From Phycisphaerae bacterium (lineage in GTDB: Bacteria; Planctomycetota; Phycisphaerae; Sedimentisphaerales; Anaerobacaceae), in NCBI GenBank assembly GCA_030619925.1, contig JAUXAL010000039.1:1-38331 (forward strand): a stretch of 38,331 nt of DNA, given 5' to 3'. The notes under the pieces are model-generated. The model searched no databases. It had not been told where the DNA came from and saw only the letters and a list, made by a program, of their open reading frames with translations. The position numbers and the translations under genes were made by a program. How positions within the stretch are numbered: position 1 is the stretch's first letter; the number at the start of each line of letters is the position of its first letter. Positions 1 through 38,331 of the stretch are shown here, piece after piece.

Positions 1-1035
1 GCATATCATACGGGAACATTCACACCGCCGACCGGTGGAACGGCTGTGGAGGACCGCAAACTATATCCTAATCGCAGAATAATCATCGACTACGTATATC
101 AAGCCGACGGCAGTCGCAGCTTTACAACAGGAGATCTCCAGATAGGTACTATTGATTGGCTCAATGGAGAAGGGGGTTTAGACTTGTCTGAGGGACAGGT
201 GAAGTGTTGTGGTTTAGGGCGAGATCTGAATATGTATCAGGATCAAGACATTCTGAAGTTTCGAAATTTCTACGGATGCGGTGGAAATGGGTTCTATGAT
301 GCCGGGCTCGTTGAGTTTGACTCTGTCACCGAAGCCAATGAAACGGGCTACACTACCAGCTATAAAGCCTGTCAGGTTGGGCATGTGTATGTAGTTAAAA
401 CCTGTGACGAACTGAACTATGCCAAATTCATTGTAAAGACCGATGAAAGTTCTTTCCGTACCGTTGTCCCGGGCGATTCTGCTCCTATAGAGTTTGCAGG
501 TTATGGCTTAACGATAGATTTTTCAGATTGCAGTGATTATGGGAAAGTCTATGTAAGAAAGTGCTACGGTAGTCCAAATGAACTTCCTGCTTTGCCGTAT
601 TACTGGGAGATAACAGGCTTAGACGGCTTGAGCTATTCTGCTGACCTTACAATAACCTACGACTGGAATGACGTAGTAGATTTCAGCTTATCAGAAAATA
701 ACCTGGCACTGTATAACTCTTCAGATAACATGGCAACGTGGGATGTGCTGGAAACGCAAACAGATCCAGTTGAGGACACTCTGCTTGTCGAAGGATTGAC
801 TTCTTTCGGCTTCTTTGCAATTTCCGCTACCGGCGATTGCTTTCCGGATTATGTTGACACCGGCGATTTTGACGGCGACTGCAATGTGAATTTCATAGAC
901 TATTCTATGATGGCCCTTCATTGGCGGCAGAATACACCATTTTTCGATATTTCCCCCAGCCCTACAGGCGATGGGATAGTCGATGCAAACGATTTGGGCG
1001 TCCTGTGCGATAACTGGCTGGCTACCTGGCCATAG
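1..1035 (+). CDS. Secreted protein with C-terminal dockerin-like tail, 5' end cut off by window edge
   Basis: The reading frame is open from base 1 to the stop at 1033-1035, so the true start lies to the left. The GTG at 46 has no ribosome site and is only an internal codon. The body is Cys-, Tyr- and Asp-rich and matches no family I recognise. The last 65 residues hold two Asp-rich EF-hand-like loops (DTGDFDGDCNVNFIDY and, later, GDGIVDANDL), separated by HWRQ and ended by DNWLATWP. This is the layout of dockerin-like C-terminal modules common in planctomycete surface proteins. Such modules are thought to attach the protein to a partner or the cell surface; that role is inferred here. The gene at 4953-6164 ends in the same kind of module, so the two may share an anchoring partner. 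Confidence 0.75.
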   Translation, partial: AYHTGTFTPPTGGTAVEDRKLYPNRRIIIDYVYQADGSRSFTTGDLQIGTIDWLNGEGGLDLSEGQVKCCGLGRDLNMYQDQDILKFRNFYGCGGNGFYDAGLVEFDSVTEANETGYTTSYKACQVGHVYVVKTCDELNYAKFIVKTDESSFRTVVPGDSAPIEFAGYGLTIDFSDCSDYGKVYVRKCYGSPNELPALPYYWEITGLDGLSYSADLTITYDWNDVVDFSLSENNLALYNSSDNMATWDVLETQTDPVEDTLLVEGLTSFGFFAISATGDCFPDYVDTGDFDGDCNVNFIDYSMMALHWRQNTPFFDISPSPTGDGIVDANDLGVLCDNWLATWP

Positions 1036-1489
1036 ACTCTGTACCAGGCAGCCGAATTTGGTTTCCTTTTGACCTTGCTTATATTTAACGCGGCGCCTGA
1101 GAATTTGGAAGATCTGCAATTAGATGACTTTTCAGTCACTTCGCAACTTACCCCGTTGCTTATGGGCCAGGTTTTCAGAGTTCTCAAACAGGAAATCTGC
1201 CATCAATAGTTTTTTCAATATATGCTAAATGGCTCCAGGATTGGCCAAGGGTAATTAAAGGTGTCCGGTACTTTTTCACGTTGAATCGCTTCGGGTTTTC
1301 TCCAGAATTTCCATTACCGATACAAGTTTGTCGATTTTTGACCCGCCACACAGTAAGGCGGGTTTACTTAAGCAGTCCTTCTCGTATCGAAAGCCTAATG
1401 ATTGACACAGGTTTTTCAGCTTTTTTCCTTTAATCCGTGCTAATCCGTGTAATTCATCCTTCGTAGCGATTCTATCGCGGAGAATGGAT

Positions 1490-1520
1490 CTGTGGCTAAA
1501 AAAATCCGTGTAATCCGTGG
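1490..1520. repeat. 31-bp direct repeat, copy 1
   Basis: This stretch begins CTGTGGCTAAAAAAA and ends TCCGTGTAATCCGTGG. It is identical to 1561-1591. Shorter related pieces (taatccgtg) occur just upstream near 1431-1450, so the unit seems to have been copied several times locally. Confidence 0.8.
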
Positions 1521-1560
1521 TTAATAAAAAAAGATATAATCTCTTCGTTCTCTGTGCTCT

Positions 1561-1591
1561 CTGTGGCTAAAAAAATCCGTGTAATCCGTGG
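1561..1591. repeat. 31-bp direct repeat, copy 2
   Basis: Exact second copy of the unit at 1490-1520, with the same run of seven A. The copies start 71 bp apart, and the DNA between them is AT-rich and unrelated. Confidence 0.8.
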
Positions 1592-1650
1592 TTTAAATTT
1601 ACTTGAAATCTAACCGGTTTTATGGTATAATGTATCTAATTAATAGAAAA

Positions 1651-1780
1651 TGGATACTCGATACTGGATACTGGATACTGGATAGTCAATCGTCAATCAT
1701 CCATCGTCAATCGTCAATCAGAAAGGGGGTTCCCCATGGCCAGCAGGCGAACATATAGCGGATAGCGGGTAGCGGATAGC
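1651..1780. repeat. Short tandem repeats (tggatac, cgtcaat, agcggat units)
   Basis: Three imperfect micro-repeat runs follow each other. Units of ggatact(g) run from 1651 to 1685. Units of gtcaatc, partly ccatc, run from 1686 to 1720. Units of agcggat/agcgggt run from 1757 to 1780. They look like replication-slippage products and carry no reading frame of interest. Confidence 0.7.
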
Positions 1781-1795
1781 AAATCGTAAATACTC

Positions 1796-2383
1796 TTGGA
1801 GCGAAACGGAAAATCCTTAGGGGAATTAACAATCATGAGCATCGAGAATCCAACTTTAGCTCACTTTAGTCACTTTAGTCACTTTTATCTTGTCCTCGGC
1901 CCTCTACATCTGTCGAGAACCCTCTACAAATCAACTCTTTTTATTCAAAACAAAGCCAATTTCCGAAAAAGTCGAATGAACGTAAATCTATATAATACAA
2001 CGAATTATGAAAATAAAAGCGATTGGACACTTGGTGAAAACGAACCCAAAACGAACCCAATCAAACCCAATTTAAAAAGAGCCCAAATGAATGTAAACTC
2101 ACTTATAACAAAGGATTACAGAAAAAACGACGCTTTCGCAGTCCAAAAAAACAAACCCAATTCAAACCCAATTTCTTCAAAGGCCAAAATGAACGTAAGT
2201 TCTGTTTTAACAAGGAAATATGAAAATGTACCACTTCGCAGACGCCGGGAAAACAAACCCAATCAAACCCAATTTCAAACTTTTTGCTGGGGATGTCGTA
2301 CGGAGAAAATTATGTTCTGTAACCGTTTAAATGGGAAATGTCAGATTATTATTCTGCTCTTGCAAGGACAGCGAACAGGATGA
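1796..2383 (+). CDS. Repeat-encoded open frame (MNVN / NKPNSNPI type), doubtful gene
   Basis: An open frame of 195 codons from a TTG; the first ATG is at 1835. Most of it is made of three imperfect repeats of 34-37 residues, each with MNVN followed by an N/K/P-rich stretch such as NKPNSNPI. The DNA is full of aaacccaat motifs. I know no domain for it, and it has no signal peptide or clear ribosome site. Frames like this recur in planctomycete drafts as hypothetical proteins and most likely mark a dispersed repeat rather than a functional protein. Its end overlaps the upstream extension of the next gene. Confidence 0.25.
   Translation: MERNGKSLGELTIMSIENPTLAHFSHFSHFYLVLGPLHLSRTLYKSTLFIQNKANFRKSRMNVNLYNTTNYENKSDWTLGENEPKTNPIKPNLKRAQMNVNSLITKDYRKNDAFAVQKNKPNSNPISSKAKMNVSSVLTRKYENVPLRRRRENKPNQTQFQTFCWGCRTEKIMFCNRLNGKCQIIILLLQGQRTG
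1945..2275 (+). repeat. Three-unit imperfect tandem repeat (102-111 bp period)
   Basis: The MNVN codons fall at 1976, 2087 and 2189, giving spacings of 111 and 102 bp. Each unit contains aatgaacgtaa, then a variable core, then an aaacccaat-rich end. Units keep the reading frame although their inner codons differ, which fits either past coding use or repeat units that happen to lack stops. Confidence 0.7.
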
Positions 2384-2408
2384 GTCCGAAGCAGAAGGAG
2401 GCAAAAAA

Positions 2409-2870
2409 ATGGAGATTAAAATTACGAGCTCGGCTTTTGCCGATGGCGGCTTGATTCCAGCCAAGTACACCTGCGACGGTGCGGATGTCTCGCCGCCGCT
2501 GCAGTGGGGTGCGGTCCCTGAAGGCACTAAGAGTATCGCCCTTATATGCGATGACCCCGATGCGCCGATGGGCACGTGGGTGCACTGGGTCTTGTTTAAT
2601 CTGCCAGCCGAGACCAAAGAGCTGGCAGAGAACATTCCGCCTGACAGGACCTTGCCCAGCGGAGCTAAGCAAGGCACAAGTGACTTTGGCAGGATCGGCT
2701 ACGGCGGTCCTTGTCCGCCCAGCGGCACGCACAGATACTTTTTTAAGATTTATGCGCTCGATGCCGAAGTCGGCTTAGAAGCCGGTGCCGGCAAACGCCA
2801 GCTACTCGGGGCCATGGAAGGACATATCCTCGGACAGGGACAGCTAATCGGCAAATACAAAAGGCGGTAA
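2409..2870 (+). CDS. YbhB/YbcL family (Raf kinase inhibitor-like) protein
   Basis: A 153-residue protein of the phosphatidylethanolamine-binding-protein fold, usual length for bacterial members. Family hallmarks are the DDPDAP motif near residues 48-53, the following WVHW, and the GYGGPCPPSGTHRYFF stretch that lines the anion pocket. Bacterial members have no settled reaction; ligand or phospho-group binding is the family expectation. The start at 2409 is chosen because AAGGAGG lies at 2395-2401, seven bases upstream. The frame stays open upstream to an ATG at 2331 and would encode LLFCSC followed by an acidic linker. This resembles a damaged lipoprotein signal, so an exported ancestor is possible. 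It stands alone, after a repeat block. Confidence 0.85.
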   Translation: MEIKITSSAFADGGLIPAKYTCDGADVSPPLQWGAVPEGTKSIALICDDPDAPMGTWVHWVLFNLPAETKELAENIPPDRTLPSGAKQGTSDFGRIGYGGPCPPSGTHRYFFKIYALDAEVGLEAGAGKRQLLGAMEGHILGQGQLIGKYKRR

Positions 2871-3051
2871 ATCCGGAGCTTCTTGTTTGTTACTCGATGG
2901 TCACGGCGTGCTGGAATTAAGAAGTTCTTCGGTATAATGGTAGGCTAAAGAGCAGCCATTTATTGCTTGAGTTGCGAATGGTTGCATGGTACAATAAATA
3001 ATGTTCAGAGATAAGCGATAATTTTGGAAGCGTACTTTAGAAGCAAATGAA

Positions 3052-3840
3052 ATGAACATTATTATGGACAAACAAAGAGGGCTTGCCCCGTTAGAAGCAG
3101 GTCAACTTCGGGCGGGGCTCTTAACGGCCTTTACGCTAATAGAACTCTTGGTGGTAATCGCCATTATCGCGTTATTGATGGCGATCTTGATGCCGGCGCT
3201 GCAGCGGGCCAGGGAGCAGGGCAAGCGTGCGGCTTGTCTTAGCAATCTAAAGCAGCTGGCGCTTGCATGGATAATGTACGCGGATGACAACGATGGCAAA
3301 ATCTGCGCCGCCAACATAGGCCATTCAGATTATGGTTGGGTTGGCGCAATGGATGTATCGGATCCCATAGAGAATCAGATAGCGGCAATGCAGGGGGGAA
3401 TGCTGTACCCGTACTGTAGTAACTTAAAGCTTTACAAGTGCCCAACCGGTATACGCGACGAGATGCGGACGTACTCTATAGTTTGTTCTATGAATACTAA
3501 TGTCGGAAGCTCCTGGAAAGGGACGGTGATTAAGAACAAAACGCAGATTCGCAGGCCGGGCGAGAGGGTCGTTTTTGTGGACGAAGGCCGGATAACTAAC
3601 TTCGCTTTTGCAATTTATTATTACGAGTCGAGATGGCGGGACATGCCTCCGCTGCGACACGGTAACGGGACAAACTTCTCCTTTGCGGACATGCACAGTG
3701 AATACTGGAAGTGGAAAGACCCACTCACGACAAAGATTGGCAATAGGGAAAGTGTTGACCCTCATCAGCCGGGCAATCCGGATTTGCACAGGATCCAGAA
3801 GGGCGTATGGGGGAAGTTGGGGTATGACCCATCCAAATAA
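3052..3840 (+). CDS. Prepilin-type N-methylation protein (lone pseudopilin-like)
   Basis: A 262-residue protein with a class III (prepilin) signal: cleavage is expected at A26|F27, before [20 protein letters not shown], with Glu31 as the conserved fifth mature residue. The body after the helix contains [20 protein letters not shown] and, near the end, [19 protein letters not shown]. Both are typical of the large planctomycete family of G-like prepilin proteins whose C-terminal part precedes an unknown ligand site. The leader is unusually long (26 residues), and the position before cleavage is Ala rather than Gly. ATG at 3064 is an alternative start; no strong ribosome site is seen at either. 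Its pilus or secretion partner is unknown. It could be served by the machinery at 14-30 kb (inference). Confidence 0.85.
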
Positions 3841-3868
3841 TTATTGATTTTTATCAGGCACGCCAGCT

Positions 3869-4627
3869 TCATTGTAAATCGGCCAAAGTTATTAATTTTC
3901 CCACGCCGACATTTATGTAGTTCCTGCCAAAATGCTTTTCAAACAAACCTCTTGCCTTATCGCCGGAGCAATGACAGGGGCCGACGTAGCGTACACCCAA
4001 TCGCTTAAAAGTCGAGATGATTCTTTCTATCTTGCCTTTGCCCGCCCATTCCAGATGAAAGCCGCCCATTACCAAAAGGATATCATCTTTTATTAAGTCT
4101 TTTGCTGCATTTACGACTCTTATGATGCCCGGATGCGCACAGCCGGTTATTACTACCAGGCCATTATCTGTCCGGATAATTAAGGACTGCTCTTTTATCC
4201 ATTTTCCAAGCTGGCCGGTGGAATAAACATTTTCACAAATCTTCAAAGACTCTTTGACCTCAACTATTTTTGCCCCATAGTCTCTCGCGTTATCTTTAAG
4301 CCTTTTTGGAAATGATTTTGGCAGATAAATAGTAACGTTGGGATTCTTTTCAAGTAAACTACCCAATCCACCGGTATGGTCGCCGTGAATGTGAGAGAGA
4401 ACAACTATATCTATGCTGTCAGGCTCTATTGCTGATTTTTCCATATTATCGAGCAGAGAGCGGCCGCCACCGGTATCGAGGAGAATGGTTTTCTCAGTTC
4501 CGGTAAAAGTTGCGGAAAATCCCCAGGCGGTCTCCAGTCCCTGTTTGCAGGGGTTGTTGTCATATGTAACTGTGATGGCAAGATCATTAACGCCCGGTGT
4601 AGAAACAGCTTTGGCTTCTTCATTCAT
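3869..4627 (-). CDS. MBL-fold metal-dependent hydrolase, COG1237 type
   Basis: A 252-residue metallo-beta-lactamase-fold enzyme. The metal site is visible as HIHGDH (H79, H81, D83, H84), H166 in TGCAHPG, H192 in MGGFHL and H220 in GPCHCSGD. The TGCAHPGI and GGFHL motifs are characteristic of the COG1237 group, which includes the archaeal enzyme proposed for a dihydropterin / aminobenzene ribofuranosyl phosphate condensation. The bacterial substrate is unknown. There is no signal peptide, so it is probably cytoplasmic. It faces its neighbours on the opposite strand and seems to be a single-gene unit. The start ATG at 4625-4627 has no clear ribosome site. Confidence 0.85.
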   Translation of the reverse strand: MNEEAKAVSTPGVNDLAITVTYDNNPCKQGLETAWGFSATFTGTEKTILLDTGGGRSLLDNMEKSAIEPDSIDIVVLSHIHGDHTGGLGSLLEKNPNVTIYLPKSFPKRLKDNARDYGAKIVEVKESLKICENVYSTGQLGKWIKEQSLIIRTDNGLVVITGCAHPGIIRVVNAAKDLIKDDILLVMGGFHLEWAGKGKIERIISTFKRLGVRYVGPCHCSGDKARGLFEKHFGRNYINVGVGKLITLADLQ

Positions 4628-4952
4628 AAATAACGATTATAACCGCTAAACCGCTAAGATAGCAACTCGCTAAGCAAAAATGCAACCTGCTCAAGGGTAA
4701 AGAGTAAATCGCCGATTTGTTGAAGGGCTGAAAGAGGCCGATAATAAAGGCGGCACAATAGGGTCATACTGCCTTATTTTTGGCCAAAGTGCCATAATTT
4801 TCCCTTGACATTTCTACCTCAACCAGATAGACTATATTGCATTCTTAGGAAAGGTAGTGAGGAGGTGTTTTTTTGTTTCCTACCAGACTGCCCGTCCCAA
4901 AAACAGTTGTTCTGTGTCGGTTTTTTATTGTTCGCGCACGTGGAGGTGTAAG
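4628..4952. other. Intergenic region between divergent genes
   Basis: No gene is supported here. It separates the leftward hydrolase from the rightward dockerin-tailed gene and should hold both promoters. The only clear element is a candidate rightward sigma-70-type promoter near 4805-4833, which would leave a leader of about 110 bases. That leader contains an early AGGAGG (4859-4864) not placed before an ATG. Confidence 0.6.
4805..4833 (+). promoter_or_regulatory. Candidate sigma-70-like promoter
   Basis: A perfect TTGACA (4805-4810) is followed after 17 bp by TAGACT (4828-4833, four of six matches to TATAAT). It points toward the gene at 4953. Planctomycete promoters are poorly known, so this is a tentative call. 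Confidence 0.35.
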
Positions 4953-6164
4953 ATGAAACGTTTAATGCTGATAATGTCGGTATTTTCCGTGTTGATAGTA
5001 ACCTCAAACAAAGGATTGGGCGGTGATTCACTTCTCAATCTCGGGCCCGAAGAGCTCGTTCAAGCCAACGGCGTGGACATCGAGGTGCCCGGTTACTCCG
5101 TGCCGTCCTTCGTGGACTGGAATAACGACAACCTGAAAGATCTGGTCATCGGCGAGGGCGGCGGCATTAGGGATGGGAAGGTCCGCGTGTACATTAATGT
5201 GGGAACCGAACCGAATCCGCAGTTCTCAGATTACTTCTACGCCCAGTCCGAGGGGGCCGATCTGACTTGTCCTGCGTCCGGCTGCCTGGGATGCTTCCCA
5301 CGGATGGTCTATTGGGATGACGACACACGCAAGGACTTGCTTGTGGGCCAGGCCGGTGGAACCGTCAGAATCTTCCGGAATATTGGCTCCGAGGAAAGTC
5401 CGAGGTTCGATGATGGGCCGTTCCTCCAGGTCGGCCAGCCCGGCTCGAAGAGAGACATCGACGTGGGAAGACGAGCAACCCCTTGTGTCGTGGATTGGAA
5501 CAACGATGGCAACAAAGACCTGGTCATTGGGGCCTTAGATGGCAGGATCTATATCTTTATCAATGAGGGAACCGAGACTGAGCCGGACTTTCTCGTCGAA
5601 ACCTTCGCGCAGACAAAAGGTTGGGAGCTGACTGTATACGGCAAACGGTCAAGTCCTGTGGTTGTCGATCTGGACGGCGACAGCAGGAAAGACATTCTTA
5701 CCGGCAACACGAACGGCCAACTGTGGTTCTACAGCAATGTCGGGACCGACGCCGAGCCGACCTTCTCGGATTACTCGCTCGTCAAGTCCGACGGCGTCGA
5801 TATCGACCTTCCGGGCTCGCCGCGGTCGAGGCCGTTCGTCTGCTTCTGGACCGGAGACGGCTACTTCGGCCCGATAGACGGCTACTTCGATGTGTTGATT
5901 GGAGCCTCCGACGGAAAGGTGCATCTGTACCGAGGCATACCCACATCCGGTGATATAGACGGTGACGGCGACGTAGACTTCGTGGATTTCGCCTTGTTTG
6001 CTGTTCATTGGCGGCAAACCGACTGCGGCCAATGCGGCGGAGCCGACTTAACCGACGATGGGAAAGTGGACACCGATGATTTACGCCGGTTTACTGAAAA
6101 CTGGCTGGAAGGTCTTGGGACCCCATTTTCCGATACGCCGCAAAATGGGAACCCTGTTGAATAG
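4953..6164 (+). CDS. Secreted FG-GAP/VCBS-repeat protein with dockerin-like tail
   Basis: A 403-residue exported protein. It begins MKRLMLIMSVFSVLIV, a signal peptide. GGAGGT at 4940-4945 fixes the ATG at 4953 rather than the GTG at 4857. The body is made of about five FG-GAP/VCBS-type blades, each with a DWNxDxxKDLVIG-like core (e.g. VDWNNDGNKDLVIG), giving a beta-propeller of the integrin-alpha type with calcium loops. Residues from about 330 form a dockerin-like pair of Asp-rich loops (DIDGDGDVDFVDF, then GKVDTDDL) with HWRQ and NWLEG. The last residues, GTPFSDTPQNGNPVE, are encoded by a 38-bp palindromic element that also occurs near two other genes, so the tail was probably altered by its insertion. 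Likely a surface-binding protein; its ligand is unknown. Confidence 0.85.
   Translation: MKRLMLIMSVFSVLIVTSNKGLGGDSLLNLGPEELVQANGVDIEVPGYSVPSFVDWNNDNLKDLVIGEGGGIRDGKVRVYINVGTEPNPQFSDYFYAQSEGADLTCPASGCLGCFPRMVYWDDDTRKDLLVGQAGGTVRIFRNIGSEESPRFDDGPFLQVGQPGSKRDIDVGRRATPCVVDWNNDGNKDLVIGALDGRIYIFINEGTETEPDFLVETFAQTKGWELTVYGKRSSPVVVDLDGDSRKDILTGNTNGQLWFYSNVGTDAEPTFSDYSLVKSDGVDIDLPGSPRSRPFVCFWTGDGYFGPIDGYFDVLIGASDGKVHLYRGIPTSGDIDGDGDVDFVDFALFAVHWRQTDCGQCGGADLTDDGKVDTDDLRRFTENWLEGLGTPFSDTPQNGNPVE
6117..6154 (+). repeat. Dispersed palindromic element, family A copy 1 (inside CDS end)
   Basis: 38 bp. CCCATTTT (6122-6129) pairs with AAAATGGG (6142-6149), and outer GGG pairs with CCC. Its first 13 and last 15 bases are identical to the reverse complement of the 38-bp copy at 18369-18406; only the middle differs. 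It codes for the last residues of the FG-GAP protein. Confidence 0.85.
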
Positions 6165-6205
6165 CTGTTTGTTCCGAACGGCGTTTCCTTAAGCGTTTTT
6201 TCGGA

Positions 6206-6667
6206 CTAATCGTTTCGGCCGTAAAGCCAATGCGCATCAGTCAATTCGTAATCGATGATTTCATCGGGGCTGAAAAACAGTTTGATTTCCTGCTCAGCCG
6301 ATGCAGGACTATCCGAGCCGTGAATGAGGTTGTATCCTCTTGAACAGCTAAAGTCCCCCCGAATAGTACCAGGCTCGGCATCGTAGCCGAAAGTAGCCCC
6401 TATCATCTTGCGGGTCATATTTATAACGCCCTCAGCTTCCCAGGCCGTTACAAGCACCGGTGCCGAAGACAGATATTTTATTAGGCCTTCAAAAAACGGT
6501 TTTCCGCGATGAACAGCGTAGAGTTGACCAGCCAGCTCTTCGGAGATTTGCACAAATTTGGCGGCAACGAGCTTAAGGCCTTTTTTTTCAAATCGCCCGA
6601 TTATCTCACCAGCTAAATGTCGCTGTATACCGTCCGGCTTGACAATGATTAAAGTGCGTTCTGTCAT
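6206..6667 (-). CDS. ndk: Nucleoside diphosphate kinase
   Basis: A 153-residue enzyme, close to the usual 140-150. It moves the gamma-phosphate from ATP to nucleoside diphosphates in the cytoplasm, through a phospho-histidine. Lys10 sits in IVKPDG. The active-site motif NLIHGSDSPASAEQEI places the catalytic His at 116, and the R-G-D-F segment just before it is also typical. It is transcribed leftward. The OmpA-type lipoprotein gene lies upstream on the same strand, about 95 bp away, with palindromic elements between them, so co-transcription is possible but not shown. Confidence 0.96.
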   Translation of the reverse strand: MTERTLIIVKPDGIQRHLAGEIIGRFEKKGLKLVAAKFVQISEELAGQLYAVHRGKPFFEGLIKYLSSAPVLVTAWEAEGVINMTRKMIGATFGYDAEPGTIRGDFSCSRGYNLIHGSDSPASAEQEIKLFFSPDEIIDYELTDAHWLYGRND

Positions 6668-6688
6668 TCAAAGATATTTTCGATTTCC

Positions 6689-6731
6689 ACCCGCCGAAGG
6701 CGGGTTTGACCCCAACCCGGCGTTACCGGGT
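6689..6731. repeat. Double palindrome, family C copy 1
   Basis: Two adjoining hairpins lie in the gap between ndk and the OmpA-type gene. The first has ACCCGCC and GGCGGGT around GAA (6689-6705). The second has ACCCGG (6715-6720) and CCGGGT (6726-6731) around CGTTA. The joining TGACCCC and the core CCGGCGTT recur in the copy inside the regulator fragment at 35870-35893. Confidence 0.75.
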
Positions 6732-6761
6732 GATTTTCAATTGGCACTCGAATTTTGGAAA

Positions 6762-7541
6762 TTATATTCCCTTGGTGACAATGTAAATTTCGACCCGTCT
6801 GTTTTGTGGATTACCTTTTTTGTTAGGCTTGTTTTCCACAATCGGCCGGTATTCGCCAAAACCTCGTATGCTCATTCGCCCAGACTCAACATTGTTCTTT
6901 GCCATTATGTCCAGCACAGATATTGCTCTGTGGGCAGAGAGGTGCCAGTTGGTCGGATGTTTTTCGCGAGTCGAAGGCTTGAGAACAGGAATATCATCGG
7001 TGTGCCCGGCAATTATAATATCGAATCTTTCGGCTTCTTCGGAATTCAAAATTTCACAAAGCAATTTAACAGCTTCGACCGCCGTGGATGCCACCTTGTC
7101 ACTGCCCTTTTCAAAAAGTAAATCGCTCTCGAACTTTACTATGCCTCGGCTCAAATCGTACGTAACCATATCGTGCTCTTTGGCAAAGTCCTCCAGCATA
7201 GTACTGAGCTCCACCGGCAGCGTCGCTCCGCCGTAAAGCAACCTCTGTTGCATCGAAGCAATCAAATCCTTCTTTTTGGCAATGTCTTCCTCAAGTGCAG
7301 CGATTGTTTGTTGCAGCGTCTCTACTTCGATATTACTCTTGCCTCGAGCATCACCAAGTCGTCTTTTATACTGCTCCAGCTGTAGCGTGCTAACCTGCAG
7401 CTCGCTCTCAAGCTCCGCTATCCGCTCTCGCTGCGTATCGTTTTGGATTCGCAGGTCCTGTAGCTCCGACTCGCAACCACTTATCAGCAGGCCACAAGCA
7501 CATACAAGGAAAATAGCTGAAAGTTTGACAGTTCGCATCAT
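6762..7541 (-). CDS. OmpA-family lipoprotein with coiled coil
   Basis: A 259-residue envelope protein. The N-terminus is a lipoprotein signal with lipobox LISGC (Cys23 lipidated). Residues about 25-100 form a heptad-rich coiled coil, and residues about 130-257 form an OmpA/MotB peptidoglycan-binding domain. Marks of that domain are GHTDDIPV around 179-186 and NWHLSAHRAISVL, then GFGEYRPI and NRRVEIYI. The fold binds diaminopimelate in peptidoglycan, so the protein should tether the outer membrane to the wall or bridge the periplasm. The start is either of two adjacent ATG codons (7541 or 7538), with AGGA a few bases upstream. No motor or Tol-Pal neighbours are present, so a specific partner cannot be named. 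Confidence 0.9.
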   Translation of the reverse strand: MMRTVKLSAIFLVCACGLLISGCESELQDLRIQNDTQRERIAELESELQVSTLQLEQYKRRLGDARGKSNIEVETLQQTIAALEEDIAKKKDLIASMQQRLLYGGATLPVELSTMLEDFAKEHDMVTYDLSRGIVKFESDLLFEKGSDKVASTAVEAVKLLCEILNSEEAERFDIIIAGHTDDIPVLKPSTREKHPTNWHLSAHRAISVLDIMAKNNVESGRMSIRGFGEYRPIVENKPNKKGNPQNRRVEIYIVTKGI

Positions 7542-8059
7542 TCAATCCTTTCCAAGAAAATTAAGACAGTTTTTTTTGACCATCCCTAAAATACCCAAGC
7601 TCTTTATTTACAAGCTATTACAGCCCCGTGAATTTTGCGTTCACCACCCTCGCCCACAAATAAAACCGATTTGTGTCTGTCCGTCAAGAATAAATTACAA
7701 AATATGCAATCCATTAGCAGCTTTTTCTCAGCTGGAAAATAATACCCGGCGGGGCGGTCTTTGTTATACTATCAGGTGCAACGCAAAAGACAAAAGTATG
7801 TTCTCTACGCGCCTAATTGCAGAACCGCCTGGCTGAGCACTTTGGCCGGTCCAATTGCCCTGCCCCCTACGAAAGGATTGCACAGCGAGATGCCCCTTTT
7901 GCCGGTTCAAAAAGAGTTGAGAGGAAACTACCTTGCCGAACGTTAAGCTATTGTGTCTTCCGCAGTCCCGGTTGCCTGCACCCCCGTACTTTTGGGCTTG
8001 GCCATCCTGCGGACTGCGGACTTACAAAAGCAAGAACGGGAGTGGCGCAGGCACAGATG
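7542..8059. other. Gene-free stretch with one strong inverted repeat
   Basis: Short open frames exist on both strands but none has a ribosome site, signal or recognisable content. The one clear structure is a perfect 10-bp inverted repeat, TCCGCAGTCC at 7959-7968 and GGACTGCGGA at 8011-8020. It lies downstream of the HTH-membrane gene on the minus strand. It could be part of a structured RNA or a long terminator stem; I could not match it to a known RNA family. Confidence 0.5.
7959..8020. repeat. Perfect 10-bp inverted repeat, 42-base loop
   Basis: TCCGCAGTCC and GGACTGCGGA enclose 42 bases that can themselves fold partly (CCC and GGG pieces). On the minus strand this lies 40-100 bases past the stop of the gene ending at 8060. 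There is no T-run after the stem. Confidence 0.7.
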
Positions 8060-9436
8060 TCAGGATTTAGCTTTCTTTGCCTTTTTGGGCTTCTTTGGCT
8101 CTTTTGGTTTTTTCAGTTTTTTTGCTTTCTTGGCCTTCTTACCTGCCTTAGCAGGTCCGCCGCTGAGCATAAAAGCCGCACCAACCACCAAACCCGATAC
8201 CACGATAGCCCCAAGCAGGATATACCAGATTACGCCCTGTATTTGTGTCACAATCGAAGGCACCACACCCCTTAGACCTGCTACAGCCACAACTGCGGTG
8301 TAAACAAGAACCACCAACGGCAAAAACAGCAGCATTCCAATAGTATTACTTTGCGCATCTGGTGCCAGCTCAATATATGGCTGAGCTAATGCCGGGACCT
8401 CTAGAGCGGGTTGGGGACCGACAAACTCCTCCTCTTCGGTGAGTATTTGCTCTGCCTCAGCAGCCACGTCCGCTGCAGAACCGGCTTCAGCCGGCTCCTG
8501 ACCTTCACCTTCAGCCGTGTAAATTTCGTCAAGAATACCGCCTAATGAAGTATCATCAGCCTGCAGCGAAAGGTCCAACAGGCCCGAACCGCTTCCGAAG
8601 CTATCCAGATTTACATCTTCTTCGATCTTTTCCAATGGCACTTCAGGCGTTGTGCCTATTGTACCCGTTGTACCCGTTGTACCCGGTGGGGCTGTGGTCT
8701 CGGCCATCGTATCATCTGTTACTTGGTAATCACGGTCAGTTTCTCCGAGAACGCTGACTCCTTCGCCGGTTATGGCGGTGTCAGCATCGGTCAATTCACT
8801 TGGTGGCACTGACACGCCAGCTTCCGGTGCCAACAAAATCTCATCTGTGTCTGCCGCCTGTTCTGACGGTGCCGGAACCTCTGGTGCCAGCGCTTCAGGT
8901 TCCGGAGCTTCCAGTGCCGGAACTTCAAGTTCCGGAGTCTCCAGTGCCGGCTCTTCAAGTTCCGGAGTCTCCAGTGCCAGCTCTTCAAGTTCCGGAGTTT
9001 CCAGTACCGGCTCTTCAGGTTCCGGAGTTTCCAGTACCGGCTCTTCAAGTTCCGGAGTCTCCAGTGCCGGAACTTCAGGTTCCAGAGGCTCCAGTGCTGG
9101 CTCTTCAAGTTCCGGAGTCTCCAGTGCCGGCTCTTCGGGTTCCGGAGTTTCCAGTACCGGCTCTTCAGGTTCCGGAGTCTCCAGTACCGGCTCTTCAGGT
9201 TCCGGAGTTTCCAGTACCGGCTCTTCAGGTTCCGGAGGCTCTGGTGCCGGAGTCTCTTCGGATGCCGGAATACCCGTGTCGGACATCAATGCTTCGACTT
9301 CTTCAACCTTGAACAACAAATTCGGGCCATCACGAAACTCACGCAACTTACCGTCTTTGACTATCTCTTTTAATTCTTCCTCTGTTTTATTGAGTTTCTT
9401 GGCGGCTTCCTCTAATGAATAAAACATACCAGCCAT
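8060..9436 (-). CDS. HTH-domain protein with Pro/Glu decapeptide repeats, two membrane helices and Lys-rich tail
   Basis: 458 residues from ATG 9436, chosen because GGGAGG (9445-9450) sits eight bases upstream; the GTG at 9442 is too close. Residues 1-50 (YSLEEAAKKLNKTEEELKE onward) look like a MerR/excisionase-type winged helix. Twelve decapeptides of type EPEEPVLETP follow at about 69-188. Next come an acidic linker with a short Gly-Thr run, two hydrophobic helices (near LLFLPLVVLVYTAVVAVAGL and WYILLGAIVVSGLVVGAAFM), and a tail of AKKAKKLKKPKEPKK type. The order suggests a membrane-bound protein with cytoplasmic N- and C-termini, a stiff acidic arm and a basic tail that could touch nucleic acid or acidic lipid. 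Function is unknown. Similar HTH-plus-membrane proteins occur in planctomycetes. It is flanked by gene-poor DNA, with no operon partner. Confidence 0.85.
   Translation of the reverse strand: MAGMFYSLEEAAKKLNKTEEELKEIVKDGKLREFRDGPNLLFKVEEVEALMSDTGIPASEETPAPEPPEPEEPVLETPEPEEPVLETPEPEEPVLETPEPEEPALETPELEEPALEPLEPEVPALETPELEEPVLETPEPEEPVLETPELEELALETPELEEPALETPELEVPALEAPEPEALAPEVPAPSEQAADTDEILLAPEAGVSVPPSELTDADTAITGEGVSVLGETDRDYQVTDDTMAETTAPPGTTGTTGTIGTTPEVPLEKIEEDVNLDSFGSGSGLLDLSLQADDTSLGGILDEIYTAEGEGQEPAEAGSAADVAAEAEQILTEEEEFVGPQPALEVPALAQPYIELAPDAQSNTIGMLLFLPLVVLVYTAVVAVAGLRGVVPSIVTQIQGVIWYILLGAIVVSGLVVGAAFMLSGGPAKAGKKAKKAKKLKKPKEPKKPKKAKKAKS
8873..9232 (-). repeat. Twelve tandem 30-bp coding repeats
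   Basis: The DNA unit encodes a decapeptide of form E-P/L-E-E-P-V/A-L-E-T-P. Twelve units fit without a gap and the last is diverged. Unit variants (EPEEPVLETP, ELEEPALETP) are interleaved, which points to unequal crossing-over or slippage. There are no spacers, so this is not a CRISPR array. Confidence 0.9.
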
Positions 9437-9764
9437 AATCACTACCTCCCATGAGCTAACAACGCCGCTTGCAACGCTTTTTTAGCTCATCAAAAAAACG
9501 GCTCTTAACACTCAATATTGTATCTTAACCGCTGTAAATATGCAACCTTTTTTTGCGAAAATGCCATAAATCGATGGCTCACAAGCAATTCCGAAACCCC
9601 TGAATCCCAAAATATGATTCTATTGCAATGCTGAGGTGCTTTGTGTAGAATGACTTTTTTGATGAGCATTATTTGCTTTTTCCGAAACCCCCACTGCTTC
9701 GCTTTTGCAAAGCAAAAAGATGGGGTGAGGGGCAATAGACGTCCGGTAACAACACGGGAATTAT
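9437..9764. other. Gene-free stretch before tRNA-Pro
   Basis: No supported gene. It holds the ribosome site and presumed promoter of the leftward HTH-membrane gene, an AT-rich middle, and a small inverted repeat around gcttttgcaaagc near 9700. Open frames here read through the tRNA in antisense and look spurious. Confidence 0.6.
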
Positions 9765-9839
9765 CGGGGTGTAGCTCAGCTTGGCCAGAGCGCCTGCTTT
9801 GGGAGCAGGAAGTCGTAGGTTCAAATCCTATCACCCCGA
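9765..9839 (+). tRNA. tRNA-Pro (anticodon TGG)
   Basis: A complete cloverleaf. Acceptor arms are CGGGGTG (9765-9771) and CACCCCG (9832-9838), with discriminator A at 9839. The D arm is AGCTCAG...GAGC. The anticodon stem is CCTGC/GCAGG around loop TTTGGGA, with anticodon TGG at 9800-9802. The T arm is GTAGG-TTCAAAT-CCTAT. No CCA is encoded. A displaced 3' half of a related tRNA-Pro lies at 11800-11844. Confidence 0.96.
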
Positions 9840-9947
9840 TTTGCGTGGATGGTTTGGCCTTTCTATGGGGACGGCAATCACTATCATCGCTCAGAACCTG
9901 TCGTCGCCTAATCACTCACATTTGCAATAGATGAGAACGAGGCAATC

Positions 9948-11600
9948 ATGGAAAAAACTGACGCGACTGTATGGAATATCGTTGGGACGCTCGTTATGGT
10001 TTTATTCTGTGCGGGGCCGGCCATTGCCGCGAAGCAGGTAGAGCAGTGGACCCGCGTTGAGGACACGTTCCAGAGCACAAACGACTACGACAATCCGGTC
10101 CGGGAGGCAAAGCTCAGAGTCGAGTTCACCTCCCCAAGCAGCAAGAAAAGGACCATACTCGCTTTCTGGGACGGTGGCCAAACGTGGCGTGTGCGTTTCT
10201 CACCCGATGAGCTGGGCAAGTGGTCCTACCGGGCGTCTTGTTCTGATCAACAGAACAAAGGTCTACACAGCAAGAGCGGCTCGTTCCAGTGTGTCCCATA
10301 CCAAGGGAGCCTGCAGTTCTTCCGACATGGGGAACTACGCTTGTCCAAGAACCGTCGTCATCTCGAACACGCGGATGATACGCCTTTCTTCTGGCTGGCC
10401 GACACAGTCTGGTGTGGCCCTTTGTTTGCGGACCTGGATGATTGGCACGTATTCCTGAAGGACCGCGTGGACAAGGAGTTCACGGCGATTCAGTTTGTCA
10501 TGACCCAGTGGCGCATGGCCGCGACCGACGCGGAGGGCAATCCCACGTTCTGGGGCAAGGAGAAAGTCCGTGTGAATCCCAAGTACTTCCAGCGACTGGA
10601 CAAGTATGTCGATGCAATCAATGACGCCGGTATGCTGGCGGTGCCGGTCTTGCTCTGGGCCATTCGCGGTAGCGATAATCCCGGCTACTATCTGCCGGAA
10701 GATCAGAAGATCGTCCTGGCCGAGTACATGGTCGCCCGTTACGGTGCTCACCAGGCCTTGTGGTTTCTCGGTGGCGACGGCGACTACAGCGGGGACAAGT
10801 CCGAAACCTGGAAGCGCGTGGGTCGCGCCGTTTTCCGTGAAGACCAGCATCGCCTGGCCACGATGCATGTGCGAGGTAGAAGCTGGGTCGGCAACGAGTT
10901 CCGGAACGAACCCTGGTTCAGCTTCATTAGTTATCAGAGCGGCCACGGCGATGACGACAAGACCTTCCGCTGGCTCAATCAGGGCCCCCCCAGCACCGAA
11001 TGGAACAAGAAGCCCACGCTCCCGGTCATCAACACCGAACCTAATTATGAGGCCCACAATGGGTACACCTATCGCCGAGTTCATACGGATCATTCCGTGC
11101 GCCGGGCTGCGTACTGGAGCCTATTGGTCTCGCCGACGGCGGGTGTCACCTATGGCGGCCAAGGCATCTGGGGCTGGCACACCAAGGTACAGGGACCGGC
11201 TGACCATATCCGTACGGGACTTGGCTCGCCCTGGAACGTTGCCAAGGACCTACCTGGAACCTTCAGTATGAAGTACCTGCACGAGCTCTTCAAATCTGTC
11301 GACTGGTGGCGGCTCATCCCTGCCCCGCAGCTGTTAGCCGAACAGCCGGGAAAGAAGGACGCCTCCAAGTTCATCGCTGCGGCCAAATCCGGCGAGGGCG
11401 ATCTGGCGGTTATTTATTTGCCTGAAGGCGGCACCGTCAAGGTCAAGACCGACCTGCTCAAGAAAGGGCTCACCGCGCGCTGGTTCCACCCCCGCACCGG
11501 CGGCTTGCTCGAAGCCGGCAAAGTCCAGAAATCACCGCAAACCTTCAAAACGGCAGACCGCAACGATTGGGTGCTGATGTTGGGTAGATACTCAAACTGA
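9948..11600 (+). CDS. Secreted glycoside hydrolase, DUF5060-DUF4038 (apiosidase-like, GH140-like)
   Basis: A 550-residue exported enzyme. Residues about 10-28 form a signal peptide ending AIAA. Residues about 30-105 match the DUF5060 beta domain (WTRVEDTF, FWDGGQTWRVRFSPDELGKWSY). Residues about 115-460 match the DUF4038 / apiosidase-like TIM barrel, with FFWLADTVWCG at the first strand, FVMTQWR and INTEPNYE; Glu364 there is a candidate nucleophile. The C-terminal 85 residues (IYLPEGG...ARWFHPRTGG) are the small beta domain usual at the end of this family. Characterised relatives release apiose from plant pectin side chains, but substrates vary, so a plant or algal glycan is the safest guess. 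By eye its codons are richer in G/C at third position than the neighbours. The gene stands alone between a tRNA and a tRNA remnant, which suggests acquisition by transfer. Confidence 0.85.
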   Translation: MEKTDATVWNIVGTLVMVLFCAGPAIAAKQVEQWTRVEDTFQSTNDYDNPVREAKLRVEFTSPSSKKRTILAFWDGGQTWRVRFSPDELGKWSYRASCSDQQNKGLHSKSGSFQCVPYQGSLQFFRHGELRLSKNRRHLEHADDTPFFWLADTVWCGPLFADLDDWHVFLKDRVDKEFTAIQFVMTQWRMAATDAEGNPTFWGKEKVRVNPKYFQRLDKYVDAINDAGMLAVPVLLWAIRGSDNPGYYLPEDQKIVLAEYMVARYGAHQALWFLGGDGDYSGDKSETWKRVGRAVFREDQHRLATMHVRGRSWVGNEFRNEPWFSFISYQSGHGDDDKTFRWLNQGPPSTEWNKKPTLPVINTEPNYEAHNGYTYRRVHTDHSVRRAAYWSLLVSPTAGVTYGGQGIWGWHTKVQGPADHIRTGLGSPWNVAKDLPGTFSMKYLHELFKSVDWWRLIPAPQLLAEQPGKKDASKFIAAAKSGEGDLAVIYLPEGGTVKVKTDLLKKGLTARWFHPRTGGLLEAGKVQKSPQTFKTADRNDWVLMLGRYSN

Positions 11601-11769
11601 CCGATGTGGTCACCGCGGCGCCCAGCCAGGGTGATGCGAAGAATCTTACTGGGGGCCCCGTGCCGCTATGATGCGATTATTCTTTACTAAGGCCAGATGC
11701 TTCGCGGAGTTTACCCTTGAGCACAGCGAAGGGCTCAGCATGACAGCTTAAAACCGGTCAGTTTGAGTA
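11589..11769. repeat. 181-bp segment bounded by 15-bp perfect inverted repeats
   Basis: TACTCAAACTGACCG (11589-11603) is exactly the reverse complement of 11755-11769. The left arm includes the stop codon of the glycoside hydrolase gene. The inside holds a CTTCGCGGAG...CAGCATGACA stretch typical of short intergenic repeats and a CCCTT/AAGGG pair. The size and ends resemble a small non-autonomous element, but no target duplication is visible. Confidence 0.6.
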
Positions 11770-11799
11770 ATTTAAGGGATTGCAGCATTTTGCCGTGTG

Positions 11800-11844
11800 T
11801 GCTTTGGGAGCAGGAAGTCGCACGTTCAAATCGTGTCACCCCTA
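11800..11844 (+). pseudogene. 3' half of a tRNA-Pro-like gene (5' half missing)
   Basis: Bases 11800-11820 are identical to 9795-9815 of the intact tRNA-Pro, including loop TTTGGGA with anticodon TGG. A full T arm (GCACG-TTCAAAT-CGTGT) and the acceptor end CACCCCTA follow. The T stem differs from the intact tRNA by paired changes, so it came from another tRNA-Pro. The bases before 11800 cannot form the rest of the anticodon stem or a D arm, so it is not a working tRNA. Confidence 0.75.
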
Positions 11845-11897
11845 TTCGCACAACCTGCTACTGTGTAAGAGGCAAAAGAGTCACTATACACAGCTTT

Positions 11898-13763
11898 TTA
11901 TTTCGTGCAGGCTTCTTTTGCAGATGGAACCTCCGGCATAAATTTGACAGTTAATGGCAGAAAGACGGTAAAGGTTGTACCTTGGTCCATCTCACTTTCG
12001 ACCTCAATTCTGCCGTTGTGCATCGTGACAATTTTGTTAACGATGGAAAGCCCCAGCCCTGTACCCTGAATCTGTTTGCCGGGTCGGTCTACTCGGTAGA
12101 ACCGGTCAAATATTTTTGAAAGCGCTTCTTTGGGTATCCCCATACCTGTATCGCTAACACGTATGACCATTTCGCCGTCTGTCACTTCGACACAGATAGC
12201 TACATGGCCGTGTTCAGGAGTAAATTTTATTGCATTATTAACCAGGTTCATAACGACCGACTCAATTTTGCCTTCATCGGCTTGCAACGTGGGAAGCTCA
12301 TCACCAATATCCTTTCTTAGCTGAATATTTTTCTTTTGAGCCAATGGGGTCAAATTTAATAAAACTTTCTCAATAACTGCAGCGACGTCCACAGTCTCTC
12401 GTCTCATCTTAGCGGCTCCGGGTTCAATCCGTGACACTTCAAGCAGATCTTCAATCAATGCCGCCAGCCGATTTGATTCCTCATCGATAATAGCCAAGAA
12501 CTGCCGCCTGGTTTCTTCGGGCATATTGGGGTCACGGAGGATTGTGGCCGTGTACGCTTTGATCGAAGTCAGAGGTGTACGCAATTCGTGCGACACCGAA
12601 GAAGTAAAATCAATTTTCAAACGATCAACTTCGCGCTCATGAGATACATCACGAAATACCATAACGACCCCCACGACCGCTCCTTCGCTTTTACGGATGG
12701 GGGCGGCACTGACAGCGATAGGGCACTCAGTGCCTTTTCTTGATATGAGAGTATCGTATTCAGTTCCACGTTCGGTCTTTCCTGATTGAAGAACCTCGTC
12801 GATTGGGCTTTCGATGAACTCTTTGGTCTTTTCATCGACAATCCGAAAAACCTTATCCACAGCCTTTCCCTCGACCTCCGCCGATTTCCAGCCGGTGAGA
12901 TTTTCGGCGACTATGTTAAACAGAATTATTCGCTTGTTGATGTCTACAGCAATAATTCCCTCACTCATACCACCTAAGGTAATGCTCAACAGTTCCTTCT
13001 CTGTCGCAAGTTCCTCCACTTTTTCTTCCAAATGCGCATAGGATTCTCTCAACTTGACGGCCATATCATTGAAGGTCCTGGCAAGCTCTCCTACTTCGTC
13101 TTTTCTATTAGCCACCACGCGGTGCTCTAAGTTACCATCAGATATGATCTTCGCTGCTTTTGTAAGACCGATTATCGGTTTGCAGATCGATTGGGCCAAA
13201 AGGAACGAAACAACTGCTCCCAGCAAGACGGCAAAACTACCCGATATCACATCATGAAGAATTAAACGCCTGATTGTTGCTTTGATCGGTTTGGAAGAAA
13301 GCCCTACCATAACATACCATTGTTCATTGTCTATCGCGACAGAGCGAACCAATAATGTTCCATATTCCTTTTGTTCAGGGAAAAAATAGTCGGGCAGTAC
13401 GGTGCTTTGCTCAGCCAAAAAGGATAGATCAACCGTATCTCCGTAGAAAGACTTGTCATTAGCCATAAAGATTGTACCATCGGGCTTGACAATCCTGGAG
13501 CAAATCACTTCGCCTCGTTCGCGCCAGACGGATTCGGTCAACAACTCTTCCACAAATACCCAGTTTGAGGAGGAAAAGGCCTTTTCAGCAGCAAAGGCAA
13601 TATCTTTAGCTGTGCGCTTACCCAGAAGGATTAGTTTGTTGGTTAGCACTGCTGTCTCTGTTTCCACAGCCATATAAGTGCTTATCCCAACCGTGGCAAT
13701 AACCAGCAACACCGCATAAAGCATTATCTTGTGAAAGATTGATACTTTGACTCCAACTTCCAT
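11898..13763 (-). CDS. Membrane sensor histidine kinase (HAMP-PAS-HisKA-HATPase)
   Basis: A 621-residue kinase. A membrane helix near 12-30 and another near 172-192 bound an extracytoplasmic sensing region of about 140 residues. They are followed by HAMP (about 193-245), a PAS domain (about 255-375), the dimerisation/phosphoacceptor domain with SSVSHELRTPLTS (His392), and the ATPase with NLVNNAIKF, DTGMGI and GTGLGLS. On sensing it should phosphorylate a partner receiver; the stand-alone receivers at 18.8-24.6 kb are candidates. It reads in the same direction as the nearby pseudopilin genes but is separated from them by about 245 bp. The start is uncertain. The strongest ribosome site (AGGAGG, 13795-13800) serves an ATG at 13785 in another frame, and a run of seven A lies between the two frames. 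Confidence 0.9.
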   Translation of the reverse strand: MEVGVKVSIFHKIMLYAVLLVIATVGISTYMAVETETAVLTNKLILLGKRTAKDIAFAAEKAFSSSNWVFVEELLTESVWRERGEVICSRIVKPDGTIFMANDKSFYGDTVDLSFLAEQSTVLPDYFFPEQKEYGTLLVRSVAIDNEQWYVMVGLSSKPIKATIRRLILHDVISGSFAVLLGAVVSFLLAQSICKPIIGLTKAAKIISDGNLEHRVVANRKDEVGELARTFNDMAVKLRESYAHLEEKVEELATEKELLSITLGGMSEGIIAVDINKRIILFNIVAENLTGWKSAEVEGKAVDKVFRIVDEKTKEFIESPIDEVLQSGKTERGTEYDTLISRKGTECPIAVSAAPIRKSEGAVVGVVMVFRDVSHEREVDRLKIDFTSSVSHELRTPLTSIKAYTATILRDPNMPEETRRQFLAIIDEESNRLAALIEDLLEVSRIEPGAAKMRRETVDVAAVIEKVLLNLTPLAQKKNIQLRKDIGDELPTLQADEGKIESVVMNLVNNAIKFTPEHGHVAICVEVTDGEMVIRVSDTGMGIPKEALSKIFDRFYRVDRPGKQIQGTGLGLSIVNKIVTMHNGRIEVESEMDQGTTFTVFLPLTVKFMPEVPSAKEACTK

Positions 13764-14008
13764 TTTTTTGCTCTTGCTTATTCATCGCGGTTGCCCTCCT
13801 TGGTTTAGTCTGGTTCTATCCTTCCGCCGCCATCATGGCTATTTTCGGCATAAAACAGATGAGTTGTTATTTAAGTTTTGGGTGATTGGTCGGTGAAAGC
13901 AAAAATAAAGACACTGCAATAAACAAACATAATTTGGGCGTGTTTTTATCGGCCAATAGCAATTGCTGCGGAGAAAAATTTCCACACCGGCGAAGAAGTC
14001 CCATAAGC

Positions 14009-14473
14009 CTACCATCTTCTGGCAAGCAGAGTTTTGAGGGTGACAAGGATTTCGTCGCTTGCGAGCACGTTGTCACCGTTTAAGTCGTAGCCGACCGAGA
14101 CGGTTATTGTTCTGAGGTTGCTCTTCTTTTTGGAATCATCAACTACATTGCACAGGTATAAGCCATCGAGAGATAAATTTTTTTCCTTAAATTTGTTGTC
14201 GTAGTGGTATATCGAGCGTGCTTTTATGTCATCAAGTTTGGTCTGGGCGAGTGTAAGGCTGCGGGTTTTGTGCTCGATAATTCCGGTGTTGAGGTGGGCA
14301 GCGGTCAGGGCTTTTAGAATTGGAACTACTGCGATAATCAACAGAGCCGAGGCGACAACAGTCTCGGTGAGAGTGAAGCCCGCAAGACAATTGCCGATTG
14401 CCCAGGGCCGAGGGCCGATTGGAGGCCGAAGACCGAAAATTGGAAGTATCTTTCTGCTTAGTTTTCGGCGCAT
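14009..14473 (-). CDS. Prepilin-type minor pseudopilin, GspI/PilV-like
   Basis: A 154-residue protein with a prepilin signal: cleavage is expected at G32|F33, before FTLTETVVASALLIIAVVPIL, with Glu as the fifth mature residue. The size and the helix followed by LTLAQTKLDDIKARS fit the GspI/PilV minor pseudopilins, and a small Asp-rich loop (DLNGDNVLASDE) is seen near the end. The leader of 32 residues is far longer than normal and is encoded by a GGCCGA-rich segment (about 14400-14450), so it may have grown by repeat insertion. It overlaps the upstream GspH-like gene by 16 bp, so the two are surely co-transcribed. Minor pseudopilins start pseudopilus assembly in the inner membrane. Confidence 0.85.
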   Translation of the reverse strand: MRRKLSRKILPIFGLRPPIGPRPWAIGNCLAGFTLTETVVASALLIIAVVPILKALTAAHLNTGIIEHKTRSLTLAQTKLDDIKARSIYHYDNKFKEKNLSLDGLYLCNVVDDSKKKSNLRTITVSVGYDLNGDNVLASDEILVTLKTLLARRW

Positions 14474-14916
14474 CTTACCATACCTGTTGCTGGAATAATG
14501 GTGATTGTAAAGGTTTTTCCCGGAGCTGAGACGCTAAGTTCAGTATCACTTCCGCTTAATAGATTTCCCAATGGGCCGAATCCAAAATTTGCACCACCAG
14601 TGCAGCTAACAGCTGAATTGATGTTGTGTGAATCCACCGTTGTCGAAGTATCGAGGTTTATTATTTCGTAAGCGGTATACGGAGCAGGGCCGACCATGTT
14701 TAGTGTAAAGCCGCTGGTGTTGTTTGCGGCGTCGGAGATGGCAAGTGTGCGTGTGTGACGAAGGTCGGTAACAATTTTTCTGGCCTGGCCATCGGCTTTT
14801 TGTTTTGAGATGGCAGAAAAACTGAATCTCGGCATAGAAATAGCCGCCAATATACCCAGAAAGATTACAACCAGGATTAACTCTACAAGTGAAAATGCGT
14901 TCTTTTGCCTGGTCAT
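14458..14916 (-). CDS. Prepilin-type pseudopilin, GspH/FimT-like
   Basis: 153 residues from ATG 14916, giving a seven-residue leader MTRQKNA before FSLVELILVVIFLGILAAIS, the usual prepilin layout with Glu5. Further upstream ATGs in frame (14937, 14952) would make an unusually long leader. After the helix comes RKIVTDLRHTRTLAISDA, the typical GspH/FimT region, then a Gly/Ser-rich beta domain with two Cys. It belongs to the same leftward group as the I-, G-, F- and E-like genes and should form part of the pseudopilus tip complex. Confidence 0.87.
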   Translation of the reverse strand: MTRQKNAFSLVELILVVIFLGILAAISMPRFSFSAISKQKADGQARKIVTDLRHTRTLAISDAANNTSGFTLNMVGPAPYTAYEIINLDTSTTVDSHNINSAVSCTGGANFGFGPLGNLLSGSDTELSVSAPGKTFTITIIPATGMVRCAEN

Positions 14917-15029
14917 GTGCGAGCCCCATAACAACATATCAAGAACGGCCATAGTCGAACTACGGCCACCTTGCGTTGGTATTCATTTTAAAATAAATCC
15001 GTCCCGTTGCTACTAAGATGTCAGCCCCC

Positions 15030-15353
15030 TTAGTGGCTATGGTTGGTGGCGTCAACCCTTTTGTTGACGAGGGCATCGGGGTAGGCCGTCTTAAATGGAC
15101 AGTCGGGTGGACCGTCCGGGAAAAGAGCAATATCTCCCGTTACGACCGACAGAGTAAGTGGGTAAGTACCATTGTTATCTGCCGCGTACAACTCAATCTG
15201 AGAGTTCATAATATCGATGTTGGTCGCACAGGCGTTTGCCTTGGCGTTGTAGGCGCTTGCAGTTATCCTCGGAATTGCAATTGCAGCCAGAGCCCCCAGG
15301 ATTAGAACTACGATTAACAGTTCAACTAATGTGAAGCCTTTTTTGCTACGCAC
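15030..15353 (-). CDS. Major pseudopilin, GspG-like
   Basis: A 107-residue protein. The six-residue leader MRSKKG is followed by FTLVELLIVVLILGALAAIAIPRI, a textbook prepilin signal with Glu5. The mature part has an ACATNIDIMNSQIELYAADNNGTYP stretch, as in GspG or short PilA/ComGC-type subunits, and ends soon after. It should polymerise into the (pseudo)pilus rod. Its place directly downstream of the F-like gene and before the minor pseudopilins matches the E-F-G-H-I order of type II secretion operons. The gaps are about 108 bp before it and about 113 bp after it. Confidence 0.9.
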   Translation of the reverse strand: MRSKKGFTLVELLIVVLILGALAAIAIPRITASAYNAKANACATNIDIMNSQIELYAADNNGTYPLTLSVVTGDIALFPDGPPDCPFKTAYPDALVNKRVDATNHSH

Positions 15354-15460
15354 TTTTTGCTCCTCGTCTAATCACCCAGAAGAAAACCGCACTTGCGCTT
15401 ATGTAAATATTCGACATAAAAAGCAGGATACTTCCGCATTTTTTTAAAAACAATTCTCAT

Positions 15461-16657
15461 TTATTTAACGCGACTCATATAATCAAACATTGGCAAATAC
15501 ACGCCCATAAGTATAAAACCGACGATTAGTCCCATAATAAGTGTCATAGCAGGCTCAAGCTTGACCAGCAGGGTTTTTATTGTTCGGTCGATATCTTTGT
15601 CAAGAAAATCGACACCTTTATTCAGCATTTCCGGCAGTGCGCCCGCCTCTTCTCCCGAAGATACCATCTGGGTTATTATCGGAGGAAAAATGTCATAGTT
15701 TCTCAAAGAACCTGCAACAGAGTCGCCTGCTTCTATTGATCGCTGCAACCGACCGGTTATTTCGGAGATTCTTGAATTATTGGCAACGGCGCTTGCAACA
15801 TCCAAGGCTTTGATGAATGATATCCCGGCAGAAGCCAGCATCGCAAATGTCCGCATAAAACGGGACACAACGACCATGCGGTTTAGCCTGGCAAAGACAG
15901 GCATATTCAATTTAAAAACGTCCCATCTGGTTTTCAGATATGGATTTTTCGATAACCGCCGGAACAGAAACACCGAGCCTACAATAATCAGCAGAACGAG
16001 CCACCACCAGCTTCTAACCAGAACACTTAAACCGACAAGGGCCTTCGTAGGCCCAGGCAGCGGTACATGCAATTGTTGGTATAGTTTTGAGAATACCGGA
16101 ATAATGAAGATTACCAGGACGGTAACTATCACAATGCACATAACGCCCACCACGATTGGGTAAGCAAAGGCGGACTTTACTTTGCTTTTGAGGTCGGCTT
16201 GTTTTTCCATATAGCTTGCACTCATCTCGAGAGTCTCAGAAAGTCTTCCGCCGGATTCACCTGCTTCAAGCATTCCGACGAAGAAATCAGAGAATACCTT
16301 TTGGTATTTTTCAAAGGCCTCTTTTAACGTCGTTCCAGCTTCGATGCTTCCTCTGATGTCCGAAAGTACGTATTTGAATGCCTGATTTTCAGTTTGTTCC
16401 TCAACTGTTTCGAGGCATCTGGCAATTGGCAGCCCTGCCGAACACATCCCAGCGAACTTGTAGGCGAAAGCGACTACTTCAGCTTGCTTTATCTTTACAC
16501 GCTTTCCTACCTCAATTTTCTTGCGCCTGGCCTTGAGGAGCGTATCGCCCATCTTAGCCAGCTCTTTCCGGAGCGCAGCAACGCTATCAACATCGTTGTA
16601 AATGCCGGAGAGCTTGTTTCCGTCTGCATCCCTTGCTGTATACTCATAGACCGCCAT
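15461..16657 (-). CDS. Type II secretion / type IV pilus inner-membrane platform protein (GspF/PilC)
   Basis: 398 residues from ATG 16657, whose A overlaps the TGA of the upstream ATPase gene; GGAG lies eight bases before it. The GTG at 16660 is less likely. Two T2SSF domains are visible: residues about 65-190 (AYKFAGMCSAGLPIARCLE, ending at a long hydrophobic helix) and about 265-390 (FMRTFAMLASAGISFIKALDVA). The paired helices near 170-192 and 215-235 and a C-terminal helix (TLIMGLIVGFILMGVYLPMF) are also present. In this family the protein links the cytoplasmic ATPase to the growing pseudopilus. The N-terminal YTARDADGNKLSG motif is typical. Confidence 0.93.
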   Translation of the reverse strand: MAVYEYTARDADGNKLSGIYNDVDSVAALRKELAKMGDTLLKARRKKIEVGKRVKIKQAEVVAFAYKFAGMCSAGLPIARCLETVEEQTENQAFKYVLSDIRGSIEAGTTLKEAFEKYQKVFSDFFVGMLEAGESGGRLSETLEMSASYMEKQADLKSKVKSAFAYPIVVGVMCIVIVTVLVIFIIPVFSKLYQQLHVPLPGPTKALVGLSVLVRSWWWLVLLIIVGSVFLFRRLSKNPYLKTRWDVFKLNMPVFARLNRMVVVSRFMRTFAMLASAGISFIKALDVASAVANNSRISEITGRLQRSIEAGDSVAGSLRNYDIFPPIITQMVSSGEEAGALPEMLNKGVDFLDKDIDRTIKTLLVKLEPAMTLIMGLIVGFILMGVYLPMFDYMSRVK

Positions 16658-18360
16658 CACTCTGTCTCCATATCAACAAAGCGCAGCAATTCTTCGAAAG
16701 TTGTTGAACCATTGAGTATCTGTTCGATGCCGCTCTTGCGCAGTGTCTTCATTCCTTCGTTAATTGCCTGCTGCTTCACAGTGTTACCACCGCCTGTGTC
16801 GACTACCATCCTGCGGATTTCGAGCGAGACGCACAATATCTCGTAGATCGCCTTGCGTCCACGATATCCGGAGCTGTAGCAATAATTGCAACCCTGGCCC
16901 CGGTACAACTGAACTTTCTTACTCTTATCAGACGGCGCGAGCAGTTGTTTAAGCTCCTCGGATGAGGGCGTATAAGGCTGTTTGCATTTAGGACAGATCG
17001 TTCGAACAAGTCTTTGGCTCGCCGTTCCAAGAAGCGCTGAGGCGACAAGAAATGACGGTATCCCGAGGGTAATCAAACGCGAAATTGCACCTGCGGCATC
17101 ATTTGTATGCAGTGTGCTTAAGACCAAATGACCGGTCAGGGCTGCGCTAACAGCTATTTCGGCGGTTTCAAGGTCACGAATTTCGCCCACAAGTATGACA
17201 TCAGGGTCCTGCCGCAGTATGTTTCGCAGAACCGATGCAAAAGTCATCCCTGCCAGTGGTTTGATCTGGACCTGGGTGATGCCATCAAGACGATACTCAA
17301 CAGGGTCTTCGACAGTGACGATATTTCTTTCCGCTGTATTGAGTAATTGAAGAATCGAATACAGGGTGGTGGTCTTGCCGCTTCCGGTGGGGCCGGTAAG
17401 CAAGAGCATGCCGTAAGGATTCTTGACCAGTGATTTGAATTTCCGATTATCGTCAGGCGAAGTTACGATTTTATCAAGTGACCACTTATCTGTGCTCTGG
17501 TCGAGTATCCTGATAACAATCTTTTCTCCACCGACCGAGGGCAACGATGAAACTCTCAGGTCGTAAGTACGACCAGCGTGCTCTTGTGTTATGTGGCCGT
17601 CCTGAGGAGCTCGCCGCTCAGATATGTCCATCTCAGCCAGGACCTTAATGTGCGATACCACTTCCTGTTGAGCTGATGACGGCACATTTATCGCATCGCG
17701 CAGGAGCCCATCGATGCGGTAGCGGACCCTCATATCCGGCTCCTGGGGCTCGATGTGTATATCGCTGGCCCCTACGTCGATAGCACCGCTTATAATTGAA
17801 GAAACAAGCTTGGTGATGGGGTCATCACTAACTCGAGACGATTTACCCTTACCCTCGGCATCGCCCGGCTTACCTTTATCAGCACCATCCTTTAGCCGCA
17901 TTGAAGCTATGGCCTGGCGAGTAATATTTCGCACATCGAAGTGGTATCTGACAGCATGTTTGATTGCATTCGGCGTGGCAGCGACAGGAACAACCTTGCA
18001 ACCGGTCTTCATCCCTATTTGGTCCCTGACAACAAGATTCCAGGGTTCGCTCATTGCCACTATAAGATTGTCACCATCTTTCTTGACCGGAATTACATTA
18101 TGCTGCTTTGCCATCTCATATGATATCATATGAGCTGCCATTGGATACACCATGTCCGGTGAGAGGTTTATAAATTCTATTTTGTTGCTGGCGGCGATTA
18201 TCCTGGTGAGCTGTTCTTCATCGACCAGATTATCTTTCTTGAGAATATTTATCAGGCTGTGACCGCTTGTTTTTTCCTCTTTGAGAACTTTTTGCAGGGT
18301 CTTTTCGTCGAGAATGTTCTCTTTGAGAATATATAAAACAGCAGGGTCCTGCTTTCGCAT
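16657..18360 (-). CDS. Type II secretion / type IV pilus assembly ATPase (GspE/PilB)
   Basis: 567 residues from ATG 18360 (MRKQDPAVLYILKEN). The frame is open to an ATG at 18429, but that part is encoded by a palindromic repeat and lacks a ribosome site; CCAGG precedes ATG 18360. The N-terminal MshEN/T2SSE-N domain covers about 1-140, and the ATPase core starts near 180. Walker A is GPTGSGKTT, the Asp box is VTVEDPVEYR, Walker B is DPDVILVGEIRD, and the His box is STLHTNDAAGAISRL. A zinc-binding CxxC pair follows (CPKCKQ and CNYC). The protein powers pseudopilus extension from the cytoplasmic face. It shares its stop with the F-like gene start and is probably the first gene of the leftward operon. 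Confidence 0.93.
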   Translation of the reverse strand: MRKQDPAVLYILKENILDEKTLQKVLKEEKTSGHSLINILKKDNLVDEEQLTRIIAASNKIEFINLSPDMVYPMAAHMISYEMAKQHNVIPVKKDGDNLIVAMSEPWNLVVRDQIGMKTGCKVVPVAATPNAIKHAVRYHFDVRNITRQAIASMRLKDGADKGKPGDAEGKGKSSRVSDDPITKLVSSIISGAIDVGASDIHIEPQEPDMRVRYRIDGLLRDAINVPSSAQQEVVSHIKVLAEMDISERRAPQDGHITQEHAGRTYDLRVSSLPSVGGEKIVIRILDQSTDKWSLDKIVTSPDDNRKFKSLVKNPYGMLLLTGPTGSGKTTTLYSILQLLNTAERNIVTVEDPVEYRLDGITQVQIKPLAGMTFASVLRNILRQDPDVILVGEIRDLETAEIAVSAALTGHLVLSTLHTNDAAGAISRLITLGIPSFLVASALLGTASQRLVRTICPKCKQPYTPSSEELKQLLAPSDKSKKVQLYRGQGCNYCYSSGYRGRKAIYEILCVSLEIRRMVVDTGGGNTVKQQAINEGMKTLRKSGIEQILNGSTTFEELLRFVDMETE

Positions 18361-18368
18361 AATTACCT

Positions 18369-18406
18369 GGGTTCCCATTTTGCGACTTATGGCAAAATGG
18401 GGTCCC
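18369..18406 (-). repeat. Dispersed palindromic element, family A copy 2 (at gspE/pilB start)
   Basis: 38 bp. On the minus strand it begins GGGACCCCATTTT and ends GCAAAATGGGAACCC, identical at both ends to copy 1 at 6117-6154, with a different 10-base middle. It abuts the chosen ATPase start, so it sits in the leader or, if an upstream start is used, codes for GPHFAISRKMGTQ. Confidence 0.85.
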
Positions 18407-18429
18407 ACCTCACTCATCCAAACATACAA

Positions 18430-18819
18430 TCAGACTAACCCCACAACCACTATCGACATTACCCCGTGCAGGCTTAAATGAGACACCGGCAATATGTCAG
18501 ATTTGATGGGGCAATAGGCCGAGACTGCGACCGATAACAAACCGGTCAAGAACTTCATCGGCACAGCAAAAGCAGAAACGTGTATGGCTCGTAATCCCAT
18601 TCTGCTCTGAGAAAATCTAAACTCGTCTGCTTGAGGACCTCTCTTTTTGCCATTTTGAGACGCAACATGCGTTTTTTTGCTAATACGAGCGCGCGTTTAG
18701 ACCGAAAAAGTCTGTGAAACAACTTTGGGGTGCGAAGGGGTCCAATTTGCCCCAAGTTGCAAAATGGGGGCCCAAAGAACTGAGACGTTCATATAGGGAA
18801 CCCTAAAAGGCAGACACTA
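18430..18819. other. Divergent promoter region between secretion ATPase and receiver gene
   Basis: About 390 bp with no supported gene. It separates the leftward E-F-G-H-I operon from the rightward signalling genes and must hold both promoters. A family A palindrome lies at each end (18369-18406 and 18737-18773), 368 bp apart. A lone GGGAACCC at 18796-18803 repeats the end sequence of that family. Confidence 0.6.
18737..18773 (-). repeat. Dispersed palindromic element, family A copy 3 (before receiver gene)
   Basis: 37 bp, more diverged. GGGGTCC, then AATTTGC, a short loop, and GCAAAATGGGGGCCC. It can fold into the same hairpin. It lies 46 bp before the start of the receiver gene at 18820. 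Confidence 0.75.
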
Positions 18820-19233
18820 ATGTTAGAATTGTTTAAGTCAAAAAAGAAAACCGATCGAGTCAAGATACTTATCGTTGATGATGAGCCTGATCTGGTCAGC
18901 ACCATTCAATATCGCCTTGAAGGTAGCAACTGTGAGGTTGTTACCGCCGCCAACGGAAAAGAAGGCCTGGAAAAAGTAGTGAGCGAAAGGCCGGACCTTG
19001 TACTGCTGGATACTAATATGCCGGTTATGAATGGGCACGAGATGCTCAGATGTCTCAGAGAGCACCAAGATTTAAAGGACACACCCGTAATAATGGTCAC
19101 TGTGATATGTGAGCCGCAGGATATAGCTACGGCCTCATCCTACGGCATTGCGGATTACGTTACTAAGCCGTTCGATTTCACGGAGCTGATGGAAAAAATT
19201 GCAAACGCCCTGAAAAATAAGGACACCGGGTAA
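18820..19233 (+). CDS. Stand-alone receiver (CheY-like response regulator)
   Basis: 137 residues, receiver domain only, after a short basic N-terminus (SKKKTDR). Acidic pocket D20-D21, phospho-acceptor D64 in LLDTNMPVMNG, Thr94 and Lys116 in DYVTKPFDF are all present, so it should be phosphorylated. There is no output domain, so it must act by binding a partner or passing phosphate. It heads the rightward signalling block, followed after 35 bp by the CBS-pair gene. AAGG lies 11 bases before the ATG. It differs clearly from the five tandem receivers at 22.4-24.6 kb. Confidence 0.92.
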   Translation: MLELFKSKKKTDRVKILIVDDEPDLVSTIQYRLEGSNCEVVTAANGKEGLEKVVSERPDLVLLDTNMPVMNGHEMLRCLREHQDLKDTPVIMVTVICEPQDIATASSYGIADYVTKPFDFTELMEKIANALKNKDTG

Positions 19234-19268
19234 TGCACGAAAACAAGTTGCTAAGAGAGGAAACCTGA

Positions 19269-19688
19269 ATGCTCAAAGCAAAAGACATTATGACCGAAGA
19301 TGTAATCAGCGTGAAAAAAGACACCCCGATATATGAAGCTGTAGATATCCTGGCCGAAAATCAGATAGCCGGGATCCCTGTGGTCGAAGATGATATGACT
19401 TTAATCGGTATTCTTTCGGAAAAAGATGTGCTGAGCTTGTTATTCTTCTACGGGCAGGATGAAAAACGGACAGTTAATGATTTTATGACGCAACCTGCAA
19501 TTTACTTTGATGAGGATGAAAGCTTGATAAATGTTTGTGACTGTCTGACCAATCATGATTTCAGAAGAGTGCCTATCACATCAAAGGGAAAACTGGTCGG
19601 CGTCGTCAGTAGAGCGGATATCATTGAATGCATTCGCCATTTAAGGCACGAGAACGCCGGGGCATCGGCTGAGGAATCGATTTGGTAA
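19269..19688 (+). CDS. CBS-domain pair protein
   Basis: 139 residues made of two CBS motifs: residues about 1-60 (KAKDIMTEDVISVKKDTPIYEAVDILAENQIAGIPVVEDD, then LIGILSEKDVL) and about 70-130 (VNDFMTQPAIYFDEDESL, then FRRVPITSKGKLVGVVSRADII). Such pairs bind adenine nucleotides and act as energy sensors, alone or on a partner. GAGAGGAAA precedes the ATG. Its place between a receiver and a histidine kinase suggests that it feeds energy state into the same pathway (inference). Confidence 0.92.
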   Translation: MLKAKDIMTEDVISVKKDTPIYEAVDILAENQIAGIPVVEDDMTLIGILSEKDVLSLLFFYGQDEKRTVNDFMTQPAIYFDEDESLINVCDCLTNHDFRRVPITSKGKLVGVVSRADIIECIRHLRHENAGASAEESIW

Positions 19689-19857
19689 CCGCCGCCGGAC
19701 AACCTGCCGTATCCAAAAACATAGCGTTATGTAGCTTACCATATCTGGGGACAATACCGGCTAAATTGAGGGACTTTGTTTCGCGCCTTATTGCAGGGAG
19801 ACCAAACGCGAGAAAGTGGATTTGGACGTGTTTTATACGCCGGCATAAAAAATAGGA

Positions 19858-22122
19858 ATGCTCAAAATGAAAATAAGCCAAAAACTGATTTTGGGATATA
19901 TAGGAATTGCTTTATTGGCGGCAGTTGTTGGGACTATTTGTATTGTTCAGAATAAAAAATCACGGCGCATTGTTGAAGAACAGGTATATAGGTCTATCTC
20001 ATATCTTAACGATGTATGGAGCCTAATGGAAGCACAGGAGCACCAAGAAATCGCAGCAAACAATTATCTTTTTTTAGATGTGGGTTTAGAAGAAAGAAGG
20101 GCCAATTATTTTCACGCAAAGGAACACTTGGAAAAGATTTATCAAAAATATACGAAAGAGGCCTGTGAAGACACAAAACATTGGATGGAAAAATATTATG
20201 AGAACATAAAAACATACAATCTCAAAATGGAGGAAACTTTTGAACTGTATAGGCAAGGCGCTGATCCGGAACTTATAAAAGCAAGACTAAGAGAAGCCAA
20301 TGAATATGCAGAGACTGCACATGAGGATGTATTAGAGCCGATAATTGAACATGTATACAACAAACACTTAGAACCAGCAAAGGAAAATATTGCAAAAGGG
20401 ATTAATAGAACTACCAGTGCTACCATTGTAATAAGCATGATGTCTGTGTTTTTAGCTGTAGTCGTAGGATTGTTCATCTCTCGTTCCATTTCCACCCCCA
20501 TCATGAAGCTAAAGAACGCCACAGTTGAAATAGGAAAGGGCAAATTGAACACCAGAATAGAAATCACCTCAAATGACGAAGTCGGTCAATTAGCCGCATC
20601 TTTCAAGAAAATGGGTGAGGACTTAAAGACAAGCACTACGTCAATAGACAATCTGAATAAGGAGGTTGCCGAGCGTAAACAGACAGAACAGTTACTGCAG
20701 GAAAGTGAGAATAAGTATAGAACGCTTCTTGAGAATCTTCCTCAAAAGATATTCCTTAAAGACAGGAACTCGGCTTATGTCTCCTGCAATGACAATCTCG
20801 CCAGGGACTTTAAGATCAAAGCTGAAGAAATTGCTGGAAAAACAGATTACGATTTCCTTCCTGAGGAATTGGCTAACAAATACAGAGCGGATGATGAAAG
20901 AATTATGAAATCGGAGAAGGCAGAAGATATTGAAGAGAGTTATCTCCTGGACGGAGAGGAGGTAATTGTCCATACAGTCAAAACGCCCGTCAAAGACGAA
21001 CATGGTAATGTTACTGGAGTATTAGGTATTTTTTGGGACATCACCGAGCTCAAGCGGGCGGAGGAAAAAATCAAGGAGCTGGCGAAATTTCCGAGCGAAA
21101 ATCCCAATCCCATTGTCAAGATTTCAAAAGATTACACCATCCTCTACGCAAATGACGCCGGCGCACCTCTACTGGAGACCTGGGGATGTGAAGAAGGTCA
21201 GCGTCTGCCGCAGCCCCACTCTAAATTGGTGGAAAAAGTGTTGAGCTCAGGCAAAGCTATTACTTGTGAACTCGAGTCCACCAGCGACCAGGTATTTTCG
21301 GTGACATTGGCACCTGTAGTCAAGGCCGGCTATGTAAACGTTTACGGGCTTGACATTACCGAGCTGAGACTTTCAAAAGAATACCTCAAGCAGGTCAGAG
21401 AGCAGGCAGAAGTAAAGGCACAGTTTGTCTCTACGGTTTCCCATGAGCTGCGGACGCCTTTGACAACTATGAAGGAAGGTGTAAACATCGTTTTGGATGG
21501 CATAACAGGAGAAATTAACAACAAACAAAGACATTTCCTGGACATTATAAGAAGAAATATAGACAGGCTTGCCAGATTTATCAATGATGTTTTAGATTTT
21601 CAGAAATTCGAGGCCGGCAAGATGGAAGTTGATATGCGAAGCAACAACATGAATGAAGTCGTGGAGGAAGTTATAGAGACAATGTCCTGCCCGGCAAACG
21701 AAAAGGGATTGGATCTGATTGCCAAACTTGATGAGACTATGCCAGCGGTGAATTTTGACAGGGACAGAATTATACAAGTTTTGATAAACCTTGTTGATAA
21801 TGCCCTCAAGTTTACAGACAGCGGTAACATTACAATCGCCACGGCCAAAGCCGACGATACTGTTCGCATATCAGTACACGATACAGGCCCCGGGATTAAG
21901 AAAGAGAACCTGCCGAGACTATTCCATGAATTTGAACAATTATCGGACACCAACGAAAGAAAAACGGGGGGGTCAGGTCTTGGACTCGCTATTTCCAGGA
22001 GAATCATAGAAAAGCACAACGGGAAAATCTGGGCGGAATCGGATTCCGGTAAAGGAACGACCTTTTACTTTGAATTGCCCGTCCAGGAGAAGAAAGCTTT
22101 AGCTATGGCGGAAAAATCATAA
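19858..22122 (+). CDS. Membrane sensor histidine kinase (HAMP-PAS-PAS-HisKA-HATPase)
   Basis: A 754-residue kinase. Helix near 11-30, a mostly helical sensor region to about 185 (four-helix-bundle type), second helix near 188-207, HAMP about 208-262 and a short coiled coil. A PAS domain covers about 283-400 (ENKYRTLLENLPQKIFLKDRNS...ITELKR), with a second, poorer PAS at about 410-505. The phosphoacceptor VSTVSHELRTPLTT has His529. The ATPase has NLVDNALKF, DTGPGI and GGSGLGLAISRRI. There is no receiver domain, so phosphate must go to separate proteins. It lies directly before the five tandem receivers, about 300 bp away, making them its probable partners. Start ATG 19858 or 19867 (MKISQKL); AGGA sits between the two options. 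Confidence 0.92.
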   Translation: MLKMKISQKLILGYIGIALLAAVVGTICIVQNKKSRRIVEEQVYRSISYLNDVWSLMEAQEHQEIAANNYLFLDVGLEERRANYFHAKEHLEKIYQKYTKEACEDTKHWMEKYYENIKTYNLKMEETFELYRQGADPELIKARLREANEYAETAHEDVLEPIIEHVYNKHLEPAKENIAKGINRTTSATIVISMMSVFLAVVVGLFISRSISTPIMKLKNATVEIGKGKLNTRIEITSNDEVGQLAASFKKMGEDLKTSTTSIDNLNKEVAERKQTEQLLQESENKYRTLLENLPQKIFLKDRNSAYVSCNDNLARDFKIKAEEIAGKTDYDFLPEELANKYRADDERIMKSEKAEDIEESYLLDGEEVIVHTVKTPVKDEHGNVTGVLGIFWDITELKRAEEKIKELAKFPSENPNPIVKISKDYTILYANDAGAPLLETWGCEEGQRLPQPHSKLVEKVLSSGKAITCELESTSDQVFSVTLAPVVKAGYVNVYGLDITELRLSKEYLKQVREQAEVKAQFVSTVSHELRTPLTTMKEGVNIVLDGITGEINNKQRHFLDIIRRNIDRLARFINDVLDFQKFEAGKMEVDMRSNNMNEVVEEVIETMSCPANEKGLDLIAKLDETMPAVNFDRDRIIQVLINLVDNALKFTDSGNITIATAKADDTVRISVHDTGPGIKKENLPRLFHEFEQLSDTNERKTGGSGLGLAISRRIIEKHNGKIWAESDSGKGTTFYFELPVQEKKALAMAEKS

Positions 22123-22423
22123 CAATATCACACTTTTGCTCCACCCGCAGTGAGCCACCACAGGCCGGACTTTTACTCCCGCGTTCATAATATACCGTTT
22201 ATATCGCTTATATTGGCTGGGAGTAAAAATATCCTTAAGGAGCCGAGATTCTATCTTCCAAAATGTGGGCCAAATCAGCAATGCTGGCCCAAGAAAAGAT
22301 GTTTTTTTTATGATATTGCCTGCCTGAGATGCCGATGATTTTACTGTGTAAACAGACGAAAAAGAGGCTATCCACAGGGGGGGTTCAGAGAAACACGACA
22401 GAGACTCAAAGAGAGATTGACCA
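22123..22423. other. Gap between histidine kinase and receiver array
   Basis: About 300 bp without a gene. A hairpin (GGGCCA at 22267-22272, TGGCCC at 22285-22290) is followed ten bases later by a T-run, so it may end the kinase transcript. A promoter for the receiver array is expected after it but none is clear. Confidence 0.5.
22267..22290 (+). terminator. Possible terminator hairpin after histidine kinase gene
   Basis: GGGCCA pairs with TGGCCC, and an inner CAGCA/TGCTG alternative pairing exists. Eight T follow, but only after AAGAAAAGATG, so the T-run is further from the stem than in a standard intrinsic terminator. Confidence 0.35.
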
Positions 22424-22810
22424 ATGAATAGAAAATTATCTGTTTTGCTAATTGAAGACGAAGAGCACATCAGAGCAATCGTAGAATACAACCTGAAAAT
22501 GGATGGCATTGAGGTGTATCTCGCTGAAGATGGGCCAACCGGACTTAATATTGCAACAACCAAAGAACCGGACGTCATTCTATTGGATTGGATGCTGCCG
22601 GGGATGGACGGGTTGCAAGTGCTCGAAAAACTCAAGGCCGACCAAAGAACCAAGAGTATACCGGTAGTTATGCTGACCGTTAAAAGAATGATGCGCGATG
22701 TAGGAAAAGCGCTATATGCAGGCGCGGATGATTATATCGTCAAGCCGTTTGAACCGGAAGAGCTGGGTGAAGTAATCAGGCATAAACTTGAGAGCATTGT
22801 AAAGATTTGA
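22424..22810 (+). CDS. Stand-alone receiver, tandem copy 1
   Basis: 128 residues, a complete receiver with acidic pocket E11-D12, phospho-acceptor D55 in LLDWMLPGMDG, Thr85 and Lys107 in DYIVKPFEPEE, and no output domain. It differs from copy 2 at 12 of 128 residues, so that duplication is recent. The C-terminal helix ends KLESIVKI. It is probably phosphorylated by the kinase gene just upstream. A shared spacer carrying GGCACTTTTTTGCC follows. Confidence 0.93.
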   Translation: MNRKLSVLLIEDEEHIRAIVEYNLKMDGIEVYLAEDGPTGLNIATTKEPDVILLDWMLPGMDGLQVLEKLKADQRTKSIPVVMLTVKRMMRDVGKALYAGADDYIVKPFEPEELGEVIRHKLESIVKI

Positions 22811-22812
22811 AA

Positions 22813-22826
22813 GGCACTTTTTTGCC
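22813..22826 (+). repeat. Receiver-array spacer repeat, copy 1
   Basis: GGCACTTTTTTGCC, with GGCA able to pair with TGCC, is followed by gccca and a gttag-type sequence before the next ribosome site. The same block recurs after receivers 2, 3 and 4, at a fixed distance of 2-4 bp past the stop except where a palindrome is inserted. It marks the duplicated unit. Confidence 0.8.
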
Positions 22827-22857
22827 GCCCACGGTTAGACAACAAGGAGATTGACCA

Positions 22858-23244
22858 ATGAATAGAAGATTTTCTGTTTTGCTGATTGAAGACGAAGAGC
22901 ACATCAGAACAATCGTAGAATACAACCTGGGATTGGATGGCTTTGAGGTTTATCTCGCTGAAGATGGGCCAACCGGACTTAATATTGCAACAACCAAAGA
23001 ACCGGACGTCATTCTATTGGATTGGATGCTGCCGGGGATGGACGGGTTGAAAGTGCTCGAAAAGCTCAAGGCCGACCAAAGGACCAAGAGTATACCAGTG
23101 TTTATGCTGACTGCGAAAAGAATGATGAACGATGTAGGAAAAGCGCTATATGCAGGCGCGGATGATTATATCGTCAAGCCGTTCGAAGCAGAAGAGCTGG
23201 GTGAAGTACTCAGGCATAAACTTGAGAGCATTGTAAAGATTTGA
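22858..23244 (+). CDS. Stand-alone receiver, tandem copy 2
   Basis: 128 residues, about 91 percent identical to copy 1 by direct count. It carries the same pocket (E11-D12), D55, Thr85 and Lys107. Long stretches of DNA, including the whole segment encoding EDGPTGLNIATTKEPDV, are identical to copy 1. AAGGAG lies eight bases before the ATG. Changes cluster in the N-terminal helix (K25G, M26L) and around residues 82-91 (V82F, V86A, R91N), surfaces that usually choose partners, so the copies may have begun to separate in function. Confidence 0.93.
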   Translation: MNRRFSVLLIEDEEHIRTIVEYNLGLDGFEVYLAEDGPTGLNIATTKEPDVILLDWMLPGMDGLKVLEKLKADQRTKSIPVFMLTAKRMMNDVGKALYAGADDYIVKPFEAEELGEVLRHKLESIVKI

Positions 23245-23246
23245 AA

Positions 23247-23260
23247 GGCACTTTTTTGCC
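23247..23260 (+). repeat. Receiver-array spacer repeat, copy 2
   Basis: Same 14-base block as at 22813-22826, followed by gcccacgttaggcca. The spacer after receiver 3 repeats this almost base for base. Confidence 0.8.
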
Positions 23261-23292
23261 GCCCACGTTAGGCCAAAGAGGAGAACTGATTA

Positions 23293-23679
23293 ATGAGTGA
23301 GAAGATTTCTGTTTTGGTGGTCGATGACGAGGAGCATATCCGGAATATATTGGAATACAACCTGGAATTACATGGGTTTAAGGTTTACCAGGCCGAAGAT
23401 GGTCCCACAGCTCTTGAACTTGCACGAGAGAAAAAACCGGGCATGATTCTGTTGGATTGGATAATGCCGGGGATGAACGGGCTTCAAGTGCTCGAAAAGC
23501 TCAAGGCCGACCAAAGGACCAAGAGTATACCGGTGGTGATGTTGACGGCTAAAAAAATGCTGACCGACATAGTAAAAACGCTATATGCAGGCGTGGATGA
23601 TTATATCACCAAGCCGTTTGAACCGGAAAAGTTGTGTAAGATGATCAGGCGTAAACTTGAGAGCAATGTAAAGAATTGA
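23293..23679 (+). CDS. Stand-alone receiver, tandem copy 3 (mosaic)
   Basis: 128 residues, pocket D11-D12, D55, Thr85, Lys107. The N-terminal 24 residues (MSEKISVLVVDDEEHIRNIL onward) equal copy 4, but the middle (GLQVLEKLKADQRTKSIPVV) equals copies 1 and 2. A 45-base stretch (23487-23531) is identical to 23052-23096 in copy 2. It is therefore a mosaic made by recombination or gene conversion between array members. It is also the most changed at conserved spots (GAD to GVD before DYI; KMIRR near the end). GGAG stands before the ATG. Confidence 0.92.
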   Translation: MSEKISVLVVDDEEHIRNILEYNLELHGFKVYQAEDGPTALELAREKKPGMILLDWIMPGMNGLQVLEKLKADQRTKSIPVVMLTAKKMLTDIVKTLYAGVDDYITKPFEPEKLCKMIRRKLESNVKN

Positions 23680-23681
23680 AA

Positions 23682-23695
23682 GGCACTTTTTTGCC
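23682..23695 (+). repeat. Receiver-array spacer repeat, copy 3
   Basis: GGCACTTTTTTGCC followed by gaccacgttaggccaaaaagg. The bases before it, attgaaa, run directly into ggcac. This is the empty counterpart of the palindrome-bearing spacer after receiver 4. Confidence 0.8.
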
Positions 23696-23727
23696 GACCA
23701 CGTTAGGCCAAAAAGGAGAACTGACTA

Positions 23728-24114
23728 ATGAGTGAGAAAATTTCTGTTTTGGTGGTTGATGACGAAGAGCACATCCGGAATATATTGGAATACAACCTGA
23801 GACTGGAAGGCTTTGAGGTTTATCTCGCTGAAAACGGACGGACGGCGATTGAACATGCCCGCCAGAAAAAGCCTGATGTGATTCTGCTGGATTGGATGAT
23901 GCCGGAAATGGACGGGCTGGAAGTTTTATCTGAGCTTAAGCGCGATAAGACGACAGAGCATATACCTGTGTTTATGTTGACGGCTAAAGGAATGGCGAAC
24001 GATGTAGGAAAAGCGCTATTAAGAGGCGCGGATGACTATATTGTCAAGCCGTTTGAACCGGAAGAGCTGGGGGAAATGGTCAGGCATAAACTTGAAAGCA
24101 CGGTAAAGAATTGA
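23728..24114 (+). CDS. Stand-alone receiver, tandem copy 4
   Basis: 128 residues with pocket D11-D12, D55 in LLDWMMPEMDG, Thr85 and Lys107. The region EVLSELKRDKTTEHIPVFMLTAKGM groups it with copy 5, while its first 24 residues equal copy 3. There is no output domain. AAGGAG precedes the ATG. It is followed by the only array spacer that carries an inserted palindrome. Confidence 0.93.
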   Translation: MSEKISVLVVDDEEHIRNILEYNLRLEGFEVYLAENGRTAIEHARQKKPDVILLDWMMPEMDGLEVLSELKRDKTTEHIPVFMLTAKGMANDVGKALLRGADDYIVKPFEPEELGEMVRHKLESTVKN

Positions 24115-24116
24115 AA

Positions 24117-24138
24117 GGGCCCCCGCTCCGCGGGAACC
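24117..24138 (+). repeat. Palindromic element, family B copy 1, inserted in a receiver spacer
   Basis: 22 bp: arms GGGCCCCCGC and GCGGGAACC around TC/C. The three sister spacers read attgaaa-ggcac or gattgaaa-ggcac without it. Here attgaaa is followed by this palindrome, then AAA, then ggcac, an addition of exactly 25 bp. AAA on both sides may be a 3-bp target duplication. Confidence 0.85.
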
Positions 24139-24141
24139 AAA

Positions 24142-24155
24142 GGCACTTTTTTGCC
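24142..24155 (+). repeat. Receiver-array spacer repeat, copy 4
   Basis: Same GGCACTTTTTTGCC block, pushed 25 bp downstream by the inserted palindrome, followed by gcccacgttaggccaaaaagg before receiver 5. Confidence 0.8.
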
Positions 24156-24186
24156 GCCCACGTTAGGCCAAAAAGGAAACTGACTT

Positions 24187-24582
24187 ATGAGTAAAAAAAT
24201 TCCTATTTTGGTAGTTGAGGACGAAGAGCACATCCAGAATATATTGGAATACAATCTGAAACTGGATGGCTTTGAGGTTTACCTCGCTGAAAACGGACGG
24301 ATGGGGCTTGAACATGCCCGCCAGAAAAAGCTTGAATTGATTCTGCTGGATTGGATGATGCCGGAGATGGATGGGCTGGAAGTTTTGTCTGAGCTTAAAC
24401 ACGATAAAAAGACAAAGCATATACCTGTGTTTATGTTGACGGCCAAAGGGATGTTAGGTGAAATCGACCGGGCCTTCAATGTAGGGGCTGATGATTATAT
24501 TACTAAGCCTTTCGATCCTGTACTATTAGGTAACACCATTAGGAAAAAATTAGAAGAATGTGCGAGCCGGAACAAGGTTTGA
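24187..24582 (+). CDS. Stand-alone receiver, tandem copy 5
   Basis: 131 residues, the most diverged array member. Pocket E11-D12, D55 in LLDWMMPEMDG, Thr85 and Lys107 (DYITKPFDP) are intact. The last 35 residues (GEIDRAFNVGADDYITKPFDPVLLGNTIRKKLEECASRNKV) differ from the others, so the alpha4-beta5-alpha5 output face is probably specific. AAGG precedes the ATG. It closes the intact array; a broken sixth receiver follows. Confidence 0.92.
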   Translation: MSKKIPILVVEDEEHIQNILEYNLKLDGFEVYLAENGRMGLEHARQKKLELILLDWMMPEMDGLEVLSELKHDKKTKHIPVFMLTAKGMLGEIDRAFNVGADDYITKPFDPVLLGNTIRKKLEECASRNKV

Positions 24583-24647
24583 TGAGACCGGCCAATAGAA
24601 GCAGTCTTTTTCATGATCGGCTAAACAAAAGAGTGGGGTCATAGAGA

Positions 24648-24707
24648 ATGCAAAACTCGAAGCCAATATTGCTTGTTGAAGATGACAGCGTAGTTTGTGA
24701 CATTTAG
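24648..24707 (+). pseudogene. Stub of a sixth receiver gene
   Basis: ATG then MQNSKPILLVEDDSVVCDI and a TAG. This is exactly the first beta strand and acidic pocket (E-D-D) of a receiver, cut after 19 residues. The rest is missing, and an unrelated palindrome begins 11 bp after the stop. The sequence differs from copies 1-5 and looks like a different (Rcp1-type) receiver class. Confidence 0.7.
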
Positions 24708-24717
24708 GAGGATTCCC

Positions 24718-24749
24718 GCCCGTCTTGGCTCGGCCAAGCCGAGACAGGC
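24718..24749. repeat. 32-bp imperfect palindrome, family D
   Basis: It starts GCCCGTCTTGGCTCGG and ends CCGAGACAGGC. The two halves match with only transition mismatches, so an RNA would fold fully with G-U pairs. Part of it (AGCCAAGACGGGC, reverse complement) recurs at 30446-30458, downstream of the secretin gene. Confidence 0.75.
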
Positions 24750-24958
24750 AAAGCGGGGCCCCGACCGCATTCTTGCCGAGAATGAATTTAGAGCCAAGAA
24801 TCCAAAATTGAGGAGGCGAAAATCAGCAAAAAGATGAATCGGCTATTACCCCCCCAGTGTCATTAAGGGCGCCATTGGCTGATTTAGATAAAACATTTGT
24901 GTGTTGAAAACAAGCCGGCCAAAGTGGAGTGGTCTGTTAGGTTAGAGACGGTAAAAAA

Positions 24959-26575
24959 ATGCAGTACCCAAAGAATAAAATCCGGGCTTCCACAGCTCTG
25001 ACCCTGCTGGAGATGGTTATAGCTCTGGCGATAATGGCCACCGTCTTTGCAGCCATACTGCCATTATTTAGAAGCATACAGAACAGCTGGGACTCCAAAC
25101 AGGCTGCCGCTGAAACAGTCCAGAATGGCAGAATCCTGATAGACCACTTAAACCGCAACCTCGCAAAAGCCGTCAAGATAACCGCTGTAAGCGACTCGGC
25201 AACAACCATCGGCTATATCCAATTTGAAGACAATGACGGAAACAACCTCGAATATGATATTGCCAACAGCTACGTCAGATTTGGCGTCGTAGGAGACCTT
25301 TCAGACCTCGCAGGGCCGGTCAGCCAACTACAGTTTACTTGTTATGATGCCAATGATTTTGGTACGCCGATCACGGATGTCAATCATATCCGCTCCGTAA
25401 AAGTGGAAACAATGCTGACCAATTCAGCCACAATGGGTCAGGATAAAACCTTCACAACCTTAGCTTACCTTCGTACAAATGCCAACAAACAAGGGGAGGG
25501 AATCACCAAAAAAACGCCTTTCGAGTTTGACACCCTTCAAGGAAAAACTCCCGCTTTGGCACAAGTAGATGACACACATTATTTGTGCGCTTATACCGGA
25601 TGGGATGGCAGTGGCCGGGCAGTTATTTTCACAGTAAACCCGATTACCTGGACGGTCAGCAAAGGAACGGTTTTCGAGTTCGACGCTTCTGATGGAAAGA
25701 CTCCGGCTTTGGCAAAGATAGATGACGACAACTATCTGTGTGCGTATGAGGGGCCGGACTCAGATGGCTGGGCTGTTGTTCTCACAGTGAACCCGATTAC
25801 CTGGACGGTCAGCAAGGGAGCGGCTTTCGAGTATGACACTTCTAAAGGAAAGACTCCGGCTTTGGAAAAAATAGACTATGACCATTACCTTTGTGCCTAC
25901 AGGGGTGACCGTGATGACGGCTGGGCAACGGTCCTGACAGTCAATACAGGGACCTGGACGATAGCAAAAGAGACGCCTTTTAAGTTTGACAACCAGGCAT
26001 GCGACACACCTGCTCTATCAAAGATAGACAACACGCACTATCTTTGTGCATACGTGGGTAGGAAAAATAAAGGCTGGGCGACGGTCCTGACGGTCAATAC
26101 AGGGACCTGGACGATAGCAAAGGAGACACCTTTTGAGTATGACACTTCTAAAGGAAAGACTCCAGCTTTGGCACAAATAGATGATGACAACTATTTATGT
26201 GTCTATGAGGGGTCGGGCTCCGATGGCTGGGCCGTTGTTCTCACAGTGAATCCGATTACCTGGACAATCAGCAAAGGAGTGACTTTTGAATATGACAATA
26301 AAGAAGCAACAGCACCCGCTTTGGCACAAATAGACAATAACCGCTACCTATGTGATTACAGCGGTAAGGGTGGTGATGGCTGGGCTGTTGTTCTCGTGGT
26401 GGATCCGACGACGTGGACAATCAGCAAGGAAACGCCTTATGAATATGATGCTTCCAAAGCAAAGGCTCCGGCTTTGGAACAAATAGACGATAAGTATTAC
26501 CTTAGTGCCTACGAGGGCGGGAAAAGCAAGGGCTGGTCAGTGGTGCTGGCAGTGGACAAGAAGGTGAGACCCTGA
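24959..26575 (+). CDS. GspJ-like pseudopilin fused to seven 51-residue repeats (predicted beta-propeller)
   Basis: A 538-residue protein. The N-terminus MQYPKNKIRASTA precedes LTLLEMVIALAIMATVFAAIL, a prepilin-type helix with the conserved Glu. Residues to about 175 fit the GspJ minor pseudopilin (AETVQNGRILIDHLNRNLAKAV). From about 184 to the end there are seven repeats of exactly 51 residues: Pro in the (T/A)PAL motif falls at 198, 249, 300, 351, 402, 453 and 504. Each has FEYD...TPALAQIDDxxYLCAYEG...GWAVVLTVN...TWTISK. Seven blades suggest a closed seven-bladed propeller carried at the pseudopilus tip, a possible adhesin or substrate receptor (inference). The Leu of ALTLLE replaces the usual Phe at the cleavage point. 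It heads the rightward J-K-M/N-O-D group; no strong ribosome site is seen. Confidence 0.87.
   Translation: MQYPKNKIRASTALTLLEMVIALAIMATVFAAILPLFRSIQNSWDSKQAAAETVQNGRILIDHLNRNLAKAVKITAVSDSATTIGYIQFEDNDGNNLEYDIANSYVRFGVVGDLSDLAGPVSQLQFTCYDANDFGTPITDVNHIRSVKVETMLTNSATMGQDKTFTTLAYLRTNANKQGEGITKKTPFEFDTLQGKTPALAQVDDTHYLCAYTGWDGSGRAVIFTVNPITWTVSKGTVFEFDASDGKTPALAKIDDDNYLCAYEGPDSDGWAVVLTVNPITWTVSKGAAFEYDTSKGKTPALEKIDYDHYLCAYRGDRDDGWATVLTVNTGTWTIAKETPFKFDNQACDTPALSKIDNTHYLCAYVGRKNKGWATVLTVNTGTWTIAKETPFEYDTSKGKTPALAQIDDDNYLCVYEGSGSDGWAVVLTVNPITWTISKGVTFEYDNKEATAPALAQIDNNRYLCDYSGKGGDGWAVVLVVDPTTWTISKETPYEYDASKAKAPALEQIDDKYYLSAYEGGKSKGWSVVLAVDKKVRP
25508..26572 (+). repeat. Seven tandem 153-bp coding repeats
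   Basis: The period is exactly 153 bp across the C-terminal two thirds of the pseudopilin fusion. Repeats 2 and 5, and 3 and 4, share long near-identical DNA (acctggacgatagcaaa type), which shows recent internal duplication or exchange. Repeat 7 is the most changed and ends the protein. Confidence 0.9.
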
Positions 26576-26589
26576 GTGTTTTACAAGGC

Positions 26590-27003
26590 ATGAAAGCTAA
26601 ACGAAGAAGAAATAATGGTTCGGTACTGCTAATAACTATCTTTGTTATAGCGCTGCTCTCTGCGCTGGTTATCGGCATGCTCCAAATGAATACAGAGGAA
26701 ATACAGCTTATGCAAAATCAAATCTACGCTGCCCAGGCCCTTGTTACTGCAGAAGCCGGTCTCAACGATGCTTTCTCCGAGCTGCGAGATGATGACGAAT
26801 GGGTCGGCCCGCTTACCGACGAGCCCTTTAACGGTGGCTTATACAATGTCAGCGTTACAGGCGCTTTGCCGAATCTCACAATCGAGTCGGAAGGCACCTC
26901 AGCCCAGGGTTTTGTTGCCAGAGTTAGAGCTGACGTGACAGTAGACACAAGCGACAGCAGCAATCATACAATAAGAATTGATAATTTAAGGGTCAACGAA
27001 TGA
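26590..27003 (+). CDS. PilX/GspK-like minor pilin-type protein
   Basis: 137 residues: a short basic leader MKAKRRRNNG, then SVLLITIFVIALLSALVIGML, then AAQALVTAEAGLNDAFSELR. The helix lacks the fifth-residue Glu and begins GSVLL, which is the pattern of PilX/GspK-type minor pseudopilins. The A-(X)-EAGL motif is also typical. It is much shorter than GspK (about 300), so it is closer to PilX. It starts 15 bp after the propeller pseudopilin and overlaps the PilM-PilN gene by 4 bp (ATGA), so all three should be one transcript. It should join the tip complex. Confidence 0.82.
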   Translation: MKAKRRRNNGSVLLITIFVIALLSALVIGMLQMNTEEIQLMQNQIYAAQALVTAEAGLNDAFSELRDDDEWVGPLTDEPFNGGLYNVSVTGALPNLTIESEGTSAQGFVARVRADVTVDTSDSSNHTIRIDNLRVNE

Positions 27004-28544
27004 CGCCGGGAGCTAAAACCGCACTGGGAATAGAAATTTCGGGCAACAATATCAATCTGGCGCTGCTTAGAAAGACCAGAAATGGCGTTGAATTGCTAAA
27101 GACCGCCACCGGGCCTGTTCCCGATGGGGCAATAAAGGACGGCAATATTGAAGACGCAATAGGTTTAGCCAAGGCGATAAAAGAGCTGAAAACTAAAAAC
27201 AAAATACGTGCACGTCACGCAGCGTTGTCGCCGGTTATCGAGCCGATGCTGCTGCAAGTCGTGGACCTGCCCAATGATGCTCCAATTAACGTAGGGCAAT
27301 TCGTACAGAATGAAGTGAAACACTATGCAATGCTGTCAATGAAAAGGATTGCGATGGATTTCTGCGGAATAACGTCGTCGGGCAAATCGGGCAATCGACG
27401 GGTATTTGTAGTTGCCACAGACAATCAAAAGATTACTGAGCTTACGAAGGCACTGAATCAAGCAGATATAAATATAGATGCTATTGAACCGCCTTTAGTG
27501 GCTTATATCAGGGCCTGTTATGCAAAAAGGATCGCCAAAAAATTTGAACAGAATTTACTATTCGCAATAGTTCATGAGGGCGCTCTTACTTTATGTCTAT
27601 TCAAAAACCAAATGCTTGATTTTGTAAGGACAAAGCGCCTTGAGGCCCACAAACGTGACTCCGACGAATGTCTCGAATGGATAGCAGAAGAGATAAATGC
27701 GGTACTAAAATTCTACGAGCTTGAGGTTCATAATAAACGCAATAAATGGGAGGTGACCCTCCTCACAAGTATTCGCAACAGGCCCGTTAAGGAAAAGGCA
27801 GAATTACTGGCCACCAAACTCAAGGAAGGAACCCCGTTTTATGATTTGTCGCAAAATGAGAGCCAAATAGAACTGAAAGTTAGAACTCTGGAAGATGCAT
27901 ATCTTGACACACCGGTTGCAGACACAACTTGTGCCGACAAGCCTTCAGCCATTGCCGTCGGATTGGCCATGAAACCTTTGAACTTTCCGAGTTGTGGTTT
28001 GAATATCAATCTTCTTCCAGCGGAGACCTCTGAGGTTAAATCGGCAAGAAAGCATACTTTGATAATTGCAAATATTGCAGCGGTTGTTTTACTTCTGACG
28101 ATTTTGAGCATCGGCTTTTTAAGCATAAAAGTGAAAAAGATAAGTGAGAATGTAAAGCAAAAACAGCGGACGCAGTTGGGACGCAATACTCAGGCGATAC
28201 TAAACGAACAAGTCTTACTAAGCGAGCAAATCGCAAACGTATCCGAGAATCTCAACGGCATGAGCGCTATTTTGAGTGCTGGACCTTTTTTACGGTGGGA
28301 CCAAATTCTTAATGAGATTAGATCCGCAATACCTAAAACGGTGCGAATTACAAACCTGTTCGGTGACGAGAATTCGAGAGTATTATTTAAGGGGCAGGCT
28401 CTTTCGTATGAATCTATTCACCTTTTTGCTGATGTGCTTAACAACGCAACGCATGTGGAATCCGCTTCACTGATTGGAACCGAAAAGGATAGTGAGCTAA
28501 GTAATCTGGTGATGTACTCTATTAGTTGTTCCTTAATTGAGTAA
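27000..28544 (+). CDS. PilM-PilN fusion (type IV pilus / secretion inner-membrane assembly protein)
   Basis: 514 residues. Positions 1-330 match PilM, an actin-like ATP-binding protein on the cytoplasmic face (ALGIEISGNNINLALL, LSPVIEPMLLQVVDLP, VVATDNQKITELTKAL, AIEPPLVAYIRA). At 335-342 NINLLPAE, the start signature of PilN, appears, then a membrane helix at about 353-376, a coiled coil and the PilN periplasmic domain (WDQILNEIRSAIPKTVRITNL). PilM normally binds the N-terminal peptide of PilN, so fusion makes that contact permanent. In type II secretion GspL has the same arrangement. The start ATG overlaps the previous stop. Residues 278-288 (GTPFYDLSQN) resemble a decayed family A palindrome peptide. 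Confidence 0.9.
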   Translation: MTPGAKTALGIEISGNNINLALLRKTRNGVELLKTATGPVPDGAIKDGNIEDAIGLAKAIKELKTKNKIRARHAALSPVIEPMLLQVVDLPNDAPINVGQFVQNEVKHYAMLSMKRIAMDFCGITSSGKSGNRRVFVVATDNQKITELTKALNQADINIDAIEPPLVAYIRACYAKRIAKKFEQNLLFAIVHEGALTLCLFKNQMLDFVRTKRLEAHKRDSDECLEWIAEEINAVLKFYELEVHNKRNKWEVTLLTSIRNRPVKEKAELLATKLKEGTPFYDLSQNESQIELKVRTLEDAYLDTPVADTTCADKPSAIAVGLAMKPLNFPSCGLNINLLPAETSEVKSARKHTLIIANIAAVVLLLTILSIGFLSIKVKKISENVKQKQRTQLGRNTQAILNEQVLLSEQIANVSENLNGMSAILSAGPFLRWDQILNEIRSAIPKTVRITNLFGDENSRVLFKGQALSYESIHLFADVLNNATHVESASLIGTEKDSELSNLVMYSISCSLIE

Positions 28545-28547
28545 AGG

Positions 28548-29150
28548 ATGTATCAGCCGATGTTATCACAAAATCGGATAAAATCGATTCGCTCCTCAAA
28601 AAACGCTGTGTTCGCAGCGCTGGTTGTCATAGGAGCAATCATCCTTTATAATCAGATTGTCACACCTCATGTAAATTGCCTTCGGGCTGCGCAAAGATAT
28701 GAGTCAGTCATAGATGAGCTTGCGAAGAAAAATCGGATTATCAACAATAATGTAACGGTTAAGAAGAAAGAGCTTGAAGAATTACAAGAGAAATTTGAGC
28801 ACTTCCGCATCAAGTTATTTGACCCTGTCAAAGCCAAAGAATTTTTCAGCGATATGCAGGCTATGGCAGAAGTGACGAACTGCGTTATATATTCGCTAAA
28901 CTTTTCACCAACTGACTCGACGCTCGATACCGACAAACTGGAAACCGGTAGTCATATAACTGCAAACCATGCGACATTGAGCGTGGTGGGCGGCTATAGA
29001 GATATAGTTGCGCTGACAAATAAATTGCAGGATCGTTCGAGACAAGTCTGGATAGATTCGGTAAGTATTGAGCCGGTCGGCAGCAATGCCAATCAATTAA
29101 GATGTGATATAGTGGTCACAATTTATGTGATACATGGCAAGGAGAAATAA
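28548..29150 (+). CDS. PilO-like assembly protein
   Basis: 200 residues: a short cytoplasmic start, a membrane helix at about 19-36 (NAVFAALVVIGAIILYNQIV), a coiled coil at about 45-90, then a ferredoxin-like periplasmic domain (AKEFFSDMQAMAEVTNCVIYSLNFS ... LSVVGGYRDIVALTNKL ... VWIDSVSIEP). This is the standard PilO layout, and it pairs with the PilN part of the upstream protein. It starts four bases after that gene's stop. Downstream it runs just up to the secretin start. ATG 28560 is a possible alternative. Confidence 0.88.
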   Translation: MYQPMLSQNRIKSIRSSKNAVFAALVVIGAIILYNQIVTPHVNCLRAAQRYESVIDELAKKNRIINNNVTVKKKELEELQEKFEHFRIKLFDPVKAKEFFSDMQAMAEVTNCVIYSLNFSPTDSTLDTDKLETGSHITANHATLSVVGGYRDIVALTNKLQDRSRQVWIDSVSIEPVGSNANQLRCDIVVTIYVIHGKEK

Positions 29151-29154
29151 TCCC

Positions 29155-30396
29155 ATGATTAAACGGATATATACCAAGACTGTTTTGTATTCTCTGCTGG
29201 TTACTTTGTGCCTGTGTCAGAACTTTGCACAGTCAAAACTGGCTGAAAATGATCAGCGCAGCAAAGTCGATGTTGGCAGAGAGAACCCCTTTTCGAAGCT
29301 CTCCATAAGAAACAGACTCTCTGCTCCCCGAGTAGCAGGAGTATCTGAGATCACCAGCTTGGAAATAAACAGGCCCGAACTGTTTCTTGAGACTATAACT
29401 CTAAAGTTCCTTGATGCAAAAAACCTTAAGACCGTAATCGAAGCTCTGTCTTCTGAGTATGGCAGGATTTCTACTGATGCCAAAAGTAATTCCTTAATTA
29501 TTTGTGACACAGGAGAAAATCTTGAAATGATACTTGCTGAGATTAGGAGAGCTGACAAGACCCCGCAGCAGATTATGATAGAGGTAGTTATTCTCGATGT
29601 CCAGCTTAAAGATGACACCGAAATAGGCGTCAACTGGGATATCCTCTCAGATAAGAGATACGACATAGGTTACAGACAAAATTTTACAGCATCCCGGTTG
29701 GGTTCGACCATAGAGAATAGCACTACAATAGGAAATGCCACCGCCTTTAATACTACCGGTCTCGGCGGCAGCCTCAGTATTATCGACAATACTATTCGCA
29801 ATGTCGTTCATTTGATACAGCAGAAAAGAAATGTCGAGATTCTTGCCAGCCCGAGAGTCCTGACAGTAAGCGGACAATCCGCGAGCATAGAGGCTGTCGA
29901 AGAGCTGCCGTATACGGAGTTGGTCGACACCTCTCAAGGAGGGGCCGGTGCTCTTACATTTACTGAATTCAAAAACGTCGGTGTTAAATTGCAGGTAACC
30001 GCCACATTGGTAGACGCCAACGACATTCTTCTTACGGTTGATGCCGAACAAAATGTTACAACGGGCGAAAGCGACACAGGGGTGCCCATAGTTGATACGA
30101 GAAGGGCCCATTCCTCACTACTGCTTAAGGATGGCCAAGTCGTCATCATGGGCGGCCTGAGGCGACAGGAAAAGACCAAAGAAATAGACCAGATTCCAAT
30201 CCTTGGCGATTTGCCAATTATCGGAGCACTATTCAAGAGCACAAATACTATCGTCAAAAATTCCGAATTGATAGTGTTTCTCTCACCCCATATCTACAAG
30301 GCCGAGCCAATCAATGCCGAAGCAATGGCAAAATTCAAGGAAATCAAAGACAAGCCAATACTCTCATTACCAAACGACAACGATGCCGAGGAATAA
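29155..30396 (+). CDS. Secretin (PilQ/GspD family outer-membrane pore)
   Basis: 413 residues from ATG 29155; AAGGAG about ten bases upstream and the following signal peptide (IKRIYTKTVLYSLLVTLCLCQNFAQS) favour it over ATG 29134, which overlaps pilO. One N-domain is visible (residues about 80-140: ITLKFLDAKNLKTVIEAL, ILAEIRRADKTPQQIMIEVVILDV). The secretin channel follows, with RNVEILASPRVLTVSGQSA, VGVKLQVTATL and the C-terminal GGLRRQEKTKEIDQIPILGDLPIIGALFKS. It is shorter than typical PilQ (about 700) or GspD (about 650), having few N-domains and no AMIN domain. It should form the outer-membrane exit of the apparatus and ends the rightward group. Confidence 0.92.
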   Translation: MIKRIYTKTVLYSLLVTLCLCQNFAQSKLAENDQRSKVDVGRENPFSKLSIRNRLSAPRVAGVSEITSLEINRPELFLETITLKFLDAKNLKTVIEALSSEYGRISTDAKSNSLIICDTGENLEMILAEIRRADKTPQQIMIEVVILDVQLKDDTEIGVNWDILSDKRYDIGYRQNFTASRLGSTIENSTTIGNATAFNTTGLGGSLSIIDNTIRNVVHLIQQKRNVEILASPRVLTVSGQSASIEAVEELPYTELVDTSQGGAGALTFTEFKNVGVKLQVTATLVDANDILLTVDAEQNVTTGESDTGVPIVDTRRAHSSLLLKDGQVVIMGGLRRQEKTKEIDQIPILGDLPIIGALFKSTNTIVKNSELIVFLSPHIYKAEPINAEAMAKFKEIKDKPILSLPNDNDAEE

Positions 30397-30400
30397 CCCC

Positions 30401-30459
30401 CCGAAGGACTTCGGCGAGACTTCGGCGAGCTCCGCCAAGACGAGAGCCAAGACGGGCCG
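30401..30459. repeat. Palindrome-rich patch downstream of secretin gene
   Basis: CCGAAG/CTTCGG at 30401-30414, then cttcggcgag repeats and AGCCAAGACGGGC, which matches one arm of the family D palindrome at 24718-24749. It lies between the converging secretin and PQQ-protein genes and may help end both transcripts, though no T-run follows. Confidence 0.6.
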
Positions 30460-30484
30460 GTCAACTTTCCCGCTACCGTCAATA

Positions 30485-33400
30485 TCATGGCGATAATAAC
30501 GCAAGCACCTCGATGCCGCAGATTACCGGCTGGCCTATCAAAGGCGTCAATGTCAACGTCAAGCTCGCTGTTACCTTGATTGGCCTGAACTCTCTGACGA
30601 TACCGCTGCCATCGGACCCTGCGTGTTGGGCGATATCGAAATTATTTAGGACCTGCTCGCCCTGTATGGCGACGTCGAACACACGCTGTCCTACCTCGGC
30701 GTTTTCCGGCTCTGCAAAATACAGTCGAACCAGGTACTCGGCTCCTCCACCATTATTCAGTGGAACTATCACATTGGTCAGGCCGATAGCCCCTGAGGCT
30801 GTGACCCATCCCATACTACTCTGCGAAGCACGAGAGCTCTCACCCTCGAACCGGGCCGCGTGATGACGAAACCACCGGGGGCTTGTCGGAACGGTCGTAA
30901 CGCTAATATCGGGAGACGAGCCGCCAACGCTGGGGTAATCCAGCCATAAGACGCCGTTATCGGCAAGGCGATCACCCGGAGCTCCGAAATTGATACCGAC
31001 CTTTGTGATTGGCCCACTGGCCCGACCAAGCGTAGTATATGTCCACATCTCAGCCTCAGGCATATGTATCATGGCCATGGATGTCCGGTTCTGGTAACCA
31101 CATACGCACGTTCGCATATAATCCGGTGCGTTGAGCACGCCGTTGGCCGGGATGAGGTTGGGTGTGCAGCCCGATTTGGTTCCGCCGAAGTTACCCGTAC
31201 CGCTGTTATTTAGCATGTCATAATAGCCCGCCGCCCCGGAGCGGAAAGTGAGCAGATATTTGGAGCCCACCACCGTATTGCAACCGTATGTGCGTGAGAA
31301 ACCCCAGGGTACCGAAGCGCCAGTGATGGGATGTTCCTTCATGTAGGTTGTGCCGGTCAGGATATTACGAGCGCTGCCTCCGCCGCCGGGGGGTTGCGCA
31401 ATGACCATATCGCCATGAAGCAGACATGGCCCGCCGGCCGAATCATTTTCCCAAAGCTTGGTTCCGTTACTGCCCTGATAGGCAATTTGTCGGGTCGGCT
31501 CATCCGGGCACATATCTCGTGATTTCCTGCCGGATTGAAGCAGGACATCGTATTCCTCCGAGTAGCCCAGCCACGTGCCGAAAACATCAACGGTGGTACT
31601 CCATATCTCTGCACCTGTTCTGACGTTCAATGCCAGCAGTTCCCATGGTGCTCCGACATTGCTGGGATTAATGCCACGACGTCTCAGTATGTCAGTCTGA
31701 CCGGGAGCAATCCTGTCTATGCAGTACAAAGTGTTATTGCCGACGATGATTGTGTTATGGTGGAAGGAGTGATTGGCTTGCCGTTCCCACAAAATAGTTC
31801 CATTATGACGGTCCATGACCACCAGGTCCATGCTGCTCGTCTCGCTGTAGTTATCTTTGTGACCAACAGTGCCGTTATAGGGAATAGGGTTTGCGGCCAC
31901 AACCAACAGGTCGTCCCAGATTTTGACCTGGCCGAAAGTGGCGTCGCCGTAAGCCGGGTCGCTGATGACGAAGGTGCTGATTGTTGCCCCATTTTTTGGA
32001 TCAAGCCTTCGGCATTCAGTGCCGTAGCATATATAAACCCCGTCGGTGGCCGTGGCATAATTGGAGCCGATAGCGTTGGCCCCCGCTTCGTGAGATGTGT
32101 AGTCATAGTGTACTCCAACGCCCGGCAGGTCGGCTTCCCACAGCACTTGTCCGGTGTAGACGTCTAAGGCGCGCATGATGTTTGGACCTTCGATAAACAG
32201 TCGGCCACCGACCACCTGTTCCGATGGGCCGTGACCATGGCGCGGCAGAATCCTATTATAAGAATTGCCCCCATTGGTGGAGCCGCCGAACCAGAGCAAC
32301 CCCAGCGGCGCCTTGACCAGCTGGTCTCTGGACACCACTGAATTGGACGCGTCCGCATAATTATGGGTCCAGTCGGCTGAACCCGGTAATGCGCCCATCC
32401 GCTCCAGCAGTGCAAAATCCCCTGAAAGAGTGACATCCGCATTGGCCAGCCCGCTGCTTGCCGCGCCCTGTTGCAGGAGCTCCAGCGCGTCAGACAAAAA
32501 ACAGGCCTGACCACCGTAAGGTCGCAGCGAATAGAAAACCTTTTCTACAAAAGTGTTTCCGTTGGCTGCTCCTGCTGCGATAAGGTCTTGTGAAACGATA
32601 AGCTGCGCCAGGTAAGGCGGCAGTTGCGCCGTACAAATGTCACCGACGAAGGCACTAAGGCGTTCGCTGGGTATTCCCATATCATCCCACCGCCGACGCA
32701 GTGTCTCGATTTTTGCGGCATCGGGGTCGAGCCCGATAATGCGCAGGTCATACGGATACGGATAATCATCCTTGTGCAGATAATGCTGACGGGCCAGCTC
32801 TTCCATTAGTCTGCCGGTTCCTACACCCAGAACGAGACAGTAGCCCTCATCGACCCCTGTTGCCGCAAGAACGGCCTGCGCCTCTGTGGTCCATTCGTCT
32901 TCGGCAGGCCATGCGATGGGGTCCACGACTTTATTGATCTCCGGGGGATTCGACACCTGTGTGCCGCCATAGCAGTAAATGCGTCCTTCCATCGTTACCA
33001 CGAAAAGTTTGTTATCACCTGCGAGCATACAGGCAGGGGTCCCCGTGATGGACTTCTCCCATCGTTGGCGGCCCTTTCCTGGAGAAATGATGCTACCGGA
33101 ACTACCGGCATACAAACGGTCGCCCGCCTTGCAGAAAACCTTTTCCCCAAAGATTTCAGCATAGTTTTCGCTTTCAGTCATGACGGCCCCATCGGTGAGG
33201 GAACCGTCCCTCGAACCGTCGGAAAGTTTAAATAAACTGTTGCAGTTGTTGAAGTGCTCTCCGAAAGCCGCGACATGGTTCGTGCTGCTCTTATTGTTTT
33301 CTTGAAAATGAAAGTAAAGGAATTCGCCGGTATTTCTGTCAAGCCCTGCAGCGACCGCCCGGCCGTTGGGAACCACCAACCTATCGCCGATAGCCACCAT

Positions 33401-35407
33401 GTACCCCTGGGGCGCCAGGGCGCCGAATGACACCGAACCACCATGCGGCTGATTCATGTAGACCGAACCGCTTCCATCGTTTATCCAGACAACTCCACCG
33501 GTCGCCGCGTCCAGAGCGTAAACAAACGAACCCATGAACGGCCAGATGCCGGCGGCAAAGTAAACAGTCGCATCAAGTATGGTGGGCGCCCCCCGCGCCG
33601 GCCAGGCCGAACCCAGGCGCTTGTTGCCGAGGGCCTTTCGGTCCGTAGGCGCCCCACGAAATTTCCACAGCAGCACACCATCTTCAGCGTTTAGGCAATA
33701 AAGATAACCATCATCTGAGGCAACAAAGAGCTTGTCAAGCCAGCCCGCCGGAGCCATGCGGATGGGCGCATCGGCATAGAAGCGCCAGATTTCAGCGCCC
33801 GTGTCGGTGTCGTAGGCTGTAACACTGTCGTTACGTGACGAGCCGACAAACATCTTGTCACCCAGGACAATCGGTGCGTAGTAATGGTCGAAGGTTATCC
33901 TCCGCTCATCCGGCCAGGCCGGTTCCAACGGCGGTAGTACCAGCACCCACTGGAGATATAGAACTGAGGGTAGTCCAACCGGACTGGCTCCGCTGCGGTT
34001 TGCGTCATACCGCCACATCGGCCAATCCGGCGGAAGATCGCTGGCGTTGATCACAAAGGTGTGTTCGGTCACGGTTCCAAGGCTGATGTTGCTCGGATTG
34101 CTCAGGACCACGATGATCTTCTCGCTGGGCTCTGGAGCGACGTCGTCAACAACAGTTATGTTGATGGGCTGCCAGGTGACTCCAGGAGCGAAGGTCAGCG
34201 TCCCGTCCCCGAGCAGCGTGTAGTCGGCTGGGCTCTGGGCCGTGGTGCCATCGGCCTTAACCGCGTAGTTCACTGTGACGGTCTCAGTGCAAGGCTTCAA
34301 CAACATAACCACCAGGAATACCGACCCGGCGGATTCATCGCCGGTCGAGGACGCCTCGGAGAACTGGACTTTCGGTGAACTGTCGACTAGGACTGGGAAC
34401 ACTATATCGTCAATCCACACAGTATCGCGGCCTTTGGACTCCGAACCGTCCTTTGAATAGGTCCACTCAAAGGTTCTTGTGCTCGATGTCACAGGGAAAG
34501 ATACCTGGGCCCAATCCTCTCGGCCCGACCACTCGCCTTTTCTCACTCCATCGATATAGAACTTTAAATAGTCACAACGTGACTCAGAAGAGACTTTACG
34601 ATAGAAAGTGATATTGCCCGACACGCAGTCAAGCGTCACCTGCAGAGTAGTACTTTGGTCGTCGTCAATTAAGCCAGCCTGGGCGCTGTAGTTGCCGGAG
34701 TTCTTCTCTGCTGAACTAATGGACCAAGTTTCGTCTCCGTAATGCTCCCACGGGAATTTGCTGAAATCACCTGTTTCAAAGTCCTCTGTGGCGGTGGTGG
34801 CGATATCGTCGTAAGCGCCCCACTCCAGATGCAGAACCGCTTGCCCGCCGCTATACGCTTCTGCAACTCGCTTACCAGTACCGGTAATAATGACCACCAG
34901 CGAATTGCCTTGAGACCAACCGGCCCGGTTGACAATCTCTTGAACAATCGAAGACAGGTCCGGCGTCCGCTGACCGGGACCGGCCATCCCTTCGCTGGTC
35001 CAATCCGGTGGCGACCAGTTGACCGAGGCCGCGGTCCTGTTTCGTGATGAAATGTTGCGTGCAGAAGTGCTGAATGTCGAAGCGTTGTCGGCGGCCTGGC
35101 CTTGAATGACCAAATTGCATGGATTCCGGTTGCTGGTCTCGTCACAGGTAAACTGAATATACGCATTCATAACCAAGGAACCGGGTGGGATATTCACACC
35201 GTTAAATCGAATCCCCACCGTCTGGTCGCTGCTTTCCCGAATCAGTTCCAGGTCCGAGCTGCTTAATTTCACGCCTCCACCGGAGCCCTCCTCGGCATCA
35301 TCACTGGGCCGACTTACCGCAATATCCTGTGAGCCTGCATAAGCTGCGCTGCTCAGGCCAAAGACAACCCCCACTGCTATAATCACAAACCATTTCTTTG
35401 AAAGCAT
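30485..35407 (-). CDS. Giant exported PQQ-type propeller protein with nested methyltransferase-like domain and malectin-like end
   Basis: 1640 residues, start fixed by GAGGA before ATG 35407. Signal peptide 1-24 (AYAG). Residues about 25-196 form a planctomycete surface domain ending LSSIVQEIVNRAGWSQGN...HLEW; the right-edge gene ends in the same domain. A jelly-roll-like segment follows at about 205-340, then Calx-beta at about 345-455. From 460 (DWPMWRYDANRSG) come PQQ/BamB-type blades (AYDTDTGAEIWRF, CLNAEDGVLLWKF). About 835-1000 contains LVLGVGTGRLMEELA and IIGLDPDAAKIETLRRRW, a class I methyltransferase-like Rossmann fold. Blades resume at about 1009 (DWTHNYADASNS) to about 1480. The last 140 residues resemble malectin (EYLVRLYFAEPE, RVFDVAIQGEQVL). 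Likely a cell-surface protein. SAM use outside the cytoplasm would be odd, so the nested domain may be structural or non-SAM. Confidence 0.87.
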   Translation of the reverse strand: MLSKKWFVIIAVGVVFGLSSAAYAGSQDIAVSRPSDDAEEGSGGGVKLSSSDLELIRESSDQTVGIRFNGVNIPPGSLVMNAYIQFTCDETSNRNPCNLVIQGQAADNASTFSTSARNISSRNRTAASVNWSPPDWTSEGMAGPGQRTPDLSSIVQEIVNRAGWSQGNSLVVIITGTGKRVAEAYSGGQAVLHLEWGAYDDIATTATEDFETGDFSKFPWEHYGDETWSISSAEKNSGNYSAQAGLIDDDQSTTLQVTLDCVSGNITFYRKVSSESRCDYLKFYIDGVRKGEWSGREDWAQVSFPVTSSTRTFEWTYSKDGSESKGRDTVWIDDIVFPVLVDSSPKVQFSEASSTGDESAGSVFLVVMLLKPCTETVTVNYAVKADGTTAQSPADYTLLGDGTLTFAPGVTWQPINITVVDDVAPEPSEKIIVVLSNPSNISLGTVTEHTFVINASDLPPDWPMWRYDANRSGASPVGLPSVLYLQWVLVLPPLEPAWPDERRITFDHYYAPIVLGDKMFVGSSRNDSVTAYDTDTGAEIWRFYADAPIRMAPAGWLDKLFVASDDGYLYCLNAEDGVLLWKFRGAPTDRKALGNKRLGSAWPARGAPTILDATVYFAAGIWPFMGSFVYALDAATGGVVWINDGSGSVYMNQPHGGSVSFGALAPQGYMVAIGDRLVVPNGRAVAAGLDRNTGEFLYFHFQENNKSSTNHVAAFGEHFNNCNSLFKLSDGSRDGSLTDGAVMTESENYAEIFGEKVFCKAGDRLYAGSSGSIISPGKGRQRWEKSITGTPACMLAGDNKLFVVTMEGRIYCYGGTQVSNPPEINKVVDPIAWPAEDEWTTEAQAVLAATGVDEGYCLVLGVGTGRLMEELARQHYLHKDDYPYPYDLRIIGLDPDAAKIETLRRRWDDMGIPSERLSAFVGDICTAQLPPYLAQLIVSQDLIAAGAANGNTFVEKVFYSLRPYGGQACFLSDALELLQQGAASSGLANADVTLSGDFALLERMGALPGSADWTHNYADASNSVVSRDQLVKAPLGLLWFGGSTNGGNSYNRILPRHGHGPSEQVVGGRLFIEGPNIMRALDVYTGQVLWEADLPGVGVHYDYTSHEAGANAIGSNYATATDGVYICYGTECRRLDPKNGATISTFVISDPAYGDATFGQVKIWDDLLVVAANPIPYNGTVGHKDNYSETSSMDLVVMDRHNGTILWERQANHSFHHNTIIVGNNTLYCIDRIAPGQTDILRRRGINPSNVGAPWELLALNVRTGAEIWSTTVDVFGTWLGYSEEYDVLLQSGRKSRDMCPDEPTRQIAYQGSNGTKLWENDSAGGPCLLHGDMVIAQPPGGGGSARNILTGTTYMKEHPITGASVPWGFSRTYGCNTVVGSKYLLTFRSGAAGYYDMLNNSGTGNFGGTKSGCTPNLIPANGVLNAPDYMRTCVCGYQNRTSMAMIHMPEAEMWTYTTLGRASGPITKVGINFGAPGDRLADNGVLWLDYPSVGGSSPDISVTTVPTSPRWFRHHAARFEGESSRASQSSMGWVTASGAIGLTNVIVPLNNGGGAEYLVRLYFAEPENAEVGQRVFDVAIQGEQVLNNFDIAQHAGSDGSGIVREFRPIKVTASLTLTLTPLIGQPVICGIEVLALLSP

Positions 35408-35800
35408 AAGCCTATCCTCATATAGTGTAGTCGACGATTCTTGGCTATTGGTCGCGTTGGACCGCCACTATTGCCACTTGCCCCGCTCAGGGCTAACTTA
35501 ACAGATATCCTTTATGACTTTTTCTTCCGGCGCTTTCCTGCCTCCTGAAAGCCGATTTTTGCCTGACCAGCAAGCCGAATGTATAGTTCGCCCGAAGCCG
35601 GCAACGTTGTATACTTAGTCAGCATTATACATGACTTTAGCATAAAAAACAACAGTTTTTTTCAAGATTGAAAAGTAAAACATGGAATTGGAAATATTCG
35701 ATCCGATTTCGATGGGCCTTAGTTTCAACTAACCGACAATTCTTGTTAAAATGTCGAACTCTTATGGAGAATAGGACGCCGACTATTTCTTGTGCGCATT
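35408..35800. other. Gap between broken regulator and PQQ-protein gene
   Basis: No supported gene. It contains the ribosome site and presumed promoter of the leftward giant gene, and the downstream end of the broken regulator. Open frames here are short and have no ribosome site. I see no clear repeat or hairpin. Confidence 0.55.
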
Positions 35801-36262
35801 CTATGTTTGCTGCCCGGGAAGTTCGAATTTGTAGCCGATTTCTCTTATAGTGTGAATGAACGTCGGGTCTGACCCCGGCCGGCGTTGCCGGCCAGGTTCT
35901 ATTTTGTTCCTTAGTGTGGTGACGAAACGGTCGATGCTGCGGGGGCCGACAAAGCAGTCATAACCCCAAACCACATTTAGTATCTCATCGCGGGTAAGTG
36001 CCCGGCCCGGCCTCTTGACAAAAAGCTCCAGCAGCCTGAACTCTTTCGGTGAGAGTTTGATTTCATTGCCCTTGCGTGTTAGCTTTCTGGCTGGAATATC
36101 AAGGCGGTAGTCTGCAAATTCGTAAATATCTTGTTCGGCTTGCCTGCTTCGCCTCAGGAATGCTGCCGCACGGGCAAGAAGCTCCTTTATGCTGAACGGC
36201 TTGGTAACATAATCATCGGCTCCGAGGTTCAGCCCCAACACTACATCCGATTCCTCACTATG
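35801..36262 (-). pseudogene. OmpR-family response regulator, 5' part missing
   Basis: Only the last part of the receiver (EESDVVLGLNLGADDYVTKPF, with the conserved Lys) and a full winged-helix output domain (LSPKEFRLLELFVKRPGRALTRDEIL ... IREIGYKFE) remain. The first 90 or so residues, including the phospho-acceptor Asp, are absent. Upstream of about 36262 the DNA continues into an iron alcohol dehydrogenase fragment in another frame. GTG 36241 can only make a headless protein. Within the output domain NKIEP and DPTFIHT are parted by eight residues (GRQRRPGS) encoded by a palindrome. Without them the sequence reads like a normal OmpR member, so an in-frame insertion is likely. Confidence 0.8.
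35870..35893 (-). repeat. Palindrome inserted in frame in regulator fragment, family C copy 2
   Basis: 24 bp: TGACCCC followed by GGCCGGC, GTT and GCCGGCC on the plus strand. It adds exactly eight codons (GRQRRPGS) between KIEP and DPTF. The TGACCCC lead and CCGGCGTT core also occur in the intergenic copy at 6708-6731. Confidence 0.75.
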
Positions 36263-36495
36263 GTCGTCGTTGGCTCACCAGGCACATTGAACGTGACATA
36301 CTCAATTGCCTGTTTCTTCAACTGTTCAAGATGCAGCCTGACCCGTTCGACAGTACGGCCAGTGACGACAAAAGCGCGAATTCGGGTTCCCGCTTCGCGG
36401 GGGCCCTTTCCCATCTCCGACGCCAAGGGCGCAGCTTCCTGGATTGTACCATGGCCAAAAATTATGCGCGTTGCGGTCGAAAATTCAAATCTCAT
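36241..36495 (-). pseudogene. Iron-containing alcohol dehydrogenase, N-terminal fragment
   Basis: MRFEFSTATRIIFGHGTIQEAAPLASEMGK, then AFVVTGRTVERVRLHLEQLKKQAIEYVTFNVPGEPTTTIV, is the N-terminal nucleotide-binding half of a group III (iron) alcohol dehydrogenase. After about 80 residues of a usual 380-400 the frame ends in VRNRM and TAG. The metal-binding half with its conserved His residues is absent, so it cannot be active. GPREAGTRI after MGK is encoded by a palindromic element and interrupts an otherwise normal strand, which suggests an in-frame insertion. It follows the monooxygenase-like gene by 31 bp on the same strand, so the two were probably an operon before the break. Confidence 0.8.
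36384..36406 (-). repeat. Palindromic element, family B copy 2, inside dehydrogenase fragment
   Basis: On the minus strand: arms GGGCCCCCGC and GCGGGAACCC around GAA, 23 bp. It shares its arms with copy 1 at 24117-24138 and its end sequences with family A. It encodes most of the extra peptide GPREAGTRI. Confidence 0.85.
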
Positions 36496-36526
36496 AACTG
36501 CTCGTGTTTAACGCAGAATGTTACAA

Positions 36527-36835
36527 CTAATCCCAACCCTGCTCGTCAGGGAACACATTAGTGTATTTGACACTGGTACGTGGTTCGGCCATCATGTCGG
36601 CCACGGTATCGCGCCACTTCTGATAATGCGTCGTCTCTTTGTGCTTGGCGGGATCATCGGCAGTGCGATAGACTTCGACCAGTACGAAACGTGTGGGGTC
36701 ATCTTGTTGCTGGATGACATCAAATCGAGCAATGCCTGGTTCCTTGATGCTGTTACGAGCATTTTCAAGAGTGGCTGCCCGAAAGGCTTCAACCTGGTCG
36801 CGCGCAACATGGACAAAAACATGGACTATAAACAT
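36527..36835 (-). CDS. Antibiotic biosynthesis monooxygenase / LsrG-like domain protein
   Basis: 102 residues from ATG 36835, fixed by GAGGAG just upstream; an earlier in-frame start at 36901 would read through a palindromic repeat. The single ABM ferredoxin-like domain is clear: [57 protein letters not shown], then [17 protein letters not shown]. Such small dimeric proteins oxidise or isomerise quinol-like or autoinducer-type compounds without a cofactor; LsrG and YgiN are known members. Members are often next to iron alcohol dehydrogenases, as here. The substrate cannot be told. Confidence 0.9.
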
Positions 36836-36847
36836 GACATTCTCCTC

Positions 36848-36885
36848 GGTTCCCATTTGGCAATAAGTCGCAAAATGGGGGCCCC
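36848..36885 (-). repeat. Dispersed palindromic element, family A copy 4 (before monooxygenase-like gene)
   Basis: 38 bp; shares ATAAGTCGCAAAATGGG (17 bases) with the middle and right arm of copy 2 read from its minus strand, and has GGTTCCC / GGGGCCCC ends. It lies 13 bp upstream of the chosen gene start, outside the coding part but covering the leader. On the minus strand it would encode [13 protein letters not shown]. Confidence 0.85.
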
Positions 36886-36966
36886 TTACATGTTTCAACA
36901 TTCAAAAAAGTATGTGCTTCTGTAGATAGTGATGGACAAAAAAACCGCGTTAACCGCAAAAAACAC

Positions 36967-37037
36967 CTGGGGAACCAGGATTCGGACCTGGACTAACTGA
37001 TCCAGAGTCAGTCGTGCTACCGTTACACTATTCCCCA
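36967..37037 (-). tRNA. tRNA-Gln (anticodon CTG)
   Basis: On the minus strand the acceptor TGGGGAA pairs with TTCCCCA, with U1-A72 as is usual for tRNA-Gln. The anticodon stem ACTGA/TCAGT surrounds loop CTCTGGA, with anticodon CTG (complement of 37003-37005). The T arm is CCAGG-TCCGAAT-CCTGG. No CCA is encoded and the discriminator is G. Confidence 0.95.
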
Positions 37038-37114
37038 ATAATTCATTCCTCGATTCTCGATACTGAATGCTTGTTGCTCGAACGAGAATCGAGCTCTAAT
37101 CCACTTGCTCCTAT

Positions 37115-37714
37115 TTATTCTTTTTTATCGGCAAGTCCGGCATATTCAAGCAATTTCCAGCCCGATGGCAGGACCGCCGCCGCCAATGCTATCTTCAAAA
37201 GGTCTCCGACAACAAAAGGATATAGGCCCACAGCCGGCACAGCCCTGTTGATACCCGTCAGGCAGCACAGCCAGAACAAACCAAAAGCATAAATGACGAT
37301 ATTGCCCAAAACCATCGCCAAAACGGTAGTTCCAATCCGCCTGTCCCATCCCTTCTGGGCCAACCATCCTGTGATGTACGCAGCAGGGATGAAACCAAGC
37401 AGATACCCGCCGGTCGGCCCTATTAGTACCGCAAAACCGCATCCCAGCGCAAAGACGGGCAATCCCGCCACTCCCTGTACTATATACGTAAGAACACACA
37501 AGCTGCCTCGCCAGCTTCCAAGCAGCGTCCCTATCATTAGGACAGCAAAGGTCTGGCCGGTAATGGGAACAGGACTAAAGGGGAGCAGAATCTTGACCTG
37601 GGCACATAAGCCAATGAGCAAAGAACCGCCAATGATTAAAGAGATATCATAAAATACGGCACGCCTTTTCTCACAAGGCCGTAGAAGGTCAGCTACAGTT
37701 GCATTCGTCAACAT
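37115..37714 (-). CDS. bioY: Biotin transporter substrate-binding membrane protein BioY
   Basis: 199 residues from ATG 37714, chosen because GGAG lies five bases upstream; the TTG at 37747 has none. Six membrane helices are visible, with family marks FSPVPITGQTFAVLMIGTLLGS near the N-terminal third and GPTGGYLLGFIPAAYITGWLA in the middle. BioY captures biotin, alone or with the EcfA/EcfT energising module; no such genes are nearby. No BirA operator or other biotin control site is evident upstream. It is a single leftward gene after tRNA-Gln. Confidence 0.92.
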   Translation of the reverse strand: MLTNATVADLLRPCEKRRAVFYDISLIIGGSLLIGLCAQVKILLPFSPVPITGQTFAVLMIGTLLGSWRGSLCVLTYIVQGVAGLPVFALGCGFAVLIGPTGGYLLGFIPAAYITGWLAQKGWDRRIGTTVLAMVLGNIVIYAFGLFWLCCLTGINRAVPAVGLYPFVVGDLLKIALAAAVLPSGWKLLEYAGLADKKE

Positions 37715-38123
37715 ATCTACTCCATCGGTAAAGACAGAAAACCTCAATTGCTATAATCCACAAATATAAGAACTTGCTATCCGCCGGCTATTATATCTAA
37801 GAATTTTTTCTACGTCAAATACCATATCATCAACCTCTGCAGATTGTGAAACCGGAGCTGCTGCCGGTTCGCCGTGCTGAAAGTCGGAGAACCACTGTGG
37901 CCGAATCAATAACCAATAATCAATCAAGAAAGGGGCCTATACTGAGTCAATCAGTATAGGCCCCGGAGGACTAATAAACAATCAGCTAACTAACTTAACC
38001 TCGTATCAATGCCGATTACGGCCGCGGCCACAGTCCCGATGTACCGGGAGCAAGCCACTATCCACTGAACCGGCACCTACACCTTTGGCTCCATCTGCCA
38101 GGTTGGGTTGCGCCGCAACTTTA
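37715..38123. other. Gap with strong terminator hairpin
   Basis: About 400 bp with no supported gene. The 14-bp perfect hairpin at 37932-37964 stands out and should stop the leftward transcript of the right-edge gene. The rest is mixed, with a GGCCGCGGCC palindrome near 38021-38030. The promoter of bioY must lie left of the hairpin. Confidence 0.55.
37932..37964 (-). terminator. Perfect 14-bp hairpin, intrinsic terminator of right-edge gene
   Basis: GGGGCCTATACTGA (37932-37945) pairs fully with TCAGTATAGGCCCC (37951-37964), loop gtcaa. Read on the minus strand it is followed by TTTCTTGATTGATTATT, a T-rich tail, and lies about 160 bp after the stop of the gene ending at 38124. No comparable T-run follows on the plus strand. 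Confidence 0.7.
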
Positions 38124-38331
38124 CTAATAACTTATATGCAGCAGCGGTGCCTCAAGCGCGTCCCCATTGAAAGACTCGGCTTCCCGAGTCCCCTGGGAGG
38201 GTTTGGCCGGGTTGTCTCTAAACATCAACACTATCGCGTTGCCGTTCCAGCCATCCTGGTTGACTATCTCCTGGATGATACTGGAGATGTCAGCGGTTCG
38301 CTCCTCAGGACCCTTGGCATGCACGGTCATC
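38124..38331 (-). CDS. Surface protein, C-terminal end only (cut by window edge)
   Basis: The frame is open from the right edge to TAG at 38124-38126. The 68 visible residues contain ERTADISSIIQEIVNQDGWNGNAIVLMFRDN and end APLLHISY. The region LSSIVQEIVN-GW-GN...HLEW of the giant PQQ protein (its residues about 150-196) is clearly the same domain. Here the domain ends the protein, so it is either a small protein made of this domain or the tail of a larger one. The true start is outside the window. Confidence 0.75.
   Translation of the reverse strand, partial: MTVHAKGPEERTADISSIIQEIVNQDGWNGNAIVLMFRDNPAKPSQGTREAESFNGDALEAPLLHISY

Follow-up and report, generated by a model that had tools for sequence, protein, structure and literature searches.

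REP-like palindromes are mostly explained by the action of a RAYT on single-stranded DNA, without target duplication. The REPs of E. coli have a conserved mismatch in an imperfect stem (excerpts of PMC8266576), some REPs are placed inside other palindromes, such as GTAG-23 of T. roseum, and CGTC REPs too are said to be without a dedicated transposase (both from excerpts of PMC3733652). MITEs such as Correia/NEMIS, RUP and ERIC are about 100-200 bp long with mostly TA ends, and the Rickettsia palindromic elements, at 105-146 bp, occur in frame in genes for conserved proteins as well as between genes, their target duplication being given as '?' (excerpts of PMC2229807).

We examined a window of DNA from a Phycisphaerae bacterium, meaning the whole stretch of 38,331 nucleotides that was analyzed, in which four copies of a dispersed palindrome (family A) had been predicted. 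All four were found where they had been placed, both in the sequence itself and with a covariance model, R1, built from 20 copies including the four of the window (6115-6156 on the minus strand; 18367-18408, 18734-18775 and 36846-36886 on the plus strand). It was also confirmed that copies 1 and 2 share the same ends and differ only in the center, that copy 1 lies in the 3' end of a gene, and that copies 2 to 4 lie ahead of gene starts. Copy 1 (6117-6154, minus strand) is translated in frame as part of an FG-GAP protein ORF (4953-6164), close to its C-terminus, and encodes 13 of the last 15 residues. Copy 2 (18369-18406, plus strand) is intact, reads GGGTTCCC-ATTTTGC-GACTTATG-GCAAAAT-GGGGTCCC, and stops 8 nt ahead of the ATG (18360) of a T2SSE/GspE-type ATPase gene. 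It is flanked by ACCT on both sides (18365-18368 and 18407-18410, plus strand), a target-site duplication that had been overlooked in the original prediction; the left ACCT reads AGGT on the minus strand, and AGGT stands in the Shine-Dalgarno position ahead of that ATG. Copy 3 (18737-18773, plus strand), located 46 nt before a receiver gene at 18820, is decayed and folds no better than its own shuffles (z -0.23). Copy 4 (36847-36884, plus strand) is partly decayed and adjoins the Shine-Dalgarno of an ABM-domain gene that starts at 36835 on the minus strand. Gene starts and Shine-Dalgarno sequences were read by eye. The folds of copies 1, 2 and 4 compared to shuffles gave z values of -4.05, -5.98 and -2.87, respectively, and no direct repeat of 3 bp or more flanks copies 1, 3 and 4. 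A weak fifth match (27825-27865) falls within a coding ORF and is probably due to chance.

In the 4.02 Mb genome, the pattern CCCATTTTGC-N8-14-GCAAAATGGG was found at 16 sites, its reversed counterpart at none, which upholds the earlier view that these palindromes are not a product of chance. A genome-wide count with a covariance model had been proposed as a check, and model R1 recorded at least 60 distinct places at E<=1 and at least 46 at E<=0.001, both lower bounds from our own tally with 150 of 2804 first-look candidates scored; this is above chance. A looser collar scan of an unselected 356 kb, comprising 20 other contigs and the window, returned 27 raw matches, some overlapping or doubtful, compared to 1 for the reversed pattern. 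The collar pattern GGGTTCCC-N3-33-GGGGTCCC matched 66 times in the host's own genome (reversed, 0) and 177 times over 100 genomes (reversed, 8; our own sums). A chance origin was ruled out by these reversed-pattern controls.

We characterized the anatomy of the unit in a catalogue of 151 copies pooled from the host's genome and its relatives, with incomplete de-replication (two or more orthologous pairs and a duplicated row remain). The family-A unit runs exactly from GGG to CCC, is mostly 38 or 39 nt long, and has the layout GGG-TT-CCCATTTTGC-loop-GCAAAATGGG-GT-CCC with a loop of 8-9 nt. Each stem pair follows Watson-Crick rules in 101-149 of the 151 copies. At the outer collar position, T.T occurs in 64 copies, T.C in 29 and a Watson-Crick pair in 18, while at the inner collar position T.G occurs in 105 copies and a Watson-Crick pair in 20. 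A TT/GT irregularity of two bases is retained inside an otherwise paired stem. Among 95 copies for which the orientation of the loop relative to the collar was scored, 49 were forward, 26 reversed and 20 unclear, and the strictest subset (n = 34) gave 21, 7 and 6. Both orientations would be expected if the hairpin is formed in vivo with occasional inversion of its loop.

The collar GGGTTCCC...GGGGTCCC was found to be common to hairpins with different inner stems. Under it lie GC (22-23 nt in total), ATTTTGC (38-39 nt), or, in a 36-nt class, AAACGC, AATCGC, AAAGCC, AATCCC or AGCCGC. Lineages differ in their mix of inner stems, with genome G056 carrying mostly AAACGCGA and AATCGCGA stems. The changing middle noted in the original prediction was seen on two levels, as the loop varies within family A and the whole inner stem is different in sister families. 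Three sister elements of the GC class, with the same collar and another inner part, had been missed in the window: a 23-nt element inserted 2 nt past a stop codon (24117-24139, minus strand), a second 23-nt element (36384-36406, plus strand), and a nested palindrome with another hairpin within its loop (24710-24762, plus strand). Covariation in the arms, which had been put forward as a further check, was detected in the 36-nt class, where five of the six free pairs showed double changes across 44 sequences. These 44 are the distinct 36-nt sequences among the matches listed (G056 C509:16500, at least, is left out), with the collar fixed by the search pattern. Double changes filled 18 cells compared to 3.6 after shuffling, a count reached in none of 500 shuffles, and every slid register was far worse. 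Pairing in the stem is therefore preserved even as its sequence changes.

The flanks of the catalogued copies were then considered. A perfect direct repeat of 3-4 bp surrounds 38 of the 151 copies compared to 4.4 under permutation, and among the exact-ended copies 17 of 38 have one compared to 2.4, with neither the 3-bp nor the 4-bp count of this set reached in any of 2000 permutations. The repeats are varied (TCT, CTT, ATT, AGA, ACCT, TTCT, TGTA, TGGA and others), and since their sequences differ they are target duplications and not parts of the element. Their length also varies, at 3 or 4 bp in family A and 1 bp only in the 23-nt GC class, in which a 1-bp repeat was seen in 34 of 38 elements (24.5 expected) with no excess at 3 bp. 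Class B hairpins have 3-bp repeats in 3 of 8 cases (0.36 expected). Within family A, the 39-nt copies with a repeat have 3 bp in 11 of 11 cases, while the 38-nt copies have 3 bp in 16 and 4 bp in 10 (Fisher p 0.018). The 113 copies without a perfect 3-4 bp repeat may reflect decay or another kind of junction.

Empty counterparts of occupied sites were found as well. In the mnmE gene of the host's genome, the family-A copy forms 14 extra codons after ...EDIE, whereas the mnmE of relative G003 reads straight through this place at the DNA level. The 14 residues are missing from MnmE in 8 of the 10 relatives' loci fetched (G003 included), the search motif having no match in the remaining two. It was also noted that the open frame of the occupied mnmE (locus L007, 454-2466, minus strand) spans 671 residues compared to 483 in G003, and contains, all in frame, a GC-class copy and other repeat-like expansions besides the family-A copy. 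Within the window, three paralogous leaders of tandem receiver genes (near 22797, 23231 and 23666) have no counterpart of the GC-class copy at 24117, and they match the joined flanks of that copy with 2-3 mismatches in 28. Another case is the recipient hairpin GGGGCCTATACYGATT..., which occurs empty in the window (GGGGCCTATACTGA..TCAGTATAGGCCCC, 37932-37964, plus strand) and at L198 and L199; elsewhere in the genome, at L004, L009, L010 and L073, its loop holds a family-A copy. The four filled cases share loop types and so need not be independent events. The neutral ceramidase at L038 was dropped as a further empty site, as its PDB alignment stops short of the insertion.

Several other repeats were observed. 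The window contains five similar tandem genes of 128-131 aa, apparently for receiver domains (22424-24582), with spacings of 434, 435, 435 and 459 bases, leaders included; the longer spacing results from the hairpin inserted at 24117. The hairpin GGGGCCTATACYGA..TCRGTATAGGCCCC at 37932-37964, L198 and L199 is a separate dispersed hairpin that serves as an insertion target. Tandem repeats with 15/30-base and 153-base periods lie within ORFs at 8809-9288 and 25493-26557, and two perfect 34-base direct repeats, TCTGTGGCTAAAAAAATCCGTGTAATCCGTGGTT, lie at 1489-1593. At L143 and L145, GC-class elements have flanks similar to the TCTGTGGCTAAAAAAATCCGTGTAATCCGTGGTT repeats.

The flanking duplications and empty sites point to a mobile palindrome and not to a promoter module. 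The original prediction had spoken of a mobile or selected hairpin; the first half of this is supported by the duplications and empty sites, while the suggested role at promoters and gene starts is not. We consider it probable that family A represents a small mobile palindrome, non-autonomous, whose collar is recognized in trans and whose insertion leaves a 3-4 bp duplication. Points against this reading are the 113 copies without a perfect repeat, the unfixed length of the duplication, the lack of any recognized gene with these ends in the loci searched, and the unit's length of 23-38 bp, very short compared to ordinary DDE transposons.

The genomic contexts of the copies bear on whether the hairpin is instead a selected cis-acting RNA or DNA control element ahead of genes, such as an attenuator, a ribosome-binding-site hairpin or a protein site. 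This would fit the position of copies 2 and 4 at ribosome-binding sites, the stable folds of three of the four window copies, and the compensatory change that maintains the stem in the 36-nt class. However, 108 family-A copies from the host's genome and its relatives were found in mixed contexts. Predicted coding sequence is overlapped by 56, and by our own count 24 of these are 60 nt or more away from either predicted gene end. The neighboring genes are co-directional for 32 intergenic copies, divergent for 11 and convergent for 6, and 3 copies are at contig edges. Copies just before starts are under-counted here, since our rough gene caller sets starts too far upstream and takes window copies 2-4 as coding. 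No hairpin was found in the 60 nt before the ATG at the 7 relatives' GspE-type loci, out of 11, in which the ATG was readable (of the other four, three were read on the wrong strand and one started two codons late). Copies 1-4 are not followed by a T-run, and no Rfam family was assigned, with only two tRNAs in the window reaching the gathering score. A control hairpin is highly improbable on this evidence, and the special role that had been proposed at gene starts and at a divergent promoter was unsupported.

Translated copies, 22 in all, were picked for seeming to lie in genes, and in-frame copies were found in mnmE (L007), recJ (L064) and rpoC (L182). The recJ copy adds residues compared to the solved RecJ structure (PDB 8y30). 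In rpoC, TGGA is duplicated, giving 42 nt in total; this case is based on the open frame, the 4-bp repeat and domain matches, as the PDB alignment ends before the insertion. No stop codon is present in any of the six frames in 64 of 102 well-kept copies, and copies have a mean of 5.55 open frames compared to 3.60 for permuted hairpins, a null that is generous because six-frame openness is dominated by one shared stem sequence. As 38 + 4 and 39 + 3 both equal 42 nt, or whole codons, and most copies are stop-free, insertions should be tolerated in genes. We read the six-frame openness as a tolerance that lets copies survive in genes.

Copies were also encountered within other palindromes. Class B hairpins occupy the loop of class A copies at L213 and L219 and lie inside the collar of a class A copy at L178, and other hairpins lie in the loops of family-A copies (L043, L227) and of GC elements (L123 and 24710 in the window). 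A preference for hairpin loops is an impression from these cases. In a separate set, GC-class copies were observed in the loop of the hairpin TGGACCCCTGCTTT..TCGCAGGGGTGAC or near variants (L060, L124, L130, L131, L138, L139 and L312). The TGGACCCCTGCTTT..TCGCAGGGGTGAC hairpins are related to TGGATTCCTGCTTTCGCAGGAATGACA repeats, which were found empty too (L018, L204). Some of the GC-class copies in this set are at contig ends.

We assessed the distribution of the family across bacteria. Model matches at E<=0.001 were found in 24 of 61 genomes of the host's family and in none of 39 genomes from other families of the order; collar matches were found in 17 of the 61, across 15 genera, and in none of the 39. 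A draw of 299 genomes from the class, made with stricter filters, gave 8 genomes with matches at E<=1e-5, all in the host's family, of which 25 members were listed and taken as all from the listing order. The other 274 genomes, some of them the same as the 39, had no model match at that threshold. An exact-pattern scan of a contig collection yielded 43 stretches, 39 with planctomycete labels (Phycisphaerae, Phycisphaerales, Sedimentisphaerales or Planctomycetota). We rejected three stretches from Firmicutes (L160, L176, L183) as members, the outer collar being absent. A contig labelled Babeliaceae (L153) carries a true copy with an ATC repeat and is likely a binning error, its sample prefix being the same as that of a Sedimentisphaerales record. 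Collar hairpins of class A and class B were also seen on two IMG/VR contigs (L346, L347), where a between-host route is possible.

If family A were a REP proper, its stem-loop would be moved as single-stranded DNA by a RAYT (Y1/HUH) that is absent from the assembly or located at a distance. The size class and high copy number would suit this, as would the conserved and functionally required stem mismatch (AA-GC) that E. coli REPs also have in the excerpts of PMC8266576. Y1 transposase (Y1_Tnp) matches were indeed found, 4 in the host's genome and 49 in 13 of the 15 element-bearing relatives searched. However, none of the 34 Y1 loci inspected out of these 53 (4 of 4 from the host, 30 of 49 from relatives, all in draft genomes) had a model match or a collar nearby. 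Instead, 23 of the 34 had a hairpin of their own, footed by TAG/CTA in 14 (L017, L018, L019, L096, L097, L101, L106, L108, L109, L111, L112, L115, L117 and L118). These 14 loci are apparently local REP/RAYT systems, and their TAG/CTA hairpins resemble the published RAYT pattern. Variable inner stems were observed in the hairpins near these RAYT-like genes.

The relative G019, at 74% completeness, has 28 model matches and no Y1 match. GTAG and CGTC each abut 1 of the 151 copies, and no flanking position of the 38 exact-ended copies exceeds 0.31 bit. Only 23 of the 151 copies are preceded by CT, the cleavage dinucleotide of the E. coli RAYT. With the inspected Y1 loci lacking the collar, G019 lacking a Y1 match, and no GTAG/CGTC foot, the usual REP route is unsupported. 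IS200/IS605 elements are, moreover, described without larger target duplications in the excerpts of PMC2817692, while 38 of the 151 copies have them here. We regard a REP proper as unlikely.

A parent insertion sequence was sought among the half-arms of three draft genomes (G000, G003 and G023), bearing in mind that draft assemblies lose multi-copy insertion sequences. By eye, no facing pair of half-arms 0.4-5 kb apart was found among 114 listed places. The fetched loci, which cover part of these places, contained no gene with family-A ends among the half-arms and no long-distance collar pair with matching flanks. As no transposase was found with family-A ends, the hairpins could in principle have spread passively, with no dedicated enzyme, by capture of hairpin DNA at staggered breaks or by template switching during replication. 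The variable length of the duplications (1 to 4 bp), the insertions into hairpin loops and the loops inverted relative to the collar are compatible with this. However, the ends are precise and the collar is constant across the 177 exact matches in 17 genomes and 15 genera, and both the kept TT/GT mismatch and the confinement to one bacterial family suggest specific recognition. Passive spread is therefore judged quite unlikely.

Returning to a mobile palindrome recognized in trans, the following route can be proposed. A protein supplied in trans would recognize the collar GGGTTCCC/GGGGTCCC, probably on a folded single strand or an extruded cruciform, and the element would enter at a staggered cut, which leaves 3 or 4 duplicated target bases at either end. 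The targets include intergenic DNA, ribosome-binding sites and genes as well as loops within other hairpins. The inner stem and loop would be free to change provided that they remain self-complementary, and families with the same collar could then coexist while lineages come to differ in their mix. A broader reading, which we advance only tentatively, is that of an as yet undescribed class of mobile hairpins whose enzyme reads the GGG-TT-CCC / GGG-GT-CCC collar, accepts any self-complementary middle, favors hairpin loops as targets and leaves 3-4 bp duplications. Under this tentative extension, the collar might serve as the address and the middle might be exchangeable cargo, in a class almost confined to one family of Planctomycetota.

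A REP-sized element with clean duplications, a mismatch collar kept over changing stems and in-frame entry into genes such as rpoC, recJ and mnmE would suggest a second route by which such palindromes spread. As the copies are short and numerous, the rule of recognition (collar compared to stem) can be read from natural sequences and could be tested with oligonucleotides. In the literature searched, most subscription journals being outside its coverage, we recognized no account of the collar or of such repeats in this lineage; a constant mismatched collar over changing stems, in particular, had no description that we found there.

Compared to the known systems, family A resembles REPs in being a 20-40 nt, high-copy palindrome with an imperfect stem, and agrees with them in size and copy number. 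It departs from them in tag, in RAYT and in duplication, having no GTAG/CGTC foot, no element-flanked RAYT at the 34 loci inspected, target duplications, and various inner stems under a constant collar. With MITEs, as described in the excerpts of PMC2229807, it shares terminal inverted repeats, target duplication and a non-autonomous character; unlike them, a single hairpin here makes up the whole unit. No parent IS was recognized among the half-arms of the three draft genomes. Like the Rickettsia palindromic elements, it is found in frame and without stops in conserved genes (mnmE, recJ and rpoC), but it differs in its 23-39 nt size, its duplications, its conserved mismatch collar and its bacterial hosts. 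Family A, well supported as mobile, behaves as a hybrid of REP and MITE, and inside genes it resembles the Rickettsia palindromic elements.
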